Shown: positions 1-54,059 of the stretch, piece after piece
Layout of the letters: each line of letters starts with the position of its first letter
How positions within the stretch are numbered: the first letter of the stretch is position 1
Assembly: GCA_944350385.1 (NCBI GenBank)
Contig: CALVOV010000007.1
Span: 1 to 54,059, forward strand
DNA: 54,059 nucleotides
Direction: 5' to 3'
Source of the DNA: an uncultured Bacilli bacterium
GTDB taxonomy: Bacteria; Bacillota_I; Bacilli_A; RF39; UBA660
The notes under the pieces: generated by a model
Seen by the model: only the letters and a program-made list of their open reading frames with translations
The model's database searches: none
Told to the model about the DNA's origin: nothing
Made by a program: the position numbers and the translations under genes

Positions 1-72
1 TGACTATAAATGTGCTTATGATATAGAATTAAAATATAAGTAAAATGGTGCGGTTGAAATTACAATAAAGAA

Positions 73-98
73 AAAAAGTAATCTTTCGATTACTTTTT
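73..98 (-). terminator. Rho-independent terminator of the 961-aa gene
   Basis: An 11-bp stem (73-83 with 88-98, tetraloop TTTC) is rich in A and T at its ends, so the minus-strand transcript ends in a T-tract. The TAA stop of the 961-aa gene (90-92) lies inside the left-hand paired region. Bases 1-72 beyond it show no gene. Confidence 0.8.
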
Positions 99-2975
99 CT
101 TATTGGTGGAAATATCAATATTTGTATTTAGATCATTGAACATGCTATTTAAATCATTATTTGTAACTTCTTTATTATTAAGCACATTATTAAGATTTTT
201 CATTCTTTCTTCACCCAGTTCTTTTTCTGTAAATGTTGTTTCTTGATTATTGTAAATAAATTTATAATTTGAGCCAAAAATACTAAGTTGGTCATCTTCT
301 TTTACAGATACTTCTTTATTTTGAACACTGGTTATAAGATCATCCATAACATTATTTAGACTTTCTTGCACTTTTTTATTCGCAATGTCTCCTAATGTTT
401 CTCCTGTACCTTCTACAGGATTTTGATATATAGTACCATGTGATATTTCTGCTTTCTCATGTTTTAATTTATTCGAAGCTTCTAGTAATGGTTCTGGAGT
501 ACTAAATACATTTTTTCTAAAGTTTAGATTTATATTTAACTTATTAAATATTTTTGATTGAATGATAGCTGTCTTACTATAATCTCCCGTAAAACCACTA
601 TTTAATTTTAAGTTAGCATGAACGAAATCTTCAACATCTTTTTTTACTTCAATTAGTCCTCCGTGATTTTTATGGTGAGAAATTAATTGATTATTTTTCA
701 AGAAAGTAGAATCCATTTTCTTATTATTTGTAATATCATGTACAGAAAAAGCAGTATTAAATTTTTCATCATAGCAAGCTAACACTACTTTACCTGAATT
801 GTCTTCTTGATATTCTATAACATATTTTCTTAACATAAAATGGGTATTTTTATCTTCTTTGGTCATATCTTCAATATTTTTTTTACTTGTTTTTTCTGTT
901 GTCTTCTTTAAGTCATTTATTAAGTCTTTTTTTACTTCAAATAACAAAGTACTTTCTTTGGCATTTAAATAAATTCCATCTCTTATTTTTTTATTAACTT
1001 TTTCTTTTTCTAAACTATTTTGATCATTATTTTTAATCTTTCTTAATGTTTCTTTTATTTCATTAATATTATTTATGGTTATATCTTCTCTTTTTTTATT
1101 AAAACTATCTAATGTATTATTAATATACTCTATTAAATCTTCATCATTATTTTTATCAATAATATTATAAATAGATAAATTTCTGTTATTTATATAATCT
1201 TCAATAGAAGTATTTATGTAATCTATATCTAAACCAAATCTTTGAAGAAAGTTATATTTTTTAATTAATGCTTCCTTTTGATTTTTTTCTGGACCTGCAT
1301 TAGGATTCATAACAAAATCATCATTTAGTTCCCTAAATATTCCAATTTCTTCTATAGAATGGGCTAATCTATTAGAATTATATAAAGCATAGATTACTCT
1401 ATCAGCATAGTTCATATTTGAACGACTACTATAATTAAATATTTTTCTAGCTAGTTCTTTAACATCACCAGTATAATCTATTATGACATTATCTTTACTA
1501 TCTGATTTATATTGATGTATTTGATTAAAATTTTGTATATCATATTCATTATTTACTATTAAATAATAATTTATTGTTTTTAATAATTTTGCTAATATTT
1601 TATTATTTTTATCCGACTCTTCATATTCTTTTAAGAGATTTTTGGTATCTTCAACAATTTTATTTCTAATTTCATTATTAGGATGTTGATTTAATAAATT
1701 ATTAGTTAGTGAATTTAAAAGAACTTGATTAATATCTTCCTTTTTTTTATTCTTATCGAATAATTTAGGAAATGTTTTAGAAGAATTAGGATAAACCATC
1801 GTTATTTTATTTCTTAATTTATTAATTAAATTAGATTCTGCTTTGCTTTTTCTTCTTTTAATATCAAAATACTCATCTATCGAAACATTATTAATATCAT
1901 ATAACATCTTAGAATTTATATGTGTATTTTTATATTCTTCTACTAAGTCATTTTTTTCTAACTTTTTAATTAAATTATTTACTTTAATATTATTATCTAT
2001 TTCATTATTAATGTAGGTTAAGCAAGTTTCTTTTAACGTCATATAAATTATTTTAGTTAAAAATTCATCTTTTAAAGCATTAGCTCTTTCTATAGGATCA
2101 TGATATAAATCCCATTTTTGAATGGTAGAAAGATTGGAAATAAAGGAATTATATTCTTGTGTATTAAATAAATTATTTAAATCATTAATATAATTTTTAT
2201 TCATCTTATTTAATCCATCATAAATTATACTTCTTACACCATCAAAATATTTTTGCTCTAAGAAAAAAGCTTTTTCTGGTAATTTTTCATTATCATATTT
2301 AGTAAAGTTTTCTATTAAGTTATGATTTAAATAATCTTCAACTTTATAAGTATAATCATCATAGTCCCTTAGACCATTAACTTTTATTATAAAAGTTAAA
2401 TTTTTCACTAATTTTTCCTTGTTTTCATTATTACTTGGAATTGATAACAACTCTAATTTTCTTGGTATTTTTTCTTTGCTTAAAAGCAAATTATTTATTT
2501 TTTTTTCAATATTTTCTATACTATTGCCAATGTACATTTTATCTAATTCTTCACTGAATATTAATTGTTGCTTTCTTAAATATTGATAATTATCTTTTAT
2601 ATTCTGAACATCATATTTATATAAAAAATTATTTTTTCTAAATATTTCTTCCATTTCATTTTCTTTTATTTTGCCTTGAGAAATTTTATAAATATAACGA
2701 ACATTAGAAACAAATTCTTTTGAAACTAAATTTTCAAATATTTTCTTTCTTTCAGATAAATTAGATTTTTTTAAAATATTTTTTATCATATTAGTATATG
2801 AAATTAACTCTTCACTTATTTTAGTATCTAAAAAGATATCATCAATATTATTTGATGGAGATACTATATTAAAAATACTATCAATTATTTCATTTGTTAT
2901 ATTATTATAGTCAATTTCTTCATTATAAGCTATTTGTAAACCATTATTTAATGATTGTAACCTACTATTATTCAT
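90..2975 (-). CDS. Large uncharacterised soluble protein (961 aa)
   Basis: I do not recognise this protein. It is 961 residues, very rich in Asn, Lys, Ile and Glu, with no signal peptide and no clear membrane segment, so it is probably cytoplasmic. Much of residues 30-700 looks alpha-helical, with many short charged helices. The last ~200 residues are less helical and end in a Lys-rich tail. No Walker, nuclease, protease or DNA-binding motif stands out. The start overlaps the stop of the upstream 549-aa gene by 8 bases and has a GGTG-type ribosome site, which implies translational coupling. It is the last gene of the operon and ends in the terminator at 73-98. The size and pairing suggest a two-subunit or accessory system, but that is inference only. 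Confidence 0.75.
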   Translation of the reverse strand: MNNSRLQSLNNGLQIAYNEEIDYNNITNEIIDSIFNIVSPSNNIDDIFLDTKISEELISYTNMIKNILKKSNLSERKKIFENLVSKEFVSNVRYIYKISQGKIKENEMEEIFRKNNFLYKYDVQNIKDNYQYLRKQQLIFSEELDKMYIGNSIENIEKKINNLLLSKEKIPRKLELLSIPSNNENKEKLVKNLTFIIKVNGLRDYDDYTYKVEDYLNHNLIENFTKYDNEKLPEKAFFLEQKYFDGVRSIIYDGLNKMNKNYINDLNNLFNTQEYNSFISNLSTIQKWDLYHDPIERANALKDEFLTKIIYMTLKETCLTYINNEIDNNIKVNNLIKKLEKNDLVEEYKNTHINSKMLYDINNVSIDEYFDIKRRKSKAESNLINKLRNKITMVYPNSSKTFPKLFDKNKKKEDINQVLLNSLTNNLLNQHPNNEIRNKIVEDTKNLLKEYEESDKNNKILAKLLKTINYYLIVNNEYDIQNFNQIHQYKSDSKDNVIIDYTGDVKELARKIFNYSSRSNMNYADRVIYALYNSNRLAHSIEEIGIFRELNDDFVMNPNAGPEKNQKEALIKKYNFLQRFGLDIDYINTSIEDYINNRNLSIYNIIDKNNDEDLIEYINNTLDSFNKKREDITINNINEIKETLRKIKNNDQNSLEKEKVNKKIRDGIYLNAKESTLLFEVKKDLINDLKKTTEKTSKKNIEDMTKEDKNTHFMLRKYVIEYQEDNSGKVVLACYDEKFNTAFSVHDITNNKKMDSTFLKNNQLISHHKNHGGLIEVKKDVEDFVHANLKLNSGFTGDYSKTAIIQSKIFNKLNINLNFRKNVFSTPEPLLEASNKLKHEKAEISHGTIYQNPVEGTGETLGDIANKKVQESLNNVMDDLITSVQNKEVSVKEDDQLSIFGSNYKFIYNNQETTFTEKELGEERMKNLNNVLNNKEVTNNDLNSMFNDLNTNIDISTNKKK

Positions 2976-4617
2976 ATTTCATCACACCTATATTAAATAA
3001 TTGATATTCTTTAGTATATAAATTCATGGCATATTTTAATTCATCAGGAGTATTAATAATATTATTTAAAATATTAATAATAATTTGAGATTCTGATTTT
3101 AACTCCATAACTATTTCTTCTTTAGATTTTGTTTTATATTGATATGATATCATTGCTAATAAATTTAATATTTCTACTATTTTTTTATCATCATTACTAT
3201 TTTCATATTCGATTACTTTATTTTTAAATTTTGTATCTTTTGTTAAAAATTCATTTAGTTGATTGATATTAATCTGATATTTTTCTAAAAGATATATATA
3301 CATATCTTTTAAAATATTTAGCTGATTAAAGCAATCTTTTTTTACAGATATCGGAGCAATAGGACAATAATTAACTATTGCTATTCCTAGTGTTATGTTT
3401 AGTATTTTGTCTTTATATTCGGCAATTAATTCTTGAAGATAAGTTGATTTATCTTTTATAGAGTACTTTTTATTTTCATCGAAAATATCTGCTGATCTTA
3501 TTTGATAACTTTCAATGTCTTTATCGTAATAACTTACATTTCTTATATAACAATCAATATTTTTAAATACATTATTTAAAATAATTGGATTTTTTTCTTT
3601 TTGATATTTTCTATATAAAAATATTGTATTATTTAAATAAGTAAGTTGATCTAAATAGGGGATCATTTTAATACTCATGTCATTATAAATATAATAAGAA
3701 TAATTAGAGATATTTTCTATTTTAGGAATATCTTCTTTTGTTAAATAACCATATTCTAAAGATAAGGAATACTTTTTTTGAAATAACTCTTTTTTATTTC
3801 TTAAAATTTCTATTGAAAAAGGGTATAATTCTATTATTTTATCAAGTATTATTTCATTAGAAAAATCACTTTTTATCGCATTTTCTAGCAATTCGTCATC
3901 TAATTTTATATCTCTTAAAGTTTTATAAAAATCATCAGTTTTTAAATAATCTTCAGGAGAAATTTTTTTGCTAAATAGTTTAACTATGTATTCAGTGCAA
4001 ACATATAAAATTTTACCTACTATTTCATTTTTTAAATTTTCTCTTCTTAATAATTCGTCTAAATTATCCCATTCTTTTATGGTATATAATGAATCAATAA
4101 ATAATAAAACTTTTTCATCTCCACTACTTATCTTTTTATAGAAAGAAGGATTTATATCTTTTAATAATTCGAACAATAAATAACTTATTCCTTGAAAATA
4201 CTTAGAGTAATGACTATTTTTAATAAGGGGGTTATAGTGAGGATAGTATAATTTAAATATTTTTTTATTTTTTTCTTTATTAATAATTTCTATATTATCT
4301 AGTGTGTATCTATCCCAAATATTTAGTTTAATTGAATCATAGTAATCTTCTTTTAAATATTGTGCATTTATTAAATACAAAAAATAATCTCTTATTTCTA
4401 ATTGGTTTTCTGTAGTTTCTTTTTTATTTAATAATAATATAGTATTAGATAAAGAATTATTATCTTTAATATTTTTTGTTATTATTTCAATAATTTCTTC
4501 ATCAGAGTAAATAAGCTTATTAAAAAATATTTTCTCCAATGTATTATTGTCTATAATGTTTTGACTTTTTAAATATTTAAAATTTCCAATTATGTTTTTA
4601 ATAGAAATATCCTGCAT
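2968..4617 (-). CDS. Uncharacterised protein (549 aa), operon partner of the 961-aa protein
   Basis: No recognised domain. A longer frame begins at a TTG at 4638, but a strong GGAGG lies 7 bases before the ATG at 4617 (protein beginning MQDISIK), so I chose that start. The product is soluble-looking, helical, and rich in Ile, Asn, Lys and Tyr, with no signal peptide. Several Leu/Ile-rich helices near the middle (for example around LLRRENLKNEIVGKILYVC) could be repeats of a helical-repeat scaffold, but this is weak. Its stop overlaps the start of the 961-aa gene. The pair sits alone between two terminators, so it is probably a self-contained two-gene unit. Confidence 0.7.
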   Translation of the reverse strand: MQDISIKNIIGNFKYLKSQNIIDNNTLEKIFFNKLIYSDEEIIEIITKNIKDNNSLSNTILLLNKKETTENQLEIRDYFLYLINAQYLKEDYYDSIKLNIWDRYTLDNIEIINKEKNKKIFKLYYPHYNPLIKNSHYSKYFQGISYLLFELLKDINPSFYKKISSGDEKVLLFIDSLYTIKEWDNLDELLRRENLKNEIVGKILYVCTEYIVKLFSKKISPEDYLKTDDFYKTLRDIKLDDELLENAIKSDFSNEIILDKIIELYPFSIEILRNKKELFQKKYSLSLEYGYLTKEDIPKIENISNYSYYIYNDMSIKMIPYLDQLTYLNNTIFLYRKYQKEKNPIILNNVFKNIDCYIRNVSYYDKDIESYQIRSADIFDENKKYSIKDKSTYLQELIAEYKDKILNITLGIAIVNYCPIAPISVKKDCFNQLNILKDMYIYLLEKYQININQLNEFLTKDTKFKNKVIEYENSNDDKKIVEILNLLAMISYQYKTKSKEEIVMELKSESQIIINILNNIINTPDELKYAMNLYTKEYQLFNIGVMKYE

Positions 4618-4639
4618 ACTCGTTCCTCCTATAAGCAAA

Positions 4640-4666
4640 AAGAGAATATCATGAAAATATTCTCTT
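4640..4666 (-). terminator. Terminator of the autolysin gene, overlapping its stop
   Basis: A 10-bp stem (4640-4649 with 4657-4666) is followed by a T-rich stretch on the minus strand. The TAA stop of the autolysin (4665-4667) is part of the hairpin. It separates the autolysin from the two-gene unit downstream. Confidence 0.8.
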
Positions 4667-7600
4667 ATTCACTAACTGTCATTTCTATCCTATTTCCACG
4701 TGTTTTATTAATACTAAACGTATATTTCTTATTATCAATAGTTGCTTTTACATTATCTAAGCTTCTTCCTAACTTTTCAGTTATTTCAGCGATATCATTT
4801 ATATTAGCTTTTGTAGATATATAAATAACATATTCTCCTACAGGTATATCAGATAAATCTATAGTATTATCATACCAAGCTCTCGTTTTATCTAAATTAT
4901 CTTCTTTTGGTAAGAACACTTTATAGTTTCCATTAGTAATGCTTCCTAAGTCTCTTGTATATGTTTTGTATGTAGATTGATCTTCAAAGATTATAGTTCT
5001 TTCTACTTTGCTATCAGGGCTTAGATCCATGCCATATGAATAAGCATTACCTCTAAGATGTAATTCATTGTTTTCATTAAATTCAAAGATGGTATATTTA
5101 TCATATTGATTGTAAATATATGAGCTTGTCTTTTCTGTTAATACTTCCTCTCTTACCTTTAATTCAACAAAGGCTACTGAAGATGAATAGTTATTACTTA
5201 TTAACGCATTATTATTGTCTGCCTTTACATATGTTGCTTGCTCATTATATGTTTTATTGATTATTTGTGACTTCGAATAAATATTTTTGTATTTAGCAAT
5301 AACGTACATTTTATAATTACCTAGATTAAGTAAATCAACATCTATATTAGCATTAAACCATGAATATGTATAGTCTTTTCCATCTGGAGAATAAACTTGC
5401 TTAGGTATATCTTCTGTAATACGTTCTGCTTTTAAATTCGTTTCAATACCTGTAGTAATATTTTCAAATATAATGTTATATTTTATATCTTTACTAAGAT
5501 CATTATCTATTCCTGTTATTGTTTGATATCCTTGTAGTTTTATTTTTCCATCGTCTTCTTTTAAATAGTTGAAGTAGAAATTACCATCAACTTCTTCCAT
5601 TTCAATCTCTTCTAAAACTGTAACTGTTATAGTTTTTGTTGTTGTTTGATTATAAGTGTCTGTTACAGAATATGTTATTTCATACGTTCCTGGTTCTTTA
5701 GTATTTACTGTATTTTTAATAACTTTTATTTTATCTGTTAGATTTCCATCTTCAGCATCAGAAGCAGTAACTGAAGCAAATTCATCGAATTCTTCATCTA
5801 TTAAAATTTCTTTATCTTCAGCTATAATCACCGGATGTTCATTTTCTAAAACTGTAACTGTTATAGTTTTTGTTGTTGTTTGATTATAAGTATCTGTTAC
5901 AGAATAAGTTATTTCATATGTTCCTGGTTCTTTAGTATTTACTGTATTTTTAATAACTTTTATTTTATCTGTTAAGTTTCCATCTTCTTTATCTGTTGCT
6001 GTTACATTTTCTTTTAAAGTGCCATCAACTTTTAATTCAATATCTTCAGCCTCTATTTTAGGCTCTTCATTTTTAATCACCGTGACATTTATTTGCTTTG
6101 TTGTTGTCAAGTTTGTTTTATCTGTTACTTCATAAATAATAGTATAATTTCCAGGTACATCAATATTTACATTATTTTCTCTTACTTTTATGGCTTCTGT
6201 TAAATTTCCATCCTCAATATCAGAGGCTGTTACATTTTTCAATGGTTCGAATTTACTTCCTTGAACAATAGAAATATTTTGAGCATTTATTACTGGAAAA
6301 TTATCATCATTTATTACACCGACTTTTTCAATATAAACATTTGGTGCCGTTGCTAAAGTCCAACCATAGACGTTGGTAGTCCCTGAAATATCTACAGGTA
6401 CTCGATACCACTTATAACCATTTACTATTTGCTCTTCCAAAATTGGTACATAAGATGACGTATATAAACCACTTATTAAGGTTTCCTGTACATCTTGGGT
6501 GTTATAATTTACCCAAGTATATTGATTTCCAGGAGCAGTTACTGATGTTATACCATAGGCTTTATTAGTTATATTTATAGCATTAGCTGCTACCCAATGT
6601 TTTTGACTAAACTTATAATCTGAAGTTACTAAATATGATTTTATATTTCCATTGCTATCATAAGCTATAGAATAGATAATTACGTAACGATTTTTTTCTA
6701 ATATTTGATTCTTTTTATTGAGTAAAGTTGGATCATAATAGAAATCTGTCTTAATGGTAGAAACTCCAACTTTTGGACTAAATTCATTGTTTCTAACCAT
6801 GAAGTCATAGGTATAATCACTATCTTGATATTCTGTAATACTATTAGGTGAAATGAAACCATTTTTTCCTTTATTTATTAGTGTTACTCCTCCTGCTGGA
6901 ACATAAACCGTTTGATTCCAATTGTAATCACCTGTTATTTCTTCATAATTACTATTAATATTTAAATCACTTACTACCTCGTACCAAATGTTACTTCCAT
7001 ATGAATAATCTCCTGTTGTTTCACCAACAATTACTAAAGCATCTTCAGCTTCTGGATACTTATAAACAAATTTTGATGAAGTACTTGGTCCTGAATAAGC
7101 ATTTAGAGGTCCATTAGCTACAGCCAATTGATAATAGTTGTAATCTTGTAAACCTTTTGCTCTATCAAAATCATAGTAATTACGCGCCATTTTTTCACTC
7201 CAATAAGTGTCAGCTGCATATTTAACATTCATTCCAATAAATTTATCACCAAATTGTGGTCCAAAATAACGCCAATCTCTTGGATGAGCATATCCTTCAG
7301 TTATCCATTTTGAAGCATATCCTAAAATACTGCTAGCATATGTTGGGTACCATTTGGCAGATTGAATTGGGTTGCTATCAACAGCATCTAGTCCAAAACC
7401 ATTATTTTTAGTAACAGCTAATTCACTTCTACCATTACTTGTTTCATTTCTGCTTAAGCTTAGAGAAAGAAGTGCATTTACTCCATATTTTTCCTGGGCA
7501 TTATAGAAGAAAGTTCCTGAACCATATAATCTAGAAGCTCCTGCACCAGCAGAATTTCCATAAACATCTCTTGTATAACCCATGTTATTTCTTATATATT

Positions 7601-8411
7601 CGTCAATATTAATACTAGAATAGCTTGTTCTGGTATGATTTGATAAATACATGTAGTAATTATAATATTTAGCATTTTTGTTTATTGAATTATTATAATT
7701 TCCATTTTTATAATCTTTTATTAATTTTGTTAAATCATCATAGAAGTAGTGTCCATCATAGCTATAATATGTTCCAACTGGTAACATTTCCGGTTTAGGT
7801 CCTATTGTACTTCCAGCAGAACCATAATAATAATTTTGGATTTTTGCAACATAATTATGTCTTATATATTCATTAGTTACTGTATATGAACTTTTTGATT
7901 TTACCCAAGTTAATGGCACTATTTCATAAGTATTTTGAGATATCCAGCCTGTAAAATTTCCTATTGTTACCTTAGCAGTCCAAATTCCTTTTGAATTTAA
8001 TGCTGAATCCACATGTGCTCCATCTACTCCACCATATAATGATCCAGTATCCATATAAGTATAAGCAGAACCACTTAATTCACTATTTTTATAAAAATAT
8101 GTTAATGTTTCGGGATTAACACTTAAATCTAAAAGAGCAACATTTGCATCAACTATTTTAGTTTTGCCATTTACTTTAGTCATGATTGCTAAATCATCTG
8201 CACCATTACTCTTCATATAATTTTTAGCATCGTTATAGTTGCTATAGCAGGCAACTTGATTAATACTACCATTAGATTTAAAACTAGCTACTTCATAATT
8301 ACCACATAAATTACGATAAGCATAATCATCTACTGAGTAAGCATAGGTATTTCTAGGAAAGATAAAAAATGTGCACATTAATATTAGTGTGATTAAACAT
8401 TTTTTTCTCAT
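4665..8411 (-). CDS. Secreted N-acetylglucosaminidase autolysin with SH3-like and DUF5011/Ig-like repeats
   Basis: A 1248-residue secreted wall hydrolase. The N-terminus is a classical signal peptide (MRKKCLITLILMC..., cleaved near NTYA). A glucosaminidase domain spans about residues 280-440; LSLSRNETSNG carries the likely catalytic Glu, and FGLDAVDSNP and WRYFGPQFGDK follow as in Mannosyl_glycoprotein endo-beta-N-acetylglucosaminidase domains. SH3-like wall-binding segments flank it (about 100-170 and 440-690). Three Ig-like DUF5011-type repeats follow (about 700-940), each with an EDGNLT...PGTYEITY-like pattern, and two are almost identical. The last 300 residues are Tyr/Asn-rich and unassigned. 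No sorting signal is visible, so it is probably held non-covalently. It is divergent from the LCP gene and ends in an overlapping terminator. Predicted role: cleavage of peptidoglycan glycan strands in wall turnover or separation. Confidence 0.85.
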   Translation of the reverse strand: MRKKCLITLILMCTFFIFPRNTYAYSVDDYAYRNLCGNYEVASFKSNGSINQVACYSNYNDAKNYMKSNGADDLAIMTKVNGKTKIVDANVALLDLSVNPETLTYFYKNSELSGSAYTYMDTGSLYGGVDGAHVDSALNSKGIWTAKVTIGNFTGWISQNTYEIVPLTWVKSKSSYTVTNEYIRHNYVAKIQNYYYGSAGSTIGPKPEMLPVGTYYSYDGHYFYDDLTKLIKDYKNGNYNNSINKNAKYYNYYMYLSNHTRTSYSSINIDEYIRNNMGYTRDVYGNSAGAGASRLYGSGTFFYNAQEKYGVNALLSLSLSRNETSNGRSELAVTKNNGFGLDAVDSNPIQSAKWYPTYASSILGYASKWITEGYAHPRDWRYFGPQFGDKFIGMNVKYAADTYWSEKMARNYYDFDRAKGLQDYNYYQLAVANGPLNAYSGPSTSSKFVYKYPEAEDALVIVGETTGDYSYGSNIWYEVVSDLNINSNYEEITGDYNWNQTVYVPAGGVTLINKGKNGFISPNSITEYQDSDYTYDFMVRNNEFSPKVGVSTIKTDFYYDPTLLNKKNQILEKNRYVIIYSIAYDSNGNIKSYLVTSDYKFSQKHWVAANAINITNKAYGITSVTAPGNQYTWVNYNTQDVQETLISGLYTSSYVPILEEQIVNGYKWYRVPVDISGTTNVYGWTLATAPNVYIEKVGVINDDNFPVINAQNISIVQGSKFEPLKNVTASDIEDGNLTEAIKVRENNVNIDVPGNYTIIYEVTDKTNLTTTKQINVTVIKNEEPKIEAEDIELKVDGTLKENVTATDKEDGNLTDKIKVIKNTVNTKEPGTYEITYSVTDTYNQTTTKTITVTVLENEHPVIIAEDKEILIDEEFDEFASVTASDAEDGNLTDKIKVIKNTVNTKEPGTYEITYSVTDTYNQTTTKTITVTVLEEIEMEEVDGNFYFNYLKEDDGKIKLQGYQTITGIDNDLSKDIKYNIIFENITTGIETNLKAERITEDIPKQVYSPDGKDYTYSWFNANIDVDLLNLGNYKMYVIAKYKNIYSKSQIINKTYNEQATYVKADNNNALISNNYSSSVAFVELKVREEVLTEKTSSYIYNQYDKYTIFEFNENNELHLRGNAYSYGMDLSPDSKVERTIIFEDQSTYKTYTRDLGSITNGNYKVFLPKEDNLDKTRAWYDNTIDLSDIPVGEYVIYISTKANINDIAEITEKLGRSLDNVKATIDNKKYTFSINKTRGNRIEMTVSE
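5611..5753. repeat. Ig-like domain DNA repeat, copy 1
   Basis: A 143-bp stretch inside the autolysin gene that differs from 5845-5987 at only a handful of positions. It encodes the C-terminal two thirds of an Ig-like repeat; the repeat period is 234 bp (78 codons). Confidence 0.85.
5845..5987. repeat. Ig-like domain DNA repeat, copy 2
   Basis: Near-identical partner of 5611-5753, in direct orientation and in the same reading frame. Recombination between the copies would remove or add exactly one 78-residue Ig-like domain without a frameshift. Confidence 0.85.
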
Positions 8412-8489
8412 ATCTTCACCTACTCTCTCATTATTATTTTAACATTAATCGACATTCTTTTTAAATATTATTTAAAAGATTATTTCATT

Positions 8490-8518
8490 ATTATTTCAGT
8501 GTTTACAATATTTTACAA
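8490..8518 (-). promoter_or_regulatory. Candidate autolysin promoter with TTTACA direct repeat
   Basis: On the minus strand TTGTAA, a 17-base spacer and AATAAT form a moderate promoter for the autolysin. On the plus strand the same stretch has two TTTACA hexamers (8502-8507 and 8512-8517) four bases apart, resembling the direct-repeat boxes of PhoP/WalR-type response regulators, which often control wall hydrolases. The regulator is inferred. Confidence 0.35.
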
Positions 8519-8555
8519 CTTAATATTAACCTTAAGTTTATTAGACTCCCCTAAC

Positions 8556-8584
8556 TTGATAAATGTCTATAATTTAGATATAAT
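8556..8584 (+). promoter_or_regulatory. Promoter of the LCP gene
   Basis: TTGATA, a 17-base spacer and TATAAT lie upstream of the LCP gene, whose GGAGGAG ribosome site precedes the ATG at 8618. It lies in the 206-base divergent region 8412-8617, which otherwise holds only the autolysin's regulatory signals. Confidence 0.75.
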
Positions 8585-8617
8585 TTATAATAGAAGTTTA
8601 ATGACTGGAGGAGCTTT

Positions 8618-10633
8618 ATGGTAAATAAAAAAAGTGAAGTTAAAAAGCCAAGATTCAGAATTATTTATTATATACTTTTTATTTTTTCTGTTTTGACCAG
8701 TGGTTTTGCTATTTATGAAATTAGCTTACTGGACTCTATAGAAAATTTTCTTAGATATATCGCTATTGCAGTAATGATCATTATAGATTTAATCCTATTT
8801 TTTAAAGTTAAGCGTTTAAATGTTGCAAAGAAAAAGAAACATATTGTACTGCCTTTTTTTATGTTGTTCTATATTGTTATTTGTGGAATAGTTGGATGTT
8901 TAATATATTATATTTATGGAGAAGTAAGTAATCTTAACAAAGTATATGTTACTTATACTTCTAATTTAATTGTTCCTTCTTCTAGTAGTGTTAATAATGT
9001 TAAAGATATTGTAGACTTAAGAATAGGTATTTTAGAAGATGAAAATTCTATTGAAGGTTATAAGATACCTATGGATATTGTTAAAGAAAATAAATTAGAA
9101 GATGAAAACGAATTAGTTAATTATAGTGATTATACTTCTATGATTGTTGATTTATATTCTAATGATATTGATGCTTGTTTTGTATCTGGTGGATATGTTT
9201 CTATCTTCTCTTCTATTGCTGGATATGAAAATATTCAAACTGATACAAAAATAATTTTGACTAAAAGCGAGAAACTAAAAAAAGCTGAAACTTCTGAAAG
9301 TGAGATTTCATCTGCTGGTAAAAGTGTTACTGAACCATTTACTATTTTATTAATGGGAATTGATTCTACGGATGAAGTATTAGAAAGAAATGCAGTTGCA
9401 AATGGTGATACTTTAATACTTGTAACTTTTAATCCTAAAACTTTAAATGCAACTATGTTATCTATTCCTAGAGATTCATATGTCCCAATAGCTTGTTGGG
9501 CTAATAAAGATGAAAATAAAATTACTCATGCCGCTGCCTATGGTAATGATTGTATGATTAATACTATTGAAAATTATTTTGATGTAAATATCGACTATTA
9601 TGCTAAGATTAATTTTAAAGGTTTAGTTAAATTAGTTGATGCTGTTAGTGGTATTGAAGTTAATGTTGAACAAGCTCTATGTACTGATAATTCTGATCGT
9701 ACTGGTGTAGTCTGTATTGAGCCTGGCCTACAAACCCTTAATGGTGAACAAGCTTTGGTATATGCTCGTAATAGAAAACAATTAGTAAATGGTGATTTTG
9801 GTAGAAATTATCACCAACAAATTATAATAATGGCATTAATGAATAAAGTTAAAGAAATTAAAGATGCTGGCACCTTTATGAATATTTTAAATACAGTTTC
9901 TAATAGTGTTGATACTAATTTTACTACTAAACAAATTCTATCTTTTTATAATATAGCAAAAGATATTGTAAAAAGAAGTTTAAGCTCAGAAGAATCAGAA
10001 ATTATAAATATCGAACGATTATATCTGCAAGGTACTTCACAAATGATTTATGATGAGCGTACAAGATTGGTTTTATATAACTATGTTCCTAATACATATA
10101 GTCGTAAAGACATTATTCAAGCAATGAAAGAAAACTTAGAGCTAACGCAACATACTGTTATTAAAAATTTTAGTTTTTCTATTAATACTCCTTATGAAAA
10201 AGAAGTGATTGGTTATGGACCATATAAGTCATCAGGTGTTTATTCATTGCTTCCTGACTTTACTGGTGATAGTAAATCTGCTGCTTCCGCTACTTGCATA
10301 AAATTAGGCATTAAATGTAATTTTGTTGGTACTGGTGGTTATGTAGTACGTCAAAATTATCCAGCTAGCTCCAGAATTGATAAAATTAAGAATTTTACTT
10401 TAACATTATCACAAAATAAGACAGAAGAAGAGAAAGAGGAAAGCTCTACTATAATTGATGAGGAAGAGGAAGAGAAAGAGGAAGAAAAAGAGGAAGATAT
10501 TGACCAAGAAATTACAGAAGAAGAAAATAAAGATGACATTGAACCTTCCAGTCCTTCTATTGAACCAAATACTCCTAATAATGATAATAATTCTACCAAT
10601 GATACTACTAATACAAATAATAAGACAGAATAA
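8618..10633 (+). CDS. LytR-CpsA-Psr (LCP) family wall glycopolymer ligase with a binding-protein-like insert and PASTA-like tail
   Basis: A 671-residue membrane-anchored protein. Three hydrophobic helices lie within about residues 10-100. Residues ~115-225 resemble part of a solute-binding fold (VVDLRIGILEDE..., then DIDACFVSGGYVSIF). The LCP domain covers about 238-410 with the family motifs: LLMGIDSTDE, MLSIPRDSYV with the conserved Arg, YYAKINFKGLVKLVDAVSGI, and ALVYARNRK followed by GDFGRNYHQQ. LCP enzymes transfer teichoic acid or other undecaprenyl-linked glycopolymers to peptidoglycan. A PASTA-like segment follows (about 525-610), then a low-complexity acidic and Asn/Thr-rich tail. Its promoter is at 8556-8584 and its terminator at 10632-10659. 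It neighbours an autolysin and an LtaS-like enzyme, consistent with wall assembly. Confidence 0.88.
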   Translation: MVNKKSEVKKPRFRIIYYILFIFSVLTSGFAIYEISLLDSIENFLRYIAIAVMIIIDLILFFKVKRLNVAKKKKHIVLPFFMLFYIVICGIVGCLIYYIYGEVSNLNKVYVTYTSNLIVPSSSSVNNVKDIVDLRIGILEDENSIEGYKIPMDIVKENKLEDENELVNYSDYTSMIVDLYSNDIDACFVSGGYVSIFSSIAGYENIQTDTKIILTKSEKLKKAETSESEISSAGKSVTEPFTILLMGIDSTDEVLERNAVANGDTLILVTFNPKTLNATMLSIPRDSYVPIACWANKDENKITHAAAYGNDCMINTIENYFDVNIDYYAKINFKGLVKLVDAVSGIEVNVEQALCTDNSDRTGVVCIEPGLQTLNGEQALVYARNRKQLVNGDFGRNYHQQIIIMALMNKVKEIKDAGTFMNILNTVSNSVDTNFTTKQILSFYNIAKDIVKRSLSSEESEIINIERLYLQGTSQMIYDERTRLVLYNYVPNTYSRKDIIQAMKENLELTQHTVIKNFSFSINTPYEKEVIGYGPYKSSGVYSLLPDFTGDSKSAASATCIKLGIKCNFVGTGGYVVRQNYPASSRIDKIKNFTLTLSQNKTEEEKEESSTIIDEEEEEKEEEKEEDIDQEITEEENKDDIEPSSPSIEPNTPNNDNNSTNDTTNTNNKTE

Positions 10634-10659
10634 AAAAACATCATAAATGATGTTTTTTT
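10632..10659. terminator. Bidirectional terminator between LCP and the 207-aa gene
   Basis: A 13-bp perfect stem (10632-10644 with 10647-10659) carries A7 and T7 tracts at its ends, so it can stop transcription from both converging genes. Confidence 0.9.
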
Positions 10660-11283
10660 TTAATTTAATTCAACTATTTGCAATTTCTTGCCATCTCTTA
10701 CTAAATATATATAAGCTGAATTTTGATAATCACTAAAAGAATCATTAGTATATGTCCAAGTTAATTCTATTTTATAAGCATCATCAATATTTTCATCTCC
10801 TAATGCATATTCAGTAGTTTCAATATTTCCGATTGTTACTTTATCTACCATAGGTAATGATTGCGACCTATTTCCATATAAATCATTTTCAACATACTTA
10901 TAATAAGTAGATTCAGCATTTTCTAAAAAGTTTGCTAAACAATCTGGATGAACAAAATCAACTCCACCAACATCATTTTTTGCTACTTTATCTTCTAGTG
11001 AATAAAAATCATAAATGAACATTTCACTTATCTTAGAAGCATATTGATTATAATCAACTTCGTTTGTTTCTAAGATTTTCTTTAATTCATTAAACATTGC
11101 TTTATAAGTATCATTTTTATTATCTTTTAAAGTATAACCATAATCTTCTATTGAACCTATTACTTTGGCTTCTTTTACTTTAGGCTGAGAAAAGAAGTTT
11201 TTGTAGACCAAAAATCCTAATATAGCTACTAATAATACAAATACAAGAGCTAATGTTATTTTAACTTTCTTTTTCAATTTCAA
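10660..11283 (-). CDS. Membrane-anchored extracytoplasmic protein (207 aa), unknown function
   Basis: One N-terminal membrane helix (about residues 7-28, after the Lys-rich MKLKKKVKIT) is followed by an extracellular region of about 180 residues. The start is a TTG with a good GAGGG site 7 bases upstream; no in-frame ATG has a better site. The C-terminal half has a beta-rich pattern (ALGDENIDDAYKIELTWTY, then AYIYLVRDGKKLQIVEL), reminiscent of small NTF2-like or cystatin-like domains, but I cannot assign it. It follows the LtaS-like gene by 23 bases, so it is probably co-transcribed and may act with it at the membrane. Confidence 0.7.
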   Translation of the reverse strand: MKLKKKVKITLALVFVLLVAILGFLVYKNFFSQPKVKEAKVIGSIEDYGYTLKDNKNDTYKAMFNELKKILETNEVDYNQYASKISEMFIYDFYSLEDKVAKNDVGGVDFVHPDCLANFLENAESTYYKYVENDLYGNRSQSLPMVDKVTIGNIETTEYALGDENIDDAYKIELTWTYTNDSFSDYQNSAYIYLVRDGKKLQIVELN

Positions 11284-11306
11284 TGTTCATCCCTCTTTTC
11301 TTTTTA

Positions 11307-13367
11307 TTAATCAGTATATTTTTCAGTATTTAATAAATCAAAAACTATGATATTATTGGATACATCTAGCAATGTATTAGTATATTCAGTATTTTTCTTT
11401 ATATATTCTTCACTAATAGCTTCTTGAGTTAATGATAAATACTCCTCTTTTTGACTATTGTAATATACTTTATCGGTTACCCAATTTCCATTTGGAAAAC
11501 ATACTATATTATTTCCTCTAACATTAAATATATCATTTCCTAAAGAATATTTATTATAGAATCCAAACATATTTCCTAAAGTTGGTTGAACATCAATCAT
11601 TCCCATTATTTCTTTAACTTCCATATTTAATTTAGTTCCTGCCATGTCATTAGTCCAAATAATGAATGGTACTTTTCTACCTAATTCATATTGATATGAG
11701 TCAAAAAGAATATAATTTGGATCATCTGAATCTAATACTCCATTAGTTTCTTTATCATAATTATATAATCTATTATAATCAGCTTTTGGTAATCTAGCAT
11801 CATGATCTCCATATAAAACTACAACTGTATTTTCTAAAAGTCCATTAGCTTCTAGATTGGCAATAAATTCTCCTAAAGCAGCATCAGCATAATGAGCTGA
11901 TTTGAAATAATTTCCTAATTTTGTACCTTCCATATAAGGATATACTTGTTCAGTTACAGTACCATCTTCTAATGTTATTGTCTCTTTTAAACTAACATCG
12001 AATTCACCGTATTTATCTACATCAGAAAAAGGTGTATGATTACTTAACATTATTAATAATCCGTACCAATTTTCATATTTTTCGTTTATTTTCAATAACT
12101 TTTGTATTGATTGATTGAAAAATTCTTTGTCTGACAAACCTAATCCTATAACATTTTCTGGTGAAACTTTATAGTCACTTTTGGAATAAAATCTTTGATA
12201 TCCTAGAGTTTCATGCATTTTTCGTCTATTCCAAAAGTCAGCATTATTAGCATGCATACTGAATGTATAATATCCTTTATCATTGAAATATTTCGGAGTA
12301 CCATTATACACTCTATCAGAATAAGAGACAAATGCTGTGCCACTTTTTGTAGGCATTAATGAAGTATTATAGGTCAATTCTGTATCACTACTTGTTCCTA
12401 CTGAAACTTGTGAATAGAAATTTGAAAAATACATTCCTTCACTAGCAAGTTTGTTTAAATTTGGTGTTACTTCTACTCCATTAAATTGCATGCCGATAAG
12501 GTTATTCATCATAGATTCAGCATGTATTACTATGACATTTTTTCCTTCAAAAATATTTGTATATTCATTAGTTTGAGCAATATCTGACTTATTTATAAAA
12601 TAGTCATCCACAGTTTTTTTAGCTTGATCATAACCAAACATCGAGTTTATTTTTGGTTGAATTGAGGTTACTAAATCATTAACTTGATATATATATATTC
12701 CAAAACGCATTACTATATATTCTTTATTCCATTGTTTAATAAATCTGGATACATCAAGTGAAGATAATGTTATACAATATATAAATAAGCAAATTAAACC
12801 TGCTGCTAATGTTGAAGTCATTTTCTTTTTTCTTTCTGATTTTACTTCAATTGTTTTAGCAACCTGTTTTTTATTAGTTTTTAAGTGAACAATTATCAAT
12901 ACTAATGGACCTAATATATAGAACAAATCTTTTAATTGAATAACATTTTCAACAACCGCATCTCCAACATCACCAATATATTGTGTTAACGATAACATTG
13001 ATACTGAAGCAAAAGATGTATAAAAAGTATAGTATACTGAGTTTATCATACAAATAGCAGATAGAAAAATATCAAAAATTAAATAATAATTAAATCTATT
13101 TTTTGGTTTACACAAGTATCCGAATGATCCTATTATAATTGCTATTGTTAAATCAGCAAATATTGCTTTAAATGATAAATAATTTTCTAATGTATGCATA
13201 CAAAAGAATCTAAGAACTGTAGAGTTTATTACTACTGTTAAAACAAAGGTAATAAATAGGGTATTATTTTTTAAATACTCTCGGATTAAATGTTCTGTTT
13301 TTATTCGTTTTAATTGCTTTTTTGTATTATTAATAAACTTTTTTAATTCAATTTTTATTTTTTTCAT
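11307..13367 (-). CDS. LtaS-like lipoteichoic acid synthase / membrane sulfatase
   Basis: A 686-residue protein of the LtaS family, which polymerises glycerol-phosphate from phosphatidylglycerol outside the membrane. After a Lys-rich cytoplasmic start there are about five membrane helices (residues ~30-200), then the extracellular sulfatase-fold domain. Visible family motifs are VIVIHAESM (metal-binding Glu), VSVGTSSDTELTY with the nucleophilic Thr region, MHANNADFWNR, LLIMLSNHTPF and VVLYGDHDAR. Its length is normal for LtaS. It has a consensus promoter (13388-13416) and a GAGG ribosome site, and leads into the 207-aa anchored protein. The chain made could be poly-glycerol-phosphate or a variant; the sequence does not decide this. 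Confidence 0.88.
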   Translation of the reverse strand: MKKIKIELKKFINNTKKQLKRIKTEHLIREYLKNNTLFITFVLTVVINSTVLRFFCMHTLENYLSFKAIFADLTIAIIIGSFGYLCKPKNRFNYYLIFDIFLSAICMINSVYYTFYTSFASVSMLSLTQYIGDVGDAVVENVIQLKDLFYILGPLVLIIVHLKTNKKQVAKTIEVKSERKKKMTSTLAAGLICLFIYCITLSSLDVSRFIKQWNKEYIVMRFGIYIYQVNDLVTSIQPKINSMFGYDQAKKTVDDYFINKSDIAQTNEYTNIFEGKNVIVIHAESMMNNLIGMQFNGVEVTPNLNKLASEGMYFSNFYSQVSVGTSSDTELTYNTSLMPTKSGTAFVSYSDRVYNGTPKYFNDKGYYTFSMHANNADFWNRRKMHETLGYQRFYSKSDYKVSPENVIGLGLSDKEFFNQSIQKLLKINEKYENWYGLLIMLSNHTPFSDVDKYGEFDVSLKETITLEDGTVTEQVYPYMEGTKLGNYFKSAHYADAALGEFIANLEANGLLENTVVVLYGDHDARLPKADYNRLYNYDKETNGVLDSDDPNYILFDSYQYELGRKVPFIIWTNDMAGTKLNMEVKEIMGMIDVQPTLGNMFGFYNKYSLGNDIFNVRGNNIVCFPNGNWVTDKVYYNSQKEEYLSLTQEAISEEYIKKNTEYTNTLLDVSNNIIVFDLLNTEKYTD

Positions 13368-13387
13368 TTAATTACCTCGCTTTATAG

Positions 13388-13416
13388 ATTATAGCATTTT
13401 TATGGGTATTTTTCAA
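13388..13416 (-). promoter_or_regulatory. Promoter of the ltaS-like gene
   Basis: TTGAAA (13411-13416), a 17-base spacer and TATAAT (13388-13393) lie just upstream of the gene and downstream of the yihY terminator. Strong sigma-A-type match. Confidence 0.8.
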
Positions 13417-13434
13417 TATTTGGAGCTGATCAAA

Positions 13435-13465
13435 AAAAGTAGTTTACTATTCAGAAACTACTTTT
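13435..13465 (-). terminator. Terminator of the yihY operon with the stop codon in its loop
   Basis: An 11-bp stem (13435-13445 with 13455-13465). The TAG stop of the yihY gene (13447-13449) sits in the 9-base loop and the last codons form the upstream arm. Confidence 0.85.
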
Positions 13466-14283
13466 AATTCTTCTGTTTTTTCTCTATAATTACCAGCATT
13501 AATAACCATTCCTAAAACGAAAATATAAGCTACTAAATATATCCATACTAATAAAATTATGATGTTAGAAATGCTTCCATAGAACTTATCATAACTATTA
13601 AATGTTCCTATATAAAATGAAAATATTTCTGATGCTATTATCCAACCTATTGTTGTAAATAAAGCTCCTTTTGTCATTGTTGATGAAGATATGTGTTCAT
13701 CCGGTGCTAAAACATAAAGTAATTTAATATTGAAATGTAATACTACGACTAATATAGGATATTTAATAACTTGATATATAAAGTAAATTGTCTCTATAAA
13801 TCTATTAGTAACCATATTATTTCTAATTATTTCAAAAATATAATCTCCAAAAATAGGTATTAAGAAAAGAATTAGAAATAAGCCTGCCATTACAACTGTC
13901 ATCCAGATAGCTTTTATTCTTCTATTTATATAATTTTTTGACTTTATTTTATATATTTCATTAGAAGTGATGATCATGGAATGAGCTCCATTAGATGCTA
14001 GTATGAAAGCAGAAATAAAGAATATTGTGATATTGAAGTTTGGCTTTTTATTATTCATTATTTCAACTAGAAAATCAATTACTCCATCTGGAATAGTTCC
14101 CTGCATAATTTTTTCAATAGAATCTATAGAAATTGATAATGATGAAGCAATTGTACCTAACAAAGCTGCTAGAGGTATAAGACTAAGAACTAGAAAAAAA
14201 GCAAGCTGACCAGGAAGTATCCTCATCTCTGGCTTTTTTATTGTATTAATTGCTTTTTTAAAAAAGCCTCTCGCTTGCTCCAT
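13447..14283 (-). CDS. yihY: YihY/BrkB (UPF0761) family membrane protein
   Basis: A 278-residue integral membrane protein with six hydrophobic segments, of the YihY/BrkB family (once annotated ribonuclease BN). Family features are the N-terminal RILPGQLAFFLVLSLIPLAALL, a central FILASNGAHSMIITSNEIYKI and the C-terminal GSISNIIILLVWIYLVAYIFVLG. The frame can begin at a GTG at 14292, but GGTGAT is better placed for the ATG at 14283 (protein MEQARGF). It follows the receptor gene by a few bases as the last gene of that operon. The biochemical function of the family is unsettled; a transport role is likely. Confidence 0.85.
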   Translation of the reverse strand: MEQARGFFKKAINTIKKPEMRILPGQLAFFLVLSLIPLAALLGTIASSLSISIDSIEKIMQGTIPDGVIDFLVEIMNNKKPNFNITIFFISAFILASNGAHSMIITSNEIYKIKSKNYINRRIKAIWMTVVMAGLFLILFLIPIFGDYIFEIIRNNMVTNRFIETIYFIYQVIKYPILVVVLHFNIKLLYVLAPDEHISSSTMTKGALFTTIGWIIASEIFSFYIGTFNSYDKFYGSISNIIILLVWIYLVAYIFVLGMVINAGNYREKTEELKVVSE

Positions 14284-14295
14284 ATCTATCACCTT

Positions 14296-16335
14296 TTATT
14301 TATATTCTTCCTTATTTGTTATCATTTCTAAAGTAGCTTCATTGATTGCATCATCTAATGTCTTTATTTCATCTGTTATCATGCTATAACCAACCGCTGC
14401 TCCAAATTCATGTGGCAATGTTTTCATTTCTTTAGATAGTTTCTTTGTATAAGTGCTCATTTGTTTATCACTATAACCTACTAAATAAATTAAGAATTCA
14501 TTTCCATCTGTTCTTATAATTTCACTATTTTCTAATTGTGTATTTACAAGTATCCCTGCTGCTTTAATAATTAATTGATCTCCTTCTTCGTGACCATAAT
14601 TATCATTTACATATTTAACGCTATTTAAGTCTACAATTACAACAGCTTGTGGAAATACTTTGCATTCTTCCCATTCAGGCATTTTAGCATTTAAGTAATT
14701 TCTATTTTTTAATGACGTTAACATATCTGTATATTTATGTCTGTCAGTAATTTTTACTTTTTTAACTTGCTTTTTCTTTTTAATTATTAAATAGATAATT
14801 CCAATTATAATTAATGGTATAAAAATAATTGATAATACTATTATATAAGCTTGTTCTAATGTAGAATCTCTTAAGATACTAGCATTTAAATTTTCTAATC
14901 CACTATTACGATAATTATAATATGAATTAGTATTTATTATATAATTAAATAACTTATAGAATGCTTCATTATTATTTTTAACCATAAATTTATAATCATT
15001 CATCATAGTATCTTTATATAATAATTGAAAATCTTTAAATTTTGAGTTTTGATAGTAAGAATAAACTTCATAATCTACTACTATTAATCTATCTTGAGAT
15101 TTATCAACTAAGTCGTCTAAGTTGTCATATGTTTTTATTTTAGCTTGTGAATTACTTTCAAAATAATTATATAAAGAGTAGCCATCTAACATTGCAATCT
15201 CAACATTTTTTAGACTTTCCAAAGAATTAACGATAGCATGATTATTTTTTCTTGCTAATACAACATAATCTTCAATAAAAGTAGATAATGTTTCTAAATA
15301 TTTTTCTCCACCATAGTTATAATAATCAAAGTAAACATCAACTTCACCTTTTTCTATGGCTTTTTTCAAATCTTCACGTGAATCATATTCTTTAAATTCA
15401 AAGTTAATATTAGCTAATCTTGAAATACGATCTATATATTCACCAGCAATACCAGCTACTTTGCCATTGACTTCTAATTCATATGGTTCATTTTCTACAT
15501 ATCCATAAATATAATTTTTAGAAACCAAAGATGATTTTTCTTTAGCACTAATATTATTATGTTCTACATAGTAGTTTAAATATTCTTCATTATATTCTTT
15601 TATATAATTTGTTTGTCTCCATTTATTATAATACTTAGTAACTATTTGATTTAATTTTTCATTAGAGTCACTTAGTGTTAATACAACTTGTTTTTTCATT
15701 TCTGTTAGATAATAGTTAATAGAATAAGTGTCATTTTTTATAATGTAATCTAAATACATAATGTTTGGTACTACTATCATATCAACTTCATTTTTATCTA
15801 AAGCATTGTACAATTCTGTAATCGTATTATAAGTTTTGTATGACAATGATGTACCACTTTTTAGATAATAACTAACTTCTTGAGAATCTTTAGCAAATAC
15901 TCCAAAAGTTATATTTTTCATATCACTAATGTGATTTATTCTTTTGTATGTCTTGCCAACAACTATATAATTATCATTAAATAAAAGTAAATCATTCTTT
16001 CCTAATTTATCTTCATTATCTAATATTCTAATTCGATAACTATCTTTAGATGGTTTGCTATCTTTTAAATATGATATTTTATTAAATTCAATTCCAATGT
16101 TCTTTTCAAAGTCATCAATAAATTGAAAAACAACACCACTACCATTTTCACCAAATAATGGATAATCATTTATTACTTCAAAATCATAAGTTTTAGTTTT
16201 ATTTTCTACTACCCATTTTTTCTCATTAACTGTTAATGAAGTTGTTGAATCTTCTTTATTGTAATATCGATATACAAATATAAAGGTTATGATAGCAATA
16301 ATTATTGGCAGTATGATTAATAATTTTTTCTTCAT
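14296..16335 (-). CDS. Tandem solute-binding-domain receptor with a degenerate GGDEF output domain
   Basis: A 679-residue membrane receptor. An N-terminal anchor (residues ~3-21) is followed by two tandem SBP_bac_3-like periplasmic-binding folds (about 45-235 and 265-460); each has the family's 'LYNALDKNEVDMIV' or 'LKKAIEKGEVDVYF' pattern. A membrane helix lies at about 488-515, then a GGDEF-type domain (about 535-679) with TDMLTSLKNRNYLN, VIVDLNSVKYVNDNYGHEEGD and a signature loop RTDGNEF instead of R-Y-G-G-D-E-F. The Asp/Glu of the third signature position is Asn, so diguanylate cyclase activity is doubtful and it may only bind nucleotide or protein. It probably senses a small extracellular solute. 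It lies between a small anchored protein and yihY in one operon. Confidence 0.8.
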   Translation of the reverse strand: MKKKLLIILPIIIAIITFIFVYRYYNKEDSTTSLTVNEKKWVVENKTKTYDFEVINDYPLFGENGSGVVFQFIDDFEKNIGIEFNKISYLKDSKPSKDSYRIRILDNEDKLGKNDLLLFNDNYIVVGKTYKRINHISDMKNITFGVFAKDSQEVSYYLKSGTSLSYKTYNTITELYNALDKNEVDMIVVPNIMYLDYIIKNDTYSINYYLTEMKKQVVLTLSDSNEKLNQIVTKYYNKWRQTNYIKEYNEEYLNYYVEHNNISAKEKSSLVSKNYIYGYVENEPYELEVNGKVAGIAGEYIDRISRLANINFEFKEYDSREDLKKAIEKGEVDVYFDYYNYGGEKYLETLSTFIEDYVVLARKNNHAIVNSLESLKNVEIAMLDGYSLYNYFESNSQAKIKTYDNLDDLVDKSQDRLIVVDYEVYSYYQNSKFKDFQLLYKDTMMNDYKFMVKNNNEAFYKLFNYIINTNSYYNYRNSGLENLNASILRDSTLEQAYIIVLSIIFIPLIIIGIIYLIIKKKKQVKKVKITDRHKYTDMLTSLKNRNYLNAKMPEWEECKVFPQAVVIVDLNSVKYVNDNYGHEEGDQLIIKAAGILVNTQLENSEIIRTDGNEFLIYLVGYSDKQMSTYTKKLSKEMKTLPHEFGAAVGYSMITDEIKTLDDAINEATLEMITNKEEYK

Positions 16336-16345
16336 AATCTTCCCC

Positions 16346-16816
16346 TTATCTATCTTTTGTCCACTTTATTTCGTCTTTAGTATGATGTTTATAACCTATA
16401 ATAGGAAATTGAGTTTCTTCAGTAGATGGGTTCTTTTTATTTAAGAATATTTGGATATCATAATAACTTTTTTCTGTATCTGAAAATTCTTTGATACATT
16501 GATTAGCTAAGTCCTTAGCTGTATCTCTAGAAACGTCTGCGTTTAAATTTAAGATTACATTAATAATTCTACCTTGAGTTCTTACTGATATACTTTCAGT
16601 TTGATCTTTGAACTTTTCTTGAAATAAAGTTTTATATTTTGTTTCATCCAATTCAACATAATCTTCACTATTTAGTCGATTACCATAATATGCTTCTTCG
16701 TCACTTTCTGTAAAAATTATGACTAATTTAACGCAAAAAATTAAAATTAATATAGCTAATATAGCTAGCAAAACAAGCAATTTGTGTTTTTTTAGTTTTC
16801 TTAAAAAACTATTCAT
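16346..16816 (-). CDS. Small single-pass membrane protein (156 aa), unknown function
   Basis: One membrane helix (about residues 14-36, Leu/Ile-rich) and an extracytoplasmic domain of about 115 residues containing SVRTQGRIINVILNLNADVS and YYDIQIFLNKKN, an alpha/beta pattern I cannot name. The frame can begin at a GTG at 16825, but AGGAAGTG fits the ATG at 16816 (protein MNSFLRK). It is the first gene of the operon, with its own promoter at 16841-16870, 10 bases before the receptor gene. Co-transcription suggests it could be an accessory of the receptor. Confidence 0.65.
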   Translation of the reverse strand: MNSFLRKLKKHKLLVLLAILAILILIFCVKLVIIFTESDEEAYYGNRLNSEDYVELDETKYKTLFQEKFKDQTESISVRTQGRIINVILNLNADVSRDTAKDLANQCIKEFSDTEKSYYDIQIFLNKKNPSTEETQFPIIGYKHHTKDEIKWTKDR

Positions 16817-16840
16817 AATATTCACTTCCTATTATAGTTA

Positions 16841-16870
16841 ATTATACACTATATTATCGTGCTTTTTCAA
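16841..16870 (-). promoter_or_regulatory. Promoter of the 156-aa / receptor / yihY operon
   Basis: TTGAAA (16865-16870), an 18-base spacer and TATAAT (16841-16846), 25-30 bases upstream of the first gene. Confidence 0.75.
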
Positions 16871-16877
16871 CTTATTA

Positions 16878-18299
16878 TTATTGTAGCTCTTCTACTAAAA
16901 TATCCATGGCCATTTTTGGATTAACAGATCCTTTAGTTTCTTTCATAACTTGTCCCATTAAATATTTTATGGCTCTATCGTGACCTTGTTTATAATCATT
17001 GACCGATTCTTGGTTATCACTTATTACTTTTTTTACAATATCTCTTATTTTAGTATCATCTGTTATATTTTGAATTCCTGCTTTATCAGCAATTTTTCTA
17101 ATTGAATCAGTACTTTCCATGACTTTATCTAAGATTTCTTTTAAATTTTTACTTGTTAATGTTTGATTAGAAATTAAAGTAACTAGTTCTATAAATCTAT
17201 CTTTATTTAATGTTGTCTCATTAATTGTTTTATTTTCTTTATTCAAATATGCTGAAATATCTCCTAATAATAAGTTTGAAGCTACCTTAAAATCAATTTT
17301 TTGATCTAATAATTCATTTAAAAAATCACTCAAACTTCTATTTTGAATTAATTTAATAGCATTAACTTCTATGATACCATTTTCCATATATATTGCTTTT
17401 CTTTCATCTGGTAACATTGGAATTGTTTTTACAACGCGTTCAATCATTTCATCTGTTACATATATGAAAGGAATATCTGGTTCAGGAAAATATCGATAAT
17501 CATTTTTTATTTCTTTGACGCGCATTAAAACTGTATTTTGAATTTTATCATCATATCTTCTAGTTTGTTCTTTGAAAGATTCTCCTGATTCTAATAAAGC
17601 TGTTTGTCGTTCTATTTCTTTTTCAATACTAACTCCTACATTAGAAATTGAACCAATATTTTTAATTTCCACTTTTGTTCCAAATGAATCAGATTCATTC
17701 TTTCTTATAGAAACATTTGCATCTGCTCTCATAGAACCTTCTTCCATTTTACAATCAGATACATCTGCATAAAATAATAATTCTTTTAACTTTTCTAGAT
17801 ATAATTTAGCTTCTTTGCTTGTAGTAATACATGGTTTACTTACTATTTCAATTAATGGAACACCTGCTCTATTAAAGTCTAGTAATGTTTTATCTTTTCT
17901 ATGCGTACTTTTACAAGTATCTTCTTCTATATGCATTTCTTCAATAAAAATTTTCTTTTTAATTCCATCATCTTCTATTTCTACATAACCATCGTAACCA
18001 ATAGGAGTTCTAGCTTGAGTTATTTGATAATTTTTTGGATTATCTGGATAAAAATAATTCTTTCTATCAAAGTGCATTTCTCTTCGAATCTTACAATTCA
18101 AAACTGTGGCAGCTTTAATTGCCAAATTAATGGCTTCTTCGTTAATAGTTGGTAACGTTCCTGGATATCCTAAATCTACCACATTAGTTAGAGAGTTAGC
18201 CATTAATCCATAACCATTTTTTGAATCGGAAAATATTTTAGTTTTAGTTTTTAATTCAACGTGTACTTCTACACCTATTGTTGGAATATATTTTGACAT
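16878..18299 (-). CDS. gatB: Aspartyl/glutamyl-tRNA(Asn/Gln) amidotransferase subunit B
   Basis: A 473-residue GatB, which activates Glu-tRNA(Gln) or Asp-tRNA(Asn) with ATP for transamidation. The N-terminal signature (TIGVEVHVELKTKTKIFSDS), the HFDRKNYFYPDNPKNYQITQ segment, DFNRAGVPLIEIVSKP and RADANVSIR are all present. The C-terminal GatB/YqeY tail domain ends with GQVMKETKGSVNPKMAMDIL. Normal family length. Its ATG overlaps the gatA stop by one base (TAATG). Third gene of gatCAB. Confidence 0.97.
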   Translation of the reverse strand: MSKYIPTIGVEVHVELKTKTKIFSDSKNGYGLMANSLTNVVDLGYPGTLPTINEEAINLAIKAATVLNCKIRREMHFDRKNYFYPDNPKNYQITQARTPIGYDGYVEIEDDGIKKKIFIEEMHIEEDTCKSTHRKDKTLLDFNRAGVPLIEIVSKPCITTSKEAKLYLEKLKELLFYADVSDCKMEEGSMRADANVSIRKNESDSFGTKVEIKNIGSISNVGVSIEKEIERQTALLESGESFKEQTRRYDDKIQNTVLMRVKEIKNDYRYFPEPDIPFIYVTDEMIERVVKTIPMLPDERKAIYMENGIIEVNAIKLIQNRSLSDFLNELLDQKIDFKVASNLLLGDISAYLNKENKTINETTLNKDRFIELVTLISNQTLTSKNLKEILDKVMESTDSIRKIADKAGIQNITDDTKIRDIVKKVISDNQESVNDYKQGHDRAIKYLMGQVMKETKGSVNPKMAMDILVEELQ

Positions 18300-19750
18300 T
18301 ATCTCTCACCTCCTGTTGGATTTAAGCTAAGATTTAATTTTCTTTCAATATAGCTTGCTAATTGATACATTTTAGCTTCTTCAAAAGAATTTCCAATGAT
18401 TTGCATTCCTATTGGCATATTATTTTTATCGAAGCCTATTGGAACACTTAAACCTGGAAGTCCAGCCATATTAACTGGTATTACTAAAACATCATCCATA
18501 AAGCTCTTTAAAGGATCATTCATTGGATCTGTTAAATCATACGCTGTTGTTGTTGTTGTTGGAGCGATTATCAAATCATATTTTTCAAACACTTTTTTGA
18601 ATTCTTTACGCATATCATCACGAATTGATAAAGCTTTATTGTAATATATTTTAGCATTGTCTCCACTTAATAGATAAGAACCAACCATAATACGACGTTT
18701 TACTTCATCACCAAAACCTTTACCTCTAGTTTCAAGATATAATTCTTCGATATTTTTTGGATTTTCAATAGAATAACCATATCTTATACCATCAAACCTA
18801 GCTAAATTAGAACTGGCTTCACCCATTGCAATTATCTGATAAAGGGTCATAGCATTTTCTAAGTATTTTACATCAATATAGTCAACTATTACATCATTTT
18901 GTTCTAATATTTTAATTGTTTCTTTTATTTTATCTTTGATTTCTGGTGATACAATATCGCTCATCAAATAATTAGGTACTGCTATTTTCATGCCCTTTAT
19001 ATCTTTTTCAATCAATCTAGTAAAATCTTCCTTTTCAACTTTAGCTGATGTTAAATCTTTTTCATCTGGACCACAAATAGCATTAAGTAAAAGAGCATTT
19101 TCATAAACATTTTTAGTCATTGGTCCTATTTGATCAAGACTTGAAGCAAAAGCTACTAAACCATAACGAGAAATTCTACCATAAGTAGGTTTCATTCCTA
19201 CGATACCAGTATAACTTGCTGGTTGTCTAATTGAGCCTCCAGTATCTGATCCTAGTGCAAATAAGACATCACGATTAGCAATTGTAGTAGCTGATCCTCC
19301 AGATGATCCTCCGGAAATTTTATTTCTATTCCATGGATTTTTTGGAGCTCCAAAATAACTAGTTCTACTTGATGATCCCATAGCAAATTCATCCATATTT
19401 GTTTTACCTATGATAATCATTTTATTAGCTTTAATTTTTTCGATGATTGTTGCATCATAAATTGGAATAAAGTTTTCTAAGATATGGGAAGCACAAGTGG
19501 TTTTTAGTCCTTTTGTAACTATGTTATCTTTTATAGCAATAGGTAATCCAAATAAAAGGTTATCTTCTTCTACTTCTCCCAAACTTTCAGCTGTTTTAAT
19601 AGCATCTTCTTTATTTAATGTTATGTAAGCATTTAGGTCTTTGTCTTTTTCAATTCTAGCAAATGCTTCATTAACCAAATCAATTGGTTTTATTTTCTTT
19701 TCAACTAATAGTTTATGTATTTCTTCAATATTTTTATCAAGATATCTCAT
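18299..19750 (-). CDS. gatA: Aspartyl/glutamyl-tRNA(Asn/Gln) amidotransferase subunit A
   Basis: A 483-residue GatA amidase, which releases ammonia from glutamine for the amidotransferase. The amidase signature is intact: GLPIAIKDNIVTKG with the catalytic Lys, then GGSSGGSATTIA and GSDTGGSIRQPASYTG with the cis-Ser and nucleophilic Ser. The frame reaches up to 19780, but an AAGGTG site points to the ATG at 19750 (protein MRYLDKN), one base after the gatC stop. Overlaps gatB by one base. Confidence 0.97.
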   Translation of the reverse strand: MRYLDKNIEEIHKLLVEKKIKPIDLVNEAFARIEKDKDLNAYITLNKEDAIKTAESLGEVEEDNLLFGLPIAIKDNIVTKGLKTTCASHILENFIPIYDATIIEKIKANKMIIIGKTNMDEFAMGSSSRTSYFGAPKNPWNRNKISGGSSGGSATTIANRDVLFALGSDTGGSIRQPASYTGIVGMKPTYGRISRYGLVAFASSLDQIGPMTKNVYENALLLNAICGPDEKDLTSAKVEKEDFTRLIEKDIKGMKIAVPNYLMSDIVSPEIKDKIKETIKILEQNDVIVDYIDVKYLENAMTLYQIIAMGEASSNLARFDGIRYGYSIENPKNIEELYLETRGKGFGDEVKRRIMVGSYLLSGDNAKIYYNKALSIRDDMRKEFKKVFEKYDLIIAPTTTTTAYDLTDPMNDPLKSFMDDVLVIPVNMAGLPGLSVPIGFDKNNMPIGMQIIGNSFEEAKMYQLASYIERKLNLSLNPTGGER

Positions 19751-19751
19751 A

Positions 19752-20060
19752 CTAAGCACCTTCACTTTCACCAATAACAACTGGTACTGCTATATAATTT
19801 CCAGAGTGATTTGGAACATTTTGTAAAACTTCTTTTGGGTCTAACATTGTTCCTTCTTCATCTTTCCTTAATGTGGCTGCAGCTTGCCATGGAGCTATTA
19901 ATATTTCATCATCATAGCCTTCGACATTATTTATTTTTTCAACTTCTACTAAAAGTTTTTTTAAGTCTCTTTGATATTTTTCTATTTCTTCTTCTGTTAA
20001 TTTAATTCGTGCCAATTCAGCTACATGTAGCACTTCTTCACGGGATAATTTGTCTTCCAT
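19752..20060 (-). CDS. gatC: Aspartyl/glutamyl-tRNA(Asn/Gln) amidotransferase subunit C
   Basis: A 102-residue GatC, which clamps GatA and GatB together. It has the typical VLHVAELARIKLTEEEIEKYQ start and the C-terminal LRKDE...EVLQNVPNHSGNYIAVP. First gene of the operon, with a GGAGGGG ribosome site and its own promoter at 20088-20116. A gatCAB operon implies tRNA-dependent Gln and/or Asn formation. Confidence 0.96.
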   Translation of the reverse strand: MEDKLSREEVLHVAELARIKLTEEEIEKYQRDLKKLLVEVEKINNVEGYDDEILIAPWQAAATLRKDEEGTMLDPKEVLQNVPNHSGNYIAVPVVIGESEGA

Positions 20061-20087
20061 ACGAGTCCCCTCCTTTAAAACATTTTT

Positions 20088-20116
20088 ATTATATCACTTA
20101 TGGTTTTACTTGTAAA
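20088..20116 (-). promoter_or_regulatory. Promoter of gatCAB
   Basis: TTTACA (20111-20116), a 17-base spacer and TATAAT (20088-20093), 28 bases upstream of gatC. It begins just after the terminator of the preceding gene. Confidence 0.8.
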
Positions 20117-20125
20117 TTAAGTAAA

Positions 20126-20156
20126 AAATAGAAGAGTTATTTCTACTCTTCTATTT
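20126..20156 (-). terminator. Terminator of the 252-aa gene, stop codon in the loop
   Basis: A 12-bp perfect stem (20126-20137 with 20145-20156) with an A-run that becomes the T-tract. The TAG stop (20143-20145) spans the loop/stem boundary. Confidence 0.88.
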
Positions 20157-20901
20157 CAACTATTTCCACAGAAGCTGTGGACTCTGCAAAACAATAATTT
20201 AAATATAACTTATTAGATTCTTTAGTATTCTTTATTTCAAATTTATTAACTGTTCCAATAACATTAACTTTATCACCTATATTATAAATGCTTAAATTAG
20301 ACTTTTTTTCAGCCATATTACAATATATAGTTAATGTATATTTTCCACCTTCATCTAAATATTCTAATACTAATTGATTTTTATCTTCATTTATTTCTTT
20401 AACTGTACTAGAAAATCTTAAAAATTTTTTATAATATTTTTTTGAAGTTTCTTCATAATTATTTTCAAATTCAATTGCTAAATCTATATCAGAAATATCT
20501 ATTGGTGTTGTGTTATATTCTAAATTCCAATAGCCAAGTTCCATATCACGTCTTCCTTGCACTTGATGATATTTAATTACTTTGTATCCTAAGCCATAAT
20601 ATATTTTAGTTCCACCATCTTTTAAAGTTTTTGTTTTAATAGCAAAAAAGGGTCCTACATTATATCTAGATACAGCAATTGTATCAACAGCAATAATCAT
20701 TAATATAAATATTATTATTAAAAAAATAATATTTATAATTCTTTTATATCTACGATATCTTTTTGTTTCTTTTTCCGTGTCTTCTGTTATTTCTTCTATA
20801 GAAGGTTCTATTATTTTTGTTTCATCAAAATTTTCATTTTCTTCTGTATAAACATCTAAATCAGCGAAATCATCTTTTTTTCTACTAAATGGATTTAACA
20901 T
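20143..20901 (-). CDS. Single-pass membrane protein with a possible OB-like C-terminal domain (252 aa)
   Basis: An acidic cytoplasmic N-terminus (about 45 residues) and a basic RYRRYKRI stretch precede one strong membrane helix (about 52-75). The extracytoplasmic part begins with YNVGPFFAIKTKTLKDGGTKIYYGLGYKVIKYHQ, a pattern I associate with small conserved Firmicute membrane proteins. A beta-rich region (about 165-245) has IGDKVNVIGTVNKFEI, which could be an OB-type fold. Function unknown. It is probably monocistronic, with its own promoter inside the end of ligA and its own terminator. Confidence 0.7.
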   Translation of the reverse strand: MLNPFSRKKDDFADLDVYTEENENFDETKIIEPSIEEITEDTEKETKRYRRYKRIINIIFLIIIFILMIIAVDTIAVSRYNVGPFFAIKTKTLKDGGTKIYYGLGYKVIKYHQVQGRRDMELGYWNLEYNTTPIDISDIDLAIEFENNYEETSKKYYKKFLRFSSTVKEINEDKNQLVLEYLDEGGKYTLTIYCNMAEKKSNLSIYNIGDKVNVIGTVNKFEIKNTKESNKLYLNYCFAESTASVEIVEIEE

Positions 20902-20927
20902 CTAAACACCCCTCTCAATGTTAGGAT

Positions 20928-23922
<2,995 letters not shown>

Positions 23923-23941
23923 TGTCGTTTCCCCCATAAAA

Positions 23942-23950
23942 AGTATATCA
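23942..23950 (-). promoter_or_regulatory. Extended -10 promoter (TGATATACT)
   Basis: The minus strand reads TGATATACT directly after the T-tract of the preceding terminator. The hairpin occupies the -35 region, which fits a -35-independent extended -10 promoter for the HELLH paralogue 1 / ligA unit. Confidence 0.5.
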
Positions 23951-23955
23951 AAAAA

Positions 23956-23976
23956 AAGAAGTACATTCTACTTCTT
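23956..23976 (-). terminator. Terminator of HELLH paralogue 2, stop codon inside
   Basis: An 8-bp stem (23956-23963 with 23969-23976) and a long T-tract on the minus strand. The TAG stop (23968-23970) lies at the loop edge. Confidence 0.75.
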
Positions 23977-25080
23977 AGTTTGATTTTCATCAGTTTTATT
24001 ACTTTCTAATTCATCCACTAAAAGAGATGCTTTTTCTTCTTTAATATTTTTTATATTTTTATCAACTTTATTTTCATCTGCCTTGAATTTTAATAATTCA
24101 TCTTCTTTGTAAATAATATTTTTATTATTTTCATCTTCTATTAAATAAAAATTAGCATATTCTATAATTCTGGTATTTTCAGAATAATTAACACCTAAAT
24201 CAATAAATTGTTTAATGTAAAGAAACTTTTCTCTTTGATATTGATTTTCATCTATTAAGTTTAATTTTTTTTGTAATTGTAATTTTTTATCATAAATGTC
24301 AGCTATTTGTTTCCTTAATTTATCATATTGAGCAGATGTATATTCAGTTGTATTAAGCCTATCAATACCAATTATTAAGTCAGCTATTTCATCTAAGTCC
24401 TTCTCGTAAAAATTAAGGTATCTTATTAAATTTAATAAATCAGCATCAAAATAAAAATCAGCCATTTTATCTTTACCAATTATTCTTTCTATTCCTGTTG
24501 CTAAAACTATTTCTTCATGGTAGGTATTTTTACCTGCTATTTTAGAAAAATATTCTTGATTTAGTTTTTCAGTATATCCTTCAGTTAACCCTATACCAAT
24601 ATACTTTTCTCCTTTTGTAGTTTCTATTCTTTGTGTAAATCCAAAAAATTGTTCATCTTTTTGACTAGACATATGTAATAATTCATGCATCAAAATACTT
24701 CTAAATTTATTTTTATCATTATCTAATGAATCAATGTATTCTATTTGGTTATAAGAATAAGTAGCTCGTGTAACACTTCCAGTTCTAGCGATTGAAAACA
24801 AGTCGAAAAAGTTCATTTTTCTTTCGTTTATTTTTAAATTTTTAATATTTTTATTAAATAAATTCATATTATTTTTGAAATTTTTTTCTAATTTTTTTTC
24901 AAATTCTTGTATTACCGAATTAAATTTTTCAAATGAAAGATAATCACTAATGTTACATTCTTCTTTTTCTAATTGAGGTGATTTTTCAATTATCATACCA
25001 ACTTTGGATTTTCTTTTTGTTTTATAATACATTTTTACATAATCAGTTGAGTTCGTTTTTCCTCCTACTAATGTCTTCAT
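23968..25080 (-). CDS. Putative zincin-like protein with HELLH and TEGYTE motifs (370 aa), paralogue 2
   Basis: Same architecture as paralogue 1. A shared NISDYLSFEKFNSVIQEFE-type segment is followed by LMHELLHMSSQKDEQ (about 131-145), GLTEGYTEKLNQEYF (about 164-178), then a shared ATGIERIIGKDKM stretch and a helical C-terminal half. The HExxH and distal Glu are conserved in both copies while the flanks have diverged, which suggests both are active metalloproteins. No signal peptide; the C-terminus is charged and may be a coiled coil (about 335-370). It has a GGGGTG ribosome site, its own extended -10 promoter and its own terminator. Substrate unknown. Confidence 0.65.
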   Translation of the reverse strand: MKTLVGGKTNSTDYVKMYYKTKRKSKVGMIIEKSPQLEKEECNISDYLSFEKFNSVIQEFEKKLEKNFKNNMNLFNKNIKNLKINERKMNFFDLFSIARTGSVTRATYSYNQIEYIDSLDNDKNKFRSILMHELLHMSSQKDEQFFGFTQRIETTKGEKYIGIGLTEGYTEKLNQEYFSKIAGKNTYHEEIVLATGIERIIGKDKMADFYFDADLLNLIRYLNFYEKDLDEIADLIIGIDRLNTTEYTSAQYDKLRKQIADIYDKKLQLQKKLNLIDENQYQREKFLYIKQFIDLGVNYSENTRIIEYANFYLIEDENNKNIIYKEDELLKFKADENKVDKNIKNIKEEKASLLVDELESNKTDENQTKK

Positions 25081-25107
25081 AATAATTACACCCCTATTCT
25101 AATATGT

Positions 25108-25116
25108 AGTATAACA
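25108..25116 (-). promoter_or_regulatory. Extended -10 promoter (TGTTATACT)
   Basis: TGTTATACT on the minus strand follows the T-tract of the terminator at 25120-25140, upstream of HELLH paralogue 2. No good -35 is present. Confidence 0.5.
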
Positions 25117-25119
25117 AAA

Positions 25120-25140
25120 AGAAGTACAGATTGCACTTCT
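25120..25140 (-). terminator. Short terminator of the pcrA / nucleotidyltransferase operon
   Basis: A 6-bp stem (25120-25125 with 25135-25140) is followed by a T-run on the minus strand. The TAG stop (25139-25141) overlaps the upstream arm. Confidence 0.6.
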
Positions 25141-26050
25141 ATTTCCATAAATTATTTGGATATTTTTTATTTAATACTAATTCTTTAATAGATTTTTTCA
25201 CAAATTCGGCATCTTCTTTATATGTTACTCCATACCATTTTTCTTTAGTTTGCTCTACAGAAACTGTAGCATATTTTTCTTTTATGGCATTAAAAATGAC
25301 ATCTGGTATAAAAAATTCCACTTTACTTAAATCATTTTTGTTATTTTTTAAAAACTTTGTAAATTGCTCTTCTAAATATGGAAAAAATGATGGAGTAAAT
25401 AAAAGTAAGTTCATAGATACAATAGCACTAGCTGGTATTTCAAATGATGAATTTTCGCTTAAAGGACTTGCAATAATTTTATCATTTTTCTTTTGAATAG
25501 AGCATTCAGTTATCTCTACTAATTTTCCGTTTTCTACTTTACACAATCCTCTTTTTACGGATCCATTTTCAGTTATAGTATTAGCTACTTCATACCCTAT
25601 CATAGCATATTCATAAGGTTTATCTTGCTTTAGATGTTTTAGAACATTGGCTGCTTTTTTATATGATTCTGTTCCATAGAAGTCATCAGCATTGATCACA
25701 GCAAATGGTTCCTTTATATTATTTTTAGCACATAATATTGCATAACCTGTACCTAATGGTTTCTTTCTATCTTTGATATATTCTTGATATTCTTTTGGTA
25801 CTAAGTCATTATTTTGGAAAACATATTCTGTTTTTATATGTTTTTCAACTCTAGAACCTATAGTTTCTTTAAAAGTCTGATAATTTTCTTCTTTAATAAT
25901 AAATACAACTTTATTAAAACCTGCTTTTTTAGCATCGTAAATGGAATAATCTATAATAAATTCATCATTGGGTCCCATTGGTGTTATTTGTTTTAACCCC
26001 CCAAACCTACTACCCATTCCAGCAGCCATTATTAGTAAGGTTTTATTCAT
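25139..26050 (-). CDS. Sugar nucleotidyltransferase-like protein, tandem copy 2
   Basis: A 303-residue NTP_transferase-fold protein. The N-terminal MAAGMGSRFGGLKQITPMGP is the nucleotide-binding signature (G-x-G-x-R...K) of sugar-phosphate nucleotidyltransferases, and VINADDFYG carries the metal-binding Asp. It is clearly paralogous to the upstream copy over its full length; I estimate over half the residues match. These proteins make NDP-sugars or related activated head groups; the actual substrate cannot be read from the sequence. Copies are 3 bases apart, and this is the last gene of the pcrA operon. Confidence 0.8.
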   Translation of the reverse strand: MNKTLLIMAAGMGSRFGGLKQITPMGPNDEFIIDYSIYDAKKAGFNKVVFIIKEENYQTFKETIGSRVEKHIKTEYVFQNNDLVPKEYQEYIKDRKKPLGTGYAILCAKNNIKEPFAVINADDFYGTESYKKAANVLKHLKQDKPYEYAMIGYEVANTITENGSVKRGLCKVENGKLVEITECSIQKKNDKIIASPLSENSSFEIPASAIVSMNLLLFTPSFFPYLEEQFTKFLKNNKNDLSKVEFFIPDVIFNAIKEKYATVSVEQTKEKWYGVTYKEDAEFVKKSIKELVLNKKYPNNLWK

Positions 26051-26053
26051 ATA

Positions 26054-26971
26054 TTATTCCTCTTCCCATAAATTATTAGGATATTCACCAGATTCTACCA
26101 TATTTTTTAATGCTTCTTTTACTTCGTGGGCATCTTCTTTATATGTTACTCCATACCAAGTTGCAGTTGTTTTAATTACTTCTGTTGTTGCATAACCTTC
26201 TTTAATAGCTTTGAATAGTAATATTGGAATTAAATATTCACATGAATCTAAGTTATCCTTATTTTCTTCAAAAAATTCGACGAAATTATCTTCAATATAT
26301 TGAAAAATACTAGTGTCAAATAATAGCATATTCATTGATACAGTATCATCTTCTTGTACTTCAAATGGCTCTTCACCACTTAATGGCTTAGCAATTATCT
26401 TATCATTAATTCTTTGTACTGATGATTCAGTTAATTTTAATAACTTATTGCCTTCTACTGCACAAACTCCACGTTTAACTGCTCCATTTTCTGTAATTGT
26501 ATTTTTAACTAAATAACCAATCATACCATATTTTCTTTCATTTTCATGGCAACTTCTTAAAAATTCGGCACCTTTAAAATAGGCATCTCTTCCGTAAAAG
26601 TCATCAGCATTGATAATCATGAAAGGTTCGTGAACTTTTTCTTTACAACATAAAATTGCATGAGCTGTACCTAATGGCTTTACCCTATCTTTTGGTAAAG
26701 TATATCCTGCTGGAATATTATCATTTTTTTGGAAACAATATTCTACTTTGATGTGTGGTTCTACTCTAGCTCCTATTGTTTCTTTAAATGTTTCATAATT
26801 TTCCTCTTTAATTAAGAAAACTATTTTAGTAAAGCCTGCTTTTATAGCATCATATACTGAATAATCAATTATAAATTCATCATTTGGGCCAAACGGAGTT
26901 ATTTGTTTTAGTCCTCCAAATCTACTGCCCATTCCTGCTGCTAAAATAATTAATGTTAAATCTTTTTTCAT
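26054..26971 (-). CDS. Sugar nucleotidyltransferase-like protein, tandem copy 1
   Basis: 305 residues with LIILAAGMGSRFGGLKQITPFGP at the N-terminus and IINADDFYGRDAYFKGAEFL as the metal site. Full-length paralogue of the following gene; both end in similar motifs (TWYGVTYKEDAHEV and YPNNLW). It starts 20 bases after pcrA with a GGAG site. The duplication suggests two related substrates or a heteromer. Confidence 0.8.
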   Translation of the reverse strand: MKKDLTLIILAAGMGSRFGGLKQITPFGPNDEFIIDYSVYDAIKAGFTKIVFLIKEENYETFKETIGARVEPHIKVEYCFQKNDNIPAGYTLPKDRVKPLGTAHAILCCKEKVHEPFMIINADDFYGRDAYFKGAEFLRSCHENERKYGMIGYLVKNTITENGAVKRGVCAVEGNKLLKLTESSVQRINDKIIAKPLSGEEPFEVQEDDTVSMNMLLFDTSIFQYIEDNFVEFFEENKDNLDSCEYLIPILLFKAIKEGYATTEVIKTTATWYGVTYKEDAHEVKEALKNMVESGEYPNNLWEEE

Positions 26972-26990
26972 TTTTTCTCCTTTATTTTTA

Positions 26991-29093
26991 TTAATTATTA
27001 ATTTTAGATAATTTCTTATGATTTTTCATAAGTTTTTTAACACCATAAGGTAATTTAAAAGCAACACTTACTAGGGTATTGCTTACCTCTACTACCTTAC
27101 CTGTACCAAACGATTCATGATAAACATAGTCACCAACTTGGTAATCTATATCTTCCTCTCTGAACATTTCGCCAACTTCTATTTTCTTTTCTTCTTTTTT
27201 TAGTTCATTTGGAGTATTGGTCTCTAATAAATCTGGACTAATTTCATTAATAAATCTACTAACTGGATTTATTTGCTCTTTTCCAAATAAAGTCCTATGT
27301 CTAGCATTAACTAAATATAAATCATCTTTAGCTCTAGTTATAGCTACATAGCAAAGTCTTCTTTCTTCTTCTAATTCACTATTATCCATGAGTGAATTAA
27401 TGTGTGGGAATATTCCTTCTTCTAATCCTACAACAAAAACATGATTAAATTCTAATCCTTTTACTGAATGAATAGTCATTAAACTAATTTTATTAGGATC
27501 ATCTTTATACTCTTCTACATCACTTATCAAACTGATTTCTAGTAAAAAATCCTCTAGAGAAATTAGGCCATCTTTTTCTTCAAAAGATTTAGTTATAGAT
27601 TTAAATTCTTCAAGATTTTCTAACCTAATTTCTGACTCTAACGTTTTTTCACTTTCTAATTCATTTTTTATTCCTGATGCTGTTAATACTTTATCAATTA
27701 ATTCTGTTAAAGTCAAATCATCTTTCATAGCAGATAATTTTTCAATCATATGCTTAAATTCTAATTCTTTTCCACTATTAATAGCCTCAAAAATACTAAT
27801 ATTTTGGCTATCAGCTGTTATTGTCAAGCTTTCAATTGTTTTTAAACCAATACCCCTCTTTGGAGTATTAATAATTCTTAATAGTGAGACATTATCCTTA
27901 GGATTATGAATTAAGCGTAAGTAGGCAATTAAATCTTTTATTTCTTTTCGAGAATAAAAGTAAAAACTTCCTATTACGCGATATGGTAAATTTTCTTTAA
28001 GCATTTCTTCTTCTAAGACACGTGATTGAGCATTTGTTCTATATAAAACTGCTATATCTTGATACTCTACACCTTTATTTATTAACTCTTTTACTTTTCT
28101 AATAACGTATTGAGCTTCATCACGTTCATTAAATGCTCGGTAATATTTTATTTTGTCTCCTATTCCACGAGAAGTCCATAATTTTTTATCTTTCTTCTGT
28201 CGATTATTTTTAATTACTTGATTTGCTGCATCTAGTATAGTACTTGTTGATCGATAGTTTTCTTCTAGAAGAACTGTTTTAGTATCTGGATAATCTTTTT
28301 CAAAATTTAAAATATTTTTATAATTTGCTCCTCTAAAACTATATATGCTTTGAGAGTCATCTCCAACACAAGTTATGAATCGATTCTTTTCACTGATCAT
28401 CTTAGTTAAAATGTATTGAGCCTCATTAGTATCTTGATATTCATCTATTAATAAGTACTTATATATTTGTTGATATTTTTCCAAAATGTCCGGATTATTT
28501 CTAAATAATTCTATTGGTAAAATCAATAAATCATCAAAATCTACCGAATTATTATTCTTTAATTTTTTATTATATTTTTCATATACTTGAACTACAACTT
28601 GTTCATAATCACTAGCTGCGAATCTTTCATAGTCCTTCGGTGCCATAAGCTCATTTTTACAACTACTTATTTTATTTCTAATAGCCCTTGGATTATATAC
28701 CTTAGGATCTAAATTCATATCTTTTATAATTTTTTTAACAACTGATAATGAATCATCACTATCCATGATAACAAAATTAGAATCATATCCTAATATTTTA
28801 TAATTTTCTCTTAAAAGTTTTAATCCAAAACTATGAAATGTAGATATTTGAATTTTTTTAGCTATACTTCCTATTAATCCTTCGATTCTATCTTTCATTT
28901 CTTTGGCTGCTTTATTTGTAAAAGTAATTGCAAGTATATTATATGGTGACACCTCTAATTCTTTTATTAAATAAGCTATTTTAGTCGTTAATGTTTTTGT
29001 TTTTCCTGCTCCTGCTCCTGCTATTATTAACAATGGTCCATCATTGTATAATACGGCTTCTCTTTGCTTTTCATTTAATCCTGATAAGTCCAT
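26991..29093 (-). CDS. pcrA: ATP-dependent DNA helicase PcrA/UvrD
   Basis: A 700-residue superfamily 1A 3'-5' helicase for repair and replication-fork processing. Motif I is IIAGAGAGKTKTLTTKI, followed by AITFTNKAAKEMK, FDDLL, LLIDEYQDTNEAQY, CVGDDSQSIYSFRGA, LLEENYRS, LMTIHSVKGLEF and CYVAITRAKDDLYL. The C-terminal Tudor-like segment (YHESFGTGKVVEVSN, ~650-700) is typical of PcrA. The frame opens at 29117, but the -10 hexamer ends two bases before that ATG, so transcription starts inside the extension; I therefore start at the ATG at 29093 (MDLSGLN). Confidence 0.95.
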   Translation of the reverse strand: MDLSGLNEKQREAVLYNDGPLLIIAGAGAGKTKTLTTKIAYLIKELEVSPYNILAITFTNKAAKEMKDRIEGLIGSIAKKIQISTFHSFGLKLLRENYKILGYDSNFVIMDSDDSLSVVKKIIKDMNLDPKVYNPRAIRNKISSCKNELMAPKDYERFAASDYEQVVVQVYEKYNKKLKNNNSVDFDDLLILPIELFRNNPDILEKYQQIYKYLLIDEYQDTNEAQYILTKMISEKNRFITCVGDDSQSIYSFRGANYKNILNFEKDYPDTKTVLLEENYRSTSTILDAANQVIKNNRQKKDKKLWTSRGIGDKIKYYRAFNERDEAQYVIRKVKELINKGVEYQDIAVLYRTNAQSRVLEEEMLKENLPYRVIGSFYFYSRKEIKDLIAYLRLIHNPKDNVSLLRIINTPKRGIGLKTIESLTITADSQNISIFEAINSGKELEFKHMIEKLSAMKDDLTLTELIDKVLTASGIKNELESEKTLESEIRLENLEEFKSITKSFEEKDGLISLEDFLLEISLISDVEEYKDDPNKISLMTIHSVKGLEFNHVFVVGLEEGIFPHINSLMDNSELEEERRLCYVAITRAKDDLYLVNARHRTLFGKEQINPVSRFINEISPDLLETNTPNELKKEEKKIEVGEMFREEDIDYQVGDYVYHESFGTGKVVEVSNTLVSVAFKLPYGVKKLMKNHKKLSKINN

Positions 29094-29118
29094 TTTTACC
29101 ACTCTTTCTTTCTTCATA

Positions 29119-29147
29119 ATTATATCTTATTTTTATAATAAGAGCAA
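29119..29147 (-). promoter_or_regulatory. Promoter of the pcrA operon
   Basis: TTGCTC (29142-29147), a 17-base spacer and TATAAT (29119-29124). The predicted transcription start is near 29111, which fixes the pcrA start at 29093. Confidence 0.7.
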
Positions 29148-29155
29148 AGAAAAAA

Positions 29156-29176
29156 TGTAAGGTTTATTGCCTTACA
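29156..29176 (-). terminator. Terminator of the adhesin / sortase / membrane-protein operon
   Basis: A 7-bp stem (29156-29162 with 29170-29176) is followed by a T-tract on the minus strand. The TAA stop of the 292-aa gene (29164-29166) is in the loop. Confidence 0.8.
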
Positions 29177-30042
29177 CCATATAATTCTTGTAGTTCTCTA
29201 AACTTTTCTAATTCTTTTTTTTGTTTTTCTTTTCTTAATGCTACTTGCTTCTCTTGCTCTTTTTTCTTTTTTAACATAGCTAATATTATCTTATAATCTT
29301 CTATTGTCAAAAGGTTATCATAATAAGAAATATCACTTTTCTTTTTTATTTGTGGGACTGTTGATGTAGCTTTCACAACATAAGGAACTGGGACTTCCTT
29401 AACATTTTTTGGTAAGTAGCGATTACCATTTTTAACAACTATTCTAGTATTTTTCTTTTTACCCTGAACTTTATCTTTTGTTAGATAAGTCATAATTCCT
29501 TTATATAAAAGCAAAAATATAATCCAGGCAATAAACAATACACTAGATAATTCAATAATTGCTTGAGCACTTTTATTTCCATAAATTGAAGCTTGATTAA
29601 ACACATCTAATTTTTGATCATTAACAATTGATAATAAAACGACAAGTAAATAGCTCATTATTAAGTAAACAATAATATTTATATTTTTTACAATATCAGA
29701 TGTTTTAAAACTAAATACGCTAAACCATAAAATTATACTTGTAATTATGATTGCAGCAAAATATACCGCTAAATTTGGAAAATAAATTATAACAAAAAGA
29801 TTATTCATCAAATATTCAAACATATTTGCTAAAGAATCTTTATATAACAAAAAAGTAAATGAGAATATAAATATATATAAAAGTATAAATACTCTTCTAC
29901 TACTTTTTACATTCATTCGATTTGTTGTTATTAGGATTAATCCTAATGCAGCAATTACTATAAGTGCTATGATAAAAAATATTGAAGATTTTGACACTTC
30001 TAATAATATTGCTAACTTTTCTAAAAATGATGGTGCTGCCAT
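29164..30042 (-). CDS. Multi-pass membrane protein with a charged coiled-coil tail (292 aa)
   Basis: Five or six hydrophobic helices within residues ~18-190, then a basic linker and a C-terminal Lys/Glu-rich helix (about 255-290: KKKKEQEKQVALRKEKQKKE) that is probably a cytoplasmic coiled coil. No known transporter or enzyme motif. It lies 28 bases after the sortase with a GGGGTG ribosome site, in the adhesin-sortase operon, so it may help surface assembly; this is inferred from position only. Confidence 0.65.
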   Translation of the reverse strand: MAAPSFLEKLAILLEVSKSSIFFIIALIVIAALGLILITTNRMNVKSSRRVFILLYIFIFSFTFLLYKDSLANMFEYLMNNLFVIIYFPNLAVYFAAIIITSIILWFSVFSFKTSDIVKNINIIVYLIMSYLLVVLLSIVNDQKLDVFNQASIYGNKSAQAIIELSSVLFIAWIIFLLLYKGIMTYLTKDKVQGKKKNTRIVVKNGNRYLPKNVKEVPVPYVVKATSTVPQIKKKSDISYYDNLLTIEDYKIILAMLKKKKEQEKQVALRKEKQKKELEKFRELQELYGVRQ

Positions 30043-30070
30043 AAATCTTCACCCCCCATTATTATTCTTT

Positions 30071-30739
30071 CTATTCTACACTAGATAATTCTGCTATATA
30101 GATTGTTTGTGTTTTTGAATCATTATTAGTACAAGTAACTAATGTTAATGTTGTTTTATCATAATTTCTATATATAGCAATAGTACCTGTTTTTTCTTGT
30201 TTATATATTTTGGTAATAGTATAAGTATATTTTTTACCATTGTAGGATATTTCAACAATATCATTTTTTTGTAATTTATAAAGATCATTAAAAAATGCTT
30301 TCCAACCAGTTCCTGAGTGAGCTGCTATGATAAAATTACCTTTCTCAACATCAGGATAAGATGAACCAGGAACAATATAAATATTTTTTTCTACATCATT
30401 TTCTAAAGACTCTATCGAAAAAAATCCTTTTTCTAAATTTATTTTAGGAATATTTAAATATCCAATATATTTTTCTGTTTCGCTATTAGTTATGGATTCG
30501 GTTTTATCTTCCTCTTCTTTTGTTTTTTCATCTACTTCGATTGTAGCTGATTCTTTTTGTTCTGTGTATATGACATTAGCCATTTTATCAAAAGTTGTGA
30601 TTTTCATAGTTTGAATATAGTTATAAGAAAGAAAGAATCCTCCGATCATAATGACTATTGCACCAATTACTGCAGTCAAGTTAGGAGAGATTCTTTTTGT
30701 CATTTTATTATTTTGCTTTTTTACCATTCTTGTATACAT
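30071..30739 (-). CDS. Sortase (transpeptidase)
   Basis: A 222-residue sortase. An N-terminal anchor helix (about 20-42) is followed by an acidic linker, then the sortase barrel (about 90-222). Catalytic His is in FIIAAHSGTGW, Cys in TLTLVTCTNN (TLxTC); the Arg equivalent is not certain, because after the Cys the sequence runs DSKTQTIYIAEL. It resembles class D-type or small pilin-type sortases. The frame begins inside the adhesin gene (32-base overlap); internal ATGs at codons 5 and 13 are alternative starts and the ribosome sites do not decide. It probably anchors the adjacent adhesin, which carries a divergent VPDTS signal. Confidence 0.85.
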   Translation of the reverse strand: MYTRMVKKQNNKMTKRISPNLTAVIGAIVIMIGGFFLSYNYIQTMKITTFDKMANVIYTEQKESATIEVDEKTKEEEDKTESITNSETEKYIGYLNIPKINLEKGFFSIESLENDVEKNIYIVPGSSYPDVEKGNFIIAAHSGTGWKAFFNDLYKLQKNDIVEISYNGKKYTYTITKIYKQEKTGTIAIYRNYDKTTLTLVTCTNNDSKTQTIYIAELSSVE

Positions 30740-32237
30740 ATCCTAAACCTGATCCAATTATAGCAATACCAATGATTGTAAATAATAGACTGTTTGTTGA
30801 TGTATCTGGTACATAAATTTCTTTATAGTTTGCAAATTTAATTTGATATGAAATATGTTGATCATCTAAAGTGAATTCCATAACTTCATCACTTGTTTTA
30901 TATCCTGTTGGAGCTGATACTTCACTTAATGTATATTTTCCGTAAGCTAGCCCTGTAATTACATGTGCTTCTTCTGTTGTTGTAAATCTTTCTACTTCAT
31001 TTCCTTCAGAATCTTTTATTATCATAACTGCACCTGCTAATGGTAAACCAGTTTCTGAATCTATCTTTGTAATATTAACTACTGTATCTTCTTTTGGAGT
31101 ATTATAAAATTTAACAACTATTTCTTTTTCTGTATCAGAAATTGTAAAATCAACTACATCTGTACTTAATTGATAACCTACTGGAGCTTCTTCTTCTGAC
31201 ACTGTATAAGTTCCATAAGCTAAGTTTTTAATAATATGTGACTCAGATGTTGAAGTCCAAGATGTTACTACGTTTCCTTCACTATCTTTTAAAACTAATT
31301 TAGCACCTGGCAAAGGTTCTTCTGTTATTGAATCATATTTTGTAACAATTACTTCTGTAGTTTCTAATCCTAAATCAATACTTGTTGTTACTTTATCTTC
31401 AGTTGGTTCTATATCACCTGGTGTTACTTTTTGCATATTTTCATTAGATGGTGTATATTCTAAAGCTTTATAAATCATTCCATTAGCTGTAGCTTTTACT
31501 TTGATATTCAAAGAAGTATCATTTACATTTTTTGAAGGTACTTTGATAATTATTCCCTCTGTATTATTAAATGTTGTATCAACTTTTCCTGTTGTTGCTC
31601 CTACTATTTGAGTATTTTCTGGAGCACCTTCTAAACTCACTGTGTATGTATTAGCATTTGTATCTACATTTATTATATCGGATGTATAATAATCTCCATC
31701 TAAAGTTAAACTATTATTTTCTGTACTAAGACTAATTTTTGTAGAAGTATATCCTGTATCTTTTGCTTTTAATCCACTTTCTACTAAAGATTTTACGTAA
31801 CCTCTTAAATTATATTGATCAGCACCAGTTTCTTTAAAGATTTCTCCTAAGTTTGTTGAGCCTGTTGTTTCATCTAAATACCACCAAATTGCTGTTTGAG
31901 TAATGTAATAATCTTTTGATGCATCTCCAGTAAAACTTTTATTTGGAAAACCATTTAAAATTATATTAGCAATTCCTGCATCACGTTCACCTGTTAAAGT
32001 TGCAGTTGTATGCATTGTTGTGTTTTTTGCCATTTCAAGACAATACAAATATTTTCCACTTGTTGTAGTTTTTGTTGCAAAAGTTACTCCCCCAATATAA
32101 GCTGGAAGATCTTGCGCATCTCCTATTTCAATTGTATTTTGTACTGCAGAAGTTGACATTGTAACTGCAACTAATGCAATTGCAACTATAAGAATTAAAC
32201 CTAAATATTTTTTTGTTTTTTCAATAACTCTACTCAT
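30708..32237 (-). CDS. Surface adhesin with thioester domain, two Cna_B/SpaA domains and a sortase signal
   Basis: A 509-residue cell-wall adhesin. Signal peptide at residues 1-31. The thioester domain has YLYCLEM (Cys66) and YITQTAIWWY (Gln114), the pair that forms an internal Cys-Gln thioester able to bond covalently to host surface amines. A spacer follows (about 160-285), then two SpaA/Cna_B-type domains (about 292-381 and 385-472). Their isopeptide candidates are Lys300/Glu348-349/Asn379 and Lys391/Glu439/Asn470. The C-terminus has V-P-D-T-S (476-480), a hydrophobic helix and KNGKKAK: a sorting signal with Val in place of the usual Leu. The adjacent sortase is the likely partner. Strong promoter at 32268-32296 and a GGGGGAG ribosome site. 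Confidence 0.88.
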   Translation of the reverse strand: MSRVIEKTKKYLGLILIVAIALVAVTMSTSAVQNTIEIGDAQDLPAYIGGVTFATKTTTSGKYLYCLEMAKNTTMHTTATLTGERDAGIANIILNGFPNKSFTGDASKDYYITQTAIWWYLDETTGSTNLGEIFKETGADQYNLRGYVKSLVESGLKAKDTGYTSTKISLSTENNSLTLDGDYYTSDIINVDTNANTYTVSLEGAPENTQIVGATTGKVDTTFNNTEGIIIKVPSKNVNDTSLNIKVKATANGMIYKALEYTPSNENMQKVTPGDIEPTEDKVTTSIDLGLETTEVIVTKYDSITEEPLPGAKLVLKDSEGNVVTSWTSTSESHIIKNLAYGTYTVSEEEAPVGYQLSTDVVDFTISDTEKEIVVKFYNTPKEDTVVNITKIDSETGLPLAGAVMIIKDSEGNEVERFTTTEEAHVITGLAYGKYTLSEVSAPTGYKTSDEVMEFTLDDQHISYQIKFANYKEIYVPDTSTNSLLFTIIGIAIIGSGLGYVYKNGKKAK

Positions 32238-32267
32238 TCATTCTCCCCCTAACTAATATTTGGCCAT

Positions 32268-32296
32268 ATTATACCATAAAATGGTTTTTTATGCAA
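32268..32296 (-). promoter_or_regulatory. Promoter of the adhesin operon
   Basis: TTGCAT (32291-32296), a 17-base spacer and TATAAT (32268-32273). The region also holds an imperfect ACCAT/ATGGT dyad in the spacer. No terminator is evident for the phosphodiesterase-to-adhesin interval. Confidence 0.75.
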
Positions 32297-32340
32297 GTTT
32301 TTTATGGCCTTTATCTTATAAAGACAACATGTATATTGTA

Positions 32341-32880
32341 CTATGCTATCTTCTTTTTAGCAATAATATTATCTTCTATATCATAGATTATAAATTCATT
32401 TTCATCATAGTATAAATAACTTGGTTTATTTCCTTCTTTTGGTAATGAAATTGATCCTGGATTAATATAAGTATTAGTCTCTATTTCCTTTATAAATGGT
32501 ATGTGTAGATGTCCATAAATCAATATAGAATTCATCTTCATCCAATTACTATCATTATATAAATGTCCATGCGTTAAATAAATTTCTTCCTTTTCTGTAG
32601 AAATCATTCCTATTTCACTTAATATTGGAAAGTCACAAACTAAACTATCTACTTCTGAATCACAATTACCCTTTATGCAAATGATTTTTTCTTTATAATA
32701 GTTTAAAAAATCTTTTACATATTCTATATCATATCCATCAATCATTTTATTTCTTGGTCCTATATAAAATAAATCTCCTAAAACTATTAATTTATCACAT
32801 TTTAATTCTTCAAATTTTTCTTTTATTTTTGGCAAATTTGTTTTTATACCATGTATATCTGATATGACTATAAATTTCAT
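32341..32880 (-). CDS. YfcE/MJ0936-type metallophosphoesterase
   Basis: A 179-residue calcineurin-fold phosphodiesterase of the YfcE family. The metal motifs appear in order: ISDIHG, LGDLFYIGPRN, GNCDSE, THGHLY and YGHLHIPF, ending with INPGSISLPK. The open frame extends to 32925, but GAGGTG lies 6 bases before the ATG at 32880 (MKFIVISD), which matches family N-termini. Stand-alone gene, divergent from the transporter operon over 72 bases. Physiological substrate unknown. Confidence 0.9.
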   Translation of the reverse strand: MKFIVISDIHGIKTNLPKIKEKFEELKCDKLIVLGDLFYIGPRNKMIDGYDIEYVKDFLNYYKEKIICIKGNCDSEVDSLVCDFPILSEIGMISTEKEEIYLTHGHLYNDSNWMKMNSILIYGHLHIPFIKEIETNTYINPGSISLPKEGNKPSYLYYDENEFIIYDIEDNIIAKKKIA

Positions 32881-32952
32881 TATTATCACCTCTTTTTTAG
32901 TATAACATATTTTTTTCATCCTCATATAATACTTTGAAAAGGAGGAATTATA

Positions 32953-33175
32953 ATGAAAAAAATTGTCTGTTATATTTTATTTTATCTAGTAATTTTTATA
33001 TGTGCTTGTAGTGTTATTTTTACATTCAACACAAAAAATAAAGATGAAGAATTAACAAAAATAAAAGTAAGTGAAGTGGCGCATACTATTTTTTATGCCC
33101 CTATGTATGTTGCTTTAGAAAATGGGTATTATGAAGAAGAAGGACTAGATGTTGAACTTATTTTATCAAGTGGTG
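32953..33175 (+). pseudogene. 5' part of an interrupted ABC transporter substrate-binding protein gene
   Basis: The first 74 codons plus one base of an SBP of the NMT1/THI5 or NitT/TauT type. It has an N-terminal hydrophobic signal with a possible lipobox (ICAC), then KIKVSEVAHTIFYAPMYVAL and ENGYYEEEGLDVEL, the usual start of the mature domain. At 33175 the frame enters the mobile element and ends at a stop at 33190-33192 after a few element-coded residues. Joined to 39230-39996 it gives one continuous 329-residue protein of normal family length. GGAGG ribosome site; a TATAAT at 32925-32930 is a weak promoter candidate. While the element is integrated, no functional SBP can be made from this locus. 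Confidence 0.92.
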
Positions 33176-33186
33176 TGAATAAAATT
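33162..33186. other. attL, left junction of the element
   Basis: Host half TTTATCAAGT, crossover GG at 33172-33173, then element half TGTGAATAAAA. The bases GGTG are common to both junctions. The recombinase reading frame runs through this site on the minus strand. Confidence 0.85.
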
Positions 33187-34059
33187 ATTTAATCTAAAAT
33201 ATTCTTCTTCTGTAATTATTGCTTGATGAGTATTTGGTACTATAATCCAATGACTTTTATCTAAAAAAATTCTTTTTTGTGATTTATAACTTAATTTAGC
33301 TTGAGTTCCCTGAGTCATATTACCTGTATACATATAGTTATGTAATATTTGATAGACACTAGTTGTTGACCATTTGTGTTCATGAATATTTAGTTTATAG
33401 TCTTTTGGCGTTTGTATTTTTTTAGAATTCAATATATCTACTATTTCTTTTAAAGAATGTTTTTTTAATGCTAAATCATAAATGTTTCGAACAATCTTAC
33501 TAGCATATTGATCAATTACAATTTTATGTTTGTCATTTGAATCTTTCTTATAACCATAGCAAGCACTATTTCCAACAAATAACCCTTGCTTTTTTAAATT
33601 ATTAAGTATTGATCTAATTTTTTTTGAAGTATCTTTACTTTGCATATCGTTAAATAAAGCTTTGAATGGAGCTATGTCATTATTTGAGGAATTGCTCTTT
33701 GTATCAATATTATCTAATATTGATACATATCGAACTTTTTTCATTGGAAAATATTCTTCTAAGTAATAACCACTTTTTATATAATCTCTACCTAGTCTTG
33801 ATAAATCTTTAGTTACTACCATATTTATTTTTTTTTCCTCTATATCTTTTATTAATTCGTTGAATCCTGGCCTATTAAAAGTGGTACCGCTAAAGCCATC
33901 ATCAACATATTCCTTTTCTATTAATAGATTATTGTTCTTTATGTAATCAATTATTAAATTTCTTTGATTGATTACACTCTCACTCTCTGAGTTTTTATCT
34001 TTCAATAAATCTTCTTTTGAAAGTCTTATATAAATACCAACTTTATATATTGAAATCAT
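33166..34059 (-). CDS. Serine site-specific recombinase (short large-serine-type integrase)
   Basis: A 297-residue serine recombinase. The resolvase catalytic domain has Ser14 in GIYIRLSKED, the DDGFSGTTFNRPGF loop and DLSRLGRDY with catalytic Arg88/Arg91. The Recombinase domain follows (about 165-285: YGYKKD..., VYQILHNYMYTGNMTQG, KSHWIIVPNTHQAIIT). Large serine integrases usually continue 150-300 residues into a zinc ribbon and coiled coil; here the gene stops right after EEYFRLNNF. The last two codons and the TGA stop (33166-33171) come from host DNA beyond the crossover. In the excised circle the end would be THTCE-like: FIHT then Cys-Glu-stop. GGGAG directly abuts the ATG, an unusually short spacing. 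Likely function: integration and excision of the 33176-39229 element. Confidence 0.9.
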   Translation of the reverse strand: MISIYKVGIYIRLSKEDLLKDKNSESESVINQRNLIIDYIKNNNLLIEKEYVDDGFSGTTFNRPGFNELIKDIEEKKINMVVTKDLSRLGRDYIKSGYYLEEYFPMKKVRYVSILDNIDTKSNSSNNDIAPFKALFNDMQSKDTSKKIRSILNNLKKQGLFVGNSACYGYKKDSNDKHKIVIDQYASKIVRNIYDLALKKHSLKEIVDILNSKKIQTPKDYKLNIHEHKWSTTSVYQILHNYMYTGNMTQGTQAKLSYKSQKRIFLDKSHWIIVPNTHQAIITEEEYFRLNNFIHTT

Positions 34060-34090
34060 CTCCCTAAGAAAGAATATGAAAATAAAAAAA

Positions 34091-34116
34091 AAGAAATAAC
34101 TTAATTGTTACTTCTT
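34091..34116 (-). terminator. Terminator after the tasA-sipW-type operon
   Basis: A 10-bp stem with one mismatch (34091-34100 with 34107-34116) and a long T-tract on the minus strand. The recombinase lies beyond it, so it needs read-through or its own promoter, which I do not see in 34060-34090. Confidence 0.7.
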
Positions 34117-34117
34117 A

Positions 34118-34924
34118 TTAATTTAGTATTTCAATATTTTGATCATTCTTTTTATTCTTAGAGTCAACCTTTTCTTCTTTTACTTTTGACTTTAAATTTT
34201 CTTCTTTTTTAGAATCTTTTACTTTTTCTTCTTTTGTCTTGTTATTTTTTCTTTTATTTTCTTCTTTTTTGATACTATCAACATTTTCTTCTTTTTTTAC
34301 TTCTTCAGATTTTGTTTCTTTTATTTTTTCTTTCAAATTCTTTTTGCTTCTTATTGGAGAAACTTTCAAATATTTTCCTTTATCTATACGAACAATAGTT
34401 GTTTTATCAATGTCATTTAATATTTCTTCAGATATATCATCTTTTTTCTTTTTAGCTTTATTTTTAAGCTCTAAATCTTTTAATACTATTTCTAATGGAC
34501 ATAAGACGTTTTCATTTAATTTTATTATATATATGCATGCTTCTGAATGATCTAACAAAACAAAGCTACATGATTGTTCTTGCTGCTGGTAATAAATAGG
34601 CTTTCTTATCTCCATTTGAGCATCTACTAAATCTTCTATTGAATCTACTTTAATAATATTTTTTTCATCTAATTTTGGCAAATTTTTACTTTTAACTAAT
34701 ATTGAATCATATGTTTTTAGAATTTTTCTTACTTTACTTTGATATATAGATTCTACAGATCTATTATTTAAGATATAATTTATTAAAACTATAGCGCAAA
34801 TTATAGTAAATGTAATTGATATAATCATATAGTTAAGATATACATTGACATATAGAATATATGATAAAATTGCTAATGCTATTAATAAAATACTTAAAAC
34901 CCCTATTTTATACTCTTTTTTCAT
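34118..34924 (-). CDS. Two-helix membrane protein with a Lys/Glu-rich tail, SipW-locus partner (268 aa)
   Basis: Two adjacent membrane helices (about residues 5-50) are followed by a soluble domain (about 65-160). It contains RKILKTYDSILVKSKNLP, SIEDLVDAQMEIRKPIYY and CSFVLLDHSEACIYIIKL, a pattern I have seen in DUF5305-like proteins next to SipW-type peptidases; I am not certain of the family. Residues ~195-268 are low-complexity Lys/Glu. The frame opens at 34945 inside the peptidase gene, but GGAG precedes the ATG at 34924, four bases after the peptidase stop. The operon points to a role in processing or assembling the TasA-like protein. Confidence 0.7.
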   Translation of the reverse strand: MKKEYKIGVLSILLIALAILSYILYVNVYLNYMIISITFTIICAIVLINYILNNRSVESIYQSKVRKILKTYDSILVKSKNLPKLDEKNIIKVDSIEDLVDAQMEIRKPIYYQQQEQSCSFVLLDHSEACIYIIKLNENVLCPLEIVLKDLELKNKAKKKKDDISEEILNDIDKTTIVRIDKGKYLKVSPIRSKKNLKEKIKETKSEEVKKEENVDSIKKEENKRKNNKTKEEKVKDSKKEENLKSKVKEEKVDSKNKKNDQNIEILN

Positions 34925-34928
34925 ACTT

Positions 34929-36080
34929 CTACTCCTTATTAACAATTTCCTTTAACCATAAGTTAGGATAAGCCAAATATTTAATTTTAAATAATACTTT
35001 TCCTTTTATATCTTCAATAGTTAAGTTGATATTATCCTTACTATTGTTGGCATCTCCTTTTGTTATATAGTAATTCTTATTTTCATCTTCTTTGATTTCT
35101 ATTAATCTGTGAATAATTATTTTAGAACCATTTTTGAACACAATAATATCTCCTACATTTAAATCAGATTCATCAGTAATACTTTTATATATAACAGCAT
35201 CACCCTTATCTATTGTTGGAGTCATTGATTCTGATCCTATTCCAATTATACTATATGTAAATTTTCCCGATATCAAACCAACGAGTACTATAATAAATAA
35301 TACCATTGGTATATCACCAAATCTAAATGTTTTGCTTTCTTTTACTGGTTGAGATTCCTCTAATTTAATATCCAATGTTCTTGCAGAATACATATAAACT
35401 AGCGTTGGTAATAATATACCAATAACAGATGTTAAATACTCTCCTAAATCTGGTGCTATTGGCAAAATATTCATATATGTATCCATTATTAATCTATATA
35501 TTAATAATGGTTTTAAACCACCATGTATAGCTAAATAACTCATAGTGAAGTTCTTAATTATTATTGGAATTGCAATTGATGAAACTGCTTTAAATATAGT
35601 TTCAAAATTATATAATAAAATTGTTTTAAACCCCATACTTAATTCTAAAATTGTAATTAGTATAGTAACTATATAAAATATCGATTTTTTATCACTATTA
35701 GCACTCAAAATAGTATATCTAAATACTTCGATAGCTAAAATATAAATGATTGGGGCAATTATGTTCTTTAATATTAAATTAATATCAAAATAATAAGTAT
35801 TATGTATGTATCCTGTTACTACTCCTAATCCATAAGAAATTGCTAAAAATATCAACACTTCTGTTATTGTAATGCCAATAATCGATTTTTTTGTTTGATT
35901 TAATTTATCTTTTCTATATCCTAATAATAATATTGCTATAAAAGTAAATATTAATATTGTTGCTATATTAATGTAATCAGCAATGCTATTTTGACTATAT
36001 GACAAAAACAATCTATAGTATGCTACATATAATCCAAATATTACTAAAATAAATATATTATAATTCATTCTTTTTGCCAT
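34929..36080 (-). CDS. SipW-type (S26B) signal peptidase I with a polytopic N-terminal domain
   Basis: 383 residues. The first ~235 form about seven membrane helices. A further helix (about 258-275) leads into the peptidase domain: GSESMTPTIDKGDAVIY with nucleophile Ser285, IIIHRLIEI with His324 where typical bacterial SPases have Lys, and ITKGDANNSKD. A Ser/His pair is the hallmark of the ER/archaeal-like SipW branch. SipW itself has only two membrane helices and about 190 residues, so the N-terminal region is an extra membrane module. It is 14 bases after the TasA-like gene, whose signal sequence it most likely cleaves. Confidence 0.87.
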   Translation of the reverse strand: MAKRMNYNIFILVIFGLYVAYYRLFLSYSQNSIADYINIATILIFTFIAILLLGYRKDKLNQTKKSIIGITITEVLIFLAISYGLGVVTGYIHNTYYFDINLILKNIIAPIIYILAIEVFRYTILSANSDKKSIFYIVTILITILELSMGFKTILLYNFETIFKAVSSIAIPIIIKNFTMSYLAIHGGLKPLLIYRLIMDTYMNILPIAPDLGEYLTSVIGILLPTLVYMYSARTLDIKLEESQPVKESKTFRFGDIPMVLFIIVLVGLISGKFTYSIIGIGSESMTPTIDKGDAVIYKSITDESDLNVGDIIVFKNGSKIIIHRLIEIKEDENKNYYITKGDANNSKDNINLTIEDIKGKVLFKIKYLAYPNLWLKEIVNKE

Positions 36081-36094
36081 ATTTTTACCTCATT

Positions 36095-36652
36095 TTAGTC
36101 GGCTTGTACATAATTCAAATCTATTGTTAAATACAATTGTTGTGGTTCTAATGGTAGTTGGTCAACTGATAAGTCTTTTTCTAATTCTACTGTTACAAGA
36201 ATTTGTTTAGATTCTGAAGCTGATAATGTATCTCCTACTTCAATTGCTGTTCCATCAGCATATGTTACCATATAATTAATATATGCATCTTGCTCTGCAC
36301 TTATACCAGATAATGTTGGTGGAGTTGCTAATTTAGCATCAATTGTTCCATCATTTTTAATATCAGTATAAAATTTATAGTAACTTCCTGGTGCTAATAA
36401 ATTAATGTTATATTCAATATTTGCTGTATTTTCTTGAATTGTTGCTGGTTCTATTACTTCTGTATTATTTACATCTTCAACAATATTTTCAAAGTGAATA
36501 TCCCACTTAATTTGCCCAATTCCTCCTGAACCAAATATTTTCAATGTTGAAGAAAAATTAGCATACCCAATATTAATCAAAGTAAATAATAGTAATATAA
36601 TAATTACAATAAGTTTATAACTATTTTTTTCATTTTCATCTTCTTTATTCAT
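36095..36652 (-). CDS. TasA/camelysin-like secreted protein with SipW-type signal
   Basis: A 185-residue secreted protein. A short charged start precedes a hydrophobic stretch ending INIGYANFSSTLKI; the Y-A-x-F-S pattern at the cleavage region is typical of SipW-dependent signal peptides. The mature ~155 residues are beta-rich, with LLAPGSYYKFYTDIKNDGTIDAKLATPPTLSG, resembling the jelly-roll of TasA/camelysin proteins that form extracellular fibres. No sorting signal. First gene of a three-gene unit with the dedicated peptidase. GAGG ribosome site 5 bases before the ATG. Confidence 0.78.
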   Translation of the reverse strand: MNKEDENEKNSYKLIVIIILLLFTLINIGYANFSSTLKIFGSGGIGQIKWDIHFENIVEDVNNTEVIEPATIQENTANIEYNINLLAPGSYYKFYTDIKNDGTIDAKLATPPTLSGISAEQDAYINYMVTYADGTAIEVGDTLSASESKQILVTVELEKDLSVDQLPLEPQQLYLTIDLNYVQAD

Positions 36653-36731
36653 AATAACCTCGCATCATTATTATCCAGTATATAATATATATACCACGAT
36701 TTAAGTTATTTTTGAAGAAGTTATAAAAAAA

Positions 36732-36757
36732 AGATTCACACTTTACAATGTGAATCT
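36732..36757 (-). terminator. Terminator after the secreted 256-aa protein
   Basis: A perfect 9-bp stem (36732-36740 with 36749-36757) is followed by a T-tract on the minus strand. Confidence 0.85.
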
Positions 36758-36767
36758 ATATTTTGAA

Positions 36768-37538
36768 TTACCAATTTATAAAAGCTCTAGCTTCAGCAAA
36801 TTGAATGCTATCATAATAATTACTTATTGAACTATTTAAATTAATTCCTCCAACACTTACACTGTAATTTTGTGCATTTTCATAACTAATAGGTGTTGTA
36901 GCATGTGAATAATCTCCAAAAGCTGTTAATTCAGTAATTGTTGCATTAGTGTTTTTTTCAACATCAAAATACATAGTGATTTTCAAAGTACTTAAACTTC
37001 CTGACATTAATTTAAATACTGTTCCAGCACCATTGTTTCCAATTTTTGGAGTATGAACCATAGATGTCACACAATTTCCAACACTAAAGCAATAATATTG
37101 GCTATAACTTACCGTAGAGGCAATTCTTACATTTGAATACATACCAATAGCAATAATATCATAACTTCGAATGGCGGGCATTGTTTTCCAAGTTAGAATA
37201 TTTCTAAAACGATAATAAGAGCTATTTTGAAGAATTGCGGTAGTCATCTTTTTATATGTTGTTTCTGTAATACCAGTGTTTCTTGTTTCAATTTTTGTTT
37301 CGTTAGCTTGATTATATTCTTCTTCACTTACTTCTACAGAATAACTTTGAGAATTTGGAACAGTTAGTGAACTATAAGAATTTAGTTGTAAATTATCTCT
37401 TGTTGTTATAGTCTTATAATATTTGGTGGTTTCGGCTATAACTTCCATTTTTTCTGTATTTTGTAATTCTTGGGCATTTACTAAGCAAGGTGAAAATGTA
37501 ATTAACATAAATATTATTATTTTTATATATTTTTTCAT
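36768..37538 (-). CDS. Secreted protein of unknown function (256 aa), partner of the XRE regulator
   Basis: A clear signal peptide (MKKYIKIIIFMLITFSPCLVNA, cleaved before QE). The mature part is rich in Thr, Ser, Tyr and Asn and looks beta-structured. It has a Cys pair in YYCFSVGNCVTSM that could form a disulfide. SQSYSVEVSEEEYNQA is a recognisable repeat-like segment, but I cannot name the family. It starts 11 bases after the XRE/membrane regulator, so it is co-expressed and may be the ligand or target of its extracellular domain. Ends in its own terminator. Confidence 0.65.
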   Translation of the reverse strand: MKKYIKIIIFMLITFSPCLVNAQELQNTEKMEVIAETTKYYKTITTRDNLQLNSYSSLTVPNSQSYSVEVSEEEYNQANETKIETRNTGITETTYKKMTTAILQNSSYYRFRNILTWKTMPAIRSYDIIAIGMYSNVRIASTVSYSQYYCFSVGNCVTSMVHTPKIGNNGAGTVFKLMSGSLSTLKITMYFDVEKNTNATITELTAFGDYSHATTPISYENAQNYSVSVGGINLNSSISNYYDSIQFAEARAFINW

Positions 37539-37549
37539 TTGATACTCCT

Positions 37550-38341
37550 TTAATAAAAAATTTTATTATTTGAAAACTTTTTCTCAATCTTGATTGGAAT
37601 AACAATAGAACCTTTATTATCTTTTCCTGTATAATAAATTATAATCTTAGCTTTAATATTCTTATTGTCATCTAATATATAATTAGCTATTTTATTGTCT
37701 TCACTGATTGTAATATTAAAATCTTTTATTACATCACTTAATTTTTCTTCAAAAAAATATTTTTTAGTGTTAAATACTTCAATTTTTCCTAATTTTAATA
37801 TTAAATTAATGTTATCAACTCTCAACTCTTTCGTAGTGTTTGTTGATGAATCAGTATATAGCATATTAGTTATAATAATTCTATTATCTTTTTGATTGCT
37901 TGCTATTAATCCTTCTAGGAAAAAATCATCACTTCCACTTGATAATTCATAAACAAAGCACTTATTATAATTTGTTATTACATACGTTATAGAAAACGTT
38001 ACTGTAACTAATAGTAAAATTGATATTAAAATAAAAATTACTTTTGTATACTTCTTTTTAAAGAAATTATTATATGCACCAATTCCTGAAACTGTAATTT
38101 CATTAACTGTTTCTTTAGAAATGGTGTTTTGCATTTTTTCACCAGTTAAGATTTCTGATACACTTATTTCTAGTATCTTACTTAACTCATTCAATATAGA
38201 AATATCCGGAGCACTAATTCCACGTTCCCATTTAGAAACAGCCTTACCGCTTACTCCTAACATATCTCCTAGTTGATTTTGTGTAAGTGCTTTTTTCTTT
38301 CTCATTTCTGAGATGATTTTTCCCATCTTCTGTAAGTCCAT
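37550..38341 (-). CDS. Membrane-tethered XRE-family transcriptional regulator
   Basis: 263 residues. The N-terminal HTH_3 domain (about 3-60) has MRKKKALTQNQLGDMLGVSG and KAVSKWERGISAPDISIL. A linker follows, then one membrane helix (about 98-122), then about 140 extracytoplasmic residues (YELSSGSDDFFLEG...). This is a one-component, membrane-spanning regulator. The frame opens at 38371, but AAGGAG fits the ATG at 38341 (MDLQKMG). Operonic with the secreted 256-aa protein. It could control the element's cargo or excision; targets are not visible. Confidence 0.82.
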   Translation of the reverse strand: MDLQKMGKIISEMRKKKALTQNQLGDMLGVSGKAVSKWERGISAPDISILNELSKILEISVSEILTGEKMQNTISKETVNEITVSGIGAYNNFFKKKYTKVIFILISILLLVTVTFSITYVITNYNKCFVYELSSGSDDFFLEGLIASNQKDNRIIITNMLYTDSSTNTTKELRVDNINLILKLGKIEVFNTKKYFFEEKLSDVIKDFNITISEDNKIANYILDDNKNIKAKIIIYYTGKDNKGSIVIPIKIEKKFSNNKIFY

Positions 38342-38470
38342 TACTACTACACTCCTTTTTGTCTTTTTCAAAATTCATGTTAACACACTTTTTTTGAGTT
38401 TTAAAGTATGATTACAGAAAATGTTCGGTAGAAGAAACTTCGCCTCCTTTCAATTTTAAATTTAAAAAAT

Positions 38471-38493
38471 AGATGATTGAACTTCAATCATCT
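38471..38493 (-). terminator. Terminator of the secreted 171-aa gene
   Basis: A 9-11 bp stem around AACTT (AGATGATTG with CAATCATCT) is followed on the minus strand by a T-tract. It separates the 171-aa gene from the XRE regulator. Confidence 0.8.
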
Positions 38494-38529
38494 AAAACTT
38501 AACATAAAATTTGCCGATAAATGAATGAC

Positions 38530-38561
38530 CTATTGGTCGATTTTTGTAATCTATCAGTCGA
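38530..38561. repeat. Pair of CTATnnGTCGA direct repeats, 21 bp apart
   Basis: CTATTGGTCGA (38530-38540) and CTATCAGTCGA (38551-38561) share 9 of 11 positions, start to start two helical turns apart. They could be a regulator-binding site. Situated between the 171-aa gene stop and its terminator. Confidence 0.3.
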
Positions 38562-38571
38562 GTTGAATTTA

Positions 38572-39087
38572 TTAATCACATTTTACAAAATAATATGTTC
38601 CTTCCACTTCTGTTAACCAAGAAAATAATGACCCATTATATATTTCTATTCCATATATTATCTCATCTGATTCTATCAATTTTGTTTCTGTTGAAATACC
38701 ATCTATTACGGGTATTCTAACACATTGTTCTTTTTTACCAGGACACTTTCCTTTTTTTGGTATAAAATAAATTGTTGATTTTTTTCCATTAGCTTTTATG
38801 CCTTTTTTAACAGCAATTGTTTTATATGATTTTAGCCAATCTTTCGAATATTTAAATCTTATATCAAATTTATCTCCTTTATGACCTTCTACTTCAACTT
38901 TTAAATAATCAACTTCCATTTTTCTTTTTGTGTCCATAATTATTTTATTATCTCCTCCACCAGCAAGAAATTCATGAAAGTCCACTTTTGAAACAATCTC
39001 ATCAGCAAAAACATTTTTAATTAATATTAAAAATATCATTCCTAATAATAATTTAAGTATTGTAATCTTTTTATCTGTTAATTCCAT
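38572..39087 (-). CDS. Small secreted protein of unknown function (171 aa)
   Basis: The open frame reaches 39147, but GGAG 7 bases before the ATG at 39087 gives a classical signal peptide: MELTDKKITILKLLLGMIF..., cleaved after VFA. The mature ~145 residues contain a Cys pair in KGKCPGKKEQCVRIPV and many Lys/Gly residues. It resembles no family I know. Outermost gene at the right end of the element, with its own terminator. Confidence 0.6.
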   Translation of the reverse strand: MELTDKKITILKLLLGMIFLILIKNVFADEIVSKVDFHEFLAGGGDNKIIMDTKRKMEVDYLKVEVEGHKGDKFDIRFKYSKDWLKSYKTIAVKKGIKANGKKSTIYFIPKKGKCPGKKEQCVRIPVIDGISTETKLIESDEIIYGIEIYNGSLFSWLTEVEGTYYFVKCD

Positions 39088-39214
39088 TTTTTTCTCCTTT
39101 GTATTACTCATAGTTGTTGGCCAAAATTTATATAAGCAATAAAACAAATATACTAACTTAACTAATTTATTTAAACCATTTATTAAGCGAATTGGGTCGA
39201 CTACTAGTTTATTT

Positions 39215-39237
39215 TTTTATTCACAGGTGCTGATAAA
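39215..39237. other. attR, right junction of the element
   Basis: Element half TTTATTCACA, crossover GG at 39226-39227, then host half TGCTGATAAAG. Joined to the left element end, the arms read TTTTATTCACA-GG-TGTGAATAAAA apart from one base at the outer edge of the window shown here. This is the reconstructed attP dyad. Confidence 0.85.
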
Positions 39238-39996
39238 GTAACAGCTGCTGTTTTGTCTGGAGATGCTGATATTGGTTTTTGTGGAAGCGAAGCAACGATC
39301 TATGTATATAATGGTGGAGAAAAAGATTATTTAAAAACATTTGCTCAATTAACGCAAAAAGATGGCTCTTTTATTGTTTCAAGAGAAAAAATTAATAATT
39401 TTAAATTGACTGATTTAATTGGTAAAAAAATTATAGGTGGTAGAGCTGCTGGAATGCCAGAAATGACATTAGAATATATTATAAAAAAGAATAATATTAA
39501 TATTGATTCTATAGAAATTGATACTAGTGTAGCATTTGCTGCTATGAGTGGATCTTTTATTGGTGGTAATGGAGATTTTGTATCACTATTTGAACCTACT
39601 GCTTCAGAAGTAGAAGAACAAGGTTATGGGTATGTTGTTGCTTCACTAGGAGAATTAGGTGGTGTTTTACCTTACACTTCTTATTCAGCCAAAACTAGTT
39701 ATATAGAAGAAAATCCTGAAATAATTTCAGCTTTTACTAGAGCAACTCAAAAAGGTTTAGATTATGTAAATTCACATGATGCTCGTGAAATTGCTAAAAT
39801 AATCGAGCCACAATTTTCTGGAACTGCTATAGAACAGATTGAAAAAGCTGTTGATAGTTATAAAGATATTCAAGCCTGGCCTAATTCTACCTACTTCACA
39901 GAGAATTCTTTCAATCATTTACAAGACATTATGTTAGATTATGGTATCATCGATGAAAAAGTAAGTTATGAGAAGTTAATTTATGATCAAAAATAA
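39230..39996 (+). pseudogene. 3' part of the interrupted ABC transporter substrate-binding protein gene
   Basis: In frame with 32953-33175 after element removal. It continues as ADKVTAAVLSGDADIGFCG, then GKKIIGGRAAGMPEMTLEYI and FTRATQKGLDYV, the two-lobed body of an NMT1/THI5-like binding protein. A TTG at 39253 could start a truncated product, but without a signal peptide it would be useless for transport. It overlaps the ABC ATPase gene by 14 bases, so the downstream genes have lost their original promoter unless the element supplies one. Confidence 0.92.
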
Positions 39997-40741
39997 AATT
40001 ATTTTATTAGTAGATAAATTAAGTAAAAAATACCAAGATTTAAATGGTGAAATAGTTGCTTTAGATAATGTAACATTCAATTTATACGAGAAAGAATTTA
40101 TCTCTATTGTTGGTCCTAGTGGTTGTGGTAAATCTACTATTTTATCTATTTTATCTGGCATAGATAAAGATTATACTGGCGATGTAGTTTATAAAAAAAA
40201 TTTAAAAGTTGGATATATGTTACAAACAGATTCTTTGTTTCCTTGGAGAACTATTTTGGATAATTGTCTATTAGGATTAGAATTAAATCATAAATTAAAT
40301 AACGACAGTAAAGAATATGTCATTTCATTATTAAAAAAATATGGCTTAGAACAATTTATAAATAAATATCCAGATAATTTATCTGGTGGTATGAGGCAAA
40401 GGGTTGCTTTAATTAGAACCCTAGCTTTAAAGCCGGATATTCTATTGTTAGATGAGCCACTTTCAGCTTTAGATTCACAATCAAGATCAATTATAGGAAA
40501 GGATATTTTTAATATTATAAAAAATGAAGGAAAAACTGCTATAATGGTTACTCATGATTTACAAGAGGCTTTAAGTGTTTCTGATCGTATTATTGTTTTA
40601 ACAAAAAGGCCAGGTAGTGTAAAAAAAATATATAATATAGAATTTAATAATCTGGATTTTAATTCAAGAAAATTAGAAAATAATTTTAATAAATTACAAG
40701 ATGAAATATGGAGGGATTTAGATGTCGACAATAACTCCTGA
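39983..40741 (+). CDS. ABC transporter ATPase, NitT/TauT/ThiZ type
   Basis: A 252-residue nucleotide-binding subunit. Walker A GPSGCGKST, Q-loop MLQTDSLFPWRT, signature LSGGMRQR, Walker B ILLLDEPLSALD and the switch His in MVTHDLQEAL are all present. The FPWRT Q-loop and C-terminal TKRPGSVKKIYNIE are typical of nitrate/sulfonate/taurine/pyrimidine transporters. It overlaps both the SBP 3' end and the permease. The substrate is undetermined; sulfonates, nitrate and thiamine precursors are the family options. Confidence 0.92.
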   Translation: MIKNKIILLVDKLSKKYQDLNGEIVALDNVTFNLYEKEFISIVGPSGCGKSTILSILSGIDKDYTGDVVYKKNLKVGYMLQTDSLFPWRTILDNCLLGLELNHKLNNDSKEYVISLLKKYGLEQFINKYPDNLSGGMRQRVALIRTLALKPDILLLDEPLSALDSQSRSIIGKDIFNIIKNEGKTAIMVTHDLQEALSVSDRIIVLTKRPGSVKKIYNIEFNNLDFNSRKLENNFNKLQDEIWRDLDVDNNS

Positions 40742-41513
40742 GCATAAAAAATTTCTTTTAAAAATTAAAAAAGAAAAAATCTTAATTAATTTTTGTAGAA
40801 TATTATTATTACTTTTATTTTTAATTGGTTGGGAACTTTTAGCTAAATACAAAATCATTAATACTTTTTTAACTAGTTGCCCTTCTGAGATTATCAAAAC
40901 TATTTGTACTTTGATAAATAATGGAAGTTTATTTCAACATATAAATATTACTGTTTACGAAATTATCATAAGTTTTATTATTTCATTTATAATAAGTTTT
41001 TCTCTAGCAACCTTAATGTGGATATTTCCTGTTTTTTCAAAAGTATTAGATCCCTATCTGACAGTACTTAATTCATTACCTAAAGTATCCTTAGGTCCTC
41101 TTATAATTATTTGGGCTGGTGCTGGTATTAGATCAATTATTCTAATGGGATTATTAATAAGCATATTTGTTACTACACTAAATATCTATAATTATTTTTC
41201 TAATACTGATTATAAATTTATCTATTTAATGAAAAGTTTCCATGCTAAAAAAAGAGAAATATTTTATAAAGTAATTATTCCTAGTAATTATAAAAATATA
41301 ATTAATGCTCTAAAAATAAATCTTTCTATGACTTATATAGGAGTAATTATGGGAGAACTGCTAGTATCTAAAAATGGTCTTGGTTATCTTATAACCTATG
41401 GTTCTTCAGTATTTCAAATTGATTTAGTTATAACTAGTGTATTTATCTTATGTATTTTGGCGTATGTAATGTATTTTTTAGTCGAATTACTTGGTAAAAA
41501 ATTATGTAAATAA
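40722..41513 (+). CDS. ABC transporter permease, NitT/TauT/ThiX type
   Basis: A 263-residue permease with six hydrophobic helices and the BPD_transp_1 EAA-type loop (KSFHAKKREIFYKVIIPSNYKNIINALKINLS). The DPYLTVLNSLPKVSLGPLIIIWAG segment is characteristic of the SsuC/TauC/ThiX group. GGAGG 7 bases before the ATG; it overlaps the ATPase gene by 20 bases. The ATPase and permease are intact, only the binding protein is broken. Confidence 0.92.
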   Translation: MSTITPEHKKFLLKIKKEKILINFCRILLLLLFLIGWELLAKYKIINTFLTSCPSEIIKTICTLINNGSLFQHINITVYEIIISFIISFIISFSLATLMWIFPVFSKVLDPYLTVLNSLPKVSLGPLIIIWAGAGIRSIILMGLLISIFVTTLNIYNYFSNTDYKFIYLMKSFHAKKREIFYKVIIPSNYKNIINALKINLSMTYIGVIMGELLVSKNGLGYLITYGSSVFQIDLVITSVFILCILAYVMYFLVELLGKKLCK

Positions 41514-41537
41514 AAAGAATATTTTAATATTCTTTTT
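41512..41537. terminator. Bidirectional terminator between the transporter operon and the GT-C-like gene
   Basis: A 12-bp perfect stem (41512-41523 with 41526-41537) with A5 and T5 ends lies between two converging genes whose stops flank it. Confidence 0.88.
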
Positions 41538-42866
41538 TTATGTCAATTGATAAATAAGATAATTATTTTTTTCTTCAATAACTTTACCATTTTTAATTAC
41601 ATACTCTAATACTTTTTTATCTGTTTGATTATTATTAAGATCACCTTTATTTACAAAAAATATGCTATCTTTTTTATTTTTTATTTTTTCTAACAAATTA
41701 TAACTTCCATTGTAACCCCAATTACCACTATTAATTAAATCAAAATAATTGATTTCTATATCGTTAATTATTTTAAAATAATAACCATCTATACTTATGA
41801 ATATTATTTCTTTATCTTTATATTTATTTATTAATTTATTTATATTATTAGTAAAATTAATATAGCTATTGCTTAAATATCTATATTCAAAATATTTTAT
41901 TTGATTAGGATAAATAAATTTATTATCTTTAGAATAGTTGATATTTATTAATAGCAATCCTATTATTATACCAATAGTAAATATTTTTATATTTAATTTT
42001 ATTTTTATATTTATTTGGGTTAGAATAATGAATAAAAATGCTAAAAAAACAATTTCAAAATGATATAAATCAAATATAGGAATTAGTAAACTAAAAAATG
42101 CTAAAAAATAATAGTTTTTTAAATTTTTTTTATCTTTTTTTATTAAATAAATTATGATGATTAATAATAATATTCCTAAAATTAAGAATATAGTTATACC
42201 TTTATTATTTTTGTTAGCAAAATCTAATAATCCTAGAAAACATAAATTAAAAAATTCAAATAAATTATTATTTAATATTAAATATATTATAAATATTAAT
42301 CCTGGTATTAAGCATCCAATAAATCGTTTTAATATCTTTTTAGGCTTATTTAGATAATATAATGTTGGTAGTAACATAATTAGTCCGACTGTCTGTTTTG
42401 TTAGAATTAGACAGGCTAAAATGAATCCTATTAAGTAATCATTAGCATCAATATCTTCCAGTTTTATTATTAGTAAAAATAAAAGAAATAGAAATATATT
42501 ATAACTGGGAAAAGATATTGGTAATGGAAATATCATAAAAAGAATAAATAAATAACTTTTTTCTTTTAAATAGTTATGTAAAAGATAAAATATTAATGTT
42601 AATATTATTGCCCATTCTATATGAAATATAAGCATACTAGAACCAAAGATAAAGAATGGAATGGACATTATAATAGGAAATAATGGCGTAATAACCATAT
42701 TAAAATCTTTATATGGAATAAGACTTTTATAAATATTATGGGCAAATCCAAAATTCCAAATTTCGTCTAAGCTAATTCTATTAATAAAAAGATTCCAAAG
42801 TAAAAAGAAAAGAAAGATTATAAAAAATTTAATATATGGTTTTATTTTTATTAAAATATTTTTCAT
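41538..42866 (-). CDS. Polytopic membrane protein, GT-C glycosyltransferase-like (442 aa)
   Basis: About ten to twelve membrane helices. Soon after the first helix comes ISLDEIWNFGFAHNIYKSLIPYKDFN, resembling the first extracellular loop of GT-C glycosyltransferases, where an acidic D-E pair is catalytic. The C-terminal ~110 residues are largely soluble, ending in VLEYVIKNGKVIEEKNNYLIYQL. It probably transfers a sugar from a lipid-linked donor to a wall polymer or glycoprotein. The donor is unknown; an O-antigen-ligase-like protein is the alternative. Located just downstream of the ABC-F gene on the same strand. Confidence 0.65.
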   Translation of the reverse strand: MKNILIKIKPYIKFFIIFLFFLLWNLFINRISLDEIWNFGFAHNIYKSLIPYKDFNMVITPLFPIIMSIPFFIFGSSMLIFHIEWAIILTLIFYLLHNYLKEKSYLFILFMIFPLPISFPSYNIFLFLLFLLIIKLEDIDANDYLIGFILACLILTKQTVGLIMLLPTLYYLNKPKKILKRFIGCLIPGLIFIIYLILNNNLFEFFNLCFLGLLDFANKNNKGITIFLILGILLLIIIIYLIKKDKKNLKNYYFLAFFSLLIPIFDLYHFEIVFLAFLFIILTQINIKIKLNIKIFTIGIIIGLLLININYSKDNKFIYPNQIKYFEYRYLSNSYINFTNNINKLINKYKDKEIIFISIDGYYFKIINDIEINYFDLINSGNWGYNGSYNLLEKIKNKKDSIFFVNKGDLNNNQTDKKVLEYVIKNGKVIEEKNNYLIYQLT

Positions 42867-42919
42867 AATCTACCCTTTCATTGCTATATATTATTATATC
42901 ATTTTGTTACATTTAATTA

Positions 42920-44542
42920 TTATTTATTTTTCTGCCTTTGAATTGTATTTTTATAATCATCATAATTTCCTACGTAACTTGTCAATTTTTTATCTTCCAA
43001 CATAATTATTCTTGTTGCTACTTTATTAATAAAATATCTATCGTGAGATATCATTAGTATAGTACCATTATAATTATTTAATGCTTCCTCTAAAATTTCT
43101 TTAGTATTTATATCAATATGATTAGTTGGTTCATCTAATATTAAAAGATTATTATTTTTTTGAATTAGACAAAATAGTTTTAATCTGATTCTTTCTCCTC
43201 CCGATAATTTATTTAATCTAGAAAATACTCCTTCTCCATAAAATAGAAATTTAAATAAAGCACTTCTTAGTTTTTCTTCTGTTCCAATAAAATATTTATG
43301 TGCTTCATCTAATACTGTAATTGATTCATCTTCAAAAATTATTTCTTGTGGAATATAACCTATTTCTAGATTTGTACCCATTCTTATATTTTTATTTTTA
43401 TTTAAAATTTGTTTTACTAAAGTTGATTTCCCACTACCATTTTTTCCCATCAAACAAACTTTTTCTTGATATTTTAATATCATATTAGCATTTTTGAATA
43501 GTTCTTTTCCTTCTATTGAATAATTAAAGTTTCGTAATTCTAAAATATCATTACCACTTCTTTTATCTATGTCAAAGTTTAGTGGTATTTTGATATCCTG
43601 TTTTGGTTTATCTAGTACTTCTATTTTTTCTAATCTTTTTTCGATACTAGCGGCTCTTCTAAAGAAATTTTCACCATTTGGATAAGCTAATTTTCCATAT
43701 TCACGTAATTTTTTTATAGATTTTTTCATTGCTTCTATTTGTTTTTGTTGATTTTTATATTCATTAAATTCACGCATAATTCTATTTTCATTTTCTACTA
43801 AATAATAAGAATAATTACCATGAAATATTTCTGAAGTCCCTTTATCAATCAAAATTATTTTATTTGCTACTTTATCTAAAAAATATCTATCGTGAGATAC
43901 TATTAAAATTGTTTTTTTATAATCTTTAATAAAATTTTCCAGCCATTCTAATGTATCGATATCTAAATGATTAGTTGGTTCATCTAGTAATAAAATATCC
44001 GGCTCTTGCAAAAGAATAGCCATTAAATTTACTATTGTTTTTTCTCCTCCTGATAAATTTTCATATTTTTGGTCTATTAACTTATCCATTTTAAAACCAG
44101 CTACTATTTTTTCTACTTTAGAATTTATTTCATAACCTCCTAAAGAAATAAATTCTTCTTGCAGTAGTGTATATCTTTTTATTGCTTTATCTAACAATTC
44201 GCCTGTTGTTGTAGATAACTTCTCTTCTGCTGATTTTAATTTATTACTTAATTCATTTATTTTTTTAAACGAAGAATAAAGTATTTCTTTAATTGTAAAT
44301 GAATTAAGTTCTACTTTTGGTTTTTGTTCTAATATAGCTATAGTTGCATCTTTTCTTATTATTACATCACCAGATGTTGGTAATTCTTCTCTAGATATTA
44401 ATTTCAATAAAGTTGTTTTTCCGCAGCCATTTGCCCCTATTAAAGCAACATGTTCTTTTGTTTTTATTTCAAAATTTATATTTTTTAAAACTTCTTTATT
44501 TCCAAAGCTTTTATTTACTTTATTTAAACCTATTTCTATCAT
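42920..44542 (-). CDS. ABC-F ATPase, probable antibiotic-resistance-type ribosome protection protein
   Basis: A 540-residue protein with two fused ABC domains and no membrane segment. Walker A motifs: GANGCGKTTL and GKNGSGKSTL. Signatures: LSGGEKT and LSGGERIR. Walker B: ILLLDEPTNHLD and LLILDEPTNHID. The inter-domain linker (about 245-320, with GKLAYPNGENFFRRAASIEKRLEK) is the part that reaches into the ribosome P-site region and displaces drugs in Msr/Vga/Lsa/VmlR-type ABC-F proteins. Length fits that group (about 480-550). The attenuator leader upstream is strong support for a drug-inducible resistance role. The drug class cannot be read from sequence; a housekeeping ABC-F is the alternative. 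Confidence 0.85.
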   Translation of the reverse strand: MIEIGLNKVNKSFGNKEVLKNINFEIKTKEHVALIGANGCGKTTLLKLISREELPTSGDVIIRKDATIAILEQKPKVELNSFTIKEILYSSFKKINELSNKLKSAEEKLSTTTGELLDKAIKRYTLLQEEFISLGGYEINSKVEKIVAGFKMDKLIDQKYENLSGGEKTIVNLMAILLQEPDILLLDEPTNHLDIDTLEWLENFIKDYKKTILIVSHDRYFLDKVANKIILIDKGTSEIFHGNYSYYLVENENRIMREFNEYKNQQKQIEAMKKSIKKLREYGKLAYPNGENFFRRAASIEKRLEKIEVLDKPKQDIKIPLNFDIDKRSGNDILELRNFNYSIEGKELFKNANMILKYQEKVCLMGKNGSGKSTLVKQILNKNKNIRMGTNLEIGYIPQEIIFEDESITVLDEAHKYFIGTEEKLRSALFKFLFYGEGVFSRLNKLSGGERIRLKLFCLIQKNNNLLILDEPTNHIDINTKEILEEALNNYNGTILMISHDRYFINKVATRIIMLEDKKLTSYVGNYDDYKNTIQRQKNK

Positions 44543-44568
44543 ATAATCACATCCTTAAAAATAAATAA

Positions 44569-44590
44569 AACCTATACATCTGCATAGGTT
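44569..44590 (-). terminator. Second hairpin of the ABC-F leader
   Basis: A 7-bp stem (44569-44575 with 44584-44590, AACCTAT/ATAGGTT) is followed on the transcript by TTATTTATTTTT, then the gene's ribosome site. A CCTATATCTG stretch upstream can pair with CAGATGTATAGG, giving a competing fold. Confidence 0.6.
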
Positions 44591-44610
44591 AAACACAGAT
44601 ATAGGCACGA

Positions 44611-44656
44611 CAAAAACAATGACACCTACATCTTTTATTTTTACGATGTGGTGTCA
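44611..44656 (-). terminator. Attenuator terminator of the ABC-F leader
   Basis: TGACACC-ACATC (44645-44656) pairs with GATGT-A-GGTGTCA (44620-44632), 12 bp with a one-base bulge, followed by TTGTTTTTG. It starts one base after the leader-peptide stop, so a stalled ribosome would cover its upstream arm. Confidence 0.8.
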
Positions 44657-44698
44657 CTATATTGTAAATCCTTTAATCTGATTTGCATATAGTAACAT
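44657..44698 (-). CDS. ABC-F leader peptide (13 aa)
   Basis: ATG at 44696-44698 and TAG at 44657-44659 encode MLLYANQIKGFTI. An AGGAG ribosome site lies 9 bases upstream (44708-44712). It sits between the promoter and the attenuator hairpin, the layout of stalling leader peptides that regulate resistance genes. Too short for routine gene calling. Confidence 0.7.
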   Translation of the reverse strand: MLLYANQIKGFTI

Positions 44699-44718
44699 AT
44701 CTCTCAACTCCTGTGGAT

Positions 44719-44747
44719 ATTATACAATCATTATTATTATTAGTCAA
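44719..44747 (-). promoter_or_regulatory. Promoter of the ABC-F leader and gene
   Basis: TTGACT (44742-44747), a 17-base spacer and TATAAT (44719-44724). One of the best promoter matches in the window. The 5' leader of about 170 bases runs from here to the gene. Confidence 0.85.
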
Positions 44748-44756
44748 ATCAATAAA

Positions 44757-44781
44757 AAAGTAGAACTAAAAGTTCTACTTT
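44757..44781 (-). terminator. Terminator of the alcohol/aldehyde dehydrogenase operon
   Basis: An 11-bp perfect stem (44757-44767 with 44771-44781, AAA loop) and a T-tract. The TAG stop of the aldehyde dehydrogenase (44775-44777) lies in the upstream arm of the transcript. Confidence 0.88.
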
Positions 44782-46211
44782 AATACATTTTTCAAAACAA
44801 TTGTTTTTATATGAGACATTTCTTGTAATGTTGTAGATATTCCTTCATTTCCAATACCTGAGTGTTTCCAACCACCGAATGGCATTTCTGCTGAACGGAA
44901 GAAACTTGAACCATTAATTACCACTCCACCAACTTCCAATTTTTCAGCTACCTTAAAAGCATTATTGATATTTTTGGTAATTATGTTTCCACATAATCCA
45001 TATGTTGATTGGTTGGCAATATCTATTGCTTCTTCGATTGTATCGAATCCACAAATTGGAATAATTGGACCAAATACTTCCATATCTTTCATTATATCCA
45101 TATCTCTGTTAATATCTACTAATATGGTTGGCTCAAAGTAAGCTCCATTTCTTCTACCACCAAAAGCGATATGTGCTCCTTGCTGTAATGTCTTTCTTAC
45201 TTGCTCCTCAACGCGAGATGCTGCTCTTTCATTAATTAAACAGCCTATTTCAGTATTTTCATTCATAGGATCACCTACACGCATTCTACTAATTCTGGCG
45301 ATTGCTCTTTTAATAAATTCTGCTTTTATGTCATTATGTACTAAGAATCTTTTACTTGCACAGCATACTTGACCTGTATTATAAAGTCTACCTGCAACCA
45401 TTTCTTCTACAGCTAAGTCTAAATCACCATCTTTATCTAGAATAAAAGCATCATTTCCACCTAATTCCAACATTACATGGGTTAAGTTTTGTGAAGCTGT
45501 AGCCATTGTTTCCATACCTACAGCGGTTGAACCTGTAACACTTACTAAATGAACACCTTTATGGCGTGCTAAAGCTTGCCCTACTATTGGTCCATCTCCT
45601 GATAAGCAATTAATAACTCCATCTGGTATTCCTGCTTCTTTTAAAAGTAGGCAATATTTATGTAATGTTAATGGATTATATGTAGATGGTTTTACAATTA
45701 CTGCATTTCCCATTATTAAAGCGCTTGGAACTTTCTGGCCAAATAAATCACATGGAAAGTTAAATGGAATAATGCAAGCTACTACTCCTAATGGTTGTCT
45801 TATTGTAAATTGATATGTTTTTTCTTGTCCTGGTTCATTTCCTGCTGGAATATTAATTCCATATAAATGTTTAGCTCTTTCTACGTATGCAGAAACAAAA
45901 GTTCTAGTATTACCAATTTCAATTCTTGCTTCTTTAATTGGCTTTCCTGTTTCTCGGCATAATGTAACCGCTAACGATTCAGTATCTCTTTCAACTAATT
46001 CTACAAACTTCATTAATATTCTAGCACGTTCGTGTAAAGGAGTTTCTGCCCATCCTTTCTGAGCTTCTACTGCGCATTTTACGCAATAGTCCACATCTTC
46101 TTCAGTTGATGCTGGCACTGTAGCAATTAGTTGATTATTAGCTGGATTTCTGACTTCTATAGCTTGTCCATCACTAGCATCTAATTCTTTACCATTTACT
46201 AAGTTTCTCAT
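44775..46211 (-). CDS. NAD(P)-dependent aldehyde dehydrogenase
   Basis: A 478-residue ALDH. The NAD-binding and catalytic motifs are intact: IIPFNFPCDLFGQKVPSAL, VTGSTAVGMETM, catalytic Glu in MLELGGNDAF and catalytic Cys in YNTGQVCCASKRF, then EVFGPIIPI and MPFGGWKHSGIGNEG. The overall pattern is closest to succinate-semialdehyde or lactaldehyde-type dehydrogenases (GabD/AldA group), oxidising an aldehyde to an acid. It is the last gene of an operon with an iron alcohol dehydrogenase and a FIST-domain protein. With the upstream dehydrogenase it could interconvert a hydroxy acid and a diacid (4-hydroxybutyrate/succinate is one option); not provable here. Confidence 0.9.
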   Translation of the reverse strand: MRNLVNGKELDASDGQAIEVRNPANNQLIATVPASTEEDVDYCVKCAVEAQKGWAETPLHERARILMKFVELVERDTESLAVTLCRETGKPIKEARIEIGNTRTFVSAYVERAKHLYGINIPAGNEPGQEKTYQFTIRQPLGVVACIIPFNFPCDLFGQKVPSALIMGNAVIVKPSTYNPLTLHKYCLLLKEAGIPDGVINCLSGDGPIVGQALARHKGVHLVSVTGSTAVGMETMATASQNLTHVMLELGGNDAFILDKDGDLDLAVEEMVAGRLYNTGQVCCASKRFLVHNDIKAEFIKRAIARISRMRVGDPMNENTEIGCLINERAASRVEEQVRKTLQQGAHIAFGGRRNGAYFEPTILVDINRDMDIMKDMEVFGPIIPICGFDTIEEAIDIANQSTYGLCGNIITKNINNAFKVAEKLEVGGVVINGSSFFRSAEMPFGGWKHSGIGNEGISTTLQEMSHIKTIVLKNVLK

Positions 46212-46219
46212 TTTACCTC

Positions 46220-47407
46220 CTAATTTTTACCGAATGCTGTGAAAGATAACATTAATCCACCACAAATATTTGCTGAGTGTTCATCATATCCATATTCACC
46301 AAATGTGAATATTGTAATAAATGGAACACCTTTTGCTTCTTTTAATAATTGTTTATAAACTTCTTCAATTCTATCACCAATACCAAGCTTTCTTCCTCCA
46401 CAATGTACTAAGAAATAAGCTGCTGGATCTGTATATAATTGTTTTTTCACATCTCTTAAAGTATTTCCTGTAGAATTAATTAATTCATCTACTGTGGCTT
46501 CTAGTTGAAGAATTGCGGTACCTGGTACTGCTTTATTACCTAATGTAATAGTATCATCTGCTGTTGTCCTTGTTCCCATATCATTACCAAACATTGGATG
46601 ACGTATTACAGTTAAATTTCCTAATGGATCTTTTACTCCTAATGGTTTAGTAATTGATGCTACTAATAAATTTTGACCTTTTAATGATTCTGGCTTTACA
46701 TTGATCCATTGAGCATATTTCTTTAATGCTGAAATACCATCAATAGTTACTAATGTACGATTATCTTTTACTTCTGTAATAATACCAACATTTTCTGTCT
46801 CATTGTATGCACCAGTATAAGATGTTGCAATCTCATTATCAGTATAGAAAAATGCAACTGCTACTCCATCACTAAATACTTTATCATTACAGAAAATTTT
46901 CCATTTTCCTTCTACTGTATCATCAGCAGCACTTCCTCCAAACATTGGAACTCTACCAATAACATCTTGGATTCCCATTAAATAATCTTCTTCTTCTTTT
47001 GGACTAGCTACCATATAGAAATAGGCTGGTGCTCTTGTTGTTTTAGCATTTTCTACTGCTTCAATTGCAACCTTTCTACCTATTGCTCTAGCATCCTTTC
47101 CAGCTTCATGACAAGCAACACCTACTACCATATCTGGATCATCTAAGGCCATCATTCCAGCAAAACCATTATCAGAACTTATAACACCTTCTGGAGTTAT
47201 AATAGCTCCTGAACTTGTACATCCGATTATTGGTGCAGTTGTAACACTTCTTACACCTTTGATTAATTCTTTAATATCATTTTTTACAGAAGTATATAGA
47301 AAACCTAATTTTGTGTATTCCATTCCTTCTGTAGCCATAGTTGCAGTTTGTACTCCTGCATTAAAACTATTAGCATCAACACTTTGTCCAACTTTTGATT
47401 TTAACAT
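46220..47407 (-). CDS. FIST-domain (FIST_N / FIST_C) protein
   Basis: 395 residues. The N-terminal FIST_N domain (about 30-215) has VTTAPIIGCTSSGAIITPEGV, ACHEAGKDARAIGR and VPMFGGSAADD. The C-terminal FIST_C domain (about 225-390) ends with EYGYDEHSANICGGLMLSFTAFG. FIST domains are thought to bind small ligands such as amino acids and are often in signal transduction proteins; here the domain stands alone with no kinase or cyclase output. It lies between the two dehydrogenases (gaps of 8 and 19 bases), so it may bind a pathway metabolite or scaffold the enzymes. GGGAGG ribosome site about 12 bases before the ATG. Confidence 0.82.
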   Translation of the reverse strand: MLKSKVGQSVDANSFNAGVQTATMATEGMEYTKLGFLYTSVKNDIKELIKGVRSVTTAPIIGCTSSGAIITPEGVISSDNGFAGMMALDDPDMVVGVACHEAGKDARAIGRKVAIEAVENAKTTRAPAYFYMVASPKEEEDYLMGIQDVIGRVPMFGGSAADDTVEGKWKIFCNDKVFSDGVAVAFFYTDNEIATSYTGAYNETENVGIITEVKDNRTLVTIDGISALKKYAQWINVKPESLKGQNLLVASITKPLGVKDPLGNLTVIRHPMFGNDMGTRTTADDTITLGNKAVPGTAILQLEATVDELINSTGNTLRDVKKQLYTDPAAYFLVHCGGRKLGIGDRIEEVYKQLLKEAKGVPFITIFTFGEYGYDEHSANICGGLMLSFTAFGKN

Positions 47408-47426
47408 ATTTTATTTTTTCCTCCCT

Positions 47427-48578
47427 TTAATATGCTTCTTTATAAATTTTTATAATATCATCAACAGTTACTTCTCTTGGATTTCCAGGAGTGCAAGCAT
47501 CATTAATAGCTTGTTTAGCTAAAGTAGGAATCATCTCTTCTGTAATACCTACCTCTTTTAATGTTTGTGGAATATTTAATTTTTTAGATAAAGTTTGAAT
47601 TGCTTCTACTACCTTCTCAACTGCCACTTCATCAGTTGTATCTGTCATATCTATTCCTAATGCAAAGCCCATATTTCTAAATAATTGTGGGCATACTTTA
47701 CCATTAAATTTCATAACATATGGTAATAATATTGCATTAGCTATACCATGTGGAGTATCAAAATATGCTCCTAATGAATGAGCCATTGAATGAACTATTC
47801 CTAACCCAACATTAGAAAATCCCATACCAGCAATATATTGAGCATAGGCCATTTTTTCTATTGCTACTTTATCTTTTTCATTAGCGGCTTTTTCAAGATT
47901 TTTATAAATTAATGCCATAGCATTTATATGAAACATGTCAGGGATAAACCATGCTGCTTTAGTGATATATCCTTCCATTGCATGTGTTAATGCATCCATT
48001 CCTGTAGATGCAGCTAACTTTTGTGGCATTTCATCCATTAAATCTGGATCAATTATAGCTACTACTGGAATGTCATGTGTATCTACACATACCATTTTCT
48101 TTGTTCTTGCTTCATCAGTAATAACATAATTAATTGTTACTTCTGCTGCCGTTCCAGATGTAGTTGGTAACGCAATTAAAGGCAAGCCCTTATTTTTAGT
48201 ATCAGCTACTCCATCTAAACTAACTACATCATTAAATTCAGGATTTGTCATAATTATAGAAATAGCTTTTGCTGTATCTATAACGCTTCCTCCTCCAACT
48301 GCAACAATGCAATCTACATTATTGATATTTGCCATTAATAATCCATCTTGAACATTTTTTACAGTGGGATTAGGCTTAACACCATCAAACATATAGTATC
48401 CAATTGTATTATGTTCTAATACTCTTGTTACCTTATTGACTAATTTAGATTCATATAAAGTTTTATCAGTAACAAGAAGTATTCTGTGAAATCCTCTGGA
48501 TTTTATTTCTGATGCTAATTTTTGCCTAGAACCTCGACCAAAGTAAGATGTTTCATTTAAAATAATTCTATTTACCAT
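47427..48578 (-). CDS. Iron-containing alcohol dehydrogenase
   Basis: A 383-residue Fe-ADH (group III). The NAD-binding GGGSVIDTAKAI and the metal-binding Asp/His set (MDALTHAMEGYIT, GIVHSMAHSLGAYFDTPHGIANAI) are all present. Resembles 1,3-propanediol, lactaldehyde or 4-hydroxybutyrate dehydrogenases. First gene of the operon, GGGGAGG ribosome site; a TATAAT lies about 40 bases upstream without a strong -35. Confidence 0.92.
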   Translation of the reverse strand: MVNRIILNETSYFGRGSRQKLASEIKSRGFHRILLVTDKTLYESKLVNKVTRVLEHNTIGYYMFDGVKPNPTVKNVQDGLLMANINNVDCIVAVGGGSVIDTAKAISIIMTNPEFNDVVSLDGVADTKNKGLPLIALPTTSGTAAEVTINYVITDEARTKKMVCVDTHDIPVVAIIDPDLMDEMPQKLAASTGMDALTHAMEGYITKAAWFIPDMFHINAMALIYKNLEKAANEKDKVAIEKMAYAQYIAGMGFSNVGLGIVHSMAHSLGAYFDTPHGIANAILLPYVMKFNGKVCPQLFRNMGFALGIDMTDTTDEVAVEKVVEAIQTLSKKLNIPQTLKEVGITEEMIPTLAKQAINDACTPGNPREVTVDDIIKIYKEAY

Positions 48579-48648
48579 TTTCTAGCCTCCCCATTCTATT
48601 TAATTATAACATATTTGAATTATAAGAAAAGTTTTTTTTATAAAATAA

Positions 48649-48679
48649 AAATGGTTTACTTAAAATAAGTAAACCATTT
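48649..48679 (-). terminator. Terminator of the t6A operon
   Basis: A 13-bp perfect stem (48649-48661 with 48667-48679) with a T-rich tail on the minus strand, 6 bases after the tsaD stop. Confidence 0.9.
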
Positions 48680-48685
48680 AATATG

Positions 48686-49690
48686 TTATCTTAATTCATC
48701 TTGTGATTTAGAATTTAAATTCATATCTGCTCTTCTGCCATCTAAGTAAGCATAATATCCAGCAGCCGCAATCATTGTAGCATTATCCGTACAATATTTC
48801 ATTGGTGGTATGCATAAATCAAAATCTAATTCTTTTGCTAATTTTTCCATAGCTTCTCTAAGACCTTGATTTGCTGCTACTCCACCCGCTACAATTACAT
48901 TTTTTATTTTTTTATCTATTATAGCTTTTCTAACTTTTGTTATTATTGCTTCAATGGCAACTTCTTGAAAAGATGTGGCAAGATCCGCTTTACGTAATTT
49001 ATTACCTCTTTGCTCTTCGTTATGAGCTAAATTAATAACTGCACTTTTTAATCCACTAAAAGAAAAATTATAACTATCATCTTTTAAGGGAACTGGTAAT
49101 TTATATGTATCTTTTCCTTCTTTTGCCAATTTGTCTATTTTTGGTCCACCTGGATATTCCAATCCTATTACACGAGCAACTTTGTCATAACATTCTCCTA
49201 TAGCATCATCTAATGTTCCACCTAATTTATTAAATCTATAATGTTTTGTCATTTCTATTAATTCAGTATGCCCTCCACTTACTACTACCGCTAATAATGG
49301 AAAAGTCATTTCTTTTACTAGACTATTGGCATATATATGACCGGCAATATGATGCACTGGAATTAGTGGTTTATTATAGACAAAAGCTAGAGTTTTAGCT
49401 GTTTCTAATCCTATTAATAATGATCCTATTAAACCTGGACCATATGTTATAGCAATAGCATCAATCTGTTCCATAGTCATATTTGCTTTTTCCATACATG
49501 ATTCTAGTACCATTGTTACATTTTTAACGTGTTGTCTACTAGCGATTTCTGGAACTACCCCACCAAAATCTTTATGAATATCAATTTGACTAGAAATTAC
49601 TGTTGCAACCTCTTCTGTTCCATTTTTTACAATAGAAACACTAGTTTCATCACAACTACTTTCAATTCCTAATATAAAAGTATCTTTCAT
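48686..49690 (-). CDS. tsaD: tRNA N6-adenosine threonylcarbamoyltransferase
   Basis: A 334-residue TsaD, catalytic subunit that transfers the threonylcarbamoyl group to A37 of ANN-decoding tRNAs. ILGIESSCDETSVSIV, IPVHHIAGHIYAN with the metal-binding His pair, VVSGGHTEL and VAGGVAANQGLREAM are intact. Normal length. It has an extended -10 promoter (49717-49725) after the rimI terminator, but could also receive read-through from tsaE-tsaB-rimI. Confidence 0.97.
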   Translation of the reverse strand: MKDTFILGIESSCDETSVSIVKNGTEEVATVISSQIDIHKDFGGVVPEIASRQHVKNVTMVLESCMEKANMTMEQIDAIAITYGPGLIGSLLIGLETAKTLAFVYNKPLIPVHHIAGHIYANSLVKEMTFPLLAVVVSGGHTELIEMTKHYRFNKLGGTLDDAIGECYDKVARVIGLEYPGGPKIDKLAKEGKDTYKLPVPLKDDSYNFSFSGLKSAVINLAHNEEQRGNKLRKADLATSFQEVAIEAIITKVRKAIIDKKIKNVIVAGGVAANQGLREAMEKLAKELDFDLCIPPMKYCTDNATMIAAAGYYAYLDGRRADMNLNSKSQDELR

Positions 49691-49716
49691 TTTATACCTC
49701 TTTTCAACTCGTTCTT

Positions 49717-49725
49717 ATTTTAACA
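49717..49725 (-). promoter_or_regulatory. Extended -10-like promoter of tsaD (TGTTAAAAT)
   Basis: TGTTAAAAT follows the rimI terminator's T-tract, 27 bases upstream of the tsaD start. Confidence 0.35.
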
Positions 49726-49726
49726 C

Positions 49727-49760
49727 AAAAGACTCTTTTTTACTAGTTAAAGAGTCTTTT
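49727..49760 (-). terminator. Terminator after the rimI-like gene, stop codon in loop
   Basis: A 12-bp perfect stem (49727-49738 with 49749-49760). The TAA stop of the acetyltransferase (49747-49749) spans the loop. Confidence 0.85.
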
Positions 49761-50169
49761 TTCTTTCCATCAATATTCCATCAATTCCCTGATAATATCC
49801 TTTTCTAATAGCTTTTTCCACAAAATTAAATTTTTTATAAAGAGCTATTGCTGGAAAATTATCTATTTTAACTTCAAGCGTAATATTTTTATCCACAATT
49901 TCAATTAATTTTTGTAACATTTTTGAGCCTTTTCCACAGTTTCTGTGGATAAAATTAATTTCTATTTGATTAATTTCTACTCTATCATATATATCACTAT
50001 AGTAAATATATCCAATTAATTCTTTATTTTCTTCAATTAATAATAAAAACTTGCCAAAAGGATTTATTTCTAATTCTTTTTTTGCATTTTCTACAGAAAA
50101 AAAATTGTTTTTTGATATATATTCTTGATCTAAAATTGAAAAATTATTTTTATCAACTTCAATAAACAT
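49747..50169 (-). CDS. rimI: GNAT acetyltransferase, RimI-like
   Basis: A 140-residue GNAT protein. The acetyl-CoA loop is seen in INFIHRNCGKGSKMLQKLI (R/Q-x-x-G-x-G/A type), followed by LEVKIDNFPAIALYKKFNFVEKAIRKGYY, the typical C-terminal half of RimI. RimI homologues N-acetylate ribosomal proteins and are often next to tsaB and tsaD. Its ATG overlaps the tsaB stop (TAATG). It contains a cluster of DnaA-box-like sequences. Confidence 0.85.
   Translation of the reverse strand: MFIEVDKNNFSILDQEYISKNNFFSVENAKKELEINPFGKFLLLIEENKELIGYIYYSDIYDRVEINQIEINFIHRNCGKGSKMLQKLIEIVDKNITLEVKIDNFPAIALYKKFNFVEKAIRKGYYQGIDGILMERKKTL
49814..49952. other. Cluster of DnaA-box-like 9-mers
   Basis: TTTTCCACA at 49814-49822 and 49930-49938 (one mismatch each) and TTATCCACA at 49889-49897 and, on the other strand, 49944-49952 (perfect consensus), all within the rimI-like gene. 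Another perfect box is at 53058-53066. It could be a DnaA-titration or regulatory site, or chance within coding sequence. Confidence 0.35.
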
Positions 50170-50795
50170 TATTGTAATTTACTTTCTTCTGCTTCTGTTA
50201 ATTTTAAATAATTTGGATTTACAGCATGTGGATTAATGTTTTCTTTATTTTTATATTTGTCCACTATTTTTAAAAAATTGGGAATATATTCTTCAGTTAA
50301 AGGATACTCATTAATTTTATCATTTGTGATGATAGTATAATTATCTAATTCAGCTAATTTCTTATTCAATTCTTCTATTTTTAAATAGCTTGGTTTTAAA
50401 ATTTCTTCATTATCCCTAGAATAAATTCCTGCAAAGACATAGTTTCTTCTAGCATCTAATATAGGTACTTTAATAGTATTAGTATTAGAAGATATCATCA
50501 TAGCTTCTAAGGAAGTTATTGTAGTGATGTTTATTTTCAGACTCCAAGCATATACTTTTGCTATTGTTATTCCTATACGAATTCCTGTGAATGATCCTGG
50601 TCCATTTACAACAATAATTTTATTAATATCTTTTGGAGATAATTTATTTTCTTCAAACATAGAAACTATTTCTGGTAAGGCTTTTTCAGATAAAGAATGT
50701 CCAAAATCTTTTCTTATTTCAGCCTCAACCTTATTGTCATTAACTATCGCAGTATATAAGAAACTAGAAGATGTATCTATATATAAACATCTCAT
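50169..50795 (-). CDS. tsaB: tRNA threonylcarbamoyladenosine biosynthesis protein TsaB
   Basis: A 208-residue TsaB, the inactive TsaD paralogue that scaffolds the TsaB-TsaD-TsaE complex. LYIDTSSSFLYTAIV, the VVNGPGSFTGIRIGITIAK signature and VPILDARRNYVFAGIY are present. Overlaps tsaE by 4 bases and rimI by one. Confidence 0.95.
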   Translation of the reverse strand: MRCLYIDTSSSFLYTAIVNDNKVEAEIRKDFGHSLSEKALPEIVSMFEENKLSPKDINKIIVVNGPGSFTGIRIGITIAKVYAWSLKINITTITSLEAMMISSNTNTIKVPILDARRNYVFAGIYSRDNEEILKPSYLKIEELNKKLAELDNYTIITNDKINEYPLTEEYIPNFLKIVDKYKNKENINPHAVNPNYLKLTEAEESKLQ

Positions 50796-51250
50796 AATAC
50801 TGCCTCACATAATTCTTCATATTCATATCCATATGGAGTAATAGTAATTATTCTTTTATCTTCATCTTCTGTAGAATGTTTAAATTTTATATCTAATCTA
50901 TCTTCTGGAAGATATTCCTCTATCATATCAGCCCATTCAATAATAGTGATTCCATCTTTGGTAAAATATTCTTCAATTCCTAATTCCTCTGCTTTACCAT
51001 CTAAACGATATACGTCCATATGATATAATGGCATATCTCCTGAATTATATTCCTTAATGATATTAAAAGTAGGAGATGTAATTTCTTCTTTCACTCCCAT
51101 TGCTTGTGCAAATCCTTTAGTAAAAACAGTTTTACCACTTCCTAAATCTCCTCTTAAACAGATTATCATATTCGGAAATTTCTCTGATTCAAAATTTTGT
51201 GCTAATTCAATTGTCTCTTCTTCAGAGTATGTTGTTATTTTATAATCCAT
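50792..51250 (-). CDS. tsaE: tRNA threonylcarbamoyladenosine biosynthesis ATPase TsaE
   Basis: A 152-residue P-loop ATPase that resets the TsaBD complex. Walker A CLRGDLGSGKTVFTKG, then ITSPTFNIIKEY and LYHMDVYRLDGKAEELGIEEYF, end with the conserved IIEWADMIEEYLPEDRL. A GTG at 51259 is in frame, but AGGTGAG is spaced for the ATG at 51250 (MDYKITT). First gene of the t6A cluster. Confidence 0.95.
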   Translation of the reverse strand: MDYKITTYSEEETIELAQNFESEKFPNMIICLRGDLGSGKTVFTKGFAQAMGVKEEITSPTFNIIKEYNSGDMPLYHMDVYRLDGKAEELGIEEYFTKDGITIIEWADMIEEYLPEDRLDIKFKHSTEDEDKRIITITPYGYEYEELCEAVL

Positions 51251-51268
51251 CTTTCTCACCTACAAATA

Positions 51269-51278
51269 ATTATAATCA
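51269..51278 (-). promoter_or_regulatory. Promoter -10 of tsaE (TGATTATAAT)
   Basis: A perfect TATAAT with TG two bases upstream, directly after the T-tract of the terminator at 51285-51302. No separate -35 is apparent. Confidence 0.55.
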
Positions 51279-51284
51279 AAAAAA

Positions 51285-51302
51285 AAGAGTTATACAACTC
51301 TT
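51285..51302 (-). terminator. Terminator of the tldD-pmbA operon
   Basis: A 7-bp stem (51285-51291 with 51296-51302) and a T-tract longer than eight bases on the minus strand, 42 bases after the pmbA/tldE stop. Confidence 0.8.
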
Positions 51303-51344
51303 ATATATCTTTTTTAAAATTTATTTTGTAAATTTACTCTATAT

Positions 51345-52625
51345 TTATTTTGCTGCTATAGATATATTATTTATTAGTATTGAAGGTGATCCTACACTTT
51401 TTTCATAAAACTCTAAATCGTTTCCTATTAACTTAACATTATTAAACATTTCTGTTATAGTTGTTGTTAAAACACATGGCTCAAAACCACACTTTATTTT
51501 TCCATCTTCTACTATAAATCCAAAAATTTGAAGTGAAATTTTTCCTGTGTTGATATCAATAGAAGTACCTTGTGAACCCATAAAATCTGTTATGTAAATT
51601 CCTGTTTTCAGTTGTTTTAAAATTTTTTCTTTTGAATTATTTTCTGGTACAAGATAAAGATTTCTTGTATTTATTCTACCAAATGAGTTACCTGTAGATT
51701 CTTTATTTACAATCTTAGCTTCTTTTATGTCATATAAATATGTTTTTAATACACCATTTTTAATGATATCTTTATTTTTTACTTTTGTGCCTTCATTGTC
51801 AAACATTGTGTAACCAGGATATCTAATATCAAGTGGATTTTCAACAATATTTATATTTTTTCCAAATACTAATTTATTTAATTTGTTTTCAAATATTGAA
51901 GTTTTCTCTCTTATATTATTGGCATAAATTCCTGTTATTATTTTAGAAATTATAGATCCTGCTACTTCATTACTTAAAACAATATTGTATTTATCTGTTT
52001 TTAAATTTTCTTTAATAGTCATTTTTTTTGCTTCATTTATTGCTTCTTCAACTAAAGCTTTTATATTAAGTTCATCCTTTTTTGTTTTTAAAATTGATTT
52101 ACTATAACTGATAGTTTCATTATTATTTTCTAAAACCAATTCACAATCATAACTATATGTAACACTTGCAGTTGATATGTCGACTCCATTAGAATTTATT
52201 ATTCTTGTTTTTTCAGCAGAAGCAGATAAATAACTCGTGATTATTTTTAAAAATTTGAATTTTTCTTTTTCCTTATATATTTTTTTTACTACTTCTATTT
52301 CTTCTTTTATATCTATTGATTTAAAATTGCTAATGTTATTTTGATTTTTATCTGTTAAATATTCATCAGTATAGTATGAATCAGTGTATTTTATTTTTTC
52401 ATCTAGTAAATTTAAAATATTTTCTTCTAAATAGTCGGAAGACATTTTAACTGTTTTATTATTTTTCTCAGCTTTAATTAAATAAGTTATGTTGCTACTA
52501 AAATTATTATTTTCTAATTTATCATCTATGTATTCCACATTAATATCTTCTGATGTAAGTTCAGTTATTTGAATGTTTTTAAAATTTTTTTCTTTTCCTA
52601 ATTTAAAAAATTCACTATAATTCAT
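51345..52625 (-). CDS. TldE/PmbA-family subunit of the TldD/E metalloprotease
   Basis: A 426-residue protein of the PmbA/TldD family. It has TASVTYSYDCELVLENNNETISY and the C-terminal half NSFGRINTRNLYLVPENN, VTDFMGSQ-like and TGKISLQIFGFIVEDGK. No HExxxH metal motif, as expected for the non-catalytic TldE partner. TldD/E heterodimers degrade unfolded peptides and mature some microcins. The start overlaps the tldD stop (TAATG). Confidence 0.88.
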   Translation of the reverse strand: MNYSEFFKLGKEKNFKNIQITELTSEDINVEYIDDKLENNNFSSNITYLIKAEKNNKTVKMSSDYLEENILNLLDEKIKYTDSYYTDEYLTDKNQNNISNFKSIDIKEEIEVVKKIYKEKEKFKFLKIITSYLSASAEKTRIINSNGVDISTASVTYSYDCELVLENNNETISYSKSILKTKKDELNIKALVEEAINEAKKMTIKENLKTDKYNIVLSNEVAGSIISKIITGIYANNIREKTSIFENKLNKLVFGKNINIVENPLDIRYPGYTMFDNEGTKVKNKDIIKNGVLKTYLYDIKEAKIVNKESTGNSFGRINTRNLYLVPENNSKEKILKQLKTGIYITDFMGSQGTSIDINTGKISLQIFGFIVEDGKIKCGFEPCVLTTTITEMFNNVKLIGNDLEFYEKSVGSPSILINNISIAAK

Positions 52626-54001
52626 TATTCCATTCCCCCTACTAATATTTTTGATACTTTAATAGTTGGTTGTCCTATTGTTACTGGTATTGTTCCACTC
52701 TTACTTCCACAATACCCACCAGAAATTAATAAATCATCTGCAATCATTTCCACATTTTTTAAAATTTCCTTACTTGTTCCAATTAAAGTAATACCTTTTA
52801 TCCTCTTAGTTATTTTTCCTTTTTCAATTAGAAATGCAGAATCAACAGCAAAGTTAAATTCACCTGTAGCAGGATTTACACTACCTCCACTCATTTTTTC
52901 ACAATAAACGCCAAAATCAATACTTTCAATCATATCAGAAATCTTATCTTTTCCCGGTGATAAAAATGTATTGCTCATTCTAGAAGTTGGAGGATATAAG
53001 TAATTTTCTCTTCTTCCACAGCCATTAGATTCTAGATGCATTTTATTTGAATTTGCTTTATCCACAAGAAATGAAGTTAGTTTTCCATTTTCTATAAGAA
53101 TATTTCTTTTGGTATTATTACCTTCATCATCAATTAAATTTGAACCCCAACAACCAGATAATGTCCCATCATCTATTAAAGTAACTTTATCTGAGGCAAT
53201 AATTTTATTAAGGTCATTGGAAAATACGGATAATTTTGGCGCTACTGAAGTTGCTTCTAATCCATGTCCACATGCTTCATGAAATATAACTGCTCCAAAT
53301 CCTGGACAAAGTATAACTGGTAACTCCCCACCTTTAAAATTGACTGCGTCTAACTTTTCAACAGCTATCTTTGCACAATCTAAACATTGCTTTTCTAAAT
53401 CTGTATCATCTAGAAATTCATATCCCTTACCTACAGCTTTATCAGTAAAGCATTTTTCTTTAACTTTACCTTTTTCTGTAAATATTTGACAAATAAATCT
53501 AGTTAAAGTTGATTTACTTTTAGTATATTTTCCTTCACTATTAGCAATTAATATTTCACGATCTGTTTCTACAAATCCTAAAGTTACTTGTGAAATATAT
53601 TTTGAATATTTTCTAATTTTATTATCTAGTTTTAATAAAATATTTTTCTTTTCTTCTATAGGAAAGTCTTCATGAGAAATTTTTATATTCGGATATTTTT
53701 CTGCCAATGGATCTAATTTTATTTTAAATTTTGATTCACCTGAAATATTTTCACTCAATTTTTTTGCGATATTTTTCAAATAATTAAATTCAAGATTATT
53801 AGTAGATGAATAATAAGTATTTTCTTCTTTTATCATTCTCATACCCAATCCTTTTATCGTACTAATAGAAATATCATCTAATTTTGAATCTGAAACTTTA
53901 TAAGTTTTATGAATAGTGTTTTCATAAAAAATTTCAGAAAAATCACATCCAGAAGAAGAAATAATTTCTAACAATTCCATAAGGTTTTTCTTTTCTAACA
54001 T
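52625..54001 (-). CDS. tldD: TldD metalloprotease catalytic subunit
   Basis: 458 residues. The zinc motif is GAVIFHEACGHGLEA (HExxxH), with later conserved YLYPPTSRMSNTFLSPG and NPATGEFNFAVDSAFLIEKG as in TldD, and the C-terminal VTIGQPTIKVSKILVGG. Normal length. GGAG ribosome site and extended -10 promoter at 54026-54034. No obvious ribosomal peptide precursor gene is visible beside it, so a general peptidase role is likelier than a microcin pathway. Confidence 0.9.
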   Translation of the reverse strand: MLEKKNLMELLEIISSSGCDFSEIFYENTIHKTYKVSDSKLDDISISTIKGLGMRMIKEENTYYSSTNNLEFNYLKNIAKKLSENISGESKFKIKLDPLAEKYPNIKISHEDFPIEEKKNILLKLDNKIRKYSKYISQVTLGFVETDREILIANSEGKYTKSKSTLTRFICQIFTEKGKVKEKCFTDKAVGKGYEFLDDTDLEKQCLDCAKIAVEKLDAVNFKGGELPVILCPGFGAVIFHEACGHGLEATSVAPKLSVFSNDLNKIIASDKVTLIDDGTLSGCWGSNLIDDEGNNTKRNILIENGKLTSFLVDKANSNKMHLESNGCGRRENYLYPPTSRMSNTFLSPGKDKISDMIESIDFGVYCEKMSGGSVNPATGEFNFAVDSAFLIEKGKITKRIKGITLIGTSKEILKNVEMIADDLLISGGYCGSKSGTIPVTIGQPTIKVSKILVGGME

Positions 54002-54025
54002 AATTAAAACACTCCTTGTGAAATT

Positions 54026-54034
54026 AGTATAACA
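54026..54034 (-). promoter_or_regulatory. Extended -10 promoter of tldD (TGTTATACT)
   Basis: TGTTATACT on the minus strand, right after the T-tract of the hairpin at the window's end. Confidence 0.5.
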
Positions 54035-54040
54035 AAAAAA

Positions 54041-54059
54041 GAGAATTATATAAATTCTC
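54041..54059 (-). terminator. Terminator of a gene beyond the right edge
   Basis: GAGAATT (54041-54047) pairs with AATTCTC (54053-54059), followed by a T-tract on the minus strand. It may extend past the window. Confidence 0.65.

Follow-up and report, generated by a model that had tools for sequence, protein, structure and literature searches.

A serine-recombinase element carrying a putative surface-fibre operon within a transporter gene of an uncultured Bacilli bacterium: a candidate reversible gene-intervening element

Analysis of a 54,059-nucleotide stretch of DNA (the window) from the genome of an uncultured Bacilli bacterium (G000), whose lineage is to our knowledge known only from metagenomes, revealed a serine-recombinase cassette seated at a GGTG core within the gene of an NMT1/THI5-like ABC substrate-binding protein (SBP), with an operon for a putative surface fibre among its genes. 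Judged from its substitution pattern, the C-terminal half of the interrupted SBP gene is under purifying selection like that on uninterrupted copies, and the gene is not decayed. With moderate confidence, we propose that the cassette is a gene-intervening element comparable to skin or gin, reversible and inherited vertically, with the fibre operon as a passenger, and that it probably jumps out again, restoring the SBP gene rather than destroying it. The transporter gene bears the marks of repeated, long-lived interruption without loss of function, and a reversible interruption of this kind is directly testable in gut communities.

The element and the transporter gene that it splits

The element occupies positions 33176-39229 (6,054 bp), its edge being ambiguous within the 4-bp GGTG core that is common to both junctions between the SBP halves and the element. 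The left attachment site, attL (33172-33184), comprises the core at 33172-33175 and the left inverted repeat TGTGAATAAAA at 33174-33184, and the right one, attR (39215-39229), comprises the right inverted repeat TTTTATTCACA at 39215-39225 followed by the core at 39226-39229. The element-side sequences TTTTATTCACA and TGTGAATAAAA form a perfect inverted repeat and the target-side sequences an imperfect one, TTATCAAGT-GG-TGCTGATAA; inverted-repeat halves around a shared core are the pattern expected at serine recombinase sites. The right-end repeat is identical in the three species carrying the element (G000, G002 and G004), the non-coding DNA around it being diverged, and a motif near the right end, GAATTnnGTCGAC (39189-39201), is also invariant in the three. 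G002, G004 and G020 also have an insertion at this site. In G001 and G005 it is empty, G005 having exactly the rebuilt attachment sequence and G001 a close version of it. No empty site was found in the G000 assembly, nor any circular junction in viral contigs, G000 or the sister genomes. A PHROGs search detected no phage structural or transfer genes in the element; strong matches were limited to the recombinase and a helix-turn-helix regulator, with two other proteins marginal (near E 0.0035), and no recombination directionality factor was recognised among the element genes.

Both halves of the SBP gene are encoded on the plus strand. The N-terminal part (32953-33175) starts with a lipoprotein-type N-terminus and extends to the GGTG, covering residues 1 to about 74; from the core its frame reads on into the element and stops at 33192 (ORF 32953-33192). 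The C-terminal part (39226-39996; ORF 39253-39996) is open, matches NMT1 with an E value of 1e-14, and is followed on the same strand by the genes for the ABC ATPase and permease of this transporter (39983-41513). Joining the flanks in silico at the core afforded a complete SBP gene of 329 codons with no stop, and the two halves are contiguous at this site in G001 and G005. A thioester/SpaA-domain surface protein gene with a sortase gene (30071-32237) adjoins the transporter and stays beside it in G001, G002 and G005. No riboswitch over threshold was found near the transporter genes.

Among the carriers, the dN/dS of the C-terminal half was 0.127-0.185 (about 0.13-0.19), with values of 0.127-0.141 for G000 versus G002 and G004, and intact SBP copies gave a median of 0.195 over 198 uninterrupted pairs of similar divergence. 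A simple simulation of neutral evolution, run at 0.45 substitutions per site, left 0 of 1,000 runs stop-free. For the N-terminal half, the dN/dS between G000 and G002 was higher (0.42 on 72 codons); its start, lipobox and frame are kept in both genomes. The C-terminal half has neither a signal peptide nor a good start (a TTG lies within the gene), and its frame is closed by an element-borne stop just upstream, so that it cannot easily work alone. The simplest reading of the preserved coding is that excision rebuilds the SBP gene often enough for selection to act on it. An earlier reading of the window, made from the letters and open reading frames without database searches, had tied the fibre operon to the loss of a transporter. 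With both halves open and the C-terminal half constrained like uninterrupted copies, this description was not supported, and what was taken for a loss is more likely a switch.

The fibre operon and the other genes of the element

The fibre operon consists of three minus-strand ORFs whose ends overlap or nearly abut, and whose coordinates were confirmed. The 383-aa product of 34929-36080 was assigned as a SipW/archaeal-type signal peptidase I (S26B, Ser/His). It matched TIGR02228 with 89 bits (cut-off 51.9) and Peptidase_S26 above the cut-off, contains SESM, IIHR and KGDANN as the Ser, His and Asp motifs, and carries a hydrophobic N-terminal domain of about 250 extra residues before the peptidase domain; against the Bacillus SipW model NF046067 (E 8.5e-15) it reached 54.8 bits versus a cut-off of 190, which is below equivalog level. 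The TIGR02228 match, the motifs and the split SBP gene bear out the earlier proposal that a SipW-type peptidase is carried by an integrase element lying within a transporter gene. The gene at 34118-34945 encodes a 275-aa DUF5305 membrane protein (PF17231, 50.1 bits, cut-off 29) with a C-terminal tail rich in Lys and Glu.

The first gene of the operon (36095-36652) encodes a TasA/CalY/Abp-like secreted protein of 185 aa with a SipW-type signal (YANFSST) in its N-terminus (...LINIGYANFSSTLKI). On its own, this protein had no family match in profile searches. A profile built from 21 homologues matched AbpX (9sj2, E 1.4e-4; 9rhp, E 4.2e-4), and among the 21 members four weakly matched camelysin (PF12389) and one matched TasA. 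The predicted model (pLDDT 66.6) has one N-terminal helix and eight strands, and its comparison with known folds gave weak similarity to AbpA (7ueg, Z 6.5 over 130 residues) and TasA (8aur, Z 5.7 over 116 residues), with Z scores not above those of unrelated beta-sandwiches. The AbpX profile match speaks for the suggested TasA/camelysin-like substrate; membership of the TasA superfamily is probable, not proven.

Judged from their families, the CalY/TasA-like subunit, its dedicated SipW-type peptidase and the DUF5305 partner would make a surface filament or coat. The arrangement is like that of TasA-SipW-TapA in Bacillus and of the AbpA/AbpX archaeal bundling pili, in which a SipW/archaeal-type peptidase likewise lies beside a secreted protein with a SipW-type signal, a beta-sandwich there and a predicted one here (PMC9674648). 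It differs in that the window substrate falls below every TasA/camelysin family cut-off, the peptidase has an added membrane domain, and the third gene encodes DUF5305 whereas the Bacillus counterpart is TapA; for the window operon, filament formation is a prediction.

A bidirectional terminator-like hairpin (36732-36757) separates the fibre operon from the upstream genes, which are also on the minus strand. These encode a 256-aa secreted protein (36768-37538) that belongs to no recognised family and is conserved in G004 (49%), an XRE-type helix-turn-helix regulator (37550-38371; HTH_3, E 5.7e-13) that has a hydrophobic segment, is kept in G002 and G004 and possibly controls the element, and a 191-aa secreted protein (38572-39147) with copies in G002 and G004. 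This last protein was found in 2 of 193 genomes among the matches listed, which did not show G002 or G004, and one weak relative turned up beyond the three carriers. On the other side, the recombinase gene follows 58 bp behind the fibre operon on the same strand, and its expression may thus be tied to that of the fibre genes.

Loci combining the peptidase, a CalY-like protein and DUF5305 are common and chromosomal across the family, where copy numbers of two to four are frequent, and often adjoin very large surface proteins. The G000 genome has a second SipW/CalY-like locus (L021 6840-12751, G000:C16), in which CalY-like domains open proteins of 596 and 501 aa, and G001 also holds such loci. 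The nearest, orthologous peptidase/DUF5305 pair is that of G001, which has no recombinase and is located elsewhere in the chromosome. Since the trio is common in chromosomes and its nearest pair is free of a recombinase, capture from the chromosome is the probable origin of the operon. The idea of an unusual mobile cargo was not supported, in view of the chromosomal, multi-copy trios and the further loci in G000 and G001. At the interrupted locus itself the operon was not found without the recombinase, the recombinase-free pair of G001 sitting at another locus. Peptidase loci next to recombinases in G011 and G209 were considered as mobile copies and set aside, as no element boundary could be established around the trio. 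In the literature searched, no paper joined SipW with a serine recombinase or SipW with DUF5305.

Inheritance of the element and its shortened recombinase

G002 and G004, which belong to the same genus as G000, have the same gene order at the same site, showing that the arrangement is not due to chance. The G004 copy lies on one contig that ends inside the DUF5305 gene, before the recombinase gene; the G002 copy is divided over two contigs, with the CalY-like gene on one and the HTH regulator on the other, and some of its genes are unreadable. The dS values of element genes (0.80-1.48) were similar to those of flanking host genes (0.66-1.41), though values near 1 are close to saturation, and the element has thus probably diverged together with its host. 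The placements in the peptidase tree, with G000 near G004, then G002, and G001 outside, can be reconciled with the species tree. A species tree with the three carriers as a clade was rejected (AU p 0.0026), the empty-site G005 falling among them, in a tree whose single-branch support is low (32-79) and whose matrix is gapped; a precise loss of the element from G005 is suggested.

The non-monophyly of the carriers would also be expected of an ordinary mobile cassette inserted recently and separately in each species, which would have knocked out a transporter whose decay is not yet visible and would make the fibre operon transferable. The same explanation could draw on the fact that in G020, G235, G104, G229 and G396 this site (site A) has been hit by different cassettes, which have recombinases of full length and a different cargo. 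We consider it unlikely, because the element genes are as diverged as the surrounding host genes, the gene order is shared, the recombinase is truncated identically in G000 and G002, and the peptidase tree does not conflict with the species tree. The transferability proposed in the sequence-only reading was not supported, on similar grounds: the carriers are species of one genus, their element genes show host-like dS, and the C-terminal half of the recombinase is absent from both readable copies.

The recombinase (33166-34059, minus strand) is a short serine recombinase of 297 aa with Resolvase (PF00239) and Recombinase (PF07508) domains (E about 1e-21) and a match to the phrog_95 integrase (E 2.2e-66); its last codons are supplied by the target gene. 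This 297-aa protein and the 296-aa protein of G002 align end to end with the part of full-length relatives that comprises the catalytic and Recombinase domains, and stop at the same place, inside the inverted repeat. Both have no zinc ribbon or coiled coil, the C-terminal half that is present in all six full-length relatives aligned (461-510 aa). Large serine recombinases use this half for DNA binding and direction control, and in view of its absence the activity of the short recombinase is uncertain. The two short proteins are 79% identical with a dN/dS of 0.131, a substitution pattern typical of a working protein kept by selection. A naturally shortened recombinase kept in this way would bear on the question of which parts of the enzyme are needed for excision. 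We rejected a split-integrase design, in which the other end of the element would supply the C-terminal half, because that end has no open frame and translation of the circular form would give ...HTCE-stop. A structure of the recombinase predicted from the single sequence (pLDDT 37) was discarded. The G000 genome has further serine recombinases at G000:C24:258-1127 and G000:C25:16171-16656, of which one is full length (562 aa) and the other partial.

The missing zinc ribbon and coiled coil, together with the failure to see an excised form in the assemblies, might point to a fossil element, in which the recombinase no longer recombines DNA and is retained for some other purpose, for instance regulation, and the C-terminal SBP half makes a separate useful product. 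This explanation appears rather improbable, as that half has no signal peptide or good start of its own, the att repeats are conserved although they would be useless in a fossil, and the N-terminal half is still intact in its start, lipobox and frame in G000 and G002. An artefact of metagenome assembly is hardly credible: the G000 assembly has 50 contigs, the window being one of them, and 5.95% contamination, and the G002 and G004 contigs break within the element, but the same arrangement with clean att junctions recurs in three separate genome assemblies.

Under our preferred explanation, that of a vertically kept and reversible element, a serine recombinase once integrated the element at the GGTG core in the SBP gene of an ancestor of the genus, as the att structure and the shared site show. 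The element would since have been inherited vertically in G000, G004 and G002, which the matching divergence supports, and its recombinase has been cut down to the catalytic and Recombinase domains and is kept by selection, as its dN/dS of 0.13 shows. If the element is excised between its two GGTG cores, the SBP gene is rebuilt precisely, as joining the flanks in silico shows, and the preserved coding implies that excision does take place, be it in cells generally or in some cells or life stages. The integrated state would keep the transporter off with the element genes expressed, and excision would turn the transporter on.

Precedents and recurrent splitting of the SBP gene

Most excisable gene-intervening elements described so far interrupt sporulation or nitrogen-fixation genes, with further cases in comK and DNA-repair genes. 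Precedents for such elements with serine recombinases are sigK-skin, spsM-SPbeta and gerE-gin (PMC5025042, PMC4191935, PMC5595907). The element gin in gerE of Bacillus cereus ATCC10987 is, like the window element, a non-phage serine-recombinase element that splits a coding gene, and in both the reading frame is restored when the flanks are joined precisely at a short core common to them (PMC5595907). Whereas gin is 28.6 kb long, has three recombinases and has been demonstrated to excise in sporulation (PMC5595907), the window element is 6 kb long, has a single, shortened recombinase, interrupts a transporter gene and carries a fibre operon, and its excision is inferred. Excision likewise rebuilds the host gene in the case of skin in Clostridium difficile and SPbeta/spsM in Bacillus subtilis, which, unlike the window element, are prophage-like, have full-length recombinases and known directionality factors, and interrupt sporulation genes (PMC5025042, PMC4191935).

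The SBP gene was present in 306 of the 386 family genomes searched and is split in at least about 75 of them, roughly a quarter of the family genomes having it, a count made from the fragments listed in which a few may be contig breaks. The splits fall mostly at about four sites, near residues about 72, 97-112, 148-152 and 193-204. Ten split genes, one made up of four pieces (G235) and three made up of three, were joined in silico, and all ten gave complete reading frames; the joining method favours stop-free junction frames, so this result shows that the pieces are intact and does not give exact crossover positions. In G235 (G235:C2:60000-79500, L090), three different serine-recombinase elements lie in one SBP gene with four coding pieces, and at L091, L096 and L097 the gene is likewise interrupted two or three times per genome by different elements; here too the pieces join into complete frames.

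Where cassettes other than the window element occupy its insertion site, their genes are unrelated to its cargo; they include, under names taken from sequence reading, a probable acyltransferase gene in G235, G104 and G393 and a putative alpha/beta hydrolase gene in G396. Unrelated site-specific large serine recombinases can share one conserved coding target gene (PMC10083194). The target genes described there are disrupted (PMC10083194), whereas here selection still acts on the SBP pieces, and up to three elements can lie in a single gene. The unusual part is the retained coding function of the split pieces. More tentatively, and at somewhat less than even odds, we suggest that the SBP gene may be a hub for excisable serine-recombinase 'DNA introns' acting as reversible switches, at about four fixed sites and up to three per gene. 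The window version would be one with a minimal recombinase lacking the zinc ribbon and coiled coil, and with a fibre operon coupled to it so that fibre state and nutrient uptake exchange.

Elements elsewhere in the family appear to carry metabolic gene sets, whose names come from sequence reading only: an element in the SBP gene near residue ~150 (L062 3857-9928, G007:C1) has a putative arginine deiminase pathway set with transporters, and one at the same SBP position (L063 4455-11744, G013:C1) has a putative polyamine-type ABC transporter set with an agmatine-deiminase-like gene. The ABC ATPase gene of a similar transporter is split near codon 142-154 by another serine-recombinase element, at L077 6255-10443 (G002:C31) and L067 5556-5975 (G009:C12).

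What the first reader, a model, noticed from the sequence alone, without database searches (positions are those of the whole stretch)
44543..44747. Leader-peptide attenuator upstream of the ABC-F gene
Seen: TTGACT-17-TATAAT promoter, AGGAG, a 13-codon ORF (MLLYANQIKGFTI), a terminator whose stem begins one base after the leader stop, then a second hairpin just before the gene, with an alternative pairing between leader segments. Ribosome-mediated attenuation of this form is known for resistance ABC-F genes. It predicts induction by ribosome-targeting antibiotics that stall translation of this peptide.
Basis: partly seen in the sequence, partly recalled or inferred. Interest (0 to 1): 0.75.

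Follow-up and report, generated by a model that had tools for sequence, protein, structure and literature searches.

The report
Ribosome-sensing switch before ABC-F gene
A gut bacterium carries, just before a gene for a ribosome-helper protein (ABC-F), an RNA switch that reads where a ribosome stops on a tiny upstream gene; the same switch design controls histidine and cysteine genes in its relatives, so the ABC-F version looks like an amino-acid sensor fitted with a different stop signal.

Summary
In detail: promoter, SD, 13-codon leader ORF, two hairpins and alternative pairings are all at 44543-44747, minus strand. The element is conserved in 34 leaders upstream of orthologous ABC-F genes in one bacterial family. 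Three mutually exclusive helices (B:C, C:D, D:E) covary, and the leader peptide has a conserved core (IMY, IGY or KGF) with codon-like variation. So this is very probably a real ribosome-mediated transcription attenuator.

The first hairpin has a poor U-tract in all 34 leaders; the second is the better terminator. A covariance model of the element also finds homologous leaders before hisS and cysS, whose tandem His or Cys codons lie at the same distance from the first hairpin as the aromatic codon of the ABC-F core. The best reading is trp-like: a ribosome arrested at the core lets the first hairpin form, which frees an antiterminator (D:E) that blocks the second hairpin; a ribosome reaching the stop does the opposite.

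The inducer is unknown. The ABC-F passes no named resistance-class model and groups away from OptrA, PoxtA and MsrA, so drug induction is plausible but unshown. New variant of a known kind.

The parts
44719..44747 (-). sigma-70-type promoter, TTGACT-17-TATAAT
   Evidence: 11 of 12 consensus matches; similar promoters (9-12 of 12) upstream of 31 of the 32 leaders whose sequence reaches that far, 8 of 12 in the other
44708..44712 (-). Shine-Dalgarno AGGAG of the leader ORF
   Evidence: sequence; an SD-like site precedes the leader ATG in the other leaders
44657..44698 (-). leader ORF MLLYANQIKGFTI, stop TAG
   Evidence: core codons invariant at positions 1 and 2, varying at position 3 for I, Y and F
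44666..44677 (-). conserved peptide core IKGF (IMY or IGY in relatives); Phe codon starts 11 nt before the first hairpin
   Evidence: aromatic codon to first hairpin 11-14 nt in the 32 complete leaders, while the stop lies at -3 to +18
44687..44696 (-). arm A1 (GUUACUAUAU), pairs with A2 at the leader stop
   Evidence: MFE fold; read by eye in other leaders, not counted formally
44653..44662 (-). arm A2 (AUAUAGUGAC), overlaps leader stop and 5' end of arm B
   Evidence: MFE fold
44645..44657 (-). arm B, 5' strand of the first hairpin (T1)
   Evidence: T1 (B:C): 98.9% of cells paired, 13 cells changed on both sides, 0 of 500 shuffles reach the covariation score
44619..44632 (-). arm C, 3' strand of T1, also pairs with D
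   Evidence: C:D: 97.6% of cells paired, 13 cells changed on both sides
44612..44616 (-). short U-tract after T1 (U4-5, then GUCG in most relatives)
   Evidence: terminator score of T1 negative in 34 of 34 leaders
44596..44611 (-). arm D (GUCGUGCCUAUAUCUG), the most conserved stretch; pairs with C or with E
   Evidence: alignment A1; pair counts
44569..44590 (-). second hairpin T2 (arms E and E'), probable intrinsic terminator
   Evidence: terminator-like; score positive in 31 of 34 leaders; E pairs with D in the alternative
44557..44570 (-). U-rich tract of T2 (UUUUAUUUAUUUUU)
   Evidence: sequence
44551..44556 (-). Shine-Dalgarno AAGGAU of the ABC-F gene
   Evidence: sequence
42920..44542 (-). 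ABC-F ATPase gene, 540 aa
   Evidence: NF000355 435.9 bits over cut-off 380; no named ARE class passes its cut-off

Best explanation
A ribosome-mediated transcription attenuator of trp-like logic with a chain of mutually exclusive hairpins: A1:A2, B:C (T1), C:D, D:E, E:E' (T2, the main terminator). A ribosome that translates on to the stop covers B, so C pairs with D, E folds into T2 and transcription ends. Shown: anatomy, conservation, covariation of B:C, C:D and D:E, peptide-level constraint on the core, fixed spacing, and homologous His/Cys-codon leaders with the same geometry. Inferred: the switching order, that T2 terminates, that the core peptide causes the arrest, and the inducer (most likely a ribosome-targeting drug or another translation block; not identified).
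For: 34 leaders with the same parts. Covariation of B:C, C:D, D:E. T1 is a poor terminator and T2 a good one. Homologous leaders before hisS and cysS, found as the weak tail of model R1, carry tandem His or Cys codons; model R2 built from them finds 41 matches in 34 of 291 family genomes, nearly all of those read having His-rich leaders, three RRR, and in the reverse direction its hits fall on the ABC-F leaders. In the 13 His leaders modelled before the script stopped, the first repeated codon is 14 nt (11 nt in one) from T1, and a ribosome with that codon in the A-site leaves B:C and D:E formed in all 13, while at the stop B:C is lost in all 13. The aromatic codon of the ABC-F core is at the same distance (11-14 nt). 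With that codon in the A-site B:C beats C:D in 31 of 32 ABC-F leaders; two codons further or at the stop, in 0 of 32. Genes after the His leaders include hisS and hisG above NCBIfam cut-offs.
Against: All folding is equilibrium ViennaRNA with an assumed footprint (-14/+15), not kinetics. In many leaders, chiefly those with MLNY-type peptides, T2 is more stable than D:E at equilibrium, so antitermination would need co-transcriptional folding. T1 keeps a U4-5 tract in all ABC-F leaders, which this model does not need. In several His leaders D:E rather than C:D still forms with the ribosome at the stop. D:E in a single sequence is only modestly longer than in shuffles. One divergent leader (L120) has a strong U7 tract after T1 and no D, E or T2, and so must work by another logic. 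Similarity of the ABC-F and His leaders is weak for the window itself (R2: 15.3 bits, E 0.96). No expression data.
Confidence: 0.6

Rival explanations
1. MsrD-like masking: T1 is the controlling terminator; a ribosome arrested at the core or just after it covers the 5' arm of T1, T1 cannot form and RNA polymerase reads through.
For: With the aromatic codon in the P-site the modelled leading edge breaks the outermost 3 bp of T1 in 32 of 32 leaders, one codon earlier in 3 of 32. T1 is the most stable hairpin and has U4-5 in every ABC-F leader. L120 has T1 with U7 and no T2. MsrDL works this way (PMC10314930).
Against: T1 terminator scores negative in 34 of 34 and T2 positive in 31 of 34. If B is masked, C:D forms and T2 is predicted to fold. 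It gives no role to the covarying C:D and D:E helices. Homologous His/Cys leaders have no U-tract after T1.
Confidence: 0.18
2. Position decoding with two locks: T1 is a partial terminator and T2 a second one. Only a ribosome arrested with the aromatic codon in the P-site escapes both, because it opens the base of T1 but leaves enough of B:C to keep C away from D.
For: At this position the T1 base is open in 32 of 32 while B:C still beats C:D in 25 of 32. It would explain both U-tracts and the tight spacing.
Against: Needs fine positional accuracy; 7 of 32 leaders, the window among them (B:C 3, C:D 8 expected pairs), do not fit at that exact position.
Confidence: 0.12
3. Amino-acid sensor: by analogy with its His, Cys and Arg relatives the leader senses charging of tRNA-Tyr or tRNA-Phe at the conserved aromatic codon.
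For: Same chassis and same codon position as the tandem His/Cys leaders; the codon is Tyr in 27 and Phe in 5 of 32 leaders.
Against: A single codon, not a run; Tyr and Phe are interchangeable between clades; the preceding residues are also conserved, which starvation sensing does not require; the target is a translation factor, not an amino-acid gene.
Confidence: 0.07
4. Chance assembly of ordinary intergenic hairpins without regulatory function.
For: AT-rich genomes contain many short ORFs and U-tracts; the single-sequence D:E signal is modest.
Against: Conservation and covariation across the leaders, a single own-genome copy at this strength, shuffles z -4.45.
Confidence: 0.03

Closest known systems
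MsrDL-msrD attenuator (streptococcal macrolide resistance; PMC10314930)
   Same: Short leader peptide before an ABC-F gene, terminator hairpin next to the leader, ribosome arrest controls termination.
   Different: One terminator masked directly by the ribosome; peptide MYLIFM arrested at the stop codon. Here a longer peptide with an IMY/IGY/KGF core, a hairpin chain C:D and D:E, and a second, better terminator.
VmlR and CplR uORF attenuators (PMC9226507, PMC10201436)
   Same: uORF inside a 5' hairpin, anti-antiterminator/antiterminator/terminator logic, ABC-F target, Gram-positive.
   Different: Three-codon uORFs (MIN; MR[I/M]) where PLSA drugs stall initiating ribosomes; SD-sequestering terminator in cplR. 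Longer uORF here, different ABC-F class.
His leader peptides before hisZ and hisS* in Bacillus (Naville and Gautheret 2010, PMC2965389); trp/his attenuators
   Same: Logic proposed here; the hisS, hisG and cysS leaders found in this family are of this general kind.
   Different: The ABC-F leader has no run of one amino acid; its sensor is a conserved mixed peptide core. Whether the Bacillus RNA is homologous was not tested.
Rfam RF04312 trpB motif (PMC11109978)
   Same: Two hairpins, second a terminator, amino-acid genes in Firmicutes; weak match to hisS leader L149 (33.4 bits, cut-off 59).
   Different: Described as a riboswitch candidate, classic attenuator not ruled out; no match to the ABC-F leader.
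uORFC-6-1 (hflX, RLR peptide) and uORFC-8-2 (cysS, tandem Cys) (PMC8632094)
   Same: Leader-peptide attenuator candidates for a ribosome-rescue gene and for cysS.
   Different: Other taxa and other peptides; the RNA structures were not compared here.

Membership tests
Ribosome-mediated transcription attenuators (trp/his-like) | Translated leader ORF with SD and promoter, close upstream of the gene | tested here: met
   codon-position pattern in the core. Translation itself not measured.
Ribosome-mediated transcription attenuators (trp/his-like) | Mutually exclusive antiterminator and intrinsic terminator | tested here: met
   D:E versus T2, C:D versus D:E; covariation, T2 terminator score
Ribosome-mediated transcription attenuators (trp/his-like) | Ribosome position on the leader decides which helix forms | tested here: inconclusive
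   Equilibrium modelling agrees; no experiment
Drug-inducible ARE ABC-F attenuators (msrD, vmlR, cplR type) | Downstream gene is an antibiotic-resistance ABC-F | tested here: inconclusive
   No named ARE class passes its cut-off; 29-35% identity to OptrA, PoxtA, MsrA; tree places it with other Bacilli ABC-Fs; VmlR, Lsa and Vga were not in the tree
Drug-inducible ARE ABC-F attenuators (msrD, vmlR, cplR type) | Induced by ribosome-targeting antibiotic through arrest on the uORF | not testable with these tools
   No expression or toeprint data
MsrDL-type single-terminator masking | The hairpin next to the leader stop is the controlling intrinsic terminator | tested here: inconclusive
   T1 score negative in 34 of 34 (formula recalled from memory); L120 variant has U7 after T1
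Amino-acid leader-peptide attenuators of this bacterial family (His/Cys/Arg chassis) | Shared RNA architecture and sequence | tested here: met
   R1 finds them, R2 finds ABC-F leaders (weak for the window itself)
Amino-acid leader-peptide attenuators of this bacterial family (His/Cys/Arg chassis) | Run of codons of the regulated amino acid | tested here: not met
   Leader MLLYANQIKGFTI and relatives have none; so it shares the chassis but is not an amino-acid attenuator by this definition
Rfam families | Match at gathering score | tested here: not met

The most novel reading that the evidence does not exclude
The leader core is an intrinsic arrest peptide that stalls ribosomes without any drug and is released by the ABC-F protein itself. 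The attenuator, built by swapping the sensor codons of an amino-acid attenuator, would then measure ABC-F activity (or the load of stalled ribosomes) and keep it constant.
Probability: 0.15. Interest if true: 0.85.

Novelty: new variant of a known kind. Interest (0 to 1): 0.6.

Why it matters
It gives an alignable set of leaders in which one RNA switch serves different sensors: runs of His, Cys or Arg codons for amino-acid genes, and a mixed peptide core (IMY/IGY/KGF) for an ABC-F gene. If right, attenuators for ribosome stress can arise from amino-acid attenuators (or the reverse) by changing mainly the leader peptide. The conserved core is a candidate new arrest motif, and the cascade predicts which 3' end and which mutations matter.

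Tried and rejected
Rfam at gathering and at E up to 10 gave nothing meaningful for the leader. T-box origin of the weak R1 hits was considered and dropped: no T-box match at gathering score, and the leaders carry tandem His/Cys codons. A second uORF starting at UUG/GUG in arm D was considered and dropped by eye: start codon and frame are not conserved. A pseudoknot of D:E with the base of T2 looks geometrically possible in some leaders but not in others (e.g. L015, clade 1), so it was not pursued. A viral-contig scan for the D motif gave 18 hits without the surrounding element and none for the longer form. B or A2 pairing with the ABC-F Shine-Dalgarno was seen in several leaders by eye but not tested statistically. 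Model R1 found nothing outside the family in the class and phylum samples, and R2 nothing outside it in the class sample. No structure prediction was run.

Full report
What is there. On the minus strand of the window, between a terminator-like hairpin after the preceding gene (44757-44781) and the ABC-F gene (42920-44542), lie a near-consensus promoter, a Shine-Dalgarno site, the ORF MLLYANQIKGFTI, and two hairpins. The leader RNA folds much better than its shuffles (z -4.45, 0 of 200).

Conservation. Orthologous ABC-F genes were fetched from public genomes and from the genus and family. The gene is sporadic: 36 of 291 family genomes at the threshold used. Reading the upstream regions in the right orientation gave 25 leaders and a covariance-model search gave nine more, 34 in all. 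Each has the same order: promoter, SD, leader ORF, hairpin T1, short U-tract, a nearly invariant stretch (GUCGUGCCURCAUC, arm D), hairpin T2 with a U-tract, SD, ABC-F; two are truncated upstream. In the tree (FastTree) the leader-bearing ABC-Fs group together (0.93), beside a clade whose upstream regions lack the leader (0.98). One gene without the D motif, L120, falls inside the leader group and has a reduced leader (see below).

Pairings. Arms B, C, D and E can pair as B:C (T1), C:D and D:E, each excluding the next; E also folds on itself as T2. Counted on alignment A1 (25 sequences), B:C is paired in 98.9% of cells, C:D in 97.6% and D:E in 96.6%, with 13, 13 and 15 cells changed on both sides; in no case did any of 500 shuffles reach the observed covariation score, though that control does not account for relatedness. 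L145, not in that alignment, changes all three helices and keeps them paired (read by eye). For single sequences the evidence is uneven: the longest C:D helix averages 12.1 against 6.9 with arm D shuffled, but D:E only 9.1 against 7.0. A further pairing A1:A2 links the leader start to its stop and the base of T1 in the window fold; it was seen by eye in other leaders but not counted.

Which hairpin terminates. A d'Aubenton-Carafa-type score, with the formula recalled from memory, is negative for T1 in all 34 leaders and positive for T2 in 31. T1 is followed by only four or five U, then mostly GUCG; T2 by a long U-rich tract. The exception is L120, which has a U7 tract after T1 and no D, E or T2.

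The peptide. Aligned on the aromatic residue, the core reads IMY (20 leaders), IGY or IAY (6) or KGF (5), with one exception, RLY in L103; two truncated leaders were left out. In the IMY group the Ile, Met and Tyr codons are invariant at positions 1 and 2, while Ile and Tyr vary at position 3; the KGF group shows the same at Ile and Phe. That pattern points to selection on the peptide. The aromatic codon starts 11-14 nt before T1 in all of them, whereas the stop lies either at the base of T1 or up to 18 nt further on (for L013 and L019 the table there matched an upstream IMY, and the value was recomputed from the core used).

Homologous amino-acid leaders. The weak hits of the covariance model were followed up. 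They are leaders of the same build before hisS (including one in this same genome, contig C14), an M20 peptidase and cysS, with peptides such as MLNQIIKFNHHHNSLHLLIRH and MLLYRNTCCMKSMHLSL. A second model built from six of them finds 41 matches in 34 of 291 family genomes. Of the 32 loci read (30 from that search plus L146 and L150), most have a run of His codons, three have RRR and one CC; the genes include hisS and hisG above NCBIfam cut-offs and a protein with sub-threshold similarity to histidine racemases. In the reverse direction 19 of this model's 21 hits at E up to 1 fall on ABC-F leaders, although weakly (window 15.3 bits, E 0.96). Neither model found the element outside the family in the samples searched. 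His leader peptides in Firmicutes as such are not new: they were reported before hisZ and hisS* in Bacillus (PMC2965389).

Logic. In these homologs there is no U-tract after T1, so only T2 can terminate, and expression is expected on His or Cys shortage. In the 13 His leaders modelled before the script stopped, a ribosome with the first repeated codon in its A-site leaves B:C and D:E formed in all 13; at the stop B:C is lost in all 13, though D:E rather than C:D is still favoured in several. That codon lies 14 nt before T1 (11 nt in one), as the aromatic codon does in the ABC-F leaders. In 32 ABC-F leaders, with the aromatic codon in the A-site, B:C beats C:D in 31; with it in the P-site, in 25; two codons further or at the stop, in none. 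The most consistent reading is therefore trp-like: arrest at the core gives B:C, then D:E, then read-through of T2; a ribosome at the stop gives C:D, then T2. These are equilibrium calculations with an assumed ribosome footprint, and the trp-like reading was preferred over two others after seeing them; they show consistency, not mechanism.

What does not fit. T1 keeps its U4-5 tract in every ABC-F leader, which the trp-like reading does not need. With the aromatic codon in the P-site the base of T1 is predicted open in 32 of 32, which would suit the masking model. L120 must work by masking if it works at all. In many leaders T2 is more stable than D:E at equilibrium. For these reasons masking (0.18) and a two-lock combination (0.12) stay open.

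What is sensed. Unknown. The ABC-F passes the general NF000355 model but no named resistance class. Its nearest plasmid relatives are 41% or less identical, and OptrA, PoxtA and Msr(A) 29-35%. In a tree with those references it groups with other Bacilli ABC-Fs of unproven function; VmlR, Lsa and Vga were not included. Some 36-41% relatives lie next to tsaD or rex, as YdiF does by my own knowledge of Bacillus. Known ABC-F uORFs respond to drugs (PMC9226507, PMC10201436, PMC10314930), so a drug is the likeliest inducer, but an intrinsic arrest relieved by ABC-F, general slow translation, or aromatic amino-acid shortage are not excluded.

Verdict. The new points are the second terminator, the covarying D arm, the conserved peptide core at fixed spacing, and the shared chassis with His/Cys leaders of the same family.

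Noticed in passing
window 27299-27398, minus strand: Rfam RF03531 (n00280, an sRNA described within a helicase gene of Clostridioides difficile) matches just above its gathering score (67.3 against 65.2).
   Followed up: no
L191 (own genome, contig C14 15854-15972) and L211-L228: Leaders with tandem His codons and the same RNA chassis precede hisS, hisG, an 85-aa unknown ORF, a histidine-racemase-like gene and unclassified proteins in many family genomes.
   Followed up: partly
L235, L237, L238: Leaders with runs of Arg codons (e.g. MKHYSINLRRRTRRRLGMK) before M20-type peptidases, suggesting arginine sensing on the same chassis.
   Followed up: partly
L149 1497-1586, minus strand: The hisS leader is a sub-threshold match to Rfam RF04312 trpB motif (33.4 bits, cut-off 59), a riboswitch candidate that its authors said might be a classic attenuator.
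   Followed up: no
L120, upstream of its ABC-F gene: A reduced leader: same Tyr-to-T1 spacing (about 13 nt), strong U7 tract after T1, no D, E or T2.
   Followed up: partly
window 44775-50169: The ABC-F lies three genes downstream of a tsaD-rimI-like pair, separated by aldehyde dehydrogenase, FIST-like and lactaldehyde reductase-like genes; YdiF-type ABC-Fs elsewhere sit near tsaD or rex.
   Followed up: partly
L010, L015, L090 and others, between T1 and the ABC-F start: The 5' arm of T1 (or A2) can pair with the ABC-F Shine-Dalgarno region, which would add translational control; seen by eye only.
   Followed up: no
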